Below are positions 1 through 64,000 of a stretch of DNA of 64,000 nt, one piece after another. This DNA is from Mariprofundus aestuarium (lineage in GTDB: Bacteria; Pseudomonadota; Zetaproteobacteria; Mariprofundales; Mariprofundaceae), in the NCBI RefSeq assembly GCF_002795805.1, contig NZ_CP018799.1, forward strand, positions 186,001 through 250,000. Direction: 5' to 3'. The notes under the pieces are model-generated. The model did not search any database. It saw nothing but the letters and a program-made list of their open reading frames with translations, and had not been told where the DNA came from. Position numbers and translations under genes: made by a program. Position 1 is the first letter of the stretch. Every line of letters begins with the position of its first letter.

Positions 1-143
1 AGAATGCCACGGATAGAGGCGTCTGAATATTCATTGTCGGTGCTGCTGTCGTCCGGAGTGGCTTGTTTAGCGGAGGAAAGCGTATCCTCTTTTCTGGTGA
101 TAGCTGACAAGAGTCGCGAAAATAAATCGCCAAGCAGTGGCAT
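1..143 (-). CDS. Unidentified protein, N-terminal fragment cut by window edge
   Basis: An ATG at 143 on the minus strand is preceded by a strong ribosome binding site (GGAGG at 149-153, five bases from the ATG). The frame stays open to base 1, giving 47 codons. The first 15 or so residues are mildly hydrophobic with two arginines (MPLLGDLFSRLLSAITRK). A polar stretch rich in Asp, Ser and Thr follows. Nothing in this short piece identifies the family. It is divergent from miaB, with about 100 bases between the two start codons. The start and strand are well supported; the function is unknown. Confidence 0.6.
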   Translation of the reverse strand, partial: MPLLGDLFSRLLSAITRKEDTLSSAKQATPDDSSTDNEYSDASIRGI

Positions 144-203
144 TATTACCTCCAGAAAGTCGAGAGTGACGTGCATGTGATAAGCAAAAGGTGCGCCAGT
201 AAG

Positions 204-232
204 TTGCCTGCACCATGACTGCGCTCTAGCTT
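204..232 (+). promoter_or_regulatory. Possible sigma-70 promoter for the miaB operon
   Basis: TTGCCT (204-209) and TAGCTT (227-232) are separated by 17 bases and fit the -35/-10 layout loosely. Transcription would begin near 239, only a few bases before the miaB ATG at 243. That would explain why no Shine-Dalgarno sequence is seen. This is a pattern match only. Confidence 0.3.
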
Positions 233-242
233 GCGCCACCTG

Positions 243-1601
243 ATGAAAAACGAGAATCAAAAACTACAGAGTCTGGATACGCTGTTTATTAAAACCTACG
301 GCTGCCAGATGAATGAATATGACTCCGGACGCATGGCGGATATGATGAAACAGGCCTACGGCCTCAGGCTTGTGGCAACGCCTGATCTGGCTGATGTCAT
401 CCTGATGAACACCTGTTCTGTCCGCGAGAAGGCGGAGGATAAGGTCTACTCTGAACTTGGCCGCTACAAGAAGCTGAAAGACAAACGTCCTGACATGATT
501 ATCGGTGTTGGAGGCTGTGTCGGTCAGCAGGAGGGTGATCGAATTCAGAAGCGGGCACCCTATGTTGATATTGTGTTCGGTCCGCAGACCTACCATCGCC
601 TGCCCGAGATGATCAAGGAGATTCGCCGCAATCGCGTCTGCCTGACCGAGATCGATATGCCTGAGATCGAGAAGTTCGATCACCTGCCCAAGGCGGAGAG
701 CCATGGTGCATCCGGGTGCGTAACGATCATGGAGGGGTGTGATAAGTTCTGCACCTTCTGTGTGGTTCCCTATACGCGCGGTCCGGAAATTTCGCGGCCG
801 GTATCCGACATTCTTGATGAGTGCCGGGAGTTGCTGGCAGGTGGTGCGGTAGAGATCAGCCTTCTGGGCCAGAATGTGAATGCCTATCGCGGCCCAGGTC
901 CTGACGAGGAGGAGTGGGATTTCACCATGCTTCTCTATGCCGTGGCTGAATTGGCCGGGCTCAAGCGCTTGCGTTTCAGCACCAGTCACCCGATGGAGAT
1001 GACCAGTGAGCTCTGTCTCGCCTTTGCCGAGATTCCACAGCTGATGCCTTACCTGCATCTGCCGGTACAGAGTGGCTCGGATAACCTGCTTAAGGTGATG
1101 CATCGCGGCCATAACCGCGAAACCTACTTCCGCATTATCGACGAACTGCGGGAGCACTGCCCCGATATCGCGCTCTCTTCCGACTTTATTGTCGGTTATC
1201 CGGGCGAGACGGAGGAGGACTTCGAGGCCACGCTTGATCTGGTTCGCCGCGTGGACTACGGCTCGGCCTTCTGTTTTAAATATTCACCGCGTCCGGGAAC
1301 ACCTGCCTCCAAGGTTGAGGACAGCGTGCCGGAAGATGTGAAGGATATTCGGCTGCAACGGTTGCTGGCCCTGACTCGTGAGCAGACGCGTGCTGCCATG
1401 GAGTCACAGATCGGCAAGATCGTTGAGGTTCTGGTTGAGAAAGAGAGTCGTGATGCCGGCGATATGGCGGGTCGCACGGCCGATTTTAAGATCGTCCATT
1501 TCAAGGGGCAAAAGCGCCAGATCGGGCAGATTATGCCGGTGCGCATTACCGAGGCCTACGGGCAGTCACTCAGGGGCGAGTTGATTCTTGCCAGCGATTA
1601 G
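243..1601 (+). CDS. miaB: tRNA-2-methylthio-N6-isopentenyladenosine methylthiotransferase MiaB
   Basis: A radical-SAM methylthiotransferase that adds the 2-methylthio group to i6A37 of tRNAs reading UNN codons. The N-terminal UPF0004 domain shows three cysteines in KTYGCQMNEYDS, MNTCSVREKAEDK and GVGGCVGQQEG. These bind the auxiliary [4Fe-4S] cluster. The radical-SAM CxxxCxxC motif is GCDKFCTFCVVPYTRG, and a TRAM RNA-binding domain fills roughly the last 65 residues. The length, about 452 residues, is normal. I place the start at ATG 243; a TTG at 231 in the same frame would add four residues. It is the first gene of a compact operon, and its stop lies 15 bases before ybeZ. Confidence 0.96.
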   Translation: MKNENQKLQSLDTLFIKTYGCQMNEYDSGRMADMMKQAYGLRLVATPDLADVILMNTCSVREKAEDKVYSELGRYKKLKDKRPDMIIGVGGCVGQQEGDRIQKRAPYVDIVFGPQTYHRLPEMIKEIRRNRVCLTEIDMPEIEKFDHLPKAESHGASGCVTIMEGCDKFCTFCVVPYTRGPEISRPVSDILDECRELLAGGAVEISLLGQNVNAYRGPGPDEEEWDFTMLLYAVAELAGLKRLRFSTSHPMEMTSELCLAFAEIPQLMPYLHLPVQSGSDNLLKVMHRGHNRETYFRIIDELREHCPDIALSSDFIVGYPGETEEDFEATLDLVRRVDYGSAFCFKYSPRPGTPASKVEDSVPEDVKDIRLQRLLALTREQTRAAMESQIGKIVEVLVEKESRDAGDMAGRTADFKIVHFKGQKRQIGQIMPVRITEAYGQSLRGELILASD

Positions 1602-1616
1602 AGGCATTATACAACC

Positions 1617-2573
1617 ATGACAGCAGTTACCCTGCGCCTTGAGGCGCGCGATTCATTCTCTTTGCAGAGCCTGTGCGGTGCCGGAAACCGGATACTCAAC
1701 AGGGTTGAGCAGTTTTATCAGGTTCGTTTTCACGGTCAGCCCGGCCAATGGGATATTGAGGGGGAACGCGCCGAGGCGGCGCGCGCGACCATGTTGCGGC
1801 TTGCTGAGTACGCGGCAGCACAACCTGATGAACTCAGTGATGTCGATGTTGAGGGCGTATTGAAGGACCTCGGGCAGGGAGAGCAGAGCACAAAGGATGA
1901 ACGCGATCAGGGGGTTTTGATTGCCGGGCGGCGCCATGTTGGCGGCAAAACGCCCAACCAGCGCAGCTACCTCAAGTCGATCAAGCACAACACCCTGACA
2001 CTGGCCGTTGGCCCCGCAGGATCGGGTAAAACCTATCTGGCGGTTGCAGCAGCAGTCGCAGCCCTGAACAGTAACCGCGTTGAACGCATTATCCTCACGC
2101 GCCCTGCCGTAGAGGCCGGAGAGAGGCTGGGTTTTCTTCCCGGTGATATGCAGCAGAAGGTTGATCCCTATTTGCGGCCGCTATTTGATGCGCTCTCCGA
2201 TATGCTGGGTGTGGAGACGATGAATGCGATGCTTGAGCAGGGGCGTATTGAAGTTGCTCCGCTTGCCTACATGCGCGGTCGTACCCTCAATGATGCCTTT
2301 GTGATTCTTGATGAGGCGCAGAATACCACCCGGGAGCAGATGAAGATGTTCCTGACCCGGCTCGGCTTCGGCTCGATGATGGTTGTTACCGGTGATGTGA
2401 CTCAGATCGATCTGCCACGCCACCAGCAGAGTGGGCTGTTGCATGCGCTGCAGGTGCTGGAGCATGTTCCTGATATCGGTATCTCCCGCTTGAGCAGCCG
2501 CGATGTTGTGCGCCATCAGCTGGTTGAACAGATCGTCAATGCCTATGAAGGGCTGGAGAAAAAAGAGCAATGA
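1617..2573 (+). CDS. ybeZ: PhoH-like ATPase (YbeZ)
   Basis: A PhoH-family P-loop ATPase thought to act with YbeY in rRNA maturation and RNA metabolism. About 110 N-terminal residues carry a KH-like region. Next comes the PhoH domain with Walker A GPAGSGKTYLAVA, Walker B FVILDEAQNTT and the later MVVTGDVTQIDLP sensor stretch. The length of 318 residues is close to the E. coli protein. The gene overlaps ybeY by four bases (ATGA), so translation is probably coupled. The miaB-ybeZ-ybeY-corC-lnt order is conserved in many proteobacteria, which supports the call. Confidence 0.94.
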   Translation: MTAVTLRLEARDSFSLQSLCGAGNRILNRVEQFYQVRFHGQPGQWDIEGERAEAARATMLRLAEYAAAQPDELSDVDVEGVLKDLGQGEQSTKDERDQGVLIAGRRHVGGKTPNQRSYLKSIKHNTLTLAVGPAGSGKTYLAVAAAVAALNSNRVERIILTRPAVEAGERLGFLPGDMQQKVDPYLRPLFDALSDMLGVETMNAMLEQGRIEVAPLAYMRGRTLNDAFVILDEAQNTTREQMKMFLTRLGFGSMMVVTGDVTQIDLPRHQQSGLLHALQVLEHVPDIGISRLSSRDVVRHQLVEQIVNAYEGLEKKEQ

Positions 2574-3055
2574 TCGATGTTGTCGTAGATGATGATCTGG
2601 AGGGGATATTCACGCCTCCGGATCATATTGAAGAGGCTGTGCTGGCCGCATGTCAGGTTTCCGGGTATTCAGGGCAGGAGCCAGAGCTCTGCATCCGCTT
2701 TGCAAGCGATGATGAGGTGCGCCAGCTCAATGCTACATGGCGGAACAAGGACAAGGTGACCGATGTGCTCTCTTTTCCTGAGCAGGTTGCCCCTGATTTC
2801 GATTTTGAAGACTCACTCGGCGATATTGCACTGGCCGTTCCCTTTATTGCAGATGAGGCAGGGCGTCTTGGCCTGCCGCAGCAGGATCATGCCCTGCACC
2901 TGATCGTACACTCCACCCTGCACCTGCTCGGTTTTGACCATATCGATGATAGTGATGCTGATGAGATGCAGGAGCTGGAGCGGGAGGCAATGCGACTTCT
3001 TGGCCTCCACGACCCCTACCCTTTAGAACAAAAAATGAATCCGGAGATACTATGA
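2570..3055 (+). CDS. ybeY: Endoribonuclease YbeY (16S rRNA 3'-end maturation)
   Basis: A metal-dependent single-strand endoribonuclease needed for 16S rRNA 3'-end processing and 70S ribosome quality control. The zinc site HxxxHxxxxxH is clear in VHSTLHLLGFDH. The family stretch TDVLSFP is also present near residue 65. The product is 161 residues, the normal size. The start codon overlaps the ybeZ stop (ATGA) and its own stop overlaps the start of the CBS-domain gene in the same way. All three are therefore probably translated in a coupled fashion. Confidence 0.95.
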   Translation: MIDVVVDDDLEGIFTPPDHIEEAVLAACQVSGYSGQEPELCIRFASDDEVRQLNATWRNKDKVTDVLSFPEQVAPDFDFEDSLGDIALAVPFIADEAGRLGLPQQDHALHLIVHSTLHLLGFDHIDDSDADEMQELEREAMRLLGLHDPYPLEQKMNPEIL

Positions 3056-3891
3056 ATTCCGCAATCAAGAAAGGGCAGCACAGGCTGCGCGAGTCCTTGA
3101 TCGAACACCTTCGTCCTGGCCGTGATGAGGCAGAGTTGCTCTCCGTTCTCGGGCGTGCTGAGGCTGTTCAGTCCGATGGACAGCGTAGCATGCTTGAGCA
3201 GGTGGTTGCCTTTAACGATACCCGTGTGCGCGAGGTGATGGTGCCGCGTTCGCAGATTCATGCGGTAAACGTGGATGCTTCTCTTGCAGAGGTAGAGGTC
3301 GCCCTGATTGAATATGGTGTCACCCGACTGGTGGTGATGGAGGCAGATATCGACCATGTGCTTGGCGTGGTACATATCCAGGATGTTCTGGCTGCGAGGG
3401 TTCGTGGCGAGGAGCCTTCTCTGACCACATTGATGCGCCCCTGCCTGCGTGTGCTGGAGCTGGAACAGGTACCCGGACTGCTTGAGGAGATGCGGGATCA
3501 CTCCTGCCATATCGCCATGGTACTGGATGAGTATGGCGGCACCGCCGGCCTTGTGACGCTCTCAGACCTACTGCATGAGATCGTAGGTGAGATCGGTGAA
3601 GAGGGAGAGGACGAGAGTGAGTGCCAGTTGCAGGCCGATGGCAGCTATATGGTAGAGGCCCATATGCATATCGAAGATTTGATTGGTGAGATCGGTGTTC
3701 AGTTGCCACTGGGTGATTACGATACGGTCGGCGGCTGGATTACAGCCTCTCTGGCGCGGATTCCGAAGCGAGGAGAAACTGCGATGCTGGATGGATTCCA
3801 GGTTCATATCATTGAGGCTGATCCCCGGCGTATTACAAAGGTGCGCATGATCCGCTTGCAGGATATCAAGAAGAACACCGCCGGTGACTGA
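3052..3891 (+). CDS. corC: CorC/YbeX-type CBS-domain protein
   Basis: A cytosolic CBS-pair protein of the CorC/YbeX group, linked in other bacteria to cobalt/magnesium efflux and to ribosome maintenance. The motif [11 protein letters not shown] at about residues 58-68 marks the beginning of the first CBS domain. A second CBS repeat follows, with [20 protein letters not shown]. The C-terminal 80 residues form the CorC_HlyC (transporter-associated) domain. There are no membrane segments, which separates it from the full-length HlyC/CorB-type transporters. It overlaps ybeY by four bases and lnt by eight. Confidence 0.9.
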
Positions 3892-5338
3892 TCGATTGCG
3901 CATGCTAGCGGCATTGGCCCTCGGTGGGCTGATGCCATTTTCTTTTTCCCCGTTTGATTATTCATGGTTGGCTATTCCGGCCCTTGCCGGATTCCTCTGG
4001 CTTCTCTGTCAGGGCAGGCCATTCCGCATCGGTTTCGCATTCGGTTTTGGTTGGTTCGGGTTGGGTGCATGGTGGCTGGCGCCAACCCTGCACACCTACG
4101 GACACATCCCATGGGTGTTTGCGCTTTTCTGTGTGGTTTTGGTGGGCTGTGTTATGGCCCTGCTGCCAGCGCTGTGGGCGTGGGTGGCGGCAAAGGATGG
4201 CGGCAGGTCGCACTGGATTCTGGTGAGCTTTCCCGCCGCTGCCGTGGGTGAAGAGTGGTTGCGTGGCCATATCTTTACGGGTCTGCCGTGGACAGCGCTC
4301 GGCAACCTGATGCTTGATACTCCGGCAGTCGGCTGGGCATCATGGATTGGTGTTTACGGCATAGCATTTATTCCGGCACTGCTTGCGGCATCGCTGCTGC
4401 TGCTTGTTACCCATGAGGAGAAAAAGTGGGGGATGGGCGGCGTTGTGGTTACCACACTGCTGGTGCTGGCTGCTCCTCAACCCTTCGATGCAGCCGGCGA
4501 GAAATCTTATCGTGCTGCCCTGATTCAGGGGAATATTCCGCAGGATCAGAAATGGGATGCTGCGTTCCTCAACGAGACAATGTTTCGTTATGCCAATCTC
4601 TCCGCTCAGGTGGCAGATGAGAGTGACATTATCATCTGGCCAGAGGCTGCGATTCCCTTCTTCCTCGAGCGTGCTCCTGATTGGGATCTCTGGCTCACTG
4701 ATCAGATAAGGGAGTGGCGTGCCCCTCTGCTGTTCGGGGGACTGAAACTTACCGGAGAGAATACGGCCAATAATGGTCTTTTTGCAGAAGATCCGAATTT
4801 GGAGCTCCGCGAATTTGCGGGCAAACAGCATCTGGTGCCATTCGGCGAGTATGTTCCATCTTGGGTTCCATTCCTGCGTACGCTGGTGCCGGAGATTGCC
4901 AATTTCGTGCCAGCCGAGGATTCCGGGTTCGTGCAGGCTCGTGGAGTCCGTTATGGGGCGCTGATCTGTTACGAATCGCTCTTTCCCGAACAATCCCGCC
5001 GGCGTGTACAGAATGGTGCAGAAGTGCTGGTTAATGTTACCAACGATGCTTGGTACGGCACAACGCCTGCTGCATGGCAGCATTTCCAGGCGGCCCGCAT
5101 GCGCGCTGTGGAGACAGGCCGCTACCTGTTGCGTGCTGCCAATACAGGCGTCACGGCTATTATCGGACCTGACGGGAAAGTGACAGCCACTGCTCCGTGG
5201 TGGACGCAAACGGCACTGACAGGTGAGTTCAGACTCTCTGATTCGATCACGCCGTATGTGCGTTGGGGAGATGCCCCTTTGCTGGGACTTCTGGTTTTGT
5301 TAGTAATTCCGCTGTTTGTGAGAAAGGAGAGCATATGA
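3884..5338 (+). CDS. lnt: Apolipoprotein N-acyltransferase Lnt
   Basis: An inner-membrane enzyme that adds the third acyl chain to the N-terminal cysteine of lipoproteins. The first 200 residues form several hydrophobic helices. The periplasmic nitrilase-like domain then shows the catalytic triad: Glu in IIWPEAAIPF, Lys in FAGKQHLVPFGEYVP and Cys in ALICYESLFPE. A final hydrophobic helix ends the protein (LLGLLVLLVIPLFV). The length of 484 residues is typical. The start is a GTG at 3884 overlapping the corC stop. Its own stop overlaps the gpsA start. Its presence indicates a diderm cell envelope. Confidence 0.95.
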   Translation: MTDRLRMLAALALGGLMPFSFSPFDYSWLAIPALAGFLWLLCQGRPFRIGFAFGFGWFGLGAWWLAPTLHTYGHIPWVFALFCVVLVGCVMALLPALWAWVAAKDGGRSHWILVSFPAAAVGEEWLRGHIFTGLPWTALGNLMLDTPAVGWASWIGVYGIAFIPALLAASLLLLVTHEEKKWGMGGVVVTTLLVLAAPQPFDAAGEKSYRAALIQGNIPQDQKWDAAFLNETMFRYANLSAQVADESDIIIWPEAAIPFFLERAPDWDLWLTDQIREWRAPLLFGGLKLTGENTANNGLFAEDPNLELREFAGKQHLVPFGEYVPSWVPFLRTLVPEIANFVPAEDSGFVQARGVRYGALICYESLFPEQSRRRVQNGAEVLVNVTNDAWYGTTPAAWQHFQAARMRAVETGRYLLRAANTGVTAIIGPDGKVTATAPWWTQTALTGEFRLSDSITPYVRWGDAPLLGLLVLLVIPLFVRKESI

Positions 5339-6324
5339 GCAGGCAGCAGGTGTGTGTGTTGGGGGCAGGATCGTGGGGCACTGCGCTGGCATTGGTTCTG
5401 GCCCGTAGTGGCCAGCGAGATGTGTGGTTGGTCACTAGGGATAAGGCGCAGGCGATTGAAATTGAATCTGCACGGGAGAACAGCCGCTACCTACCGGGCA
5501 TTAACCTGCCCGCCAATATTCGGGTAACGGCAGATACGGCCCTTGCCATAGATAGTATTGATGCCTGCGTTTATGCGCTGCCCTGTGTCGCCGTGGATGC
5601 TTTTCTGCCGCTTCTTGCCCAAGGTGATTATCCGGTGATTGCAGCCTGCAAAGGACTGCATCCGGAAAGCTTGATCCGTACCGATGAGATGCTGGGCGGA
5701 TATATCGATAAAGAACGCATTGCCCTGCTCTCCGGACCTTCATTTGCGATTGAGGTGGCCAAAGGGCAGCCGACGGCAATTGTCATGGCGGCAGAGAACC
5801 TGTCGCTGGCTGCGGCCGCCGCCTCCTTTTTCGATGCAACCAATTTCCGCATCTATCTCAGTGATGATGTGGTTGGCGTAGCCATGGGTGGCGCGCTGAA
5901 GAATGTCATTGCCATTGCCGCGGGCATGGCCGATGGGCTCGGCTTCGGCCATAACTCGGTGGCAGCGGCAGTGACCCGGGGGCTTGCCGAGATGGCGCGT
6001 CTAAGTGTGGCTTGTGGCGGCAGCACTGAGACACTGATGGGGCTCTCCGGGCTTGGTGATCTGGTGCTAACCTGTACAGGCGAGCTCTCACGCAATCGCC
6101 AGTTTGGTGTTGCAATTGCCAAAGGCAAAGGGTGTGAGGCTGCGATTGAGGAGATTGGCCAGGTCGTTGAAGGGGTGAGGACGGCAAGGGCCGCGAATCA
6201 ACTGGCCGAAAAACTGAATATCGAACTGCCACTGATGCAGAGCATTCACCGTGTATTGACCGGTGAGATTGATATTCACGATGCGGTGGTGGAGCTGATG
6301 GCGAGGCCGGAGCGGCCGGAATAG
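5335..6324 (+). CDS. gpsA: Glycerol-3-phosphate dehydrogenase [NAD(P)+] GpsA
   Basis: Makes sn-glycerol-3-phosphate from dihydroxyacetone phosphate for phospholipid synthesis. The Rossmann motif VCVLGAGSWGTALA lies at the N-terminus. CKGLHPES and LSGPSFAIEVAKGQPTA, both family signatures, follow. The catalytic-lysine region is GGALKNVIAIAAGMADGLGFG. I place the start at ATG 5335, preceded by AAGGAGAGC, because this puts the dinucleotide fold at residue 5 as usual and gives 329 residues. An earlier in-frame start at 5263 would lie inside lnt. The next gene begins on the base after its stop. Confidence 0.95.
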   Translation: MSRQQVCVLGAGSWGTALALVLARSGQRDVWLVTRDKAQAIEIESARENSRYLPGINLPANIRVTADTALAIDSIDACVYALPCVAVDAFLPLLAQGDYPVIAACKGLHPESLIRTDEMLGGYIDKERIALLSGPSFAIEVAKGQPTAIVMAAENLSLAAAAASFFDATNFRIYLSDDVVGVAMGGALKNVIAIAAGMADGLGFGHNSVAAAVTRGLAEMARLSVACGGSTETLMGLSGLGDLVLTCTGELSRNRQFGVAIAKGKGCEAAIEEIGQVVEGVRTARAANQLAEKLNIELPLMQSIHRVLTGEIDIHDAVVELMARPERPE

Positions 6325-6846
6325 ATGGCGGATGAAGATGAACTGTTTGCCGAGGCGATGGGCAGGGTTCGCCCGCTTGCCGCTTCTAACAAGATTGATT
6401 CCGAAAGCCTGAAAAAACGAAAAAAAGAGCAGCTCTCCAGGCGGGTTCGGGTTGGCACGATCGAGCCGCCGCAACGCGCCTTTTCACCCGAAGTGACAGA
6501 CGGTCCGTGGCAACTGATTGCTGATGGCGTATCCCGCGAACGGGTGCGGCGGCTGGGGGCAGGACGACCGCCTGTCGGTCCCACCTTTGACCTGCATGGC
6601 ATGCGACGCGATGAAGCGCTGGAGCTGCTGGTTGAAGGTTTCAATGCGGCGCTGTTGGATGGGCAGCGGGCACTTCGTATCATTCACGGGCGTGGCCTGC
6701 ATTCACAGGGAAAGGCGATTCTCAAGGAGGCGGTCTACCACTGGTTGCGCGAAGGGGCTTTTGCACATGCTGTGCTGGCGGCCATCCCCGAGCCGGGAAG
6801 CGGTGGTGGCGCCTGTCTGGTGCTGTTGCGCAGGCAGGGAACATAA
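6325..6846 (+). CDS. Smr-domain protein (YdaL/SmrA-like)
   Basis: A 173-residue protein with a C-terminal Smr domain, a fold found in MutS2 and in stand-alone endonucleases. The hallmark FDLHGMRRDEALELL begins near residue 88, and HGRGLHSQGKAILKEAV carries the second conserved HGxG patch. The first 85 residues are charged and probably flexible. Related small Smr proteins (SmrA, SmrB) cleave nucleic acid, and SmrB acts on mRNA at collided ribosomes. The exact substrate here cannot be told from the sequence. It starts directly after the gpsA stop and is probably the last gene of the operon. Confidence 0.88.
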   Translation: MADEDELFAEAMGRVRPLAASNKIDSESLKKRKKEQLSRRVRVGTIEPPQRAFSPEVTDGPWQLIADGVSRERVRRLGAGRPPVGPTFDLHGMRRDEALELLVEGFNAALLDGQRALRIIHGRGLHSQGKAILKEAVYHWLREGAFAHAVLAAIPEPGSGGGACLVLLRRQGT

Positions 6847-6916
6847 GCGCATTTACGGCAGGTCGCCAGTTGTGAAGAGGGCGAGTGCATAAATTGCTGT
6901 CCGAAGCCGATTCCTT

Positions 6917-6925
6917 TGCTATAGT
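6917..6925 (+). promoter_or_regulatory. Extended -10 promoter, possibly leaderless
   Basis: TGcTATAGT is a good extended -10 element. The ATG at 6932 lies exactly seven bases after its end, where transcription would normally start. No ribosome binding site fits between them. The downstream DUF2782 gene may therefore be made from a leaderless transcript. Confidence 0.5.
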
Positions 6926-6931
6926 ACTTCC

Positions 6932-7339
6932 ATGATGATGCGATATTTTCTGTTGCCAGTTTCACTTGTTCTGATGCTCTCCTCCTATGCCTTTGCTGAA
7001 GAGGGTGAGGCTTTGCCGCCACCTGAAGTAAATGCTGAGGCGCCTGCTTCTGCCAACGATGAGGTGGAGGTAAAGGAGAGTGCTCCCAACCTCAATGAGG
7101 AACTGAGCGCACCTGATAGCGATGTAGCGATTGATGTGCGCTCCTATCAGCGTAAAGATGGTGCCAAGATCACAGAGTATGCTGTGCACGGGCGTGTATT
7201 TAAGATCAAAGTTCAGCCGGCTGGCGACCTGCCTGCCTACTACCTTGAGGATCGTGATGGCGATGGCAACTTTGAGCAGCGCCTGCCCGGTGGTGGCAAA
7301 CGCATTTCACCACCAACCTGGGTTCTGCAAGAGTTCTGA
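6932..7339 (+). CDS. DUF2782 family exported protein
   Basis: A 135-residue protein with an N-terminal signal peptide (hydrophobic LLPVSLVLMLSSYAFA, cleavage probably near residue 20). An acidic, Ala/Pro/Glu-rich stretch follows. The C-terminal 60 residues match DUF2782: YQRKDGAKITEYAVHGR, then a motif around YYLEDRDGDGNFEQR. The family is found widely in Gamma- and Betaproteobacteria, often near polA or homoserine genes, and has no established function. The stop codon sits just before the ThiE-like gene, so the two are probably co-transcribed. Confidence 0.8.
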   Translation: MMMRYFLLPVSLVLMLSSYAFAEEGEALPPPEVNAEAPASANDEVEVKESAPNLNEELSAPDSDVAIDVRSYQRKDGAKITEYAVHGRVFKIKVQPAGDLPAYYLEDRDGDGNFEQRLPGGGKRISPPTWVLQEF

Positions 7340-7342
7340 TTG

Positions 7343-7966
7343 ATGCGGGTAAAGCTCCCGTCCCTGATTGTTATTACTGACAGTAGCCGATATTCGGATG
7401 AGCTCCTCTTCGCAGCACTGGAGCAGGCTTTAGCCCATGGGGTTGATGCGGTTCTTCTGCGCGAAAAGGCGCTGACTTCGGCAAAGCTTCTGGCGCTGGC
7501 GTCACGCTTGCGTGAACTCACCACTGCTTTTGGGGTCGCGCTCTATATTCATACACAGGCGGATATCGCCAATGCGGTAGATGCTGACGGGGTACATGTC
7601 GGAAGCGGTGATGTTACGAATATCCCGGCTATTCGCCGCTGGTTGAATAACCCGGAGAAAACCGTCTCGGTCTCCTGCCACACGGCGCAGGAGCTGCAGC
7701 TTGCTGAGCAGCACGGGGCGGATTTCGTATTTCTCTCACCTGTTTTTCCGACGCAGAGCCATCCGGGCTCCCCCCATCTGGGTGTAAAAGGATTCAACAC
7801 TATGGCATCGACGACAAAGCTTCCGGTGGTGGCGCTCGGCGGCATCGACAGCAGCAACTGTGGCGAGCTGAAGGGCCGGCGCGTAGCCGTCATTGGCGCC
7901 ATCCTCGGCGCAGAGGATCCCGGAAAAGCCGCAAAAGCCTTGCATAAGGCTATTTTCCAAGGCTGA
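7343..7966 (+). CDS. Thiamine phosphate synthase / TenI family protein
   Basis: A TIM-barrel protein of the ThiE/TenI superfamily, 207 residues. VLLREKAL, ADGVHVGSGD, VSCHTAQEL, GADFVFLSPVFPTQSHPG and the phosphate-binding VVALGGIDSSN correspond in order to family landmarks. In ThiE the barrel strand before the DGVHLG motif usually reads IND; here it is IHTQAD. This fits TenI (aminopyrimidine aromatase, or a related role) or a divergent ThiE. No other thi gene lies nearby. The start is ATG 7343; a TTG at 7340 is possible. It follows the DUF2782 gene almost directly. Confidence 0.8.
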   Translation: MRVKLPSLIVITDSSRYSDELLFAALEQALAHGVDAVLLREKALTSAKLLALASRLRELTTAFGVALYIHTQADIANAVDADGVHVGSGDVTNIPAIRRWLNNPEKTVSVSCHTAQELQLAEQHGADFVFLSPVFPTQSHPGSPHLGVKGFNTMASTTKLPVVALGGIDSSNCGELKGRRVAVIGAILGAEDPGKAAKALHKAIFQG

Positions 7967-8009
7967 TTGCTGGCCATATGCTTATGGATGACTCGAAGGG
8001 GGTTAATAG

Positions 8010-8528
8010 ATGAAGCAGCTGATCCTGATTCGGCATGCCAAGTCCAGCTGGGATGACTTGAGTGCGAGAGATTTTGACAGGGACTTGAGTAAGCGTGGCC
8101 GTGGTGATGCACCGGATATGGGGCGCAGGCTGGCTGAAAGGGGGTTGGTTCCGGATGCCTTCGTTATTAGCTCATCGCAGCGGACCAGAAGTACGGCATA
8201 TCTGATGGCTGAGCAGTTCGGGTTCCCTGCTGAGGAGATCAAGCTCAAAAGCGAACTCTACCTGGCAAGCCCCGCCACAATGCTTAAGCTGATACGACAC
8301 ACTCCCGATCATGTGCAACGCCTTGCCCTGCTGGCACACAACCCGGGAATCACCGAGTTGACCAATCAGCTGGCTAGAAGCTGCATTGACAATATTCCCA
8401 CCTGCGGCGTAGCGATCCTTGAACTGTCGATTGAGTCATGGAGCGAAGCCGGAAGCCGCACCCAGCTGCTCGATTTTGACTATCCGAAACGTGAAATCGA
8501 GGCGGCCGCATTGCAACAGGAGTCATAG
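8010..8528 (+). CDS. SixA-like histidine phosphatase family protein
   Basis: A 172-residue member of the RHG (phosphoglycerate mutase-like) phosphatase family. LILIRHAKSSWDD holds the catalytic RH, and LLAHNPGITEL holds the second catalytic His. In E. coli SixA removes phosphate from histidine phosphotransfer proteins. Here the target is unknown, although several sensor kinases lie 10-20 kb away. A GGGGG run just before the ATG serves as the ribosome binding site. It has no signal peptide, so it is cytosolic. Confidence 0.87.
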   Translation: MKQLILIRHAKSSWDDLSARDFDRDLSKRGRGDAPDMGRRLAERGLVPDAFVISSSQRTRSTAYLMAEQFGFPAEEIKLKSELYLASPATMLKLIRHTPDHVQRLALLAHNPGITELTNQLARSCIDNIPTCGVAILELSIESWSEAGSRTQLLDFDYPKREIEAAALQQES

Positions 8529-8546
8529 CTCCTAGAGTGCTTCGCC

Positions 8547-9809
8547 ATGACCCTTGGCGATAAAATCAAAACATTTGCTCCGGCTACCCTTCTGGTGCTG
8601 CTCGGGTTCGTGGTGGCCTACCAGTTTGTCGATCCGGCACCGCCAAGCACATTAATCCTCTCTGCGGGTTCGAAAGAGGGGGCTTATTATGCCCATGCCG
8701 GTAGCTATCGCGATTATCTGAAGCAGCGCGGCATCACCGTGACCATTCTGGAATCAGCCGGTTCACTGGAGAATGTTGAGCGTCTGGCTGAAGGAAAGGC
8801 CGATGTGGCCTTTGTGCAGAGTGGTATTGCAGACCCTCAAAATGATAATCTGGCATCGCTTGGCAGCATGTATTATGAGCCGCTTTGGGTGTTTGTACGT
8901 GCAGGGGTTCACCTTGAGTCACTGAGTGAGCTGAAAGGGAAAACCATTGCAGTCGGCATGGAAGGCAGTGGCACACGTGTTTTAAGTTTGCAGCTATTGA
9001 AGGAAAATGGCGTGCATGCAGACAATGCCACTATTCTGGCAACGGGTGGCAGTGCGGCTGCAGCGGCGCTGAAGGCAGGCAGTGTAGATGCTGTTTTCCT
9101 CGTGGCAGCAGCGACCGCTGAGACGGTGCTGCAGCTAAACCGTAATGCCAATGTGAAGCTGTTCAATTTTGACCGTGCTGAGGCTTATGCCCGTCGCATA
9201 CCAACGCTCTCTACCTTAACCCTGCCGCAGGGGGCACTTGATCTGGAGAGCAATATTCCGGCTCGGGATATGAAGCTGCTGGCAGCCACGGCGACGCTGC
9301 TGATTAATAAAGATCTGCACCCGGCACTGCAGGATCTGCTAATGCAGGCGGCGGCGCACGTGCATGGGGGCAGAAGCCTCTTCTCCGCTGCAGGCAATTT
9401 TCCGACTGCCCGCTACACAGCAATACCGCTGAGCAAAGAGGCTGAACGTTATTACAAGTCTGGACCTTCATTCCTGCAGCGTTACCTGCCGTTCTGGGCG
9501 GCAACGTTGGTGGATCGTCTGAAGGTGCTGCTGCTGCCGTTTATCGCTCTTCTTTTTCCCCTGTTTAAGGTGATGCCGCCGATTTATCGTTGGCGGGTGC
9601 GTTCAAGAATTTATCGCTGGTATGATGAGCTGGGGCGTATTGATGAGGCACTGGGGTGCAACTTTGACCAGCAGTTGCTGGATGACCTGGATCGCATCGA
9701 GGCAGAGATCAGGAAAATTCACGTGCCACTCTCCTATGCCGACGAGCTCTACAACCTGCGTATGCACCTCTCCCTGATTCGCGAATCAGCGTTAAGAATA
9801 AAAGGATAA
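8547..9809 (+). CDS. TAXI-family (NMT1-like) solute-binding protein, membrane anchored
   Basis: A TAXI-type TRAP substrate-binding protein of 420 residues. The N-terminus carries one hydrophobic segment (TLLVLLGFVVAYQFV) acting as an anchor or uncleaved signal. The binding domain begins with LILSAGSKEGAYYAHA and includes LKGKTIAVGMEGSGTR. Unlike simple TAXI receptors, it has a second hydrophobic segment near residues 325-345 (LLLPFIALLFPLFKVMPP). A cytosolic tail of about 75 residues with charged helices follows. No TRAP permease genes are adjacent, so it may sense or pass on a ligand rather than feed transport. Its stop is immediately followed by the trhP start. Confidence 0.85.
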   Translation: MTLGDKIKTFAPATLLVLLGFVVAYQFVDPAPPSTLILSAGSKEGAYYAHAGSYRDYLKQRGITVTILESAGSLENVERLAEGKADVAFVQSGIADPQNDNLASLGSMYYEPLWVFVRAGVHLESLSELKGKTIAVGMEGSGTRVLSLQLLKENGVHADNATILATGGSAAAAALKAGSVDAVFLVAAATAETVLQLNRNANVKLFNFDRAEAYARRIPTLSTLTLPQGALDLESNIPARDMKLLAATATLLINKDLHPALQDLLMQAAAHVHGGRSLFSAAGNFPTARYTAIPLSKEAERYYKSGPSFLQRYLPFWAATLVDRLKVLLLPFIALLFPLFKVMPPIYRWRVRSRIYRWYDELGRIDEALGCNFDQQLLDDLDRIEAEIRKIHVPLSYADELYNLRMHLSLIRESALRIKG

Positions 9810-11168
9810 ATGATGACTAAACCTTCCATTGAACTATTGGCTCCGGCCGGAACCATTCGCAATATGCGCTACGCATTCGCATTTGGCGCCGATGCTGTCT
9901 ATGCCGGGCAGCCGCGCTACTCCCTGCGTGTGCGCAACAATGACTTTCAGCTGGAGAACCTGAAAACCGGCATTGATGAGGCGCACGACCTCGGCAAGAA
10001 ATTCTTTGTCGCCAGTAACCTGCTGCCTCATAACAATAAGCTAAAGCGTTATCTGGAACATATGCAGCCGGTAGTCGATATGCAGCCGGATGCACTGATC
10101 ATGGCTGACCCTGGCCTGATGATGATGGTGCGCGAAAAGTGGCCTGAGATGCCGATTCACCTCTCTGTGCAGGCTAATACGATGAACTGGGCGGCAGTAA
10201 AATTCTGGCAGTCGGTGGGTGTGAAGAGAATCATCCTCTCCCGTGAGCTCTCTCTTGATGAAGTTGAAGAGATTCGCCAGCAGTGCCCGGACATCGAACT
10301 TGAGGTGTTTGTGCACGGGGCACTCTGCATGGCCTACTCTGGCCGTTGCCTGCTCTCCGGTTATTTTAACCATCGGGATGCCAATCAGGGTTCATGCACC
10401 AATGCATGTCGCTGGGAGTATGGCATGGAGAAGGCTGCTGAGGACCTCTCCGGTGAAATTATTCCGATTCAGGTACTTGATGGCATGAATGCTCAACCGT
10501 TCGCTGATACAGGAAGTGTTGAACGTCATCCCCTGGCCGACCAGGTCTATACCCTGACTGAGCCCAATCGTCCGGATGAGCAGATGCCGATATTTGAAGA
10601 TGAGCATGGCACCTATATCATGAACTCCAAAGATCTGCGCGCAGTGCAGCATGTCGAGCGACTGGTGAAAATCGGTGTCGATTCGCTGAAGATCGAAGGG
10701 CGCACTAAGTCTCACTACTATGTGGCACGTACCTCCCAGACTTACCGTCAGGCGATTGATGACGCAGTGGCAGGTCGCCCTTTTGATGGATCGCTGATGT
10801 TCCAGCTCGATGGGCTGGCCAGTCGCGGTTACACCGATGGTTTCTATACCCGCAAACGTTCATCAAGCACGCAGAACTATGAAACAGGTAATTCACAGTG
10901 GCTGACCCAGCGCTTTGTTGGTGAAGTGGTTGGCTACGATGAAGAGAAGAAGATGGCCGAAGTGATTGTGAAAAATAAATTCTCGATAGGTGACTCGATT
11001 GAGTTGATCAATCCGGGCGGCAACCACACATTTATCGTCGAGTCGATCAATGATGCCCGCTACGGTAACCCGATGGATGTTGCACCGGGCAGTGGTCATC
11101 AGGTAAAAATACCGGTTCCTGTCAAACCGGATGAGCATGCACTTTTGGCGGTTAACCTGGCGAAGTGA
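9810..11168 (+). CDS. trhP: tRNA hydroxylation protein TrhP/YegQ (U32 peptidase family)
   Basis: The 452-residue product matches E. coli YegQ (TrhP) in length and motifs. TrhP acts in prephenate-dependent formation of 5-hydroxyuridine at tRNA position 34. ELLAPAGTIRNMRYAFAFGADAVYAG is the typical U32 opening. The U32 signature lies in EVFVHGALCMAYSGRCLLS, followed by further cysteines in GSCTNACRW, probable iron-sulfur ligands. KIEGRTKSHYY precedes the C-terminal domain. Two adjacent ATGs (9810, 9813) can serve as start, right after the previous gene's stop. The 3' end overlaps the convergent PH-domain gene by 17 bases. Confidence 0.9.
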   Translation: MMTKPSIELLAPAGTIRNMRYAFAFGADAVYAGQPRYSLRVRNNDFQLENLKTGIDEAHDLGKKFFVASNLLPHNNKLKRYLEHMQPVVDMQPDALIMADPGLMMMVREKWPEMPIHLSVQANTMNWAAVKFWQSVGVKRIILSRELSLDEVEEIRQQCPDIELEVFVHGALCMAYSGRCLLSGYFNHRDANQGSCTNACRWEYGMEKAAEDLSGEIIPIQVLDGMNAQPFADTGSVERHPLADQVYTLTEPNRPDEQMPIFEDEHGTYIMNSKDLRAVQHVERLVKIGVDSLKIEGRTKSHYYVARTSQTYRQAIDDAVAGRPFDGSLMFQLDGLASRGYTDGFYTRKRSSSTQNYETGNSQWLTQRFVGEVVGYDEEKKMAEVIVKNKFSIGDSIELINPGGNHTFIVESINDARYGNPMDVAPGSGHQVKIPVPVKPDEHALLAVNLAK

Positions 11169-11715
11169 TTTCCGCGCGTAGTTTCTCAATGATGGCAAAC
11201 GGTTTGCGCACGTCCGTCAGGTTGTTCATGCGCGGGGTGGCCTCCATTTGCCCGGGGATGGGCATCTGGCTCTGGTAGGCGGTGGTGATCGCCTCGAATC
11301 CCAGCACGAGGGAGCCTGATCCATCCCTGTTCTCAAACTTTTGCAGGTTCTCGATCTCACCGATGGCAATGTAATGCGCCTGCTTCTCCCGCATGCCGCT
11401 CAGGATGATGATGCGGCGGTCGGTGATGCCGTAGAAGGTTTTTCCGCGCAATTTGGCATCGTAATAGAAGCGGCCGGCAATCAGGTAGAGACCGATGATG
11501 ACAAAAGGAACCCCGATCAGCGCCATGATCAGCGGCGCATCGCTTGTCAGAACCTGATACTCCCAGAAGATCGAGGAGCAGCCCCAGACAAGGCTGAAGG
11601 GGATCATGAATGCGTCCGATGTATGCAGCAAGAATCCCTGCCTGGGCTGAGCGCTCCAGAGCAGCGTTTCACCCGCTTTCAGTTCCGCGCCGATGACGGC
11701 CTTGTGATCGTACAT
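11152..11715 (-). CDS. PH-domain membrane protein
   Basis: A 187-residue protein with two hydrophobic segments (residues about 35-50 and 62-82). A bacterial PH-like domain with LRGKTFYGITDRRIIILSG follows, the usual opening strand pattern of bPH2-type domains. The N-terminus has LKAGETLLWSAQPRQGFLL, as is common in this group. The function is unknown. It is transcribed leftward, convergent with trhP and overlapping its last 17 bases. No ribosome binding site is evident ahead of the ATG at 11715. Confidence 0.7.
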   Translation of the reverse strand: MYDHKAVIGAELKAGETLLWSAQPRQGFLLHTSDAFMIPFSLVWGCSSIFWEYQVLTSDAPLIMALIGVPFVIIGLYLIAGRFYYDAKLRGKTFYGITDRRIIILSGMREKQAHYIAIGEIENLQKFENRDGSGSLVLGFEAITTAYQSQMPIPGQMEATPRMNNLTDVRKPFAIIEKLRAEITSPG

Positions 11716-11813
11716 GGGCTCTAATATCTACCGGATGCGCCGAATCCTCAATGGTGGAGTGGGGCCGTGAGCGATTCTGAAACAGTTCGGGACTAACAGT
11801 TTTGTGAATTTTC

Positions 11814-11822
11814 TGCGATACT
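11814..11822 (+). promoter_or_regulatory. Possible extended -10 promoter for aroG
   Basis: TGcGATACT resembles an extended -10 element. Transcription from it would begin near 11829 and give a leader of about 50 bases before the DAHP synthase start. No clear -35 box accompanies it. Confidence 0.3.
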
Positions 11823-11878
11823 GCTGCGCGGTTGGCGGAAGCTGACCTCAACCAGAGGTGTTCGGGGGCCTGATAGTC

Positions 11879-12949
11879 ATGGCGATGAAGTACAATACAG
11901 ACGATCTGCGTATCAGCGGCTTAAGTGAAATTGCTGCGCCGGAGCAGGTGCATGCCGAGTATGCGATTACAGAAACGGCTGCTCGCGTAACCCACGATAC
12001 CCGTGTCGCCATTCATGAGGTTTTGCACGGTGAGGATGACCGCCTTCTCGTCGTGGTCGGCCCGTGTTCGATCCATAATCCTGATGCAGCCCTTGAATAT
12101 GCCAAGCAGATCAAACGCATGCGCAAAGAGCTGGGCAAGGACCTGCTGATTGTGATGCGCGTCTATTTTGAGAAGCCACGCACGACGGTCGGATGGAAAG
12201 GGTTGATTAACGACCCGAATCTGGACGGTACGTTTGAGATTAACAAAGGCATCCGCCTTGCCCGCAAGTTACTGCTGGATGTCAACGAGATGGGAGTGCC
12301 CGCCGGCACTGAATTCCTCGATCTGATTACGCCGCAATATGTTGCTGATCTGGTGAGCTGGGGTGCTATCGGAGCGCGAACCACCGAATCGCAAGGGCAT
12401 CGGGAACTGGCCAGTGGACTCTCCTGTCCTGTTGGTTTCAAGAACGGCACCAATGGTGGTTTCCAGATTGCTATCGATGCGATCCATGCTGCTAAACATC
12501 CGCATGTTTTCATCTCTCTGACCAAGCAGGGTAAATCAGCCATTTTCTCAACCGCTGGCAATGATGACTGTCATATCATCCTGCGTGGTGGCAAAGAGCC
12601 AAACTACGATGCGAAGAGTGTCGCGCGGGCAGTGAGTGAACTGCAGGCTGCCAAGCTCTCCTGCAACCTGATGGTTGATTGTAGCCATGCTAACAGCCGT
12701 AAACAGTTCAAGAGGCAGATTGAGGTGGGCGAGGACTTGGCTAATCAGATCGCTGAAGGTAACAGCTGTATCTCGGGCGTCATGATCGAGAGTCATCTTC
12801 ATGAAGGGCAGCAGAGCGTTGAGCCCGGTGTGCAGCCGGAGTTCGGCATCAGCATCACCGATGCCTGCCTTGGTTGGGAAGATACCGAGGCCCTACTCAA
12901 TACCATGGCCGAAGCCGTACGCAAACGCAGGGGTTCTGCAGCCGCGTAA
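11879..12949 (+). CDS. aroG: 3-deoxy-7-phosphoheptulonate (DAHP) synthase, class I AroG type
   Basis: Condenses phosphoenolpyruvate with erythrose-4-phosphate, the first step to chorismate and the aromatic amino acids. Close agreement with E. coli AroG runs throughout: LLVVVGPCSIHNPDAALEY, RVYFEKPRTTVGWKGLI, GARTTESQGHRELASGLS, DCHIILRGGKEPNY, MVDCSHANS and SDACLGWEDT-like ends. Which amino acid inhibits this isozyme is uncertain. ATGs at 11879 and 11885 are both reasonable starts; the AroG alignment favours one of these over the upstream GTG at 11858. The gene ends just ahead of a strong bidirectional terminator. Confidence 0.93.
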   Translation: MAMKYNTDDLRISGLSEIAAPEQVHAEYAITETAARVTHDTRVAIHEVLHGEDDRLLVVVGPCSIHNPDAALEYAKQIKRMRKELGKDLLIVMRVYFEKPRTTVGWKGLINDPNLDGTFEINKGIRLARKLLLDVNEMGVPAGTEFLDLITPQYVADLVSWGAIGARTTESQGHRELASGLSCPVGFKNGTNGGFQIAIDAIHAAKHPHVFISLTKQGKSAIFSTAGNDDCHIILRGGKEPNYDAKSVARAVSELQAAKLSCNLMVDCSHANSRKQFKRQIEVGEDLANQIAEGNSCISGVMIESHLHEGQQSVEPGVQPEFGISITDACLGWEDTEALLNTMAEAVRKRRGSAAA

Positions 12950-12968
12950 ACAATTCTGAACAAGGTAC

Positions 12969-13003
12969 AAAAAAAAGCGCGGCTGTTAAGCCGCGCTTTT
13001 TTT
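12969..13003. terminator. Bidirectional rho-independent terminator
   Basis: A seven-base-pair GC-rich stem (GCGCGGC / GCCGCGC, loop TGTTAA) is flanked by A8 on the left and T7 on the right. It can stop transcription from aroG on the plus strand and from the RRM gene on the minus strand. Confidence 0.93.
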
Positions 13004-13021
13004 AATGGATCAAGTTTTGAA

Positions 13022-13477
13022 TTACTCTTCGTCTCTCTTTTTGGCCTCATTCACGCGCAGGGTGCGACCTGCATAATCGGTGTCGTTGAGGTGGTTAATG
13101 GCGGCAAGAGCCTGAGCAGTCTCCATCTCGACAAAGGCGTAACCCTTAAAGCGGCGGCTGCGACGATCCTTTACCAGACGGATATCTACCACTTTTCCGA
13201 ATGGAGCGAACAGGTTGCTGATCTCTTCTTTACCGATGTTAAATGGCAGGTTGCCGACATAGATGTTGCGGGTGCCACTTTCTTGGCTGCTGGCCCCCTC
13301 TTTGTTGGGGTAGAGAGCCACGAGAAGGCCACCGAAGATCGTACCGAGGGTCAGTCCACTGGCAAACAGTGATGAGGGATGGATCGAGTCCAGGCCGACC
13401 AGCTGAATGGCGTAACTTCCAACCACGGAAACGACGATTGCCGCCACAAGCAGTTTAATAAAACAGGAAAAACTCAT
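13022..13477 (-). CDS. Membrane-anchored RRM RNA-binding protein
   Basis: A 151-residue protein. Two hydrophobic segments (residues about 6-24 and 32-52) are followed by a short linker and a single RNA recognition motif. RNP-2 is IYVGNLPF and RNP-1 is KGYAFVEM, both complete, and the tail is charged (NEAKKRDEE). The start at 13477 is chosen because GGAG lies 8-11 bases upstream; an earlier in-frame start would add 41 residues lacking family features. The topology implies an RRM held on the cytoplasmic face of the inner membrane. RNA target and function are unknown. Confidence 0.85.
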   Translation of the reverse strand: MSFSCFIKLLVAAIVVSVVGSYAIQLVGLDSIHPSSLFASGLTLGTIFGGLLVALYPNKEGASSQESGTRNIYVGNLPFNIGKEEISNLFAPFGKVVDIRLVKDRRSRRFKGYAFVEMETAQALAAINHLNDTDYAGRTLRVNEAKKRDEE

Positions 13478-13594
13478 TGAAATACTCCATGCCTGCAGGG
13501 TGCAGGAAAAATCAGTGCCAAGACTGCCAATAAAGTAATCTGAACGCACGTTAATCCATAAAACAGGGTGGATGTACGCAGCAGCTCTATTCGC

Positions 13595-13600
13595 TAGCAT
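13595..13600 (+). promoter_or_regulatory. Weak -10-like element before lipA
   Basis: TAGCAT ends exactly seven bases before the lipA ATG, and no ribosome binding site is visible. This is the same spacing as at 6925 and 19067, but the match to TATAAT is poor. Confidence 0.22.
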
Positions 13601-13606
13601 GCCGCG

Positions 13607-14524
13607 ATGAGCCGAAAAGTGATTCCTATTCAGGTTGAAAGCCCGGGTGAGCCGATGACAGGCAAGCCGAAATGGTTAAAAGTGCGTGCGCCGATGTCGC
13701 GCGAATACAAGTCGATTGCCGATATGATGCGCAAGCTGAAGCTCAATACAGTCTGCGAAGAGGCATCATGCCCCAATATTGGCGGCTGCTGGAAGCAGGG
13801 GTCGGCGACCTTCATGATTCTTGGCCGGGTCTGTACCCGCACCTGCGCCTTCTGTGATGTGGCAACCGGCAGGCCTGATCCGGTCGACCCGGATGAGGCG
13901 GTGAACCTGGCCACTGCAGTAGCCGAGATCGGCCTGAAGCATGTGGTGATCACCTCGGTGGATCGTGATGATCTTAAGGATGGTGGCGCGGGCCATTACG
14001 CGACGGTGATTCGTGAGCTTAAATCGCGACAGCCCAATGTGACAGTCGAGATTCTAACCCCCGATTTCCAGCGCAAGCCCGACAGCTGCCTGAACACGAT
14101 CATTGAAGCTGGCCCTGATATCTTTAATCACAATCTTGAAACCGTACCGCGCCTCTACCGCTCGGTGCGTCCTGGTGCGCGCTATTTCACATCCCTGCGG
14201 TTGCTGCAGCGGGCCAAGGAACTCGATGCCAATGTGGTGACCAAGTCCGGCATCATGCTGGGACTGGGCGAGGAGCGTGATGAGGTGCTGCAGGTGCTCG
14301 ATGATATGCGCGAGGCGAATATCGATATTCTCACTATTGGCCAGTACCTCAGGCCTAGTGAGAAGCATCATCCGGTGATGAAATACTGGTCTCCTGAAGA
14401 GTTCGACGATTTCAAATATATCGCTGAGAAGAAGGGCTTTGGCATGGTTGCCTCCGGCCCGCTGGTGCGCTCATCCTTCCACGCCGATGAGGTGTTCAAA
14501 GCACTTAAGCTGAAAGGAAAATAA
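13607..14524 (+). CDS. lipA: Lipoyl synthase LipA
   Basis: A radical-SAM enzyme that inserts two sulfurs into protein-bound octanoyl groups to make lipoyl cofactors. The auxiliary cluster cysteines lie in [13 protein letters not shown], and the radical-SAM CxxxCxxC motif is [12 protein letters not shown]. The conserved C-terminal serine is in [11 protein letters not shown], and [13 protein letters not shown] is another family landmark. The length of 305 residues is normal. No lipB lies alongside. There is no good Shine-Dalgarno sequence before the ATG. Confidence 0.96.
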
Positions 14525-14579
14525 TCAGCCCGAATCTCCATGCTCGAGCCTGGCTGGAGAAGCTGAGCTGTTTTCTTAT

Positions 14580-15347
14580 ATGATCACACGATATCTGCTG
14601 TTAAAGAACAATAAGATTATTGGCTATGAGGCATCTGTTGCTGATGCTGAGGCCTCTATCCGTCGTGATTTCCGAATCAGGAAACAGGACTTATACGAGC
14701 TTCAGGACCTTGAATCGAACGAAGTGGTTTGCGTGGATGGGTTGTTGAGGCAACTGCGTATCGCTGCGGCCCCTCAAAAAAAGATCAAGTTTCCGCCTCA
14801 GAAAGAGCGCAAGCCATTGCCGCGATCCAGCAAGCCTATCGCGCGATCCACGAAGCCGATTGCCCGCACACCTATAGCGCGATCAACCAGACCGATCGCA
14901 AGAACGCCAATCGTCCGGGAACCGGTGGAATGCTCGCCGAACAAGCCCTTTGTACAGCCGGATCGTAAGCCTTATAAAAGGCCCAAGCCCGGTCGCAACG
15001 ATATTATTGATGATAAGTTCAGTGCCTGGCTTGGCACTCAACCCTGTGTAATAACTGGTATGGTTGCTGAACGGGGCGCAGGCCCATATCACATCCACTG
15101 CCACCACATTCGAGGGCGTGCCAGAGGGAGGCGGAACGACCATAACCAGGTGCCACTTATGGGGCACCTGCATACCTATGCAAATCATAGTTACCACGTT
15201 CTCGGCAAAAATGGGTTTCTGGAGAAGTGGAAGGATCATATGCCTGATGGCGTTGACGATATTGTTGAATATTTCGAATCCCGCGCAAAAGCATTTAAAG
15301 CGCAATATGATGCTGAAGTGCAAGAAATTCACCTGATTGCTGAATGA
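14580..15347 (+). CDS. Putative HNH-like nuclease with Arg/Pro repeat linker
   Basis: A 255-residue protein not assignable to a named family. Residues 1-60 form a small alpha/beta domain. Residues about 80-125 are a basic repeat built from units such as RSTKPIA and RTPIA. The C-terminal 115 residues look like an HNH/DUF968-type nuclease: CVITG, then YHIHCHHIRGR, NDHNQVPLMGHLHTYANHS and GKNGFLEKW. Such Cys/His patterns are common in phage-encoded HNH proteins, so a phage remnant or defence nuclease is possible. No phage genes lie nearby. Its start is not supported by a clear ribosome binding site. Confidence 0.6.
   Translation: MITRYLLLKNNKIIGYEASVADAEASIRRDFRIRKQDLYELQDLESNEVVCVDGLLRQLRIAAAPQKKIKFPPQKERKPLPRSSKPIARSTKPIARTPIARSTRPIARTPIVREPVECSPNKPFVQPDRKPYKRPKPGRNDIIDDKFSAWLGTQPCVITGMVAERGAGPYHIHCHHIRGRARGRRNDHNQVPLMGHLHTYANHSYHVLGKNGFLEKWKDHMPDGVDDIVEYFESRAKAFKAQYDAEVQEIHLIAE
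14818..14935 (+). repeat. Imperfect in-frame repeat encoding PIAR(S/T) units
   Basis: About five imperfect copies of a 15-21 base unit encode PIARS, TKPIART, PIARSTRPIART and similar basic peptides between the two domains of the HNH-like protein. Tracts like this can expand and contract by slippage. Confidence 0.7.
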
Positions 15348-15507
15348 CCGTTTTCAGCTAAAGCGGGAGATGTTCAGGAAAAAAACGCGAGGTTGCCGAT
15401 ATGCAGTTTAATCATATCAAGGTGGAATCGGCCCTGGCTCCAGCGCCCAGTCGGAGCTGCAATCACGACATCGCGATCAAGGAGTGTATTCACAGGCAAT
15501 AGCTTTC

Positions 15508-15541
15508 TGGCAAGCGGCAGCAAGCGAAGCTAGGCTTGCCA
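15508..15541 (+). other. Hairpin in the glyQ leader region
   Basis: TGGCAAGC and GCTTGCCA can pair across an 18-base loop within the 226-base gap before glyQ. No T-box or other known regulatory element was recognised in this gap. Confidence 0.2.
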
Positions 15542-15573
15542 TCCATTTTCAGGGACATCACAGGGAGCTCGTC

Positions 15574-16434
15574 GTGTTAACCTTTCAGGATTTGATTCTC
15601 ACTTTACAGCAGTTCTGGGCCAAGCAGGGCTGCGTGGTTCAGCAGCCATACGATTCATCAATGGGGGCAGGCACATTTCATCCGGCCACCTTCCTGCGTG
15701 TGCTCGATGACAACGACTGGAGCACGGCATATGTGCAGCCATGCCGTCGTCCGACCGATGGGCGTTATGGTGAAAACCCCAACCGTCTGCAGCACTACTA
15801 CCAGTTTCAGGTGATCCTGAAGCCTGCTCCGGAAAATATTCTCGATCTTTACCTGCAGTCCCTGAATGAGATCGGCATTGATACTGAAGTACACGACATC
15901 CGCTTTGTCGAAGATGACTGGGAGTCACCAACGCTTGGAGCCTGGGGTCTGGGTTGGGAAGTGTGGCTCAACGGCATGGAAGTCACCCAGTTCACCTATT
16001 TTCAGCAGGTCGGCAGTGTGGAGCTGACACGCACTCCGGGTGAAATCACCTACGGCTTGGAGCGTCTGGCTATGTACCTGCAGGGGGTAGACAACATCTA
16101 TGACCTGGTCTGGGTGGAAACGCCTGCTGGCAAGAAGGTGACCTATGGCGAAGTATTCCATCGCAACGAAGTAGAGTTTTCAGCCTACAATTTCGATGAA
16201 GCCGATACTGACCAGCTGCACAAGCAGTTCGACCATGCTGAGGGCGAATGCAAACGCCTCACTGAAAAGAATCTGGTGCTGCCAGCTTATGAGGAAGTTA
16301 TGAAAGCATCACATGCGTTTAACCTGCTGGATGCTCGCGGCGCCATCTCCGTGGCCGAGCGGCAGCGTTTTATCGGCCGTGTCCGAGGGCTCGCAAAAAC
16401 CGTGGCACGTGCCTATGCGGGGGTGGACGCATGA
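15574..16434 (+). CDS. glyQ: Glycyl-tRNA synthetase alpha subunit GlyQ
   Basis: The catalytic alpha subunit of the bacterial alpha2-beta2 glycyl-tRNA synthetase. Landmarks include [19 protein letters not shown] at the start, [19 protein letters not shown], the class II motif region [19 protein letters not shown], and [20 protein letters not shown] choose GTG 15574 as start because GGGAG lies six bases upstream and the protein then begins as in other GlyQ sequences, at 286 residues. A longer frame back to 15484 adds residues that do not fit. The stop overlaps the glyS ATG by four bases. Confidence 0.96.
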
Positions 16435-18506
16435 GCACTCAACCACTGCTTATCGAAATCGGCATTGAAGAGATTCCAGCCGGGGTTTCCAGCCAGTTAG
16501 GCAACGCGCTGTTCTGCAAGCTGGATGTCCTGCTAAATGATTATGGTTTTGCGCCGGAGAATTTAATCTGGAACGTAACCCCAAGACGGCTGCTGATCCA
16601 TGCTTCGGCATGTGGTTTAAGACAGCCAGATCGTGATGAAGCGATCTGGGGGCCACCGGAGAAGGTGGCGTTTGACAGTGATGGCAAGCCAACTAAGGCT
16701 GCCGAAGGTTTTGCCAAGAAGTCCGGCCTCTCTGTAGCTGACTTTTCGCTGGCCGATAAGGGTGATGGAAAGGCGCGTTATATGAAAGCGATCGTTCATC
16801 GCGAGGGGCTCAATGCCATCGATGTGCTTGCCGATGCACTGCCTGAAATTTTACGCAAGCTGCCAAGCCCGAAACAGATGCGATGGTGTGATGGTGCTGC
16901 CCGCAGTGATGCCTTTATCCGCCCGGTTCGCTGGATCGTGGCCAGGCTCGGCGATGACGTGATTCCGTTTGAGTATGCCGGTGTAGCGAGTGGCAAAATC
17001 AGTCAGGGGCATCGCATTGCCGGCTCCAGCGGCGAACTGGACATCGATGATCCAGTCACATGGCTGGCCGAACAGAAGGTGATGCTCAGGCGTGAAGATC
17101 GTATCGCGCATATCAACAGTGCCATGCAGGCTCTGTGTCAGGCCGAAGGTGTCGAGGTTGTCGCCGATGCTGAGTTGGTAGAAGAGGTGGCTGATCTGAC
17201 CGAATGGCCGGTGCCGCTGATGGCGGAGTTTGGTGAGGATTATCTGCGCCTGCCAGATGAGGCGAGCCGTATTACACTCAAAGCACACCAGCGCTGTTTT
17301 GTGACCCACGACAAAACCGGAAAGATCTCCAATAAGTTTATTGCCGTTGCCAATATTGATTCTAAAGACGTTGCAAAGGTTGCCGAAGGTAATGCCCGCG
17401 TGGTGAATGCCCGTCTTGCTGATGCAGCATTTTATTATGACCGCGACCCGTCTGAAACACTGGATGCCCGCGTTGAGAAGTTAAACAGTGTCACCTTCCA
17501 GGAAGGGCTTGGCATGGTCGGCGATCAGGTGCGTCGTATGCGCTCCTTTGTTCTGGATAGCGCCAAGGCCATTGGTGCTAACGGCGAAACAGCACAACGT
17601 GCTGCCTACCTCTGCAAATCTGACCTCACAACAGGCCTGGTTTATGAATTCCCTGAGCTGCAGGGTTATATGGGTGGTGTATATGCCCGCATGGATGGCG
17701 AGTCCGATGCTGTGGCTCAGGCGATAGCCGAGCACTACCAGCCTGCAGGAGCCGAGGACGCTCTGCCTGAATCGGCAGAAGCGCGCGCAATCGCTATTGC
17801 CGAGCGTATCGACAAGTTGCTCGGTTATTTTCATCTGGGACGTATCCCCACCGCCAGTGCCGATCCATTTGGCCTGCGCCGTGCAGCCATTGGCCTGATC
17901 CGCCTGCTGGCTGATACCACCACACCGGTTGAAATGACACTGGATCAGGTGATCAATGAGGCTGCCAAGCAGTGGAATCAGCAGCGTGTCACCATTGCAA
18001 TCTCGGATGAGACACGGCAGCAGGTGAAATCCTTTATTGTTGAGCGACTGATGGGGCTTGCTGACCATCTTGCTCTGAGCAGGGCATGCATCGATGCTGC
18101 CATCGCCAGCCAGACAGAGCGCCCTATCTACAGGCATCTTGCGATTGCCCAGCTACTCATGGGCTTTGCTGACTCCGAGTCAGGGCAGGCCGTTGCTGCT
18201 GCCAATAAGCGCATCGCCAACATCCTTAAGAAAGCGGGTCATGTGCAGTTGGATATCGACCCGGCACTGCTGGTTGAAGCTGCTGAACAGGACCTGCATG
18301 ACAAACTCTGTGAAGCTGAGCAGTCATTTCCGTCAGAGCCTGAGCACCAGCTCAATGTTCTTGCCGACCTGCGTGAGGCTGTAGATGGCTTCTTCGATGA
18401 TGTGATGGTGATGGCTGAGGATGAGAAGGTGCGTGCCAATCGTCTGGCACTGCTGGCGCGACTGCGGAACCTCTTCCTGCGCCTGGCGGACATTTCGCGG
18501 CTGTAG
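16431..18506 (+). CDS. glyS: Glycyl-tRNA synthetase beta subunit GlyS
   Basis: The beta subunit, which binds tRNA-Gly together with GlyQ. The opening [23 protein letters not shown]-like stretch, KRMRW-type motif ([11 protein letters not shown]), [10 protein letters not shown] and [14 protein letters not shown] are all characteristic. At 691 residues it is full length, with a C-terminal anticodon-binding (DALR-like) region containing [22 protein letters not shown]. It forms an operon with glyQ through an ATGA overlap. The next gene begins 13 bases after its stop. Confidence 0.96.
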
Positions 18507-18519
18507 ATAGCGAATTATT

Positions 18520-19005
18520 ATGCAAGAGGCGCGTTATCTCGAACCGTGTGATGAAAACGACTACCAACTTGATCACATCCGGCTGCTCAGTAATAGCCTT
18601 GTCCACTGGAGTGGTTGCGGGTTGATGGATGACGAGCCCGATCCGGTCATCGCTGCCCGCAGGCTCTACTACGCCCCGTTCGCACTGCTCTCGCACGGCA
18701 CTGAAGCTGACCCGATCATCAATTACGCCAACCATACAGCGCAGCAGCTGTTCGAAATGGGGTGGGATGAGTTCACGAAACTTCCATCAAGACTTTCGGC
18801 CGAGGCGGTGGTTCAGCAGGAGCGCAATGCCCTGCTCAAACGGGTAAGTGACAACGGATATATCGACGACTACTCAGGCATTCGCATCGCCAAGAGTGGC
18901 AGGCGTTTCAAGATCGAAGACGCCACGGTTTGGAACCTGAGCGATCCGCAGGGCAAATATTGCGGCCAGGCCGCTATGTTCAGTATCTGGCATCTTTTGA
19001 GGTGA
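18520..19005 (+). CDS. MEKHLA-domain protein
   Basis: A 161-residue protein that is almost entirely one MEKHLA domain, a PAS-related sensor fold also found at the end of plant HD-ZIP III factors. Telling segments are APFALLSHGTEADPIINYAN, LFEMGWDEFTKLPSR, IDDYSGIRIAKSGRRFKIED and VWNLSDPQGKYCGQAAMF. Bacterial members are thought to bind a small ligand or sense redox state, but the role is not established. It follows glyS by 13 bases and precedes a sensor kinase gene with its own promoter. Confidence 0.82.
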   Translation: MQEARYLEPCDENDYQLDHIRLLSNSLVHWSGCGLMDDEPDPVIAARRLYYAPFALLSHGTEADPIINYANHTAQQLFEMGWDEFTKLPSRLSAEAVVQQERNALLKRVSDNGYIDDYSGIRIAKSGRRFKIEDATVWNLSDPQGKYCGQAAMFSIWHLLR

Positions 19006-19058
19006 ACAGTTTAAGCAGCGAGTCACTGAAGCAGAAATAACCGGTTGTTTGCAAAGCG

Positions 19059-19067
19059 TGCTATAAT
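19059..19067 (+). promoter_or_regulatory. Extended -10 promoter before the sensor kinase
   Basis: TGcTATAAT is a perfect extended -10 element. Its end is seven bases before the GTG start at 19074, so the transcript would begin at or beside the start codon. This is the same arrangement as at 6917-6932. Confidence 0.55.
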
Positions 19068-19073
19068 CAAGAT

Positions 19074-20608
19074 GTGGAGCATGAACTGAATGGCAATAAT
19101 TCGCACCTCGGCAGAAGGTTTCTGGCAGGTGCATTGATCTGGAGCGTGCTGATCGCAGCTGCGCTCTACTGGAACTACTACCAGACAACTCAGCAAACCA
19201 TTAACCTGGCAAAAAACGAAGCACAGGCCCACTTTAATAAAGATAAAGCATTCAGATTCTGGGCCGCATCGCACGGCGGCGTCTATGTGCCGGTGACCGA
19301 CCGCACCCCGCCCAACCCCCGACTGGCCCATATTCCCGAACGCGATATTACTACGCCAGCGGGCAAGAAGCTGACCCTGATGAATCCGGCCTACATGCTG
19401 CGCACGATGATGCAGCAGTATGAAGAGCTGTATGGCGTGAAGGGGAAGATCACCACTTTTCCGGATAAGCTCTTTTATCAGGGAAACATGCCTGATGTCT
19501 GGGAGCTGGCCGCACTGAACCGTTTCAGGCAGGGCAGCAGAGAGGCTTTGGAGATTTCCAACATTGATGGCGTACCCTATATGCGTCTCATGCAGCCGAG
19601 ATGTTTATGAACCAGAGCTGCATGAAGTGCCACGGCTATCAGGGTTACACGGACGGAGATCTAAGAGGGGGTGTGGGTGTCTCCGTTTCCATGCAGCCCT
19701 ATCTGGATGCAGAGCAGAAGGAGTTGCAAACGCAGTGGATTACCTATGTTCTTATCTGGCTGACTGGCCTGGCGGCACTTGGTTATTTCTACGTCCGGGC
19801 CAAAATAAGTGCACATAGACTGCAAGTGATACAGCAGCAGTTTGCGCAGAATCAGAAGACGGAGGCAGTCAGCACGCTGGTTACAGGCCTCGGTCGCGAT
19901 TTCAACGATATACTGGCGAGCATGACCAGTAACCTGTATCTGCTCAAGAGTAACCTGAAGGAGAACCTTGAAGCTGAACAAAAGCTTCTCAGTATTGAAA
20001 CGCTTACCTATCGTGCGGGAGCGCTGATTAACAGCTTGCTGGCATTTGCCAGCAGGGAGAGCGGTGATATGCAGCCCATGCTGTTTTCATCACTCGTCAA
20101 TGATACAGTCAAAATCATCCGGCCTTCGCTGCCGGAAAACATCAGGATCAATCAGGAAATCTGTTCCGAGCCGCTGCAGATCAGGGGCAGCGCTATCCAT
20201 CTTAAACAGGCAGTGCAGAACCTGATCAACAATGCTCAAGAAGCAGTTGAGGGTGTCTCTGATCCAAAGGTCGCTATCAGGCTTGAGTCGTTCTTCGCAG
20301 ATGGTGCATTTATCCATAGCCATGCAGTTAACAGAAGTGGCAACTATGCCCATCTCGTTATTGAGGACAATGGACGTGGTGTTCCGGAACATCAGATCGC
20401 GCATCTTTTTGAACCGTTCTTTACCACCAAGAGGGAGGGCAAGGGGGCAGGACTCGGACTGGCAGTAGTATATGGCACGATTAATGCCCATGGCGGTTTT
20501 GTAGAGGTGGAGAGTGTCGAAGGAGAAGGTTCAAGCTTCCACATCTATCTGCCGTTACTGGAGGGTAAAGGGGACGTCTCTGCACCTAAGGCAGGAGAAG
20601 ATGAGTAA
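19074..20608 (+). pseudogene. Frameshifted Tll0287-like heme-motif sensor histidine kinase
   Basis: Two overlapping frames, 19074-19610 and 19601-20608, together make one membrane kinase of about 511 residues. The first part has a transmembrane helix (residues about 14-30) and most of a Tll0287-like (DUF3365) sensor domain. The second begins inside that domain at NQSCMKCHGYQGY, a CxxCH heme motif. A second helix and HisKA/HATPase domains follow. At 19596-19601 CCGAGATG reads through if one G is added (CCG GAG ATG), so one base appears lost. The HisKA site reads TGLGRDFNDIL: the phospho-accepting His is Arg. ATPase motifs (NLINNAQEAV, EDNGRGVP, GAGLGLAVVYG) remain. It may be a decayed gene or a sequencing error. 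Confidence 0.8.
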
Positions 20609-20611
20609 AAA

Positions 20612-20688
20612 TGGCGCGCGGTACAGGAGTCGAACCTGTGACCTTCGGCTTCGGAGGCCGACACTCTATCCAGCTGAGCTAACCGCGC
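20612..20688 (-). tRNA. tRNA-Arg (anticodon CCG)
   Basis: The minus strand folds into a complete cloverleaf. The acceptor stem is GCGCGGT / ACCGCGC, the D arm starts GCTC, and the anticodon stem is TCGGC / GCCGA. The anticodon loop is CTCCGAA (anticodon CCG, reading CGG), and the T arm is ACAGG-TTCGACT-CCTGT. The 3' CCA is encoded at 20612-20614. Confidence 0.96.
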
Positions 20689-20716
20689 ATCGTGAATAAA
20701 AACGAAAAGCCGGCGC

Positions 20717-20746
20717 ACAATACTGGCTTCCTCATTAAAAAGCCAA
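20717..20746 (-). promoter_or_regulatory. Possible promoter for tRNA-Arg
   Basis: On the minus strand TTGGCT (20746-20741) and TATTGT (20722-20717) are 18 bases apart and lie about 28 bases before the tRNA 5' end. The match to the sigma-70 consensus is moderate. Confidence 0.35.
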
Positions 20747-20838
20747 TCGCTTCAGCCTGTAGCCAACATAAGTCGACACAGTAAGCGGCTTATGGTTAAA
20801 CTATACCATGCAGTTTTCTTCCCCGAAGGTTTTCGATC

Positions 20839-22449
20839 ATGCCTGAACTGAAGGTTTCCATTGATCAAAACGAACAATGCATCCCCTATGAGGGCGGGGA
20901 TATATCGCGTTCACTCAAAGATATTCTTGATGCCGAGGGCATAACCCTGCCAAGTGATTGCGGTGGCGTCGGAAAATGCGGCCTCTGCCTTGTGCATATC
21001 GAGGCGGGTGAGTGCACGCCGCTCTCTGCCTCAGAGAAAACCACACTCAGTGGTGATGAACTCAACCGGGGCTGCAGGCTGGCGTGTCAGGCTAAACCAC
21101 TTGGGGATATGAGTTTGAGCATCCTCAAGGCGGATAACCCGGCGGCCTGGTCTGAGCTCGAAGCAGATGGCGTCACTGGTAATGCATCAGCCTCGAATAA
21201 ACTTGGATTAGCAATTGATCTCGGCACCACTCAGATCAGGGCCACGCTCTGGAACCTCGACAGCAAAGTCCGTATCGATGGCATTACATCACTTAATCCA
21301 CAGGCGAAATTTGGAGCCGATGTTCTGACCCGTCTTGCCGCAGCCAAAGCTTCAAAATTAGATGCTGATCAACTCTCACTACTTGCCAGCAGTGCGGTTG
21401 GCGAAGCGGCGCGCATCCTTGTCTCCCGCCATGGGCTGGTTACGACAGCGATCAGATCAATATCTGTTGTGGCCAACACCGCCATGCTGGCGCTGCTTGC
21501 CGGCAAGCATTATGAGAACCTTCTCGAGATTGAGCAGTGGCAGAAACCGGTGGATTGCGTGCCGGAGAGCATTTATGCGTGGCAACAGGCATGGGGAGTT
21601 GCTACCGATGCGCAGATCAACCTGGTGCAACCGCTGGCGGGGTTTGTCGGCTCAGATCTTCTGGCAGGTGTGCTCTCCACCAACCTGACCGGCAGTGAAG
21701 ATGCTGCACTGCTGGTCGATTTCGGCACTAACTCCGAGGTTGCCCTCTGGGACGGACAATCGCTGTGGGTCACATCGGTACCGGGAGGCCCAGCCTTTGA
21801 AGGCAGTGGCCTGAGTTGCGGGGTGCCTATGATGGAAGGGGCGATCTACAAAATAAGCGGGCATGGGGCAGATGATTCCCTTGAACTGTATGTGATTGGT
21901 GGTGCTCAAGCCAAGGGGGTATGCGGTTCAGGACTCGTTGATGCCATCGCCTGCCTGCTGAGCATTAAAGCACTCAACCCGATTGGTAGGCTTGCCGAGC
22001 CCTATGCTAAAGCGGGCTTCCCGCTGGATGAGACAAGCTCCATTCGCATAAGAAACCACGATATCGACCTGTTTCAGCGCGCCAAAGGGGCTACGGGTGC
22101 GGCCATTGTCTATCTTCTGGAGCAGGCTGGCCTGAAGCAGGCTGCGCTAAAAAGGGTCTGTGTTACCGGTGCATTCGGCAGTGGACTTGATTGCCGGAAC
22201 GCTTCACAGATCGGCCTGATTCCGGATGTGGATAGTGAGATCATCGAACTATACAGCGACAGTGCGCTGGCCGGATGCGAGGTGCTGCTGGTCAGCGCAG
22301 GTGGCCAGCAGCGGCTTTCCTCTTTAAGGGAGAAGGCCAGGCTGATTAACATGTCGCTGGCACCTGAGTTCGACATGCTTTTTGTCGACAACCTCTTTCT
22401 CAAGCCACTGCCAAAAAGCGGCAGCTCCACCACTTCTATGCTAGAATAA
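20839..22449 (+). CDS. Reductive activator of corrinoid proteins (2Fe-2S plus ASKHA, DUF4445)
   Basis: A 536-residue RACE-type protein. Such enzymes use ATP to reduce inactive Co(II) corrinoid back to Co(I). The N-terminal ferredoxin-like domain carries Cys41, Cys47, Cys50 (SDCGGVGKCGLC) and Cys83 (CRLAC). The ASKHA ATPase-like region starts near residue 122 with GLAIDLGTTQIRATLW and continues with LVDFGTNSEVALWDG and TSVPGGPAFEG, typical of DUF4445. GSGLVDAI, TGAFG and QIGLIPD follow. It heads the cluster, 43 bases ahead of the corrinoid-protein start, which supports the assignment. Its in vivo partner here is inferred. Confidence 0.88.
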   Translation: MPELKVSIDQNEQCIPYEGGDISRSLKDILDAEGITLPSDCGGVGKCGLCLVHIEAGECTPLSASEKTTLSGDELNRGCRLACQAKPLGDMSLSILKADNPAAWSELEADGVTGNASASNKLGLAIDLGTTQIRATLWNLDSKVRIDGITSLNPQAKFGADVLTRLAAAKASKLDADQLSLLASSAVGEAARILVSRHGLVTTAIRSISVVANTAMLALLAGKHYENLLEIEQWQKPVDCVPESIYAWQQAWGVATDAQINLVQPLAGFVGSDLLAGVLSTNLTGSEDAALLVDFGTNSEVALWDGQSLWVTSVPGGPAFEGSGLSCGVPMMEGAIYKISGHGADDSLELYVIGGAQAKGVCGSGLVDAIACLLSIKALNPIGRLAEPYAKAGFPLDETSSIRIRNHDIDLFQRAKGATGAAIVYLLEQAGLKQAALKRVCVTGAFGSGLDCRNASQIGLIPDVDSEIIELYSDSALAGCEVLLVSAGGQQRLSSLREKARLINMSLAPEFDMLFVDNLFLKPLPKSGSSTTSMLE

Positions 22450-22492
22450 TAGAGTCAGGAGTTATGAATCTGAACCTGTAATGGGGGTAGCC

Positions 22493-23158
22493 ATGCAGAC
22501 AGAGATTATCAAAGCATATAACGAAGCGGTCTACGACACCGATCGAGATAGAGCTATGGAGGTTATTCACGCCGCTCTTAAGCAAGGTGTAACCCCTGAA
22601 GAGATTGTATTTGATGTGGTTATTCCCGCCATGGAATCGATGATGCAAGCCATCAGTGAAGATTTCGATGCCAATCTCGCCCAGCATTTCATGGCTGCCC
22701 AGATCGCATCCCAGGTCACCGAAGAGATGATTGCCCAATTCAAAACACCGCCGGAATCACTCGGCACCATTGTCATCGGCACCTCGGTTGGAGATATGCA
22801 TACACTCGGTAAACGCATCGTCTCTGGTTGCCTGCGCTCGATGATGATCGATGTGGTTGACCTAGGGGTCAATATTAAACCTGAGGCCTTCGTCGACAAA
22901 GCTGTTGAGATCGACTCTCCGGTTATCGCCATATCTTCAATGATGATGCATACGGCAACCAGCGAGAACGGCTGCCAACGTGTTCGTGAAATTCTCAAGG
23001 AGCGCGGTCTTGAAGATAAGATCAAGATTGTCGTCGGAGGTGCTCCCTACCGCTGGGACAATGAACTCTATAAAACCGTGGGTGCCGATGCCTGGGCCGA
23101 TAACGGCATCACGGCGGGCGAGGTGATCAAAAAAATCGTTATGGAGGCCAAGTCATGA
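22493..23158 (+). CDS. Corrinoid-binding protein (MtaC/MttC/MtvC family)
   Basis: A 221-residue methyl carrier. The N-terminal helical cap runs to about residue 85. The B12-binding domain then has GTSVGDMHTLGKRIV, in which Asp101, His103 and Gly106 form the DxHxxG motif whose His ligates cobalt. VVDLGVNIKPEAFVDKAVE and IVVGGAPYRW are further family features. Two starts are possible, 22481 and 22493; the second is preceded by GGGGGTAG and gives the usual N-terminus. The stop overlaps the methyltransferase start by four bases, showing that the two are expressed together. Confidence 0.9.
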   Translation: MQTEIIKAYNEAVYDTDRDRAMEVIHAALKQGVTPEEIVFDVVIPAMESMMQAISEDFDANLAQHFMAAQIASQVTEEMIAQFKTPPESLGTIVIGTSVGDMHTLGKRIVSGCLRSMMIDVVDLGVNIKPEAFVDKAVEIDSPVIAISSMMMHTATSENGCQRVREILKERGLEDKIKIVVGGAPYRWDNELYKTVGADAWADNGITAGEVIKKIVMEAKS

Positions 23159-24186
23159 TTACAGGTATGGACAGGCTGGTCGCAGCCATTAACGGTGAAA
23201 AATCCGATCGCATTCCGGTCTTCTGCAACCTGCTCGATCAGGGCGCTGCCGAGCTCGGTATCTCCTCGCTCGAAGAGTATTACTCAAATGGTGAACATGT
23301 GGCCGAAGCGCAGCTGAAGATGCGCGAGAAGTATGGCCACGATAATGTCTGGAGCCTCTTTTATGTTGGCAAGGAGGCCGAACTGCTCGGTTGCGAGAAG
23401 ATCATCTTCTCCAAAAGCGGGCCACCCAATGTCGAGGATTATGTCATTAAATCCTACGATGATATCGTTAATCTCGAGATTCCTGATGATATCTCCACCC
23501 ATCCTGGATTTGAGGAGAACCTCAAATGCCTCAATATCCTTAAGCGCGAGGTGGGCGGCACACAGCCGATCTGTGCTTATCTCACTGCTGGTATCACCCT
23601 GCCCGCGATCCTGATGGGCATGGACAAGTGGCTGGAGTTGCTGCTGATGGGGCCGACCGATATCCGTGACCTGCTGATTGAGAAGTGTTCGGATTTCTTC
23701 CAGAGGGAGGCTGCCGCTTTCCGCAAGGCTGGTGCCGATGTGCTGGTCTATTCGCAGCCCTTCGGCTCTACCGACATTATGCCGATGCGGTTGATCAAGG
23801 AGCTGACACTGCCATCGATAAAGAGGGATCTGGAGCCGGGCGGCATGGATGGAATGGTCTACTACTGCGGCAGCTCTCCATTTAACAACGTCATCGACAT
23901 GATGATTGAGAAGTTCGGCTTCGGCGTTTTCTACCTCAGCCCCAAGGATGATATTGCTGAGGCCAAGAAGATCATCAACGGCCGCGCACTCACCTGTGGC
24001 GTGATCAACGATATCAAGCTGGTCAGCTGGAGCCGCGAGGAGATCAGAGCCGAGGTTAAACGCATGCTGGATGCCGGCATGCCGGGCGGGAAATTCCTCT
24101 TTGGCACACTGGTGATGCCATATGATATTCCGGAGAAAAATATCAGGGCCATGCTGGAAGCTGCCTATGAATACGGCAGCTACTGA
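23155..24186 (+). CDS. URO-D/MtaA-family corrinoid methyltransferase, divergent
   Basis: A 343-residue TIM-barrel protein of the uroporphyrinogen decarboxylase/methylcobamide methyltransferase superfamily, not HemE by context. The opening TGMDRLVAAINGEKSDRIPV is standard. Canonical MtaA enzymes bind zinc through HxC plus a distant Cys. Here the HxC site reads VYYCG (Tyr236, Cys238), and the distal position reads FLFGTLVMPYDIP without Cys. The protein may therefore transfer methyl groups in another way, or act on a different substrate. It overlaps the corrinoid gene by four bases and the DUF1638 gene by 20. Whether it is the substrate-side or acceptor-side methyltransferase is unknown. Confidence 0.85.
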   Translation: MITGMDRLVAAINGEKSDRIPVFCNLLDQGAAELGISSLEEYYSNGEHVAEAQLKMREKYGHDNVWSLFYVGKEAELLGCEKIIFSKSGPPNVEDYVIKSYDDIVNLEIPDDISTHPGFEENLKCLNILKREVGGTQPICAYLTAGITLPAILMGMDKWLELLLMGPTDIRDLLIEKCSDFFQREAAAFRKAGADVLVYSQPFGSTDIMPMRLIKELTLPSIKRDLEPGGMDGMVYYCGSSPFNNVIDMMIEKFGFGVFYLSPKDDIAEAKKIINGRALTCGVINDIKLVSWSREEIRAEVKRMLDAGMPGGKFLFGTLVMPYDIPEKNIRAMLEAAYEYGSY

Positions 24187-24775
24187 GCCTGACAGCCTGC
24201 TGCTCATCGGCTGCGGTATACTGCAGAGGGAGATCCGTTATCTGATTGAAAGGAATCAGTGGCCGCTGGACACCTCGTTCATGCGCTCCGCCCTGCATAA
24301 TAATATAGGCAAGCTGGAGAAGGGGTTAAGAGGATCGCTGGCCAAGCGAGCGGACCGGGAGACCATCGTCTTTTACGGCTGTTGCCATCCGAATATCGAT
24401 CATATTGTTGCCGAAGGTCACTCTTTACGCACACCCGGCCAGAATTGCGTGGACATCTTGCTTGGACGTGAGTTGTTTGACCGGGAGTTGGCCAATGGCG
24501 CGTTTTTCCTGCTGGAGGAGTGGGCTCAGCGCTGGAGTCCGATCACCGAAGAGGTGTTTGGCAAAAACCCTGTTGTGATTCGCAGCGTATTCCATGAGGC
24601 ACATCAATATATTCTGGCAATTCGTACACCCTGTTCCAGCGATTTTAGTTCAGAAGCTGAAGAGGTAGCCCGCATTGTGGATTTGCCATTGCGCTGGATG
24701 GATGTGGGGCTGGAGCATCTCCAATCCGTGCTTGAGGAAACCATGCAGCGGAAGCTGAAGGAACGCGATGAGTGA
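24167..24775 (+). CDS. DUF1638 family protein
   Basis: A 202-residue DUF1638 protein with LLLIGCGILQREIRYLIE, VFYGCCHPN, TPGQNCVDILLG and GAFFLLEEWAQRW. Several conserved cysteines (Cys16, then the CC pair and the NC) could bind metal or a cofactor. The family often occurs beside corrinoid methyltransferases, but its function is not established. The ATG at 24167 is chosen because GGAAG lies about seven bases upstream and the family start motif follows. It overlaps both neighbours, so its product is probably needed in step with the methyltransferase. Confidence 0.82.
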   Translation: MNTAATEPDSLLLIGCGILQREIRYLIERNQWPLDTSFMRSALHNNIGKLEKGLRGSLAKRADRETIVFYGCCHPNIDHIVAEGHSLRTPGQNCVDILLGRELFDRELANGAFFLLEEWAQRWSPITEEVFGKNPVVIRSVFHEAHQYILAIRTPCSSDFSSEAEEVARIVDLPLRWMDVGLEHLQSVLEETMQRKLKERDE

Positions 24776-26477
24776 ACAGGAAAAACAGCTGAGCGCTCAG
24801 GAGGTGGAGCAGCTGCAAGCGCGGGCCAAGAAGCTGGCGATGGAGAAATCCTATTTTCAGCTGGTGATGCAGATGATCACCCGCATCAGCGAAACACCGG
24901 GGCTTGAAAATGTCATCGACAGCATGCTCTTAAACACCATGAACGTTCTCGGTGGCAGCAATCTACAGCTCTACTACAAAATTGATGAGCAACTCTACTA
25001 TGCAGATGTTATGGGGAAGAAAAAGCAGCTGGTGGGGTATCCTGATGAAGTGATCGCCCGAGTATACAAGACCGGACGGGAGGAGGAGATTGAGGGAGGT
25101 TTTGAGGATACCCAGTTGAAAACCGCCGAATTCACCAAGGCCTATACCTGGGTCTATCCGCTCAAGATCAGCAGCGAGGTGATTGCTGTCTTCAGGATGA
25201 AGAACCTGCATATCGATATGCGCCAGCTATATGAGCAGCTGCCCGCGTTCTTCAACTTTGCCGCCCTGGTGCTGAAAAACGAGATCCTCGGCCAGTCAAG
25301 GTTGCAGAAGATAAACCTCCAGCTTGAAGCCGAGGTTGCAACGCGTAAACAGACCGAAAAGGAGCTTCGCATTGCCAAAGACCATCTTGAGGCGGCGGTG
25401 GAGGAGCGTACTGCTGAGCTTAGAGAAAAGTCAGAGGAGCTCGACCTCTTCTTTACCTCAACACTGGATCTGCTCTGCATCGCAGATACAGATGGGTACT
25501 TCAGGAAGCTAAATCCGGAATGGGAGAAGGCACTTGGTTATCCATTAGATGAGCTTATAGGACGAAGGTTTCTCGACCTGATTCACCCCGATGATTTGGA
25601 GAGTACGCTGCAGGCGATTGCTGCCCTGTCTGATCAGAACCCATTGTTGAATTTTACCAATAGATATCTTCACAAGGATGGAACCTATCGCTGGCTTGAA
25701 TGGCGTTCGTATCCGGTAGCTTCAACGATATATGCATCTGCACGTGATATTACTGAGCGCATGAAGATGGAGGCCGAGCTGGCTGAGCGCTCTGCGGAGC
25801 TGAAAGAGATCAATATGCAGCTTTCCCACGAGCTTGAGGAGCGCAAGGCATTCATTGAGAAGTTGGCGCAGAGTGAGAAGGAGTATTACGCACTGGTCCA
25901 TCAGCTGCAGGTGGCTGTGGTCGTTCATGACCCTGACTCCTCCATTCACATCTACAACGATCTTGCCTGTGAGCTTCTCGGGCTGACCCCCGAGCAGCTG
26001 GAGGGAAAAACCGCCTACGACCCGGAGTGGCACTTCTTCGATGAGCAGGGCACCCCTCTCAAGCCTGATCAATACCCGGTTAACCGCGCCCTTGTCTCCA
26101 AAGAGGCGGTTCGCGATTTGGTTGTCGGCGTTCAACGCCCGGCCAGTAACGATCAGATCTGGGTGCTGTCCCATGCCAACCCGATCATGAGCAGTGGCGG
26201 TGAAATTGTGCAGGTGGTGGTTACCTTTATTGATATTACCGATAAAGTGAAATCAGAAGAGGAGATCAGGCGCTTTAACACCGAGCTGGAGCAGTTGGTG
26301 GAGGAGCGCACGGAAAAACTGACCGAAACCAACAAACGACTTGAAGGCTTTAACGAGATTATGGCTGAACGCGAGATGCGGGTGGTCGAGATCAAGCAGG
26401 AGGTGAACCTGCTGAGTCAGCAACTGGGTCGCGAAATGCCCTACAAGGAGATATGGAATGCGCTTCAGGAGAAATGA
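24768..26477 (+). CDS. GAF/PAS sensor protein without kinase domain
   Basis: A soluble 569-residue sensor. A GAF-like domain (about 30-180) is followed by a coiled coil, a PAS domain with PAC (about 225-340, FTSTLDLLCIADTDGYFRKL), another coiled coil, and a second PAS (about 372-495, including YDPEWHFFDEQG). A long C-terminal coiled coil (ELEQLVEERTEKL) ends it. There is no HisKA, HATPase, GGDEF or other output domain. It probably works by contacting the kinases encoded downstream. The gene overlaps DUF1638 by eight bases and the NMT1-like gene by 20. Confidence 0.85.
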   Translation: MSEQEKQLSAQEVEQLQARAKKLAMEKSYFQLVMQMITRISETPGLENVIDSMLLNTMNVLGGSNLQLYYKIDEQLYYADVMGKKKQLVGYPDEVIARVYKTGREEEIEGGFEDTQLKTAEFTKAYTWVYPLKISSEVIAVFRMKNLHIDMRQLYEQLPAFFNFAALVLKNEILGQSRLQKINLQLEAEVATRKQTEKELRIAKDHLEAAVEERTAELREKSEELDLFFTSTLDLLCIADTDGYFRKLNPEWEKALGYPLDELIGRRFLDLIHPDDLESTLQAIAALSDQNPLLNFTNRYLHKDGTYRWLEWRSYPVASTIYASARDITERMKMEAELAERSAELKEINMQLSHELEERKAFIEKLAQSEKEYYALVHQLQVAVVVHDPDSSIHIYNDLACELLGLTPEQLEGKTAYDPEWHFFDEQGTPLKPDQYPVNRALVSKEAVRDLVVGVQRPASNDQIWVLSHANPIMSSGGEIVQVVVTFIDITDKVKSEEEIRRFNTELEQLVEERTEKLTETNKRLEGFNEIMAEREMRVVEIKQEVNLLSQQLGREMPYKEIWNALQEK

Positions 26478-27468
26478 AACCACATTAAATAATCGTAGCT
26501 GGCTGGGCATACTTATGCTGCTGGCCTGCGCCCCGCTGCTGCAGGGCTGCTCGGAAAAAGAGGAGATGACTATCGACAGGGTGCGGCTAGGTCTGGCACT
26601 GCAGCCCTCAAGCACCCTGGCACTGATTGCCAGCGAGAAGGGCTACTTCAGGCAGAATGGGCTGGATGTTGTACTGACCGATTTCCCCAGTGGTAAACGG
26701 GCGCTGGTCGAGGGGCTTTTGCCGGGCAATGTGGATATCGCCGTTGCTTCAGATGTACCGATTGCCGCAGCGGCACTGCGCGGTGAGAAGTTTAAGCTGG
26801 TTGCCTCCACGTTCACGGCCAGTAACGTGAATCGTGTCATTGCCCGCAGGGATGCAGGCATCGAAAAACCTGCCGATATCGCAGGCAAGCGGGTTGCCAC
26901 CCAGAAGCATTCGGCGGTTCACTATTTCCTGCATCTTTTCCTGATGGAAAACAGAGTAAGCGAGTCCGATATCAAACTCTCCTTCACTAGGGCCGAGGAG
27001 CTTCCTCCGGCACTGGAGTGGGGCACCATTGATGCATTTTCCATGCGCGAGCCCTATATCAGCCAGGCTGCAGAGCTATTGCCGAACAACCATGTGATCT
27101 TTGCCGCCCCCGGCGTTTACAAGCAGTATGATGTTGTTGTCGCAAGCCCTGAAATACAGAAGCAGAGCCCGGTTGTCATTGAGAAGTTTTTGCGGGCGCT
27201 GCTGATGGCCGGGCGGTTTGTCGAAGAGCATGAACACGAGGCGCAGATTATCGTGGCTTACAAGCTCGGAACCTCGGTTGAAATGATTGCTTCGGGGTGG
27301 GGGGAGTACAGCTTCCAGCTTGGCATGGGACAGCCGCTGCTGTTGCTGCTTGAGGATATATCACGCTGGATGAAAGCGGAGGGGCAGATTACCCCCAACT
27401 TCCTCGAAATGATGGCATTTGACGGGCTGGAGAAGGTCAAGCCCCAGGCCATCACCGTATTCAGGTAG
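26458..27468 (+). CDS. NMT1/SsuA-type substrate-binding lipoprotein
   Basis: A 336-residue periplasmic binding protein. The signal peptide ends in the lipobox LLQGC (Cys31), so it is lipid-anchored. VRLGLALQPSSTLALIASEKGYFRQNGLDV opens an NMT1/ThiY-like fold, and GNVDIAVASDVPIAAAAL and KPADIAGKRVATQ follow. No ABC permease or ATPase lies nearby. The next gene is a membrane hybrid kinase, so this protein may present a ligand to that sensor. GGAG at 26448 sets the start, inside the end of the PAS gene. Confidence 0.85.
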   Translation: MRFRRNETTLNNRSWLGILMLLACAPLLQGCSEKEEMTIDRVRLGLALQPSSTLALIASEKGYFRQNGLDVVLTDFPSGKRALVEGLLPGNVDIAVASDVPIAAAALRGEKFKLVASTFTASNVNRVIARRDAGIEKPADIAGKRVATQKHSAVHYFLHLFLMENRVSESDIKLSFTRAEELPPALEWGTIDAFSMREPYISQAAELLPNNHVIFAAPGVYKQYDVVVASPEIQKQSPVVIEKFLRALLMAGRFVEEHEHEAQIIVAYKLGTSVEMIASGWGEYSFQLGMGQPLLLLLEDISRWMKAEGQITPNFLEMMAFDGLEKVKPQAITVFR

Positions 27469-27476
27469 GATAATCC

Positions 27477-29864
27477 TTGAGCATCAGGCTTCGACTCCAA
27501 CTGCTGATCGTACTGTTTATTACAGCGGGTATCACGGTGATTGGGCTGCAGGAGTGGGGCCACCTGACCATGGAAGAGGCGGTGAAAACGGAGCATGTCG
27601 TTGATGAGATTGAGCGCACAGCCTTCCAGCTCACCATGCTGGCAACCGATGTTGCAGCAAACCCTGACGAGCAGCGCCCCAGACAGCAGTGGAAAACCAA
27701 GTTCGAACAGCTTAAATCGATACTGAATGATCCGCGCATTCAGTCGAAACAGGGCGAGCTGGCGATCAGCCAGCTTCGCAGAGCCATGGCTGAGATGCAG
27801 GTGCAGATGCAGCGCATGCTCAACGCGACCGGAGAGAGGAGTGGAACAAAGTTTTTCCAGGAGCGGCTTGCCCGGGAGTTGCAGGCGACACAGCTGATGG
27901 GGCAGAGCACCATCGCCAACGCGACCAACCTGCGCAATATCCTTAATCGGGGCTATTCAGAGAAGCTGCATGAAATCCGAGCGACTACCCTCTACATTTC
28001 TTCGGCAGCCATACTTCTGCTCATTACGCTCGGTGGTATGGTGTTGTTCAGGATGGTGCGTGGGCTGGCTCTGCTGCAAACGGGCATCACGCAGTTCGCA
28101 GCAGGAGAGCTGAATGAACGGGTTCCCCTGAAATCGCGGGATGAACTGGGCGATATTGCCAGGAGCCTGAACAGCATGGCTTCAAACCTCACCGAATCGA
28201 TGGCTTCCCGTGAACGGCTGGAGGGGATGGTGAAGGAGCGTACCGATGCGCTGCAGAAATCGCGGCTGGCGGCAATCAGTGTGATGGAGGATATCAACTT
28301 TCAGCGCCATCAGACCAACGAGGCGAAAAAGGCGCTGGAGAAGATAAATGTAGATTTGCAGAGTGAGATGAAGGTCAGAAAGGCAAAGGAGAGTGAGCTG
28401 CGCCGAAATGAGGCGCTGCTCAGGCAGGCCAAGTCCGGAGCCGAAAGTGCCAGCCGTTCCAAGAGTATTTTTTTGGCCAACATGAGCCATGAGCTGAGAA
28501 CACCACTCAATGCCATCCTCGGCTTCTCCCAGCTGATGCAAATGGATCCGGAGATGTCGGAGGAGAGCCGGGCAAACCTGCAGACGATCAACCGCTCCGG
28601 CAGCCATCTTCTTACCTTGATCAATGATGTGCTCGATATGTCCAAGATTGAGGCGGGTAAGATTGACCTGCAGAACGACAGCTTCAACTTCGAGGAGCTG
28701 GTCCGTGAAGCGGTCGATATGATGCTGGTGCGCGCCAGCAGCAAAGGGGTTGAGCTGTTGATTGATCCCGAATCAACCTACCCGAAATTTATCTATGGCG
28801 ATGCGGCGAAGATTCGCCAGATTCTGATCAACTTCCTCAGCAATGCTGTTAAGTTCACCGACGAAGGGCGTGTGAGCCTCCGCTTTACCTCAGAAGCTCC
28901 GAATGCGAAGGGCGAATTCATGCTGACAGGAGCAGTCACCGATACCGGTATCGGCATTGCACCTGAGGATATCAGCAAGGTGTTTGCACCGTTCGAGCAG
29001 GTGGTGCAGAAGGGTGAAGAGAAGATTGATCAGAAGGGTACCGGTCTGGGACTTGCCCTGTGCAAACAGTTTATTGAGATGATGGATGGTCATGTCGAAG
29101 TGCAGAGTCAACCGGGGGCGGGCTCCACCTTCACCTTCACCATTAGGGTGAAAGAGGCAACCTCTTCCGAGGTTTCAGAAGATGTTGCGATCCAGAAAAA
29201 AGGGGTTCCGACTGGGCTTGCTGCCGGCCAGAAGCCTGTGAAGATTCTTATTGCCGAGGATGACACGGCCAATGCGATTATTCTGGAGAGCGTGCTACGC
29301 AAATGTGGATTGCAGACGCTGGTTGTCGACAATGGCCAGAAGGCCGTTGAGCAGTTCAAAACATGGAAGCCTGACCTGATCTGCATGGACCGTCGTATGC
29401 CGGTTCTGGACGGATTGCAGGCCACCCGCCATATCAGGCAGGAGCCGGGAGGGGGGGGGGTGAAAATTGTTGCGGTCACCGCTGTGGCTTTCCGCGAAGA
29501 GCGCCAGCAGATGCTTGAGGCTGGATGTGACGACCTGGTGAAGAAACCCTACACCTTTGAAGAGATATTCCAGGCCATAGAGAGGAATCTGGAGATAGAG
29601 TTTGTCTATCCCGAGCATGATGAAGGCGGATCCGAGGAAGAATTCCAGCCGCTGAAGAACAGTGCACTGGAGGCTGCCATCAAGGAGCTGCCGCAGCCGC
29701 TGTTGGAGAAGGTTCGGCAGAGTGCACTGGAATTGGACATGGATGGTTTCGAAGCCGCCCTGCCCGAGGTGGAGAAGATCAATCCGAAACTGGCAGGGAG
29801 TTTGCGTCTTCTGCATAGCCAGCTCGATTATTCTGCTATACTTAAGGTATTGAAGGAAGGTTAG
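27477..29864 (+). CDS. Membrane hybrid sensor histidine kinase
   Basis: A 795-residue kinase with transmembrane helices at about 8-27 and 170-190 around a periplasmic helical sensor region. HAMP (about 190-245), a coiled coil, HisKA with phospho-accepting His338 (FLANMSHELRTPLNAILGF), and HATPase (FLSNAVKFT, VTDTGIGIAPED, GTGLGLALCKQ) follow. A receiver domain with Asp638 (CMDRRMPVLDG) comes next. A short helical tail with no Hpt histidine ends it. The start is TTG 27477, with AGGA upstream. A run of ten G bases at 29451-29460 lies inside the receiver domain. It sits after the binding lipoprotein and before a second kinase. Confidence 0.93.
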   Translation: MSIRLRLQLLIVLFITAGITVIGLQEWGHLTMEEAVKTEHVVDEIERTAFQLTMLATDVAANPDEQRPRQQWKTKFEQLKSILNDPRIQSKQGELAISQLRRAMAEMQVQMQRMLNATGERSGTKFFQERLARELQATQLMGQSTIANATNLRNILNRGYSEKLHEIRATTLYISSAAILLLITLGGMVLFRMVRGLALLQTGITQFAAGELNERVPLKSRDELGDIARSLNSMASNLTESMASRERLEGMVKERTDALQKSRLAAISVMEDINFQRHQTNEAKKALEKINVDLQSEMKVRKAKESELRRNEALLRQAKSGAESASRSKSIFLANMSHELRTPLNAILGFSQLMQMDPEMSEESRANLQTINRSGSHLLTLINDVLDMSKIEAGKIDLQNDSFNFEELVREAVDMMLVRASSKGVELLIDPESTYPKFIYGDAAKIRQILINFLSNAVKFTDEGRVSLRFTSEAPNAKGEFMLTGAVTDTGIGIAPEDISKVFAPFEQVVQKGEEKIDQKGTGLGLALCKQFIEMMDGHVEVQSQPGAGSTFTFTIRVKEATSSEVSEDVAIQKKGVPTGLAAGQKPVKILIAEDDTANAIILESVLRKCGLQTLVVDNGQKAVEQFKTWKPDLICMDRRMPVLDGLQATRHIRQEPGGGGVKIVAVTAVAFREERQQMLEAGCDDLVKKPYTFEEIFQAIERNLEIEFVYPEHDEGGSEEEFQPLKNSALEAAIKELPQPLLEKVRQSALELDMDGFEAALPEVEKINPKLAGSLRLLHSQLDYSAILKVLKEG
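29451..29460 (+). repeat. G10 homopolymer in the hybrid kinase gene
   Basis: Ten consecutive G bases encode part of PGGGGV in the receiver domain. Insertion or loss of a base would remove the end of the receiver. Long G tracts are typical slippage sites and are also prone to sequencing error. Confidence 0.9.
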
Positions 29865-29866
29865 TT

Positions 29867-31840
29867 ATGGTTGAAAACGATAGCCTATCGATAGCCTCGT
29901 CCGAGATTCTTGTCGTTGACGATACCCCGGCCAGCCTGAAGCTGATCACTGAGACGTTGAGGGGGGAAGGTTATCTGGTGCGCCCCGCCAACAGCGGCGA
30001 GCTGGCGCTGAGCTCGGCAACAGCCAAGCCGCCAGCGCTGATTCTTCTCGACATCCGCATGCCGGGCATGGACGGTTTTGAGGTGATTGGCAAACTGAAG
30101 GCGAATGAGATCACCCGCGATGTGCCGGTGATCTTCCTCAGTGCATCGGTCGAACTAGAGAGCCACCTCAAGGGTTTTGATCTCGGTGCTGTTGATTTCG
30201 TGACCAAACCGTTCCAGCGCCAGGAGCTGCTAGCGAGGGTGCGCACCCACCTTGAGCTCTATCAGCTGCGTACCCGCATGAAGCAACTGATAGATGAGCG
30301 CACCGCGGCGCTCGAAGAGAGCCAGACGCGCTTCCGCCGCCTAGTTGAGAGCCTGCGCAATGAATTCTTCCTCTTCGAGCGCGATGCCAAGGGCATGTTT
30401 ACCTATGTCAGCCCATCAATCAGCAACCTGCTCGGTTACAGCCAGGAGGAGTTCAAAGCCCATTATGCCGAATACCTGAGCGACAACCCGATCAATCAAG
30501 AGGTGGAGAAAAGTACCCAACTGGCTATTTCAGGAGATCAACAGCCATCCTATCAGTTGGAGATTCTTGCCAAGGATGGCTCACGCCACTGGCTGGAGAT
30601 CAACGAGTCTACGGTGATGAATGAAAATGGAGAGGTCATTTCGATAGAGGGGATCGCCCACGATATCACCGACAAAAAGGAGCTGGAGGAACAGTTCATG
30701 CAGGCGCAGAAGGTGGAGGCGCTGGGCACACTGGTCGGTGGCATGGCCCACGATTTTAATAACCTGCTGGCTGGTATTATGGGATCGCTCTATATCGCAA
30801 GGCGAAGAATCGAAAGGGAGCCTGAACAGGCGAAGGAGAAGATAGCGACGGCGGAAACCCTCGGTAATAAAGCCGCTGATATGATCAAGCAGCTGCTCAC
30901 CTTTGCCCGCCACGGTGTTGTGGAGAAATCGGCCACGCCGATCAAGTCATTGTTCAAGGAGTCGTGCAAGCTCATCGAACCGGGTGTGCCGGCCAATGTC
31001 ATATTTAAGTCCAGTTACGATGAGGCTGAAATGCTGGTCATGGCCAGTCCCGCCCAGCTGCAGCAGGTGCTGATGAATCTGGTGAATAACGCCCGCGACG
31101 CCACGATCGATGCGAAAAATCCCGAAATCACCCTTAGCCTGAAGCCCTATGATGCGGATCAGGCATTCAGGGAGAAGTACCCGGACATTACGGCGCGAGA
31201 ATTTGCGCTAATCGAGGTGAAGGATAACGGCTGCGGTATTAGCGGTGAGAATTTGGATAAGCTGTTCCTGCCCTTCTTTACCACCAAGGATCCGGGCAAG
31301 GGGACAGGACTCGGGCTGGCCATGGTTTACGGCACTATCAGTGATCACGGAGGTGTGATTGAGGTAACAAGCAGAGTGGGTGAGGGATCCACCTTCCAGC
31401 TCTTCCTTCCGCAGGAAAAGGTGGAAGAGGAGAGTTTGGGAGCAGAAGCTGAAGAGCTGCGCGCCGCTGGTGGAGAGACCATTCTGCTGGCTGATGATGA
31501 TGAGGTGCTGCTGCTCGCCTACTCCGATATTCTCGAGAGTCTCGGCTATCATGTAATCACGGCAACTAACGGTATGGAGGCGCTGAAAACCTATACGGCC
31601 AATGTTGATGGCATTGATCTGGTTATTCTTGATGTGGTGATGCCGGAGATGGGCGGCGTGGATACGGCCCACGATATTCGCAAGATCAGCCCCGCTCAGA
31701 AGGTGGTTTTCTCCACCGGTTACGATCTGAATCAGGATATGGTTAAACACCTCACGGAGCAGAAAGAGGTTATTATCAGCAAGCCGTGGGCCGTTGCGAT
31801 AGCCAGTAAAATTATTCGCGAGCAGCTCACTTCGTCATAA
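29867..31840 (+). CDS. REC-PAS-histidine kinase-REC protein
   Basis: A soluble 657-residue hybrid. The N-terminal receiver has Asp62 (LILLDIRMPGMDGF). A short coil and a PAS domain (about 155-275, FLFERDAKGMFTYVSPSI) follow. Next are HisKA with His295 (GGMAHDFNNLLAGIMGSL), HATPase (LMNLVNNARDA, KDNGCGIS, GTGLGLAMVYG) and a second receiver with Asp589 (LVILDVVMPEMGG). No DNA-binding output is present. The start lies two bases after the preceding kinase stop. Phosphate may pass from the upstream hybrid kinase to the first receiver; that link is inferred from gene order. Confidence 0.93.
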   Translation: MVENDSLSIASSEILVVDDTPASLKLITETLRGEGYLVRPANSGELALSSATAKPPALILLDIRMPGMDGFEVIGKLKANEITRDVPVIFLSASVELESHLKGFDLGAVDFVTKPFQRQELLARVRTHLELYQLRTRMKQLIDERTAALEESQTRFRRLVESLRNEFFLFERDAKGMFTYVSPSISNLLGYSQEEFKAHYAEYLSDNPINQEVEKSTQLAISGDQQPSYQLEILAKDGSRHWLEINESTVMNENGEVISIEGIAHDITDKKELEEQFMQAQKVEALGTLVGGMAHDFNNLLAGIMGSLYIARRRIEREPEQAKEKIATAETLGNKAADMIKQLLTFARHGVVEKSATPIKSLFKESCKLIEPGVPANVIFKSSYDEAEMLVMASPAQLQQVLMNLVNNARDATIDAKNPEITLSLKPYDADQAFREKYPDITAREFALIEVKDNGCGISGENLDKLFLPFFTTKDPGKGTGLGLAMVYGTISDHGGVIEVTSRVGEGSTFQLFLPQEKVEEESLGAEAEELRAAGGETILLADDDEVLLLAYSDILESLGYHVITATNGMEALKTYTANVDGIDLVILDVVMPEMGGVDTAHDIRKISPAQKVVFSTGYDLNQDMVKHLTEQKEVIISKPWAVAIASKIIREQLTSS

Positions 31841-31870
31841 CCCTGAGCTTCCCCATCTGCCGCTTTTCCT

Positions 31871-31876
31871 TATTAT
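31871..31876 (+). promoter_or_regulatory. -10-like element before copA
   Basis: TATTAT ends seven bases before the copA ATG at 31883, the leaderless spacing again. No -15 TG and no inverted repeat typical of a CueR site are present. Confidence 0.3.
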
Positions 31877-31882
31877 AGCAAA

Positions 31883-34129
31883 ATGGCTGACCTGAAAATC
31901 ATTCGACTGGCGATTGACGGCATGAACTGTGCCGGCTGCGTGGCCAAGGTTGAGGCGGCGCTGAACAGCGTACCCGGTGTCTCGCATGCCAGCGTGAACC
32001 TGGCCCAGCGCAGCGGTCTGGTTGAAGGGGAAGTTCAGGCTGTCGATCTGATTGCGGCGATTGTTGCAACAGGACGCAGTGCCACCGAGATTCACTCTGC
32101 AGCCGATGAAACGGCGCGGGAAGCCGCCGAACAGTTGCGTTTCAAGCAGCTGCTCAGGCAGTTCATGGTTGCCGCAGCAGTCGGGGCTCCGCTGTTAATC
32201 GCCGGCATGGCCGGTTGGCTGCCGCAACTCTCCACCGCATCGAACAACATCTTCTGGGTTGTGCTTGGTCTGGTTACGCTTGCCGTGATGGTCTATTCAG
32301 GCCGCCATTTCTATCTCGGTGCAATGCGGGGGTTCCGTCACCTGCAGTTCGATATGGATACGCTGATTGCCACGGGTACCGGCTCGGCATGGCTCTATTC
32401 GATGGTCATTACCCTTTGGCCAGCTTCCGTGCCTGAGATGGGGCGGCACATCTATTTCGAGGCGGCATTGATCATCATCGCATTGATTAATCTCGGGCAG
32501 GCGCTGGAGATGCGGGCACGCGGTAAAACATCGGAGGCGATCAGGAGGCTGATGGGGTTGACCCCTAAAACAGCCCGCATTGTGCGCGATGGTGAAGACG
32601 TGGATATCCCGATCGAAGAGGTGGCTATCGGCGATATCCTTCGGGTGCGCCCCGGTGAAAGGATTCCGGTCGATGGAACAGTAAGCGAAGGGCATTCACT
32701 GGTGGATGAGTCGATGCTGACGGGTGAGCCGATGCCGCTGGAGAAGGTGGCTGGCGATGAGGTGATCGGCGGCACCATCAACGGGCGGGGAAGCTTTCTC
32801 TTCTCTGCCACCCGTGTAGGCGCAGATACCGTGCTGGCACAGATTGTGGCCATGGTACAGCAGGCACAGAGTTCCAAGCCGCGTATTGGCAGGGTGGTGG
32901 ATCGGGTGGCTGCGGTGTTTGTCCCCACCATACTGGTCATTGCTGCCATCACCTTCCTGGTCTGGTTCTATGCCGGACCAGAGCCGCAGATCAGCTATGC
33001 ACTGGTCACGGCGATGACGGTGCTGATTATCGCCTGTCCCTGTGCGCTGGGCCTGGCCACGCCGATGTCGATCATGGTGGGTGTCGGCAAAGCGGCTGAA
33101 TACGGCGTATTGATCAAAAATGGAGAAGCACTGGAGCGGGCTGGGAAGCTGACGACCATCGTTCTGGATAAAACCGGCACACTGACCCTTGGAAAACCAA
33201 CTGTTACCGATTGCATTGCGCTGGCTGGAGGTCGCCATGAGCTGCTCTACCTTGCAGCAAGCCTTGAGACGGGAAGCGAACATCCGCTGGCCGCTGCGAT
33301 CATTGCTGCTGCAGCAGAACAGGGTCTTGAACGCGGTAGCTGTAAAGGGTTCAAAGCCCATGCGGGGCTTGGTCTGGAAGGGCGTGTGGATGGTCGTAAT
33401 CTGCTGCTAGGCAACCTTCGGCTGATGGCAGCACACGGCGTCACCTTGAATGCTGAAGTCAACCAGCAGGTAAACGACCTTGCCGCTGAAGCGCGAACCC
33501 CGATGCTACTGGCGGAGGGTGGAAAGGTGCTCGGCATCCTTGCCGTATCCGACCCCATTCGTGAAGAGAGCAGGGACGCGGTGAGGCGACTGCATGATCA
33601 GGGGCTGCGTGTGGTGATGCTGACCGGCGATAGCCGCGAAACTGCAGCTGCCGTGGCAAAAGAGATTGGTGTTGATGATGTGATCGCAGAGGTGATGCCT
33701 GCGGACAAGGATGCGAAAATCGCTGAGCTGCAGCAGATGGGGGAGATCGTAGGCATGGTCGGTGACGGCATCAACGATGCTGCAGCCCTTGCACGTGCCG
33801 ATGTCGGCTTTGCCATAGGAGCCGGTACCGACATTGCGATGGCCAGTGCGGATGTAACGCTGATGCGCTCCTCACCACTGGGTGTCATTACCGCTATTGA
33901 GGTCTCACGGGCGACGATGTCCAATATCCGACAGAACCTGTTCGGTGCCTTTATATACAACTCGCTGGGTGTTCCTGTAGCTGCGGGGATCCTTTTTCCA
34001 TTTATCGGTCTGCTGCTTAATCCGATGATTGCCGGAGCTGCCATGGCTCTCTCATCATTCACTGTAGTGAGTAACGCCAATCGACTGCGCCTGTTCAGGC
34101 CTGAGTCATCTCACAACAGGGGTCAATGA
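31883..34129 (+). CDS. copA: Copper-type P1B ATPase (CopA-like)
   Basis: A heavy-metal export ATPase of 748 residues. One N-terminal HMA domain has GMNCAGC (Cys16, Cys19). About eight membrane helices follow, with the CPC motif (Cys385-Pro-Cys387, [13 protein letters not shown]) that marks the Cu(+) group. The A-domain loop is LTGEP, the phosphorylated Asp429 is in [11 protein letters not shown], and the hinge is [11 protein letters not shown]. An HP dipeptide ([10 protein letters not shown]) lies in the N domain. The role is probably Cu(+) efflux across the inner membrane. It is convergent with the MFS gene and overlaps it by seven bases. Confidence 0.93.
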
Positions 34130-35280
34130 GTTCCGGTTGTTGCGGCAAGCCCTTTTCTGGGCAGCAATAGCGCCAACGGAATGCCGATAAGAGCGATTCC
34201 CGCGCATATATAAAAGGCCATGGAGTACCCCATGCTAGCCGCAATCAGGCCGCAGCCCATGATGCCTACGGTGCTTCCCAGCCCGAATCCGGCCGCCGAA
34301 AACAGTCCTTGTGCAGCACCATGGCGGCTATCCGGAGCAATCCGTTTTACCCAGGCAATGGCAGAGACATGAAAGGCGGCAAAACTGGCGGCATGCAACA
34401 GTTGCATGCCGATCAAGAGCATCACATCGGTGGTTAAGCCCGTACCCAGCCAGCGCAGTGCAGCTAGGGCCAGACAGATGCTGAATACCAGTGCCGGCGC
34501 GACATTCTGCACCGACCTTGACCAGCGCCACATCAGAATAATCTCGGCAAGTACACCGATCACCCAGTAGAGCCCGATCTGCCAGCCGGAGAAACCGGCA
34601 TCGACCAGGTAGAGGCTGAAAAAACCGTAATAGGCGCCGTGGGACACCTGCATGATAAAAGCGACGATCAGCAGCAGGTAGAAATCTCTGCAGAAAGGGG
34701 CGCGCCCGCTATCCGGCTCCTGAATCTGCTCCGCTCTGGGGAAACCCTGTGCGGCAAGGGCAAGCACAACCATCAATGCCGCAAGAAGATAGGGGAAGGT
34801 GGTGATATTCTCACCAGTCAGCCAGACACCACCAGCCAGCGAGGCGATGACAAAACCGATCGAACCCCAGACGCGCAAGCGACCGTAATCAGCCACATCT
34901 GACTCGGAGACTGAGACGGAGAGTCCATCCGTAAGCGGCAGTACCGCAGCCCAGAAAACGCCGAAAAGAAGCACGATTACAGCAAGCAGATAGATATTAA
35001 ATGTAAAGGCGATTACAAGCGCGGCAAAGGCCGCCAGCCATGAAGCAATTACAATAAAGCGGTGGCCCTGATTATGCGGGGAGCGGTCCAGAAGGTGGCC
35101 GATCCAGGGTGGCGCCACTACCTTGGCCAGCGCCAGAAGCCCTGTCATAAAACCGATCAGCACAGCATCGAACCCGCGGCCATCGAGATAGACCGGGAAG
35201 AAGGGCAGCACCAGCCCCATCGCAGCAAAATAGGCCCCGTAAAAAAGACGTATGTGATTCAGAGAGGACTCTGTGACCAT
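34123..35280 (-). CDS. MFS transporter, HcaT/nucleoside-symporter-like
   Basis: A 385-residue membrane protein with about 12 helices. The start, [33 protein letters not shown], and the DRSPHN loop after helix 2 resemble the MFS_1-like group that includes E. coli HcaT (3-phenylpropionate carrier). The substrate cannot be read from the sequence. It is transcribed leftward, convergent with copA. A small membrane protein gene lies 43 bases upstream on the same strand. Confidence 0.85.
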
Positions 35281-35322
35281 GATGTGACCGCTCAGCCCAC
35301 TACGGCAACAGTGCTATGCATC

Positions 35323-35709
35323 CTAGGACGTGAACAGAAAGGCAATTACGGCAAACTTGGCATAGATCACTGAGATGCAGACCGAGGTCAGTGAGGTGAG
35401 AAGAGTCGAGTTCGCACCTTTGTTGGCAAAAAGAATCTTGGGCAGCAGAGATAGCCCCGCAAGAAAGCCCGCCACACCAAATATTGCGTTCAGCGCACCA
35501 TTGCTCACATCAAGCTGCATCATGGCATCGTTCAGGTCATTAAATACGGAGCCGACCAGCAGTACGAATACCCCCCAGCACAGGTAAAGCACAACATATT
35601 CGAAGGGATGACAGCGAAGCCCGAATTTCCTGCCCAGCAGTATCAGAGGGATAGCGACAATGTTTACAACAATAGCGTAAGCGATCAGAGAATGAAGGTA
35701 TGCGTCCAT
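35323..35709 (-). CDS. Small membrane protein, unknown function
   Basis: A 128-residue protein with four predicted hydrophobic segments (about 8-25, 36-55, 73-92, 104-125) and few charged residues. I do not recognise the family. It lies upstream of, and on the same strand as, the MFS transporter, so they may be co-transcribed. No ribosome binding site is obvious; a weak -10-like TAGGCT lies seven bases before the ATG on the minus strand. Confidence 0.6.
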   Translation of the reverse strand: MDAYLHSLIAYAIVVNIVAIPLILLGRKFGLRCHPFEYVVLYLCWGVFVLLVGSVFNDLNDAMMQLDVSNGALNAIFGVAGFLAGLSLLPKILFANKGANSTLLTSLTSVCISVIYAKFAVIAFLFTS

Positions 35710-35857
35710 GGTCGCAGCCTATCGCAGGCGAAAATAAAATCACCTGCGTGCCTTCTGACTTGCGTGAATGTTGCACCTCGTACACCTTTACAGACCATGA
35801 AACTGTTATTGATCACTCTAAGCGGGGCTTGCCCCATATTTCCGGGAAACATGCAAC

Positions 35858-36460
35858 ATGGATGAGTGGTTCACTATTGTTGTCCGCCAGCTGATTCTCT
35901 ACAGCCTGCCGGTTGTTATCTCATTAACACTGGTAACTATGATCGAGGCCCGCGTGAGCGGGAAAACGTCGCCGCATCCCTTTTTCGCCATCTCCTGGAA
36001 AGGTTGCTGGATACCTTTTTTTGCTGCCCTCTGTTTTCATCGCGGTGTTATCATCGCGCTACCGAACCCGCTCTCTTCAGGCATCAGGCCGGCGGTTGTA
36101 CGTTTTTTCGTCCATGCCCTGCTGTGCATCATCGGCTTCTTCCTCTATGCATGGAGTCTGTCGCATCAGGCCCCATCAGGCCTGCCGCCACTGCACCACT
36201 GGTGGGCAAAAGTGCTGATGTACTTTAACCTCTGTATGGTCGCGCTGCATCTGTTGCCGTTACCGCTGCTGCTGGTCGGTGAGCTGTTTGCCAACAATGC
36301 GCTTCTGCGTGTACTGCCGCCAGAGAGGCGCAGAAGCCTGTCATGGATTGCCCTGAGCCTGTTTGTAGCCACGCCGTTGCTCGACCTGTCGCTCGGTGCA
36401 GTGGTCATCTACCCGGTTTACGAATGGCTGAGCAGTGCTGCAGTGCAACTTGCAGCATAG
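35858..36460 (+). CDS. Polytopic membrane protein, unknown, M50-like segment
   Basis: A 200-residue protein with five or six hydrophobic segments. The stretch KVLMYFNLCMVALHLLPLPLLLVGE resembles the NxxLAxFNLLPIPPLDG region of site-2 (M50) proteases, but the catalytic HExxH is missing. It could be an inactive relative or merely similar. I do not recognise a named family. It is divergent from the small membrane protein gene and stands alone before the ClC gene. Confidence 0.6.
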   Translation: MDEWFTIVVRQLILYSLPVVISLTLVTMIEARVSGKTSPHPFFAISWKGCWIPFFAALCFHRGVIIALPNPLSSGIRPAVVRFFVHALLCIIGFFLYAWSLSHQAPSGLPPLHHWWAKVLMYFNLCMVALHLLPLPLLLVGELFANNALLRVLPPERRRSLSWIALSLFVATPLLDLSLGAVVIYPVYEWLSSAAVQLAA

Positions 36461-36600
36461 GGGGCTGATGAGTACGCCATGCGATCAGCTGTAACGATAT
36501 GTTCAACATCGATGCTGCAATTGTTTAATGCCTGCTATCGAGCTTGCCTCAATTTCTGTTACTGTTGGGCTAATCACACCTTAAGGGTACTTGAGTCGCA

Positions 36601-38389
36601 ATGGCATTGATGGAAAAATTTAATATGAAGGAGCTCCTTGAGCGCAGCTGGCTGCGTGAAAAGGAGACGGTGTACCTTGTTCTGCTTGCCGTGGTGGTCG
36701 GCGTGGTTTCCGGTTACGCCTCGCTGCTTCTGCGTTTTGCCATCGAATGGGTCAGCCTCTTCTGGACAGGTGAGCGCACCTGGTTGAAGGCGATGGAGAC
36801 ACTTCCCTGGTATATCTATCTGGTGGCACCGACCGTAGGTGGCCTTCTGGTGGGCTGGATCACTGTGCGTTACCTGCCCGGAGGCGAATTGCGCGGCGTA
36901 TCGGGCGTGCTGGCCGATATGGTGGAACATAAAGCCCGCGTGCACCGTCATCAGATGGCGACTGAAACCTTCGGCTCTGCCATCGCTATCGGCAGTGGTG
37001 CTAGTCTGGGACGAGAAGGTCCAACCGTTGCACTCGGTGCATTGATCGCATCTGAAATTGGCCAGCGTGCGGGACTTTCCGAACAGCAGTTGCGCATCCT
37101 GATCGGCTGTGGCGTGGCTGCTGCCATTGCCGCCTCATTCAATACCCCGATTGCAGGTGTTCTTTTCGCGCTTGAAGTCATTCTTGCCGATTATGCCATC
37201 GCCACTTTCAGTCCAATCGTTATCGCGTCAGTTCTGGCTACGGCGATTGCCCGCTCCGAGGTGGGCAACTTCCCGGCTTTTACCGTTCCCGAATACCATC
37301 TGATCAGTGTATGGGAGATCCCGGCATATATGCTCATGGGTGTGCTCTGTGGCATCGTTGCCAGCGGCTTCATCAAATCGATGGCGCCTACACGTGCATG
37401 GCTTGCCCGCATACTTCCAAACCGAAGGTTAAGGCCTGCTGCTGTCGGTTTTGTCATTGGCCTGATGGGGCTGGCGATACCGCAGGTGATGTCGATTGGT
37501 TATGGCTTCGTGGAAGATATGATGCTGGAACGCATCAACCCGGAGCTGGTGGGCATTGTTCTGCCGTTAAGCGCTTTTCTGGCGATTGTTCTGATTGCTA
37601 AGATGATAGCGGTGGTGCTGAGTGCTGCGGGAGGTTTTCCCGGCGGTCTTTTTGGCCCGGCCCTTTTTCTGGGAGCCACAGTCGGAGCGCTGTTCGGCGA
37701 TATCGCGCATGCCATCTCACCCTCCTACTCTGAAAGTTATGGTGCCTATGCGCTGGTGGCCTGCGGTGCCCTGACAGCTGCTGCCCTGCAGGCACCGCTG
37801 ACGGTGATGCTGATCGTGTTTGAAATGACGGCTGACTATCACATTATGCTGCCATTGATGATCGCCTGCAGCGTGGCAACCATGGCGGCCCGCTCCTTTG
37901 GCCGTGCTTCGGTCTTTACCGAGTCGCTGGAAGAGCGCGGTATTGAAACACATTGGGGGCGAGAGCAGTCCTGGATGCGCTCTGTGCCCATCACCAGGAT
38001 TCCCTGGCGCTCGATCCCGCGTGTCTCCGAACATGCCAAGCTGGAGGAGCTGAAGCAGGTCTATACCGGTTCAGGCAAGGGCTGTGTGCAGGTGGTCGAT
38101 GATGATGGCGATATGGTCGGCATTGTTACCTTTGGCGATCTGCAGGAGTGGCTGATAGATCCTGCGCTGGATCAGGTTGTAGTTGCAAGTGAGGTGGCCA
38201 ACCGCAATGTACTTACCGTTCGTGAGTCGGACAGCCTGCTTGATGCCATCCATATCCTTGATAGTGCTGAGTTCGAGCAGATGCCTGTCGTCTCTGATGA
38301 CAATTCCCGTAAAGTGCTCGGGATACTGTCGCGAAATGCGATCTTCTCCACCTATCACAAGCTGATCGTCAAACATGGCGAGCGTGACC

Positions 38390-38397
<8 letters not shown>
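36601..38397 (+). CDS. ClC-family chloride channel/antiporter with CBS domains
   Basis: A 598-residue membrane protein. The ClC core occupies about residues 20-430 and contains GREGPTVALG with the gating glutamate at 139, together with GCGVAAAIAASFNTPIAGVLFALE and GGFPGGLFGPALFLGA. The usual GSGIP selectivity segment is replaced by RGVSGV, so ion selectivity is uncertain. Two CBS domains fill about residues 450-590 and may bind adenine nucleotides. The end overlaps the helicase gene by eight bases. Confidence 0.9.
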
Positions 38398-40498
<2,101 letters not shown>

Positions 40499-40517
40499 TA
40501 AAAGAAGGGAGAACAGC

Positions 40518-40862
40518 ATGAGCCTGAAAATCTACCATAACCCGCGATGCAGCAAGTCGAGGCAAACCCTTGCCCTGATCAGAGAGGAGGGTCTCGAACC
40601 GGAGATTATCGAGTATCTTATAACACCTCCAAGCGAAGCTGAATTGGATCACATCCTGACCATGCTGGATATCGAGCCGCTTGCGCTGATGCGTACCGGG
40701 GAGGCTGAATTCAAGGAGCAGATCAAAGGCAAAGAGCTCAACCGTGCCCAGACGATCGCTTTGATGGTCTCTTATCCTAAGGTGATTGAGCGACCGATTG
40801 TCGTTAATGGGGGGAAGGCAGCAGTTGGCAGGCCACCTGAGAGCGTGTTAGATATTCTATAA
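40518..40862 (+). CDS. arsC: Arsenate reductase ArsC (glutaredoxin type)
   Basis: A 114-residue thioredoxin-fold reductase. The catalytic Cys lies in YHNPRCSKSRQTL, and the arsenate-binding arginines fit IERPIVV and VGRPPESVL. IIEYLITPPSEAEL is also typical. Members close to this one include YfgD, so activity on arsenate is likely but not certain. No arsR or arsB is nearby. GGGAG precedes the ATG. A strong terminator follows. Confidence 0.9.
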   Translation: MSLKIYHNPRCSKSRQTLALIREEGLEPEIIEYLITPPSEAELDHILTMLDIEPLALMRTGEAEFKEQIKGKELNRAQTIALMVSYPKVIERPIVVNGGKAAVGRPPESVLDIL

Positions 40863-40879
40863 AGTAGATGGCACAAAAA

Positions 40880-40905
40880 AAGGCCCGGGCAATAATCCGG
40901 GCCTT
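40880..40905. terminator. Bidirectional rho-independent terminator
   Basis: A nine-base-pair stem (AAGGCCCGG / CCGGGCCTT) with an eight-base loop, preceded by A-rich and followed by T-rich sequence. It separates convergent arsC and recQ. Confidence 0.85.
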
Positions 40906-40922
40906 ATTTCATCTTAAGTTGA

Positions 40923-43091
40923 TCAAGCGACGCCGATCGCTTCTCTCCATGCCAGAATCAGACGGAACTCATCATTGTCCAGGTCAACAGTGAGATCGCG
41001 TTTGATTTCAGTTAGCGATGCATAGGGATCAGCATCATCCAGCTCTGCCATGATCGTATCGAAATCCTTTCCGATAAAGCCAGGTACATCGATATACTGA
41101 CCTGCACGGATGATGGCGACATAGTGTTTAAGCACCGTCGCTCTACTGACGCCTTGCTCGGCGGCAATTTCATCGATCGACATGCCTCCTTTGCGTTGCA
41201 GGGAGAGGGTATAGGTCTGCGTCTCAGTCAACCCGGGGCCCTTGGCAATAAGCTTGGGAATATCCTTGCCGCCGACAGTTTCAGATGCGCTGTCCGATTT
41301 TTCAAGATGCACACCTATCACCTTGATGAACGCCTCACCATATGCCTCCAGCTTATGCTGGCCGACACCGGAGATCGTGCGCAGGGCATCAACAGTGGTC
41401 GGTTTGCGTTGAGCCATCTCGGTTAGTGTGACATCACTGAACACCACGTGCGGTGGCACATCCTCGTCTTCGGCAATCGTTTCTCTCAGTTTGACCAGCT
41501 TCTTGAACAGAGGCTCATCACGAGCTGTGCCCAGGCGTTTGAACTGGCGCTTAATGCCCGGCTGATACTTGGCCAGGATAATCGGGTCACCGATGCCGAT
41601 GTGGTCTGCTTTTTTGGTGGCCAGCATCGCGGCACGCTTGGAAACATCCTGGATGAAATAGCCGTGATGGACGAGCTGGCGGAGAATCGAGGTCCACTCA
41701 TCGGCGTTCAGATCTGCACCTGTTCCATGGCTCTTAAGCTTATCATGTTTGTTCTCACGGATGCGGGCATTGGTGGAGCCGCGCAGTACATCGACAATAT
41801 ATCCCATGCCGAAGTGGCCCTTCAATTCACGTACGCAATCCAGTACTGCCTGGGCAAACTCTGTTGCATCATAGGTGGCCGGCGGATCAAGGCAGATATC
41901 GCAGTTGCCGCATGGCTCGTCCAGAGCTTCACCAAAGTAACCGAGCAGAACACGGCGACGACAGGTCAGCGCCTCGGAGAAGGCCACCATGCTGTTTAGC
42001 TTGTGCACCTCAACACGGCGCTGGTCGATGTTTTCAACGTTCTCGATCAGACGACGCACAAGGTTTACATCACCAGAGCCATAAAGCATCAATGCTTCGG
42101 ACTCCAGTCCATCACGGCCGGCACGACCGGTTTCCTGATAGTAGGACTCGATGCTTTTCGGCAGGTCATGATGGATTACGAAACGGACATTGGGTTTATC
42201 CACACCCATGCCGAATGCGATCGTCGCAACAATCACCTTAATGCGATCACGCAGGAAATCATCCTGTACCTTTTCACGCGAGCGCCCCGGAATGCCGGCA
42301 TGGTAGGCGGCCGCACTGATGCCGTGGCGCTGCAGGTTTACAGCCAGATCTTCCACACGCTTGCGTGAGAGGCAGTAGATCACGCCCGATGCATTCGGCC
42401 AGCCCTCAAGGAACTGCAAAATTTGAGTCAGCGGCTGACGTTTCTCGGCCACCAGGTAGCGGATATTTGGTCGATCAAAGCTGGCAACAAAGCGCTGGGC
42501 CTTGGTAAGTTGCAGGCGTTCGCTGATATCTTCGCGCGTGTGTTCATCAGCAGTTGCTGTAAGCGCCAGCATTGGTACATCCGGGAAGACTTCACGAAGT
42601 TCGCCCAAACGCACATACTCAGGGCGGAAATCATGGCCCCATTGAGAAACACAGTGCGCCTCATCAACGGCGAACATGGAGATCTTAATTTTCTCCAGCT
42701 TCTGCAGGAAACTTTTTGAAAGCAGGCGTTCCGGCGCAACATAAAGCAGATCAAGATTACCGGACTCAAAACGTTCCAGAACATCCTTGGCATCAGCAGC
42801 CTTGAGAGACGAGTTGTAGTAAGCGGCCTTTACGCCACAGGCCGTGAGTGCATCCACCTGATCTTTCATCAATGAGATCAGTGGCGATACAACGATGCCT
42901 GTGCCTTCGCGCATAATGCCGGGAATCTGATAACAGAGAGATTTGCCGCCGCCTGTCGGCATGAGAACAAATGCATCCTTTCCGTCGAGCAGGCTGCAAA
43001 TGATCTCCTCTTGCATCGGGCGAAACTCATCGTATCCGAAAATATCCTTGAGTAATTTATGAGCGTCTTCTTTTACCTTTTTTGTTGCCAT
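40923..43091 (-). CDS. recQ: ATP-dependent DNA helicase RecQ
   Basis: A 722-residue RecQ helicase for recombination and fork repair. Motif I is [14 protein letters not shown], motif II is [19 protein letters not shown], and motif VI is [11 protein letters not shown]. The zinc-binding cysteines lie in [12 protein letters not shown] and CGNCDIC. The RQC winged helix and the HRDC domain (around [21 protein letters not shown]) follow. The protein is longer than E. coli RecQ. After HRDC comes a helix-turn-helix segment ([21 protein letters not shown]) found in some RecQ proteins. AGGAAGGAA precedes the ATG. It is divergent from hemD with a 273-base gap. Confidence 0.95.
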
Positions 43092-43364
43092 TTCCTTCCT
43101 CTAACAGCCGACCAATAGCGGACTGAATATTCATATGCCGGAACTGATCTGTCCGGGCCTTATTTATCAATAAATGCGTTGATTTCAGAACCCATCCATG
43201 GGTGTAATGAAGATTACAACCGGCTTCTTACATCATTTCACCACAGATGTGGAAATCTGGCAAGCATTTTGATCATTTTTTCTCTCAGCATAGGGGGGGC
43301 GAGCCTCTCGCTGTATGGTGATTCGGCGTGGCGATTGGTCCGAACTTATTGCATGATTACACAC

Positions 43365-44141
43365 ATGAGTTCTTCGCCACTTAAGGGTAAACATATTCTG
43401 CTGACACGGGCGGAGCACCAGCTGGCCAGTCTGAGCCGGGAGGTCTGTTCGCGTGGTGCGGTTGCCATCGATTTTCCCTGCCTTGGGCTCGAGCTTCTAT
43501 CACATGCGGTTGAGGAGGGTGCCAGATCACTGCAAGTGTGCAGTGATGTGCTCTTTACCAGCACCAATGGCGTACTCAGCCTCGACGCTTTCTGCAGAGA
43601 AAACAGCCAGGAGTTAAAGGCGCTCCTGACCGGCAAGCGCATCGCAGCAGTTGGTGAGCAGACGGCGGCCGCGCTCGCTGAGCTTGGCATCCATGTTGAC
43701 ATTGTTCCAGCTCTTGCCTCACAGGAAGGGCTGGTAAATGCTTATGCCACTCACGGTTTGCCGACACGCCTTCTCTTTTTTCGTGCCGAAGAGGGCAGCA
43801 ACCGGCTAGCTGAGGCACTGCAGAAGCAGGGGATTTCGGTGGAAACCATTGCCGCCTATCGGACAGTTTGCCCGGCAAAGGATGCGACTGAGATCATTGC
43901 CATGCTTAAGGCAAGCCGTATCGACGCCGTGCTTTTGGGGAGTACAAAAGCAGTCCGCTTTTACCTGCAACGCATAGGCTCTATAGAGCTGGCTAACCTG
44001 CCTGCTGTTGTGGTGATCAGCGCTCAGATGGCAGAGGCAGCGGAAAAGCTCGGTCTGAGGGTGCAGGTTGTCGCAAAAAACGCTAGTTTTGAGTCCATGC
44101 TCGATACTCTGGCTGAGTATTTTGATGCTAATCGTTCCTGA
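43365..44141 (+). CDS. hemD: Uroporphyrinogen-III synthase HemD
   Basis: Closes hydroxymethylbilane into uroporphyrinogen III. The 258-residue product has the bilobed HemD layout: GKHILLTRAEHQLASLS, VLFTSTNGVLSL, GKRIAAVGEQTAAAL, LLFFRAEEGSNRLAEAL and VLLGSTKAVRFYL. Sequence conservation in this family is low, and the position directly before hemB and the hemX/hemY-like genes helps. Starts at 43353 and 43365 are both possible, with no clear ribosome binding site. hemC is not in this window. Confidence 0.88.
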   Translation: MSSSPLKGKHILLTRAEHQLASLSREVCSRGAVAIDFPCLGLELLSHAVEEGARSLQVCSDVLFTSTNGVLSLDAFCRENSQELKALLTGKRIAAVGEQTAAALAELGIHVDIVPALASQEGLVNAYATHGLPTRLLFFRAEEGSNRLAEALQKQGISVETIAAYRTVCPAKDATEIIAMLKASRIDAVLLGSTKAVRFYLQRIGSIELANLPAVVVISAQMAEAAEKLGLRVQVVAKNASFESMLDTLAEYFDANRS

Positions 44142-44156
44142 AAGAGGGGTTTCCTG

Positions 44157-45146
44157 ATGTCGTTTTCCGACCTTGTTATACGTCCACGCCGCCTGCGCAG
44201 AACAGCCACAATCCGGAAGATGGTGCGCGAGACAACACTCTCCGTAGATGATTTCATCTATCCGATTTTTGTCGATGAGACAATCGATTCACCGCGTGAA
44301 GTGGCAAGTATGCCGGGCGTGTCACGCATTCCACTCGCCATGGTTGGGGAGGTGGTTCAAAAGGTTGCTGCACTTGGCATACCCGGCATCATCCTGTTCG
44401 GTATCCCTGCAGAAAAAGATGCCGTTGGTTCAGGTGGCTGGGATGATCAGGGCATCGTGCAGAAAGCGATCCGTGCAGCTAAAGCGGCCAGCCCAGAAAC
44501 CTGCGTTATTGCCGATACATGTTTCTGTGAATATACCGACCATGGCCATTGCGGCGTTTTGCACGGCGAGGATGTCGATAACGATGAAACGCTGGCCAAT
44601 CTGCAGAAGGAGGCTGTCTCCTATGCTGAAGCTGGTGTCGATATCGTGGCCCCATCAGGCATGATGGACGGCATGATCTCTGCGATCCGTGAAGGACTGG
44701 ATGAAGCCGGATTCAAGAATATTCCAATCATCTCCTATGCTGTGAAGTATGCTTCGGGCTATTTCGGCCCATTCCGCGATGCCGCTGACTCCACTCCAGC
44801 CTTCGGCGATCGTGCCACCTATCAGATGGATCCGGCCAACCGCCGCGAGGCGCTTAAAGAGGCGTGGCTGGATGTCGAAGAGGGGGCGGACATGCTGATG
44901 GTCAAGCCGGGTCTGGCCTACATGGATATTATCCGCGAAGTCAAAGATGCCACCAACCTGCCGATGGCGGTGTATAATGTTTCGGGCGAGTACGCGATGG
45001 TGAAAGCAGCTGCTGAAAAAGGGTGGATTGACGAAAAACGTGTCGTGCTGGAGACCATGCTCAGTTTCAAGAGAGCAGGAGCTGATTTGATTCTCTCCTA
45101 TCATGCGCTGGACGTGGCGCGCTGGCTGAACGAAGACAAGGGATAA
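44157..45146 (+). CDS. hemB: Delta-aminolevulinic acid dehydratase (porphobilinogen synthase) HemB
   Basis: Joins two 5-aminolevulinate molecules into porphobilinogen. A zinc-type cysteine cluster is visible in [16 protein letters not shown]. The two active-site lysines lie in SYAVKYAS and [30 protein letters not shown] at the N-terminus and [10 protein letters not shown] are further markers. At 329 residues it is normal. It sits 15 bases after hemD and 16 before the hemX-like gene, forming a heme operon. Confidence 0.96.
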
Positions 45147-45162
45147 CGGAGAGCAATAGCGT

Positions 45163-46188
45163 ATGTCTGAAAAAAAGGACGAGAACAGGGGCGAAATCGA
45201 GAGTGCGAACGCTGCCTCCGCATCCCCGGAAAAAAAGGTAAAGTCGTCGAGCACCTCTTCCAAAGTTGTCGGCTTTTTTCTGCTGGTATTTGTCATTATT
45301 GGCGGTGGACTGGCCGCCAATGGCCAGCTCATGCCTTTGCTGGACTCCATCAAAGCAACAGTTGAGTCGCAACTGGCTATTGAAAGCGACGTGACACCTT
45401 CGCAGCCAGAAGTGGCTTTGGATGAACCTGAGGTAAAACCTCTCTATAAGCAGGCCCCCAAGCAGGTAAAGCCAGAGCCTGTTGATACTGTTGAAAGCAA
45501 TCATGTTGCAGCCTCCGCAGAGGCCGAGGCGTTGCTCTCTACCATCGATCAGTTGCGCTCGGAACTTCAGAGTATGGAGGCATCGCAGAAGTCGCTTAGA
45601 AGCGGTTTGCTTGAGCAGCAGCGGATGAACCTGCAGGTGCGCCTGCGCTGGATTACCGACCCGGCAAGCCGTGCAGCTCAGATTCAACTTGCCTGGGAGG
45701 AGATCTCGCTGCTTCCCGGTTTGAGTGATGCAGAGCGACAAAAGGCAGAGGCGATGCATGCGCTGGCCCGCAGCAATGTACAGAAGTTGCACCAATGGCA
45801 GGCCTCGCTGAACAAGTGGGCGGATGCCCTCTCGACCCCGGTGCATGCCGATGTTATGCCCAAACCCGAGCATCCGTGGCTTGCTTGGATCGTGGGGCAG
45901 TTCCACCTCCGCCAGGCTCCGAGTGAGGAGGCGCGCCGATTAAGTTCGCTTCGTGAGCGCTTGCTGCATGTGTCGCGGGCCCTGATGCTGGAGAACTGGC
46001 CGACTGATGGCGAATGGCAGCGCCTGCATGCTGAGCTTTTGCTGCATGCACAGGAGATGAAGGCTGACAGTAGTGAATCAGCTATTGATCTTGAACTTCC
46101 GGATGACTTCTCGGCCATTCAGGAAGATATGAAAACATTGCGCGACTCTGCCCGATTGTGGACGCAGAGCCGCAAGGGGGAGTTTTAA
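45163..46188 (+). CDS. hemX: HemX-like membrane protein
   Basis: A 341-residue protein with a charged cytoplasmic N-terminus and one membrane helix (about 37-53, VVGFFLLVFVIIGGGLAANG). A long, mostly helical periplasmic part follows, with coiled-coil tendency around residues 115-165. This is the layout of proteobacterial HemX, annotated as a possible uroporphyrinogen methyltransferase, though it lacks a methyltransferase fold. Its position between hemB and the hemY-like gene is the main evidence. The stop overlaps the next ATG (TAATG). Confidence 0.75.
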   Translation: MSEKKDENRGEIESANAASASPEKKVKSSSTSSKVVGFFLLVFVIIGGGLAANGQLMPLLDSIKATVESQLAIESDVTPSQPEVALDEPEVKPLYKQAPKQVKPEPVDTVESNHVAASAEAEALLSTIDQLRSELQSMEASQKSLRSGLLEQQRMNLQVRLRWITDPASRAAQIQLAWEEISLLPGLSDAERQKAEAMHALARSNVQKLHQWQASLNKWADALSTPVHADVMPKPEHPWLAWIVGQFHLRQAPSEEARRLSSLRERLLHVSRALMLENWPTDGEWQRLHAELLLHAQEMKADSSESAIDLELPDDFSAIQEDMKTLRDSARLWTQSRKGEF

Positions 46189-47321
46189 TGCGCCTCATTT
46201 TCCTTCTCATTATCGCACTGGCTACTGCCGGAGCCCTGATAGCATTCCCCGATATTGCCGATCAGCACCTTCGACTTGAGGCTTTTGGGTGGATTTTCGA
46301 AACCCGTCAGGGGTCATTCCTTATTGCGCTGTTTGCGCTTCTAATGCTGCTCTGGCTGTTGCGCTCGATTGTGCGGGCGATCTTCTCCGGCCCTGGCACA
46401 GTCTGGCGCTCGGTTCGCATGGGTAGCCGTAAGCGGCGAGAAAAGAGATTGCGTGATGGTCTTGCCCAATGGCTGGATCATCGCGGTGACTTCGGTGTTA
46501 AGTCCCTGAAACGCGCCAAGGGTGTTCTTCCTGACTGGATTATGGAGATGCTGAAGGTGCTCGCAGTGCCGGCCAAGGACCAGCAGGTGCTGCAAGAGCA
46601 TGATGACCCACTGGTCACTGTGCTGGCTGCTCGCATTGCGACTGATCCCTCTGCGCATCCGAAGCCTGACCTTGCTTCTTGCAAGGCACATATTGATGCA
46701 TGGTTGCATGTCCACCCTGGAGCTCCGCTTGCCATTAGTCGTAAGGCTGATATAGCCGAGGAGGAGGGTGACTGGTCTGGACTTGTGGCCCTTCTTGAAG
46801 AGGAGTGGAAGCAGGGACATCGCTCAGCCCACTCTGTGAAACCGCGCCTTGCCAAAGCTTACATCAGGCTCTCAGAGGGATCTCCTGAGCAGGCTATGAC
46901 ATACCTGAGGAAGGCATACCGGTTGCTGCCAGACGATCATAATGTGCTGCTTGCCTACGGACTGGGGTTGATTGTGTCGGGCGAAACCCTGACTGCAACG
47001 CGCCTCTGGACATCACACCTTGAAAAGCACGATTCGATTGATATTGCAGATGCGCTGCTCGTCACCCAGAGCGCGGATGCGCTGCGTGCCTATCGTAAGC
47101 TGGAGTCAAAGAGTGACAGTGAGCTCAACCAGGCACAGTGCTGGTTAAAAGCGGAGCTGGCACATGCAGCCAAGCTCGAAGGGCTTGCTTTTGAGCAGAT
47201 GATTGCACTTGCCGAGTCCGCGAACAGTGCGGATGCGTGGCAGAGTCTAGCAACCTGGTACCGGCAAGCGGGTGATTATGAAAAAGCATCCAATGCTTAT
47301 CAGAGGGTACTTGAGGCCTGA
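46188..47321 (+). CDS. hemY: HemY-like TPR membrane protein
   Basis: A 377-residue protein with two N-terminal membrane helices (about 2-20 and 42-62, FLIALFALLMLLWLLRSIV). A TPR-rich helical domain fills the rest; repeats such as AKAYIRLSEGSPEQAMTYLRKAYRLLP are visible. This is the layout of proteobacterial HemY, which is not a protoporphyrinogen oxidase and whose role in heme synthesis is unsettled. It starts by a one-base overlap with the hemX-like stop. The next hairpins lie 54-75 bases after its end. Confidence 0.85.
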   Translation: MRLIFLLIIALATAGALIAFPDIADQHLRLEAFGWIFETRQGSFLIALFALLMLLWLLRSIVRAIFSGPGTVWRSVRMGSRKRREKRLRDGLAQWLDHRGDFGVKSLKRAKGVLPDWIMEMLKVLAVPAKDQQVLQEHDDPLVTVLAARIATDPSAHPKPDLASCKAHIDAWLHVHPGAPLAISRKADIAEEEGDWSGLVALLEEEWKQGHRSAHSVKPRLAKAYIRLSEGSPEQAMTYLRKAYRLLPDDHNVLLAYGLGLIVSGETLTATRLWTSHLEKHDSIDIADALLVTQSADALRAYRKLESKSDSELNQAQCWLKAELAHAAKLEGLAFEQMIALAESANSADAWQSLATWYRQAGDYEKASNAYQRVLEA

Positions 47322-47330
47322 TTTCCAACT

Positions 47331-47358
47331 TTGCTTATTTGGCCATATGGTCTAAAAT
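47331..47358 (+). promoter_or_regulatory. Possible promoter for a short RNA
   Basis: TTGCTT (47331-47336) and TAAAAT (47353-47358) are 16 bases apart. Transcription would start near 47365, just before two hairpins and a T-rich end. Confidence 0.35.
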
Positions 47359-47363
47359 AGTAG

Positions 47364-47427
47364 TGAAAGAAGATAACACCTCACTTGGAGGTGTTGGCGA
47401 CCACCGACGGGTGGTCGCCTATTTTTT
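47364..47427 (+). ncRNA. Candidate small RNA with two hairpins
   Basis: An interval of about 64 bases with a first hairpin (AACACCTC / GAGGTGTT, loop ACTTG, 47375-47395) directly followed by a strong terminator hairpin. Together with the promoter-like boxes upstream it looks like a small independent RNA. It could also be only the 3' end of the heme operon message. Confidence 0.35.
47396..47427 (+). terminator. Rho-independent terminator
   Basis: A ten-base-pair stem (GGCGACCACC / GGTGGTCGCC) with the four-base loop GACG is followed by TATTTTTT. It ends the hemD-hemY operon and any small RNA starting near 47365. Confidence 0.9.
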
Positions 47428-47471
47428 ATGTGCGCTTCTTTATTCTCACAGTGTACCCGGAGGATGTGTTG

Positions 47472-47858
47472 TTGACTGATCAGCTTGCTTGGCAAGAAGT
47501 GAATAAGCCGGCAGAGGGTGAGGCTGTCTGTTTCAATCTTAAGGCAAGGGTGCCTCTCTCCAATGGGCAATATGCAGATTTAATTGAGCAGGGTTTTTTG
47601 ATCTGCTATCAGGGGCAATTCAGGGCATGGAGAAACCGCTGCCCACATGCAGGCGCACCGCTGGACTGGGTTCCAGGCCAGTTCTTTTCTGAGAATGGCG
47701 AGCAGCTGGTTTGCCATGTACACCACGCCCACTTCCAGCCGCTTACCGGTGAATGCCTCTCCGGTCCCTGCACCCGTGGTCTCTTCCCTCTGAATTTTCG
47801 CGAGGATGGCGATAAGATTGTCGTTCCCGTTGCAGCGGATGATTCAGGCTGTGAATAG
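47472..47858 (+). CDS. Rieske [2Fe-2S] domain protein
   Basis: A 128-residue soluble protein whose C-terminal half is a Rieske domain. The cluster-binding motifs are RCPHAGAPLDW (Cys, His) and LVCHVHHAHF (Cys, His). The second box matches CxxH with an extra His. It resembles stand-alone Rieske ferredoxins that feed electrons to oxygenases, but no oxygenase is adjacent. GGAGG at 47459-47463 points to TTG 47472 (or 47469) as start; longer frames would run through the terminator hairpin. It has no signal or membrane segment. Confidence 0.82.
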   Translation: MTDQLAWQEVNKPAEGEAVCFNLKARVPLSNGQYADLIEQGFLICYQGQFRAWRNRCPHAGAPLDWVPGQFFSENGEQLVCHVHHAHFQPLTGECLSGPCTRGLFPLNFREDGDKIVVPVAADDSGCE

Positions 47859-47916
47859 GATGATCCAAGTTGCTGGACCATTGTCTCTCCAGCATTGTAA
47901 CGGACGGATATAATCT

Positions 47917-48354
47917 ATGGATGATTTTTTACAGGCTGCGATTGAAGAAGCGAAAAAAGGGGTAGCCGAAGGCGGTATTCCTATCGGATCGGTTCTCGTG
48001 ATAGATGGCCGAATCGTTGGCAGTGGTCACAACAGGCGCGTACAGCAGGGAAGTGCCGTATTGCATGCGGAAATGGACTGCCTGGAGAGTGCCGGACGCA
48101 TCAAGGCATCTGATTATCGCCGCGCAACGCTCTACTCGACACTATCCCCCTGTGACATGTGTAGTGGTGCAGTGCTTCTCTACGGGATTCCGAAGGTGGT
48201 CGTTGGAGAGAATCGTACATTTTGTGGCCCGCAAGCGTACTTGCGGTCGCGAGGTGTAGAGGTGGTCATTGTTGATAACCAGGAGTGTAGAGAACTTATG
48301 GAGAGCTTTATCCAAAACAATCCAGCGTTGTGGAATGAAGATATTGGTGAGTAG
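47917..48354 (+). CDS. Cytosine deaminase, yeast FCY1 type
   Basis: A 145-residue zinc deaminase. HAEMDCLES supplies the zinc His and catalytic Glu, and LSPCDMCSG supplies the two zinc cysteines. The sequence follows yeast cytosine deaminase (FCY1) closely: GGIPIGSVLVIDG, GIPKVVVGEN, YLRSRGVEVVIVD and the end residues WNEDIGE. The likely reaction is cytosine to uracil in pyrimidine salvage. It is unlike the larger E. coli CodA. The start has only a weak ribosome binding site. A terminator follows. Confidence 0.88.
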   Translation: MDDFLQAAIEEAKKGVAEGGIPIGSVLVIDGRIVGSGHNRRVQQGSAVLHAEMDCLESAGRIKASDYRRATLYSTLSPCDMCSGAVLLYGIPKVVVGENRTFCGPQAYLRSRGVEVVIVDNQECRELMESFIQNNPALWNEDIGE

Positions 48355-48383
48355 GGTGGATTCTCATATTCTGCTCTCACAAT

Positions 48384-48414
48384 AAAAAAAGCTCCGATTT
48401 TCGGAGCTTTTTTT
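48384..48414. terminator. Bidirectional rho-independent terminator
   Basis: The stem GCTCCGA / TCGGAGC with a TTT loop is flanked by A7 and T7, so it can end both the deaminase gene and the leftward SRPBCC gene. Confidence 0.92.
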
Positions 48415-48432
48415 ATTTTTTAAGAAGGGCGG

Positions 48433-48879
48433 TTAAGCGCTTGATTCCAGGATTTCCTTTAGGTTGGCAAAATCCATCTCCAGCTCGCGTTTGGCAATGT
48501 GTCCGACCACAGGTGATGCCACTTTAAAGAAGCGCCCTACATCAATGCTCAGTGTGCGGTGAACAAGGGTGGAGTCACCATTCTCCTCGAACTTCATCGA
48601 TGCTTCCATTGGAAACGGTCCGGTTAAACTCTTGGCTGCCCAGTAGCTGCCGTCCGCGTTACGCTCGGTCACTGTCCAGTCCTGCTCAATCACGCGGCCG
48701 AGGAACTTCTCCTTCACGTGATAGACCGAACCGACACTTGGCTCGCCTTCGCTCATCTTTCGCGAATCCAGTATCGATGTCTGCCACATAGGGTCGTTAT
48801 TGCAGTCATCGACAAATGCAATGACGTCAGTAATAGGACGGTTGATCTCAATGCTGGTTTCAAGTTTTTTTAAGGGCAC
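48433..48879 (-). CDS. SRPBCC (polyketide cyclase-like) protein
   Basis: A 148-residue protein of the START/SRPBCC hydrophobic-pocket fold. The N-terminal ETSIEINRPITDVIAFVDDCNNDPMW matches the usual beginning, followed by VYHVKEKFLGRVIEQDWTV and a C-terminal helix RELEMDFANLKEILES. The ligand is unknown. The start is GTG 48879 with AGGAGG a few bases upstream. It follows dapD on the same strand by 27 bases and may be co-transcribed with it. Confidence 0.78.
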   Translation of the reverse strand: MPLKKLETSIEINRPITDVIAFVDDCNNDPMWQTSILDSRKMSEGEPSVGSVYHVKEKFLGRVIEQDWTVTERNADGSYWAAKSLTGPFPMEASMKFEENGDSTLVHRTLSIDVGRFFKVASPVVGHIAKRELEMDFANLKEILESSA

Positions 48880-48906
48880 AAAACCTCCTTGTGGTAGCGG
48901 GAAGCG

Positions 48907-49728
48907 TTATTCGCGCAGCAGCTCGGTAATACCGGTTTTTGAGCGGGTCTTTTCATCGACGGTTTTAACGATAACTGCACAGTAAAGGTTCGGACCACCG
49001 GCTTTGCCAGGCATGGAGCCTGAGACCACCACCGAATAGGCTGGAACTTCACCGTAAGTTGTTTCACCGGTTGCGCGGTTATAAATACGAGTCGACTTGC
49101 CGATATAAACGCCCATCGAAAGCACTGCGCCTTCACGAACGATGACGCCTTCAACCACTTCGGAGCGAGCGCCGATAAAGCAGTTGTCCTCAATGATGGT
49201 GGGGGTGGCCTGCAGTGGCTCCAGTACGCCGCCAATGCCAACACCACCGGAGAGGTGTACGTTCTTGCCGATCTGGGCACAGGAGCCGACAGTGGCCCAG
49301 GTATCAACCATGGTGCCTTCATCAACGTACGCGCCGATATTGACATAAGAGGGCATCAGCACGGTTTTCGGTGCGATGTATGCACCCTTGCGAACCGAAG
49401 CAGGAGGAACAACGCGCATGCCGCCTTTGCGGAACATATCCTCGCCCCAGTTGGCGAACTTCTGTGGAACCTTGTCATAGTAGTTTGTGCCGCCACCATG
49501 GATGACCTGATTGTCGTGCAGCTTGAAGTAGAGCAGTACTGCTTTTTTCAGCCACTCCTGCGTAACCCAGTTGCCTTCATTATCTCTCTCTGCAACGCGG
49601 ACACCACCGTCATCCAGAAGCTGAATGGTATGCTCGACTGAATCACGCACTTCAGCCGTAGCTGAGCGCATATCCCACTCGGCTCTGGTATCCCAAGCAC
49701 CTTCAATGACTTTCTGCAAATGATTCAC
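48907..49728 (-). CDS. dapD: Tetrahydrodipicolinate N-succinyltransferase DapD
   Basis: Succinylates tetrahydrodipicolinate in the succinylase branch of lysine and meso-DAP synthesis. The N-terminal domain shows [24 protein letters not shown] left-handed beta-helix with hexapeptide repeats follows ([42 protein letters not shown]). GTG 49728 is taken as start because AGGAG lies six bases upstream; TTG 49734 would leave no space. The length is 273 residues. A TATACT box about 45 bases upstream could be its promoter. Confidence 0.95.
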
Positions 49729-49819
49729 GGGCAACTCCTGTTGATTAACATATAATATTTAATGTGAAACGAGTATATCGCTTTGGTTGCTGCAATCCAG
49801 CACCAGCGAGGGTTCCGGT

Positions 49820-51022
49820 TCAGCTTAAGACAATCTCTTGTGGCCGCTCATGGCTGAGGAACTCCATGTTTGACATCGTCAGTCCGTAGGCGCCAGCCAG
49901 GCCGAATACAGCAATGTCACCGATATCAGCGCTTTCTACATAGACATTGTTAGCCAGTTTGTCTGCACCGGTGCACAAAGGGCCACCAAAATAGACCGAT
50001 TCGCTGCGGATGGACTCTTGTTCGTCGAACACAATCTGTTTTTCTAGTGAGACAATGGCCAGAGGGTGGTTAATTGCCAGTGCAGCGGGGCGTCGGAAAT
50101 GGTTGATGCCACCAGCACAGATCACCTGTTTTTTACCGCGCGAATCCTTGATATCAAGGATCTCGGTGCAGAACCAGCCAGAATCTGCTGCAAGGTAGCG
50201 GCCAAGTTCCAGGAAAAAGGTGCGCCCCTGATAGCCGTAGCTCTCAATCAGCGCTTTCAGTCCATCGGCATAGGCCTGTGGGTCGAAATCGTGATCTGTT
50301 TCAAGGTAGTCAACACCGAAACCACCGCCAAAGTCGATAATATCACAGAGCAGTTCGGGATGATCGGCTTCAATCTGCTTGGCCATGCCGAATACCAGTT
50401 CACAGTTTTTCAGCAGGTCTGCCACGTTGAGGACGCCTGAGGCGGCATAGACATGCAGGCCGCGGAAGTTGAGTGATTCAAGTGCCACGATCTGCGGCAG
50501 CATGCTGCTGAGCTTCTCTTCATCGATACCGAACTTCTTGGATCCACCGGAGAAGGTGGTCTGGGCTTCATGGATGTCGAAGTCGGCATTGATGCGCAGC
50601 AGGATGTCTTGAGTCTTCCCCGCTTTTTCAGCAATGGCATTTAGTCGGTGGGCTTCGGTGAGCGACTCGATATGTACGGTGCGGATGCTATTGTCTACTG
50701 CCCAGAAGAGCTCTTCCTTCGACTTTCCGGGGCCGGTGTAGATCAGGCCGGAGGCATCAAAGCCAGCTGCAACGGCTTTTTCAGCTTCACCAAGGCTGGC
50801 GATCTCGATGCCCCTGGCTCCCGCTTCGAGGGCGGCAGCAAGGAATGCGGCATGCGGATTCGCTTTCATCGCATAAAAAACTTCAACACCTGCAGGCATG
50901 ATATTCTTCAGGTGGGCGATCTTTTTGCGCATCTCGGTTGTGTCGTAGATATAGCAGTTCAGTGTATCGCCCTTTTCGGCAAGCTCGCGCAAAGTGGCTT
51001 CAACATTTTGAGGTGTCTTCAT
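49820..51022 (-). CDS. PLP-dependent decarboxylase, fold type III, possible DAP decarboxylase
   Basis: A 400-residue member of the Orn/DAP/Arg decarboxylase-2 family. The PLP lysine lies in VFYAMKANPHAAF, the glycine loop is DFGGGFGVDY, and the active-site Cys region is GGPLCTGADKLANN. Position between dapC and dapD suggests that it removes CO2 from meso-DAP to give lysine. Its details (LHVYAASGVLN, ELGRYLAADSGWF, GGINHFRRPA) resemble the BtrK/exosortase-associated decarboxylases more than classical LysA. Substrate assignment is therefore open. Its stop lies about 90 bases ahead of dapD. Confidence 0.8.
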   Translation of the reverse strand: MKTPQNVEATLRELAEKGDTLNCYIYDTTEMRKKIAHLKNIMPAGVEVFYAMKANPHAAFLAAALEAGARGIEIASLGEAEKAVAAGFDASGLIYTGPGKSKEELFWAVDNSIRTVHIESLTEAHRLNAIAEKAGKTQDILLRINADFDIHEAQTTFSGGSKKFGIDEEKLSSMLPQIVALESLNFRGLHVYAASGVLNVADLLKNCELVFGMAKQIEADHPELLCDIIDFGGGFGVDYLETDHDFDPQAYADGLKALIESYGYQGRTFFLELGRYLAADSGWFCTEILDIKDSRGKKQVICAGGINHFRRPAALAINHPLAIVSLEKQIVFDEQESIRSESVYFGGPLCTGADKLANNVYVESADIGDIAVFGLAGAYGLTMSNMEFLSHERPQEIVLS

Positions 51023-51033
51023 GGTCAGGGCCT

Positions 51034-52227
51034 CTAGATTCTTACCGCTTTCAGGCGGCGGGCAAGTTCTTTTGCGGCATCAGGTCCATCGACCAGGGCT
51101 GCACGGATGAAGCCTGCGCCGGGATTGATGCCGTTGCTATCTTCTGCACCGAGATAGGTGCCGGGCAGTATGGTTACTGCTTGCTGCTCGTAGGCAGCGA
51201 GGGCAAAGGCCTCATCATCCGCAACAGGCAGCCAGACAAAGAATGATCCAGCCGGAATATCACCACCATAAACACCGAAAAAGGCTTTCAGGCTTTGGCG
51301 ATAAACATCCAGATGCTGGGCAACATGCACCTCATCCGACCATGCCGCAGCAGCCACATGCTGTAGCGGCAGTGGCGTGGCTGGACCTGTATAACTGCGT
51401 AGTTTGGTGAAGCGTTTGATCAGTTCTGCATCCCCTGCGATGAGGCCGGAGCGCATGCCGGGAAGTGCGGAGCGTTTGGAGAGCGAGTTCATGACCAGGC
51501 AACGGGAGAAATCGGTTCGGCCCAGTTTTTCGGCGACCTCAAGAAGCCCGGCGGGCTTCTTCTGCCAGAAAATCTCCGAGTAACAATCATCCGATACAAT
51601 GGAGAAGTCGTGGCGGTCGGCCAGCTCAAGAAGTTCTCTGTAGTACGCTTCATCGGCAATCCAGCCGGTAGGGTTTGAAGGCGAACAGACATAAATCAAC
51701 GCCGTGTTGGCCCATACATGTTCAGGAACCGAAGCAAGATCGGGGGCAAAGCCACTGGCTTGGGTGCAGGGCAGGAACCATGGCTGAGCACCGGCAGTAA
51801 TCGCTGCGCCAAGATAGATCTGATACATCGGATTGGGCATCAACACATAAGGGCGCTCGCCATTTTGTGTGTCCGGATTAACCAGCGCGTGGGCAATGGC
51901 AAAGAGTGATTCACGGGTTCCGTTGGCTGAGAGTACCTGTGTGACAGGGTCGACCTCTGCAAGGTTGTAACGACGTTTCAGCCATGCGGCAATCGCACTG
52001 CGCAGCTCTATGCCACCGATGGTGGATGGATATTTTGAGAAGCCGCCGAGGTTTTTATTCAGCGTATCTGCGACAAAACCCGGCAGTGGTAGGCGTGGCT
52101 CTCCGGCACCGGCATCGATGTGAGGCAGTTCAGGGTTGGGGGTATGGCCGTCAAACAGGTCTTTCAGGCGCTCAAATGGATAAGCACCAAGCTGTTCAAG
52201 GCGAGGTTGATTTGATTTGTCAGGCAT
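51034..52227 (-). CDS. dapC: Succinyldiaminopimelate aminotransferase DapC
   Basis: A fold-type I PLP aminotransferase, 397 residues. The PLP lysine lies in NSLSKRSALPGMRSGLIAG, and the phosphate-binding/ring-stacking stretch is VLSANGTRESLFAIAHAL. SPSNPTGWIADEAYY is also typical. The match to DapC, including GAYPFERLKDLFDG at the start, and the neighbourhood with dapD favour this role over other class I aminotransferases. It begins one base after the lipoprotein stop on the same strand. Confidence 0.9.
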   Translation of the reverse strand: MPDKSNQPRLEQLGAYPFERLKDLFDGHTPNPELPHIDAGAGEPRLPLPGFVADTLNKNLGGFSKYPSTIGGIELRSAIAAWLKRRYNLAEVDPVTQVLSANGTRESLFAIAHALVNPDTQNGERPYVLMPNPMYQIYLGAAITAGAQPWFLPCTQASGFAPDLASVPEHVWANTALIYVCSPSNPTGWIADEAYYRELLELADRHDFSIVSDDCYSEIFWQKKPAGLLEVAEKLGRTDFSRCLVMNSLSKRSALPGMRSGLIAGDAELIKRFTKLRSYTGPATPLPLQHVAAAAWSDEVHVAQHLDVYRQSLKAFFGVYGGDIPAGSFFVWLPVADDEAFALAAYEQQAVTILPGTYLGAEDSNGINPGAGFIRAALVDGPDAAKELARRLKAVRI

Positions 52228-52228
52228 A

Positions 52229-52666
52229 TTATTTATTGAACAGGTCTACGCCGCTAGCTCGAATCATTTTGCTCCACGGGCTAAAAGACCCGTTCACATC
52301 AATGGCGCGCACACGGAACAGCCACTCTTTATCCGCTACTTTCAGGTTGATAAGTTTCTTCGCCTCGACGCCAACATTGTTGGCCATAGGGGTATCTTCC
52401 TGATAACGCTGCCAGAAACCGGGGCACTGACAGTAGGGGTCGATCTCGGTGCGATCAATCTGCAAGCCGATCCCTTTCGGGTTGCCCTGCAGGGTATAGG
52501 TCAACTCAAGCACATTACCCACCACCTGATGCTGAAGGTTCAGCAGCTGCGGCTTCGTCGAAGGGTCAGTCGCCATCTGTGGCGCCTCTTTACGGCCGCA
52601 ACCAGTCAGCAGCAGGGCAGTGACAATCAGGAGAGATAGCGTGTGAAACAGACGATTAGACTTCAT
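52229..52666 (-). CDS. Lipoprotein with Fn3-like domain
   Basis: A 145-residue lipoprotein. The signal peptide ends in the lipobox LLTGC, followed by GRKE. The rest is a beta-rich domain that looks like a single fibronectin type III repeat (VLELTYTLQGNPKG, WLFRVRAIDVNGSFSPWSK). It occupies the place of the small lipoprotein that accompanies lysA in many Gammaproteobacteria, but is longer. The ATG overlaps the argH stop by one base (TAATG). Function unknown. Confidence 0.75.
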   Translation of the reverse strand: MKSNRLFHTLSLLIVTALLLTGCGRKEAPQMATDPSTKPQLLNLQHQVVGNVLELTYTLQGNPKGIGLQIDRTEIDPYCQCPGFWQRYQEDTPMANNVGVEAKKLINLKVADKEWLFRVRAIDVNGSFSPWSKMIRASGVDLFNK

Positions 52667-54045
52667 TATATTTCCAGCTCCTTTTTCCAGGCAGCAACCT
52701 GAAGGCGCACCTGATTCGGCGCAGTGCCGCCAATATGATCACGGGCAGCCACACAGCTCTCTACTGAAAGTGCGCGCACCATATCTGCGCTCAGTCGATC
52801 GTCTATGGAGATGCAGGCAGCCTCATCCATCGCATGTAGTTCAATGCCCTCTTTTATGCAGTGGGCGACGGACTTGCCGACAATCTCATGTGCATCCCGG
52901 AACGGTACGCCGGCGCGCACCAGGGCATCAGCCAGGTCGGTTGCAGTCGCAAAGCCAGATGATGCTGCAGCGTGCAGGATCGACTTGTTGACCTTCATGC
53001 CCGGCAGCATGTCGCCGAAAACGCGCAGGCTTCCTTCGAGGTTATCGAAGGCATCAAAGATCGAAGCTTTGTCCTCCTGCATATCCTTGTTGTAGGCCAG
53101 AGGCAGGCTTTTAACTGTTGTCAGGATGGCAACCAGGCCGCCGATGATGCGCCCTGTTTTGCCGCGAACTAGCTCAGGCATATCCGGGTTCTTCTTCTGA
53201 GGCATAATGGATGAGCCGGTGCAGAAGGCGTCCGGCAGATCGACAAATTGGAACTGGGCGCTCATCCAGAGAATCAGCTCCTCGGAAAAACGGGAGAGGT
53301 GGACGGCGGTAATTGAAGCGGCAGCCAGCAACTCCATAATAAAATCGCGATCGGATACGGCATCGAGCGAGTTATCGGTCGGGCCGTCAAAACCGAGTTC
53401 GGTTGCGGTCATGTGCCTGTCGATCGGGAAGGTGGTTCCTGCAAGGGCGGCTGAGCCCAGGGGGCAGCGGTTCATGCGGGCTGAGGCATCGGCAAAGCGG
53501 CCTGCATCGCGCTTGAACATTTCGACATAGGCGAGCAGGTGATGCCCCAGAGTTACCGGCTGTGCAGTCTGCAGGTGGGTAAAGCCGGGCATGATTGTTT
53601 CGGCGTGCTCCTCCGCAAGCAACACGAGAACCTTCTGCAGGTGGCGGATGCGCCCCATGATATCGACTGTGCGTCGACGCAGGTAGAGGCGGGTATCGGT
53701 AGCAACCTGGTCGTTTCTGGAACGTGCCGTGTGCAGTCGTTTGCCCGCATCGCCGATTTTGTCGGTCAGGCGAGCTTCGATATTCATATGCACATCTTCC
53801 AGTGCAATCGTGAACTCAAACTCACCGCTGTTAATCTCACCGAGAATTTCATCCAGTCCACGCAGGATAGCGTTGCAGTCCTCGTGAGAGAGGATGCCTT
53901 GTGCCGTCAGCATTTTAGCATGTGCACGCGAACCGGCGATATCCTCGGCATACATGCGTGCATCCACATCGATTGATGCGTTGAATGCTTCTACAAATTC
54001 ATTGGTAGGGGACTCAAAACGGCCACCCCAGGGTTTTTCAGACAT
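52666..54045 (-). CDS. argH: Argininosuccinate lyase ArgH
   Basis: Splits argininosuccinate to arginine and fumarate. The superfamily signature GSSIMPQKKNPD is intact. MSEKPWGGRFESPTNEFVEAFNAS is the expected N-terminus, so the start is ATG 54045 rather than an upstream codon at 54075. HTARSRNDQVATD and GFTHLQTAQPVTLGHHLLAY are other conserved stretches. The length is 459 residues. It leads a run of leftward amino-acid genes (argH, lipoprotein, dapC, decarboxylase, dapD). Confidence 0.95.
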   Translation of the reverse strand: MSEKPWGGRFESPTNEFVEAFNASIDVDARMYAEDIAGSRAHAKMLTAQGILSHEDCNAILRGLDEILGEINSGEFEFTIALEDVHMNIEARLTDKIGDAGKRLHTARSRNDQVATDTRLYLRRRTVDIMGRIRHLQKVLVLLAEEHAETIMPGFTHLQTAQPVTLGHHLLAYVEMFKRDAGRFADASARMNRCPLGSAALAGTTFPIDRHMTATELGFDGPTDNSLDAVSDRDFIMELLAAASITAVHLSRFSEELILWMSAQFQFVDLPDAFCTGSSIMPQKKNPDMPELVRGKTGRIIGGLVAILTTVKSLPLAYNKDMQEDKASIFDAFDNLEGSLRVFGDMLPGMKVNKSILHAAASSGFATATDLADALVRAGVPFRDAHEIVGKSVAHCIKEGIELHAMDEAACISIDDRLSADMVRALSVESCVAARDHIGGTAPNQVRLQVAAWKKELEI

Positions 54046-54114
54046 ATTGGCTATCCATGAAAAGTGATGTGGCAACTATAGCTGTGCTTTGTAAGAACGG
54101 AAACAGCCTTGAAA

Positions 54115-54318
54115 TCAGTAATGGGGCGGAGGTGTCTCTTCATCGGGTCGGGCGAGCCCTGATGAGCTGTCTACCTTCATATGCTCACGTATGTGTCTCA
54201 TCTCTTTTTCCAGCCTGTCGATCTGTTGCTGCTGGCGGGTCACCACATCGTTCAGTTCGCCGATGATATGATCCTGATATGAGATTTTGGTTTCCAGTTC
54301 GATCAGTCGCTCTTCCAT
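54115..54318 (-). CDS. slyX: SlyX family protein
   Basis: A 67-residue coiled-coil protein. The helical stretch MEERLIELETKISYQDHIIGELNDVVTRQQ matches SlyX, and the C-terminus ends in PPPHY, the tail seen in the family. The role is unknown. I choose ATG 54318, with GGGTGAGG just upstream. It lies 69 bases before argH on the same strand. Confidence 0.85.
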   Translation of the reverse strand: MEERLIELETKISYQDHIIGELNDVVTRQQQQIDRLEKEMRHIREHMKVDSSSGLARPDEETPPPHY

Positions 54319-54384
54319 GCGCCTCACCCTACTTTAGCTGCCCGGTGAATGCAGCAGCTTCACGCTGCATGCCGAGGCATCTGT

Positions 54385-55383
54385 TTATATCCACTGTGGC
54401 GGTGGCTCCTGCATCGCGCCCATCTGCTCCTTCAGGATCAACACATGCTGCTCCCAGTAGCTCTGCGTATTGAACCACGGGAATGCATACTTGAATGCCG
54501 GATCATCCCAGCGACGAGCCATCCAGGCTGCATGATGCATGATACGCAGTGTGCGCAACGGTTCGATCAGGCTAAGTTCACTGGTGTCGAAATCGTGGAA
54601 CTGCGTATATGCGGTGAGCAGGATATCGAGTGTGGCGTTCACCTGGGCGTTATCACCTGAGAGAAACATCCAGAGATCCTGAATGGCAGGGCCCATGCGC
54701 GCATCATCAAAATCAATGATATACGGTCCTCCCAATCCATAGTCTTTGGCTTCCCAGAGAATGTTTCCCTGATGCCCATCGCCATGCAGCCGGATCAATT
54801 CAGGATTAATGCTTTCAAAACGCAGCTCAATAACATCAAGGAGATCCTTGGCTACGCTTTCATAGGCCGCCTCAAGCTCTGGGGGAATGAAGCCATTTTC
54901 GAGCAGGAATTCACAGGAGTCATCACCGAAGGTGTGAACATCCAGTGTTGGCCGATGTTTAAAACTGCAGGTTGTACCAAGGGCGTGGATGCGGCCGATA
55001 TAGCGGCCGAGCTGCTCCAGCTGTTCCTTGCTCTCCAGATCGGGGGCCCGCCCGGCTTTGAGCGGATAGAGTGAGAAACGGTAGTTCTGAAAGTGGAATA
55101 GCGTACTGCCGTCGATAACTATCGGCGGTACGGCCGGTATGTCGAGATCAGCCAGCTCGAGGGTAAATGCATGTTCCTCGAGGATTGCAGCATCTGACCA
55201 GCGGTTGGGGCGGTAGAATTTAGCCACCAGCGATCCGGACTCAACGCCAACGAGGTAGACCCGGTTCTCATAGGAGTTAAGAGCCAGCAACTGCCCTGCG
55301 CAATCATAGCCCGCGCTCTCAACCGCCTGCAGTATCTGTTCCGGTCCAAGCCGGAAAAATGAATCTCTCTCATCCTGTTTCAT
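54385..55383 (-). CDS. srkA: Stress response kinase A (SrkA/YihE/RdoA)
   Basis: A Ser/Thr protein kinase of the APH/choline-kinase fold, 332 residues. ALNSYENRVYLVGVESG and LVAKFYRPNRW form the nucleotide lobe. LIRLHGDGHQGNILW holds the catalytic HGDxHxxN, and YIIDFDDARMGPAIQDLW holds the metal-binding DFD. In E. coli it protects against stress-induced death, in part by opposing MazEF toxin action. No toxin-antitoxin pair is seen here. It is divergent from the Bax-like gene. Confidence 0.92.
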   Translation of the reverse strand: MKQDERDSFFRLGPEQILQAVESAGYDCAGQLLALNSYENRVYLVGVESGSLVAKFYRPNRWSDAAILEEHAFTLELADLDIPAVPPIVIDGSTLFHFQNYRFSLYPLKAGRAPDLESKEQLEQLGRYIGRIHALGTTCSFKHRPTLDVHTFGDDSCEFLLENGFIPPELEAAYESVAKDLLDVIELRFESINPELIRLHGDGHQGNILWEAKDYGLGGPYIIDFDDARMGPAIQDLWMFLSGDNAQVNATLDILLTAYTQFHDFDTSELSLIEPLRTLRIMHHAAWMARRWDDPAFKYAFPWFNTQSYWEQHVLILKEQMGAMQEPPPQWI

Positions 55384-55473
55384 CGAGCAACGCTAACACC
55401 GTAAGAGCAAGAGGTATCCAGCATTCTAGGGGCAGTCTGCCTTGTGCCTCCGGTCACAGAGCCGGCGGGCCAC

Positions 55474-55482
55474 TGCTTTAGT
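55474..55482 (+). promoter_or_regulatory. Possible extended -10 before the Bax-like gene
   Basis: TGcTTTAGT resembles an extended -10 element. Transcription from it would begin about three bases before the ATG at 55492, which has no ribosome binding site. The match is moderate. Confidence 0.3.
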
Positions 55483-55491
55483 ATGGCGGTC

Positions 55492-56274
55492 ATGGATAAC
55501 AATACTTATCACTCAACGCCTGCACTCCGTCTCAGACTCATGCCTGCTCTCTGGCTGGCTGCACTGCTGGTGCTGGCTGCCTGTTCAGCCAAGCTGGTCA
55601 ACGCACCAGACACAAAATCAGATGGCAGGGAAAGTGCACAGTCCGGCAATGATGTCAGCCAGAAAAAGCAGGCGTTTTTTGTGCAGATGAAACCGCTGGT
55701 GGAGCAGGAGAACGCCCGCACACTGGAGCAGCGCTCTGCGCTGCAGCAGATGAGTTCAAGCAAGCAGTTAAGCTGGATGGAGAAGCGAACAGTGAGGTTG
55801 CTGGCTGAAGAGTACCGCATGGAGGTTGGCGACCAGCCGGATCAGGCGTTGGTGCAGGCACTTCTGGTGCGTGTCGATGCGGTGCCGGTAGAGATGGCGC
55901 TGGTGCAGGCGGCCAATGAGTCAGCATGGGGGGAATCCCGTTTCGCCAATGAAGGAAACAACTATTTTGGACAGTGGTGTTACTCGAAAGGGTGCGGCAT
56001 TGTGCCAGAGCAGCGTGCGCCCGGAGCCACACACGAGGTGCGGCGCTTTGACGATGCACAGGAGTCAGTGCGCGCCTATATGAATAACATCAATACCACG
56101 CGGGCCTATGAGTCGTTCCGCAAGCTCAGGATGGAGCAGCGCAAACGCAACCAGCCACTGGATGCCGAGCATCTGGCCCTTGGGCTGAAGTCCTATTCGG
56201 AACGTGGCATGGCGTATGTGAAGATCATTCAGGCGATGATTCGCAGCAACAGGGCGCTGATCGCCTCCAGCTAA
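55492..56274 (+). CDS. Bax-like glucosaminidase-family lipoprotein
   Basis: A 260-residue predicted lipoprotein. The signal region ends LLVLAAC. The C-terminal half matches the FlgJ/Bax glucosaminidase domain: EMALVQAANESAWGESRFANEGNNYFGQWC with the catalytic Glu in NES, then YMNNINTTRAYESFRKLR and YSERGMAYVKIIQ. The likely role is peptidoglycan cleavage in the periplasm. ATG 55492 is preferred; 55483 is possible. It is convergent with folA. Confidence 0.82.
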   Translation: MDNNTYHSTPALRLRLMPALWLAALLVLAACSAKLVNAPDTKSDGRESAQSGNDVSQKKQAFFVQMKPLVEQENARTLEQRSALQQMSSSKQLSWMEKRTVRLLAEEYRMEVGDQPDQALVQALLVRVDAVPVEMALVQAANESAWGESRFANEGNNYFGQWCYSKGCGIVPEQRAPGATHEVRRFDDAQESVRAYMNNINTTRAYESFRKLRMEQRKRNQPLDAEHLALGLKSYSERGMAYVKIIQAMIRSNRALIASS

Positions 56275-56285
56275 CGCAGTCTTGA

Positions 56286-56786
56286 TCAGCCTTTGGCGCG
56301 CTCCAGGGTCACGAAGCTGTAAGGATAGAGGTTTTTATCATCCGGCTGATGCATTTCACGGTGGATTTCAGACCAGTCGTTGCGATCGAATACAGGGAAC
56401 CATGCATCGCCTTCAAAAGAGCCATCAATCTCGGTGATATAGAGGCGTTCGGCACGATAGAGCAGTAGTGCATAGATCTCCGCCCCACCCATGACCATGA
56501 CCTCTTCGGCATTCGGCACAGCGGCCAATGCCTCTTCCAGCGAATGGACTACCCTGCAGCCTTCAATTTTCAGATCCGGCTGACGCGTCAGGATCAGGTT
56601 GGTGCGCCCCGGCAGGGGGCGGCCGATTGACTCATAGGTTTTGCGACCCATCAGGATCGGCTTGCCCATGGTGCTCTTTTTAAACCATGCCATATCGGCT
56701 GGCAGACGCCACGGCAATGCATTCTCTTTGCCGATCAATCGGTTTCTGTCCATGGCCCAGATCAGGGAAAGTGTCGGTTTAGTCAT
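56286..56786 (-). CDS. folA: Dihydrofolate reductase FolA
   Basis: Reduces dihydrofolate to tetrahydrofolate with NADPH. LIWAMDRNRLIGKENALPWRLPADMAWFKKST holds the substrate-site Asp, GRKTYESIGRPLPGR the NADPH phosphate loop, and VMVMGGAEIYALLL the dinucleotide turn. At 166 residues the protein is normal. It lies close to thyA on the same strand, with the DyP peroxidase gene between, which is consistent with a folate/thymidylate link. Its trimethoprim sensitivity cannot be read. Confidence 0.95.
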   Translation of the reverse strand: MTKPTLSLIWAMDRNRLIGKENALPWRLPADMAWFKKSTMGKPILMGRKTYESIGRPLPGRTNLILTRQPDLKIEGCRVVHSLEEALAAVPNAEEVMVMGGAEIYALLLYRAERLYITEIDGSFEGDAWFPVFDRNDWSEIHREMHQPDDKNLYPYSFVTLERAKG

Positions 56787-56824
56787 GAGCCAAGGCTCTG
56801 AAAAGCGCGTGCTAATTGCAATGG

Positions 56825-57706
56825 CTATAGCTCAAGGGCACTTAGATCGAGTTTTCCATTGCGCATGGGAGGGCACCAGTAAAAGCTTCCGTTTACCGGG
56901 GTGGTGAAGCTGAACATGGCATCGACGATACCATCGTCTGCACCGACCATGCGTTTAAGCAGGGCGTTGAAAGCATCGAAGTTTTTACCAAAGGCGACAA
57001 ATACCAGCCCCTCATGGCTGCTATCAGCCCACGGCATCGAGCGGCGCAGGACAAATGCTTCCGGCTCGAAATCCTCCTGCGCGGTACGTTTTACATGTGC
57101 AGTTTCTGGCGCATCAGCCAGCTCTTCATTGTCCGATTTCCTGCGTCCGATTATATCGTCCTGCTCTTCCTGCGGGCGCGTGAGAAAGTCATCCAAGTCG
57201 TGAACCCACTGCTGCACTGCCACAAAGCTGCTGCCATCCAGCCCTACACCTGCATCGCTAACAAGTGCTGCCTTAACAGCTGCATCATCGGTCGGGTTCT
57301 CCGTGCCATCTTCGTAGCCGGTCAGGTCGCGTCCGATATCGTAACGGAAACCGTCAACAATGCTGTCGCAGGTAAAGGCATCGGCCAGCAGTTCAATAAG
57401 CTTCCTGCCCGTGTGTACCAGATCACCGCGGTCATTACTGCGCAGCCAGCACCAGAGTGCGGCCTGAGTGGAGGGGATTTCCACCTGCGCCCCCTCTATG
57501 ACCGGGAAGCCCGTCAATCCTGGAACTGTAATCCCTAGCGAATCGGTAACAGGTCTGCCTATGCCGACAACGGCTTGTTCACCGTCGGCAAAGTCTGCCA
57601 GTTTATAAAGGGCAGTCTGAAGCCCTGATTCAGAAGCGATCGAAAAGGTAAGGTATCGCGCCTGCATTGGCACATCGGCCAGTATGCCTGATTGTGAGTG
57701 ATCCAT
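56825..57706 (-). CDS. Dye-decolorizing (DyP-type) heme peroxidase, YfeX-like
   Basis: A 293-residue DyP peroxidase. GYEDGTENPTDDAA holds the family GxxDG motif with the catalytic Asp. The proximal heme His is in TAHVKRT, and FVAFGKNFDAFNALLKRM carries the conserved distal-side region. There is no Tat or Sec signal, so it is probably cytosolic, or cargo of an encapsulin; no encapsulin gene is present here. The start is ATG 57706 with AGGAGG upstream. Confidence 0.9.
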   Translation of the reverse strand: MDHSQSGILADVPMQARYLTFSIASESGLQTALYKLADFADGEQAVVGIGRPVTDSLGITVPGLTGFPVIEGAQVEIPSTQAALWCWLRSNDRGDLVHTGRKLIELLADAFTCDSIVDGFRYDIGRDLTGYEDGTENPTDDAAVKAALVSDAGVGLDGSSFVAVQQWVHDLDDFLTRPQEEQDDIIGRRKSDNEELADAPETAHVKRTAQEDFEPEAFVLRRSMPWADSSHEGLVFVAFGKNFDAFNALLKRMVGADDGIVDAMFSFTTPVNGSFYWCPPMRNGKLDLSALEL

Positions 57707-57756
57707 GCGCTTATACCTCCTGTGCTGGTTTGCAGCCGCCATATGAGTATAGCAAA

Positions 57757-58590
57757 TCAGATGGCGATCGGTGCCCTAATGCCCGGGTGGCATTCGTAGT
57801 CGATCAACTCGAAGTCCTCATACTTGAAATCGAAGATGTTGTTTACATCCGGATTGATTTTCATGGTCGGCAGTGCGAACGGTTGGCGTGCAAGCTGTGC
57901 CTCCACCTGCTCCATGTGGTTTGAGTAGAGGTGTGCATCGCCAAAGGTGTGTATGAAATCGCCCAGTTTCAGGCCACACACCTGAGCAATCATCATTGTC
58001 AGCAGGGCATAAGATGCGATATTGAATGGCACTCCGAGAAAGATGTCGGCACTGCGCTGGTAGAGCTGGCAGGAGAGTTTTCCGTCGGCAACATAAAACT
58101 GGAAAAAGGCGTGGCAGGGAGCAAGTGCCATTTTACCGTTGGCTACATTGGCCTGTGGTGAGATCGATTCGTCTGGCAGGTCGGCAACGTTCCATGCAGA
58201 AACGATCAGGCGGCGGGAGTTGGGTTTGGAGTTAATCTGTGCGATCAGCTCATCAATCTGGTCGACAAGCTTGCCGTCAGGCGTTGGCCAGTTGCGCCAC
58301 TGGAAACCGTAAACAGGGCCCAGTGAGCCGTCTTCAGTCGCCCACTCATTCCATATTTTAACGCCGTTATCGGAGAGATACTTTGTATTGGTGTCTCCTT
58401 TAAGGAACCAGAGCAGCTCGTGGATAATCGATTTCAGGTGTACTTTTTTGGTAGTCACCATCGGGAAGCCCTCAGATAGGTCAAAGCGCATCTGGTAACC
58501 GAACACAGATTTTGTACCGGTACCAGTGCGGTCTCCCTTTTGGGTGCCGTGGTCGCGCACATGGCGCATTAAATCGAGATAGGCCTTCAT
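57757..58590 (-). CDS. thyA: Thymidylate synthase ThyA
   Basis: Methylates dUMP using methylene-tetrahydrofolate. The catalytic Cys is in [30 protein letters not shown] is the N-terminal signature, RRLIVSAWN supplies phosphate-binding Arg, and GDAHLYSNH is conserved. The length of 277 residues is slightly more than E. coli ThyA. GGGGAAAC precedes the ATG. It is divergent from the EF-hand gene. Confidence 0.96.
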
Positions 58591-58667
58591 GTTTCCCCTC
58601 GCCTGCTGAAATCAATTTGGATATGATGCCGTCAGCCGCATGAGTCGGCAACAGATGTGAGGTCCCC

Positions 58668-58949
58668 ATGTTTATTCGTTTTTTTGCGCTGCTGATGTTT
58701 TGCCTGACCGCTTCCGGAGCATGGGCAGGTCCGAAAACTTCCACCGACAAGATTGTTGATCACTTCATGGAGCTCGATGGCAACGGCAGTGAGAGCGTTT
58801 CTCTCAGCGAATATATGGCCATGGTGAACCAGCGGGCCAGAGTCCGGTTCAGAGAGATGGATGCGAATCGTGATGGCGAAGTAACAGATGCGGAGTACCG
58901 CGATTTCTGGCAACAGAAGAAGGCCCAGTGGTACCGCCTCGAGCGCTAA
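58668..58949 (+). CDS. Exported EF-hand protein
   Basis: A 93-residue protein with a signal peptide (FFALLMFCLTASGAWA). Two EF-hand-like loops follow: ELDGNGSESVSLSEYM, which has an insertion or irregular spacing, and MDANRDGEVTDAEY, a standard DxNxDG loop ending in acidic Glu. It probably binds calcium in the periplasm. GAGGT lies before the ATG. No partner is obvious; it stands between thyA and oxyR, in a single-gene unit. Confidence 0.8.
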   Translation: MFIRFFALLMFCLTASGAWAGPKTSTDKIVDHFMELDGNGSESVSLSEYMAMVNQRARVRFREMDANRDGEVTDAEYRDFWQQKKAQWYRLER

Positions 58950-58977
58950 GTTTCCCCGGAGTTCTTTATCTTAATTG

Positions 58978-59868
58978 TTATCCCTGATGCAATAGCTGAA
59001 GAAGCTCTCCTATTTTAGTGAACTCACCGCTTCGACCGCTGCCTTTTCGCCAGGCCAATCCGATTTCACGGCTGTTTTGTTCAGGCAACGGATGCAGCTC
59101 TAATGCAGAGTTGTCTCCTATCAATGACCCTTTCGCCATAGCAGGCAAGAATGTAATACCGAGATCAGCCACAACCATCTGCAGCAGTGTCTGCAGGCTT
59201 GTTGCAGAAAATCTATTGATCTGATTGGAGTTGCGCAGGTGGCATGCCTCTAAAGCGTGATCACGCAGGCAGTGTCCATCCTCAAGTAACAGAATGCTCT
59301 CATCAGGCAATGAAGCCAGGTCAACCCCGGCGTTGATCCATCTGCTCTCTCGTCGGCACGCCAGAAGGAAGGGGTCTTTAAACAGTGGCATCACCGTCAT
59401 GCCTCGCATTTGAAACGGCAGGGCAACAAGAATCAGATCGAGCTTCCCATCAAGCAGCTGTTCGTGAATCACAGCTGTTTTATCCTCACGCAAAAAAAGC
59501 TGCAGCTTAGGGAATTGCTTCAGAACTTCAGGGATCAATGGCGGCAATAAAAACGGGGCGATGGTAGGTATAACACCCAGCGTCAATTTGCCACTTAACG
59601 GCTCCTGCTCACTGCTGGCAATACTCATCAGCACTTCCAGATCACGGATGCAGTGGCGCGCCTGACTTATAACGGCTCGCCCCGCCTCAGTGATCACCAC
59701 ACTCTTGTTGGTGCGGTCGACCAGCTGCACATTTAGTACTGTTTCAAGCTCTTTGATGGCAATGCTGAAGGCCGACTGTGAAATAAAGCAGGAGGCAGAT
59801 GCCTTGCCGAAATGCAGGTGTTCATCCAGTGCAATTAAATACTTCAACTGTTTGATTGTCGGGGCCAC
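58978..59868 (-). CDS. oxyR: Hydrogen peroxide-responsive regulator OxyR
   Basis: A LysR-family regulator, 296 residues. The N-terminal winged helix includes LHFGKASASCFISQSAFSIAIKELE. The redox cysteines are seen in LEDGHCLRDHALEACHL, spaced as in E. coli OxyR (Cys199/Cys208), so disulfide control by peroxide is very likely. It is divergent from the DUF2061 gene and katG, the classic target. The start is GTG 59868 behind AGGAGG. Confidence 0.94.
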   Translation of the reverse strand: MAPTIKQLKYLIALDEHLHFGKASASCFISQSAFSIAIKELETVLNVQLVDRTNKSVVITEAGRAVISQARHCIRDLEVLMSIASSEQEPLSGKLTLGVIPTIAPFLLPPLIPEVLKQFPKLQLFLREDKTAVIHEQLLDGKLDLILVALPFQMRGMTVMPLFKDPFLLACRRESRWINAGVDLASLPDESILLLEDGHCLRDHALEACHLRNSNQINRFSATSLQTLLQMVVADLGITFLPAMAKGSLIGDNSALELHPLPEQNSREIGLAWRKGSGRSGEFTKIGELLQLLHQG

Positions 59869-59915
59869 TGCACACCTCCTGTGCTGCTATCGATCTAAAT
59901 AATGAATTGTTATCA

Positions 59916-59958
59916 TAGATATATCCAATTTTATTTATAATAAAGATGCGCGTATACT
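59916..59958. promoter_or_regulatory. oxyR-katG intergenic promoter with possible OxyR half-site
   Basis: The divergent region is A/T-rich. ATAGATATATCCAAT (59916-59930) fits one OxyR half-site (ATAGnTnnnAnCTAT) except at two positions. A -10 box TATACT lies at 59953-59958 for the rightward genes. A second half-site was not found. Confidence 0.35.
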
Positions 59959-59991
59959 GACTTTAGCTAGTTCTTGAATCAGGAGGTTGCT

Positions 59992-60213
59992 ATGAAAAAG
60001 ACATTTTCATTTGGAGTTCTCCATATGGCCGTCGCATTCAGCGTTGCTTATCTGATGACTGGGAGCCTGTTGGTCGGTGGTGCCATTGCTCTGGTTGAAC
60101 CGATGATCAATACCATCGCCTACTTCTTTCACGAGAAATTCTGGGAATCAAAAAATCGTAGCCAAAACGCCGATGCTTCGGCAATGAATCTCCAGCCAAT
60201 GACCGGCAGTTGA
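59992..60213 (+). CDS. DUF2061 membrane protein
   Basis: A 73-residue membrane protein. Its hydrophobic part, TFSFGVLHMAVAFSVAYLMTG and LVGGAIALVEPMINTIAYFFHEKFWE, matches DUF2061, a family of small proteins with two helices and unknown function. AGGAGG lies before the ATG at 59992. It is placed between oxyR and katG and shares the promoter region, so it may be induced by peroxide. Confidence 0.85.
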   Translation: MKKTFSFGVLHMAVAFSVAYLMTGSLLVGGAIALVEPMINTIAYFFHEKFWESKNRSQNADASAMNLQPMTGS

Positions 60214-60224
60214 GATCACCTTGA

Positions 60225-62447
<2,223 letters not shown>

Positions 62448-62464
62448 TACAGCCTTTATTAAGG

Positions 62465-63373
62465 TTAACGGGTCATTCGCAGGCGAATGATAAACTCTCG
62501 TTTGCCGACGGATGATTGCCCTGCAAGCAGGGCTGCACCTAATTTCCCCGCCTCACTGCTGGAAGCGGCGAGGGTGATGGTCTGATCCAGTGGCATCGTC
62601 ACTTCTGTTGTAGCTCCTGCAATCTCAATCACCGGATTACCTTGCAGTTGTGGCACGGCGTTCAGGCGCATGTCGGCCTTGCCGGAAGGTGGGGTAGCTG
62701 GGGTGCGTGCCGTGCCCATGTCGATGAGCATCTCATGGCGGCCGCTTACCTGTGGATCAAGCCGCTGCATCCACGGGGTAATGCGTACCCGTACCTGATC
62801 GTTGCCGACAGGCCATGCGGTGACGGTGAATCCTGAGGTGATCGGAACCAATTCGACACTGTTGGCTTTAACAATACCGTAACCGCTGAGCCAGAGCTGG
62901 GTTTCACGGCTGAACGAGCGGATCGTGCCTGTTTCTATGCTGCCGGGCCGTGCTGCGCTGATGCGTAGCTGGAACATCTGAGTGCTGCGCGATCGCTGCC
63001 TGTCGCTGTTCACGGCAAGCTGCACCCAGCCGCCAGGCAAGCTGCCAACAGTAGCTGCTCCGGAGAGCTGAGAGCCGTTAAGTTGAGTGCTGTTGAAATC
63101 CGCGAGTTCAACAATGGCAGAGTACTGGGGTGTCGACTGGTCCAGCTGCTTGAGTAGTGCCTTGGCCTTGTCGAGATGCTCCGTATCATCCTCGATGACA
63201 AGCCGGCGCTGGGATGGGAGCTCTATGACCTTTCCGGTGGCCGAGAGCTGACTCTGTACAACTTGAGCCGCCTCGCTGATGGGAAGCGAGTAGATATCGA
63301 TCACCTCGGTGGCAGCTCGGGCGGGTGCCGCTATACAGCAGAGAAAAAAGAGTCCGGCCAGTAGTTTTTTCAC
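62465..63373 (-). CDS. Exported protein with secretin N-domain
   Basis: A 302-residue protein with a signal peptide (LLAGLFFLCCIAAPARA). An NolW/secretin N1-like domain follows at about residues 22-80 (IDIYSLPISEAAQVVQSQL, then VIEDDTEHLDKAKALLKQLD). The remaining part is beta-rich and reminiscent of the secretin core start (VRVRITPWMQRLD), but it is too short to form a full secretin ring. It may be a partner protein or a pilot-like form. The stop overlaps nothing; it starts just after the CDF gene, whose stop it overlaps by four bases. Confidence 0.65.
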   Translation of the reverse strand: MKKLLAGLFFLCCIAAPARAATEVIDIYSLPISEAAQVVQSQLSATGKVIELPSQRRLVIEDDTEHLDKAKALLKQLDQSTPQYSAIVELADFNSTQLNGSQLSGAATVGSLPGGWVQLAVNSDRQRSRSTQMFQLRISAARPGSIETGTIRSFSRETQLWLSGYGIVKANSVELVPITSGFTVTAWPVGNDQVRVRITPWMQRLDPQVSGRHEMLIDMGTARTPATPPSGKADMRLNAVPQLQGNPVIEIAGATTEVTMPLDQTITLAASSSEAGKLGAALLAGQSSVGKREFIIRLRMTR

Positions 63374-64000
63374 GCGGAAAATTCCGGATGAACCTCAGTT
63401 AGGCTGGCCGGATCCTCATGGATAATCACCTCTGCACCCGGATACTCGGCAATCAGCAGGGCTTCAACTTCGTCTGCAATCGCATGGGCTCTCATGAGGG
63501 TTAAGCTGTCGGTCAGTTCAAGGTGAAGCTGGATAAATATGGTTGTTCCCGATTTGCGAGTGCGCAGATCATGCATGCCAAGGGTTTCCGGGTGTCCATG
63601 GACGATCGCCTTGATCTTCTGGCGCTCCTCGTCAGGCAACTCACGGTCCATCAGAAGATCGAGTGACTCCTGGGCAATTTCCCAGGCGCTGTAGAGAATA
63701 TAACCGGCAATTAGCAGGGCGAAGAGTGGATCAAAGCCTGCCCAGCCGTAGTAGGCCAGTAGCAGGGCGACGATAACACTGCCATTGACCAGCAGGTCGG
63801 TTTTGTAGTGCAGGCGATCAGCCTTGATCGCAGTGGAGTCGGTTTTGTTGATCACATGTTGCTGAAACGCCATCAAGCCAAGCGTGGCGATAATGGAGAC
63901 GATCATAATGGTTATGCCGATTGGCATCTCGCTAATGGGTTGCGGGTTCCAGAAGTGGGAGATGGCCTCAAGGAGGAGAAACAGGGAGGAGCCGGTAATA
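63370..64000 (-). CDS. Cation diffusion facilitator (FieF-like), C-terminal part, cut by window edge
   Basis: A CDF family divalent-metal/proton antiporter. The frame is open to base 64000, so the N-terminus is missing. Visible are a hydrophobic helix with LFLLLEAISHFWNPQPIS, helix IV to V with ADRLHYKTDLLVN (the HxxxD metal site), and helix VI. The cytoplasmic metal-binding domain includes LGMHDLRTRKSG, FIQLHLELTD and VIIHEDP. Metal choice (Zn, Fe, Co) is uncertain. It overlaps the secretin-domain gene by four bases. Confidence 0.9.
   Translation of the reverse strand, partial: ITGSSLFLLLEAISHFWNPQPISEMPIGITIMIVSIIATLGLMAFQQHVINKTDSTAIKADRLHYKTDLLVNGSVIVALLLAYYGWAGFDPLFALLIAGYILYSAWEIAQESLDLLMDRELPDEERQKIKAIVHGHPETLGMHDLRTRKSGTTIFIQLHLELTDSLTLMRAHAIADEVEALLIAEYPGAEVIIHEDPASLTEVHPEFSA

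What the first reader, a model, noticed from the sequence alone, without database searches (positions are those of the whole stretch)
19074..20608. Heme-motif sensor kinase with a one-base frameshift and lost phospho-histidine
The two frames merge perfectly if one G is restored at CCGAGATG (19596-19603). The break falls just before the CxxCH motif in NQSCMKCHG. Independently, the HisKA box has Arg where the intact kinase at 29867 has His (GLGRDFND against GMAHDFNN). The ATPase motifs look intact. Two independent lesions favour decay, or a pseudokinase that dimerises with another kinase.
Basis: seen in the sequence. Interest (0 to 1): 0.6.

Follow-up and report, generated by a model that had tools for sequence, protein, structure and literature searches.

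The report
Frameshifted kinase-dead heme sensor gene
In an iron-oxidising marine bacterium, a gene for a heme-carrying environmental sensor had already lost its ability to phosphorylate itself, apparently while the sensing and ATP-binding parts were kept, and was then broken more recently by a small insertion; it looks like a 'pseudokinase' caught on the way to becoming a dead gene.

Summary
In detail: two overlapping frames (19074-19610 and 19601-20608) together encode one heme-Cache (Tll0287/PF11845) sensor kinase. The break lies just before CxxCH, and Arg replaces the phospho-acceptor His. Two details change. First, 96 of 96 measurable relatives keep exactly 11 residues between a conserved Arg and CxxCH; against that spacing the window carries two extra bases (a tandem GA/AG), not one missing G. 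Second, there is a further lesion: the receiver domain of the two closest orthologues (M. ferrooxydans PV-1 and CG1_02_53_45) is absent, and the gene ends 3 bp from tRNA-Arg.

The lesions are not alike. The sensor half shows no relaxed selection, while the kinase half does (omega 0.45 against 0.13). At near-invariant positions the phospho-acceptor domain is changed at 7 of 14 but the ATP-binding domain at only 1 of 21 (p=0.003). All 34 aligned paralogues in this genome keep His. Both frames are otherwise open, so the frameshift is recent.

Best reading: an orphan, laterally placed heme-Cache kinase first became a kinase-dead pseudokinase, then was recently frameshifted and is probably now a pseudogene. 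Nearest relatives have the same locus without the gene. The functional reading remains inference.

The parts
19074..19610 (+). ORF1: first membrane helix plus N-terminal part of the heme-Cache (Tll0287-like) sensor; ends in TGA at 19608-19610, before the heme motif
   Evidence: PF11845 30.2 bits over residues 40-175; 71/65/62% identical to orthologues L012/L013/L014 before the break
19119..19181 (+). predicted first membrane helix (FLAGALIWSVLIAAALYWNYY)
   Evidence: read from the translation; not run through a topology predictor
19596..19603 (+). frame break (CCGAGATG): two extra bases relative to three orthologues; looks like a GA/AG tandem duplication
   Evidence: DNA alignment; constant R-to-CxxCH spacing of 11 in 96/96 relatives
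19601..20608 (+). ORF2: heme motif, second membrane helix, degenerate HisKA, HATPase_c; no receiver domain. The ATG at 19607 overlaps the TGA of ORF1 (ATGA)
19619..19633 (+). CxxCH covalent-heme motif (CMKCH), out of frame with the rest of its domain
   Evidence: sequence; alignment A1
19736..19795 (+). predicted second membrane helix (WITYVLIWLTGLAALGYFYV)
   Evidence: read from the translation; conserved LIWLTGL in orthologues
19871..20065 (+). degenerate HisKA/DHp domain: 7 of 14 near-invariant residues changed
   Evidence: PF00512 15.8 bits, below cut-off, against 21.2 in L012 and L013, also below cut-off; column analysis
19895..19897 (+). CGC (Arg) at the phospho-acceptor His position
   Evidence: His in 34/34 reliably aligned own-genome kinases and in all orthologues
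20192..20557 (+). HATPase_c (CA) domain with N, G1, F and G2 boxes kept; 1 of 21 near-invariant residues changed
   Evidence: PF02518 82.4 bits
20612..20688 (-). tRNA-Arg(ccg); its 3' end is 3 bp from the stop codon of ORF2; homology to the kinase-free relatives resumes here
   Evidence: ARAGORN
18520..19005 (+). MEKHLA-domain gene; left edge of the extra gene, since homology to relatives ends at its stop
   Evidence: PF08670

Best explanation
This is one gene for a membrane-anchored periplasmic heme-Cache (sCache_heme/Tll0287) sensor fused to a histidine-kinase core. It is present only in this lineage at the MEKHLA/tRNA-Arg spot. SHOWN: the phospho-acceptor domain is remodelled around a His-to-Arg change, the receiver domain of the two closest orthologues is absent, the ATP-binding residues are kept, and a two-base insertion splits the frame just before the heme motif. 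INFERRED, order of events: loss of phospho-acceptor and receiver came first and left a kinase-dead but selected protein; the frameshift came last. INFERRED, mechanism: before the frameshift the sensor (heme redox state or NO) would have shaped the conformation of an ATP-binding pseudokinase that could dimerise with, and bias, one of the more than 30 paralogous kinases with the same type of H-box. INFERRED, today: translation stops before CxxCH, so neither half gives a heme-loaded sensor joined to a kinase core; the gene is most likely a young pseudogene.
For: Family-wide constant spacing and direct DNA alignment define the break as +2. His is kept in 34/34 reliably aligned own paralogues and in orthologues L012, L013 and L014. 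DHp 7/14 against CA 1/21 near-invariant residues changed, Fisher p=0.003; no other kinase among the most divergent rows listed exceeds 3 such DHp changes. Kinase branch: omega 0.45 against 0.13 background, 2dlnL 10.6, robust to an alternative topology; sensor branch 0.14 against 0.16, no difference. Kinase-tree end branch 0.96 against 0.23-0.44 for its nearest rows. Neutral simulation: no extra stop in 510 codons has P<0.01 at 0.1 neutral substitutions per site, far below the roughly 0.7 per site of the kinase branch. Receiver domain present in L012 and L013, absent here. Empty site in the relatives whose tRNA-Arg is identical, G001 and G015, and also in G019 and G020. Other remnants of related kinases in the same genome.
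Against: Synonymous sites are saturated, so branch omegas are rough; kinase omega cannot be told from 1 at 5% (2dlnL 3.2), and a three-taxon test did not show kinase relaxation significantly. The CA domain also evolves faster at variable sites. No orthologue shares the Arg, so conservation of the pseudokinase state across species cannot be shown. No expression data. No partner was identified.
Confidence: 0.55

Rival explanations
1. Plain decay: an acquired kinase that lost its partners was never needed here; all lesions accumulated without selection and the DHp/CA contrast is luck.
For: Patchy, non-syntenic gene; kinase omega compatible with neutrality; three other remnants of related kinases in the genome.
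Against: The sensor half shows purifying selection like its orthologues; DHp/CA contrast p=0.003; only one frame break and no stop in 510 codons, against expectation for an old pseudogene.
Confidence: 0.22
2. The frameshift is an assembly error and the organism makes an intact heme-Cache pseudokinase (Arg, no receiver domain).
For: No independent sequence of this species was available. The sensor is constrained, and everything else in both frames is open.
Against: A 2-base tandem insertion outside a homopolymer is an unusual consensus error; the probable source assembly has 382x coverage (PMC5513912). Genes in the syntenic stretch shared with G001 have full-length open frames.
Confidence: 0.12
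3. The gene still works as two polypeptides: ORF2 starts by termination-reinitiation at ATGA (ATG 19607 overlapping TGA 19608-19610) and inserts with its short N-terminus outside, pairing with ORF1 across the membrane.
For: Exact ATGA overlap with a weak GAG upstream; ORF2 frame fully open; positive charges follow the second helix.
Against: The break cuts a single Cache domain between its core and its heme insertion; such a split is not seen in any relative examined. ORF2 has no N-terminal signal, and heme attachment needs export of the CxxCH segment. The overlap can be a by-product of the insertion.
Confidence: 0.08
4. Programmed ribosomal frameshifting joins the two frames.
For: The ORFs overlap by about 40 nt in the right direction for a -1 shift.
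Against: No X XXY YYZ heptamer in the overlap; a -1 slip would give the wrong residue spacing; no relative examined has the arrangement.
Confidence: 0.03

Closest known systems
sCache_heme (DUF3365/Tll0287, PF11845) sensor proteins, PDB 5B82, PMC12889525
   Same: Periplasmic Cache core, two flanking membrane helices, CxxCH motif, fusion to a signalling output
   Different: Here the CxxCH is out of frame with the Cache core and the kinase has lost its phospho-acceptor
Orthologous hybrid kinases of Mariprofundus ferrooxydans PV-1 (L013/L090) and Zetaproteobacteria CG1_02_53_45 (L012/L089)
   Same: Same sensor (65-71% identical before the break) and same kinase type
   Different: They have one open frame, His in GIAHDFNN and a C-terminal receiver domain
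DivL pseudo-histidine kinase of Caulobacter (PMC4211667)
   Same: Phospho-acceptor His replaced while N, G1, F and G2 boxes remain
   Different: DivL has Tyr (Ala in Magnetospirillum), PAS sensors, wide conservation and a proven role; the window gene is single-species and frameshifted
ChrS_CA-fs pseudokinase of Corynebacterium glutamicum (PMC9491836)
   Same: A frameshift-made histidine pseudokinase, heme-related, acting by heterodimer formation with a paralogous kinase
   Different: There the CA domain is broken and DHp kept; here DHp is degenerate and CA kept, and the frameshift is in the sensor

Membership tests
sCache_heme / Tll0287-like (PF11845) | Significant match to the family profile | tested here: met
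   ORF1 30.2 bits against cut-off 24.1; family also found at this place in the whole-genome search
sCache_heme / Tll0287-like (PF11845) | CxxCH heme motif within the domain, in frame | tested here: not met
   CMKCH is present at 19619-19633 but in a different frame from the Cache core
sCache_heme / Tll0287-like (PF11845) | Covalent heme and NO binding | not testable with these tools
   Needs purified protein
Histidine kinase (HisKA + HATPase_c) | Phospho-acceptor His in the H-box | tested here: not met
   Arg; His in 34/34 reliably aligned own-genome kinases
Histidine kinase (HisKA + HATPase_c) | N, G1, F and G2 boxes of the ATPase domain | tested here: met
   82.4 bits to PF02518; 20 of 21 near-invariant CA residues kept
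Hybrid kinase of the PV-1 type | C-terminal receiver domain | tested here: not met
   ORF2 ends after the CA domain, 3 bp from tRNA-Arg; L012 and L013 have PF00072
Histidine pseudokinase (DivL-like in way of working) | Phospho-acceptor lost while the ATP-binding fold is retained under selection | tested here: inconclusive
   Residue pattern fits, but branch omega of the CA domain is raised and imprecise
Histidine pseudokinase (DivL-like in way of working) | Regulatory role through a partner kinase or regulator | not testable with these tools
   No partner identified
Histidine pseudokinase (DivL-like in way of working) | Pseudokinase state shared by orthologues | tested here: not met
   L012, L013 and L014 keep His
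Pseudogene | Reading frame disrupted relative to orthologues | tested here: met
   Two extra bases, early stop
Pseudogene | Relaxed selection over the whole gene | tested here: not met
   Sensor half not relaxed; only the kinase half

The most novel reading that the evidence does not exclude
A heme-Cache sensor whose kinase core was turned into an ATP-binding, non-phosphorylating pseudokinase. It would gate paralogous kinases by heterodimerisation in response to NO or redox, and still works today, either because the frameshift is an assembly error or because the two halves are co-translated by reinitiation and pair across the membrane.
Probability: 0.13. Interest if true: 0.6.

Novelty: new member of a known kind. 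Interest (0 to 1): 0.34.

Why it matters
Histidine pseudokinases are rarely caught in formation. Here the residue record suggests an order: phospho-acceptor and receiver lost, ATP-binding core and sensor kept, then a frame break. If confirmed, it supports the view that a kinase-dead stage can be selected before a two-component gene dies, in a genome crowded with paralogous kinases that could serve as partners. It also shows that family-wide residue spacing can tell a two-base gain from a one-base loss, which changes what resequencing should look for.

Tried and rejected
One-base deletion: rejected by the constant R-to-CxxCH spacing. Programmed -1 frameshifting: no slippery heptamer in the overlap. 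Kinase swap from a paralogue: the window kinase falls with L002, L003, L012 and L013 with weak support, so not resolved. Mobile-element insertion at tRNA-Arg: no flanking repeat or composition shift found. Remnant of the kinase in the sister spacer: none found by tblastn. First genome-contig scan with ORF2 found nothing; the sensor alignment worked. One codon-model run timed out and was repeated. PDB search by sequence gave only a weak hit to Tll0287 5B82 (E 0.055). No structure prediction was run, since it would not separate the rivals.

Full report
WHAT IS THERE. ORF1 (19074-19610) and ORF2 (19601-20608) lie on the + strand in different frames. ORF1 holds a membrane helix and most of a Tll0287-like domain (PF11845, 30.2 bits). 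ORF2 holds the CxxCH motif (19619-19633), a second helix, a sub-threshold HisKA (15.8 bits) and a strong HATPase_c (82.4 bits). tRNA-Arg(ccg) starts 3 bp after the stop codon, on the other strand. The window lies in a 2,537,610-base single-contig genome of the genus Mariprofundus, judged from named relatives. Size and topology match M. aestuarium CP-5 (2.54 Mbp, PacBio, 382x; PMC5513912). That identification is an inference.

THE BREAK. Intact orthologues exist in the genus: L012/L089 (CG1_02_53_45), L013/L090 (M. ferrooxydans PV-1) and L014/L091 (OFTM252). A DNA alignment is gap-free through the sensor stretch except that the window has two extra bases just before ATGTTT. The distance from the conserved Arg of RLMxP to the first Cys of CxxCH is 11 residues in 96 of 96 relatives with a readable motif; two further entries were truncated. 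The window gives 11 with a two-base gain and 12 with a one-base loss. The GAGA context suggests tandem duplication by slippage.

THE KINASE. The H-box residue is His in 34 of 34 reliably aligned own-genome paralogues and in all orthologues. One further apparent R, in L199, is a misalignment at its SHEIRT motif. Across the aligned kinases of this type, positions kept in at least 97% are changed in the window at 7 of 14 in DHp (E6Q, G19S, G23T, A26G, H27R, N31D, G38S; numbering of the core) but at 1 of 21 in CA (I152V). No other kinase among the most divergent rows listed exceeds 3 DHp changes; Fisher p=0.003. At the looser 90% level the contrast is 7 of 21 against 2 of 29, p=0.025. The receiver domain of L012 and L013 is absent. 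L014 also lacks one and has HTFNN, but its kinase is of another branch, sister to own-genome L189, so it is a separate case.

SELECTION. A branch codon model gives the window sensor omega 0.14 against 0.16 for the other branches, no improvement. For the kinase it gives 0.45 against 0.13 with 2dlnL 10.6, similar under a second topology; omega=1 is 1.6 lnL units worse. The kinase-tree end branch is 0.96 against 0.23-0.44 for the nearest rows; the sensor-tree end branch is 0.46 against 0.26 for L012 and L013 and 0.63 for L014, in a clade with support 99/90. Synonymous saturation makes these rough, and a three-taxon test was not significant. Neutral simulation shows that 510 codons stay free of stops with probability 0.09 at 0.05 and 0.009 at 0.1 neutral substitutions per site. 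The frame was therefore kept for nearly the whole branch, and the insertion is recent, or ORF2 is still translated.

SURROUNDINGS. G001 and G015, whose tRNA-Arg is identical, have the MEKHLA gene, about 550 bp without the kinase, then tRNA-Arg. G020 and G019 have about 25-165 bp there. The orthologues sit elsewhere (L012 lies beside a gene whose sequence reads as dnaB). Gain in this lineage is the simpler reading. No repeats or composition shift mark an element. The neighbours of the syntenic stretch are open in both genomes. The genome has about 65 HATPase_c matches. The window gene is its only heme-Cache kinase: of the other four PF11845 proteins two have GGEEF, one has GTGEF in a diguanylate-cyclase-like domain and one has an HD-GYP-like motif. 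Three other remnants of related kinases exist: L002 with two frame breaks in its receiver, a 5'-truncated CA-REC fragment (L213) and a lone REC fragment (L215).

HOW IT LIKELY WORKED. From PMC12889525 (preprint): the Tll0287 family is a Cache domain with covalent heme, CxxCH conserved in about 99%, and members fused to signalling modules have properties of NO sensors. From PMC4211667: DivL keeps all kinase boxes but the His and acts as a regulator without kinase activity. From PMC9491836: a frameshift-made ChrS pseudokinase works through cross-talk and heterodimers with a paralogue. By analogy, the ancestor of the window gene after the Arg change could sense NO or redox and bias a paralogous kinase. 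This is inference; no partner is known. With the present frame, heme motif and kinase are cut from the Cache core, so loss of function is the likeliest state now.

VERDICT.

Noticed in passing
L218 (G000:C1:1832500-1838500), kinase L002, near 1836820: The nearest own-genome kinase has two frame breaks within its receiver domain (one near LLWMSS, one after KPFSIEK), so a second gene of this subfamily is damaged.
   Followed up: partly
L213 747-1475 (G000:C1 about 2085246-2085974): 5'-truncated kinase fragment: second half of the CA domain plus receiver, 54% identical to the PV-1 orthologue, no DHp.
   Followed up: partly
L215 685-990 (G000:C1 about 733484-733789): Lone receiver-domain fragment related to the same kinases, with a stop in the profile match.
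   Followed up: no
L014/L091 (OFTM252): Orthologous sensor joined to a different, fast-evolving kinase (GIAHTFNN, no receiver), sister to own-genome L189: the sensor has been re-paired with another output. A GGDEF protein with a related sensor (L031/L096) lies a few kb away.
   Followed up: partly
window 24768-26477: PAS-domain protein of 569 aa; the syntenic gene in G001 (L219 11262-12488) has only 409 aa, so a PAS unit was probably gained or lost.
   Followed up: no
window 20839-24775: Conserved cluster next to tRNA-Arg: a large protein with a ferredoxin-like N-terminus, a corrinoid-type protein and a methyltransferase-like protein, in the same order in G001; names are from reading the sequence, not tested.
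   Followed up: no
L206 (G000:C1:33500-35500): Another heme-Cache protein of this genome ends in a diguanylate-cyclase-like domain with GTGEF in place of GGDEF, perhaps inactive.
   Followed up: no
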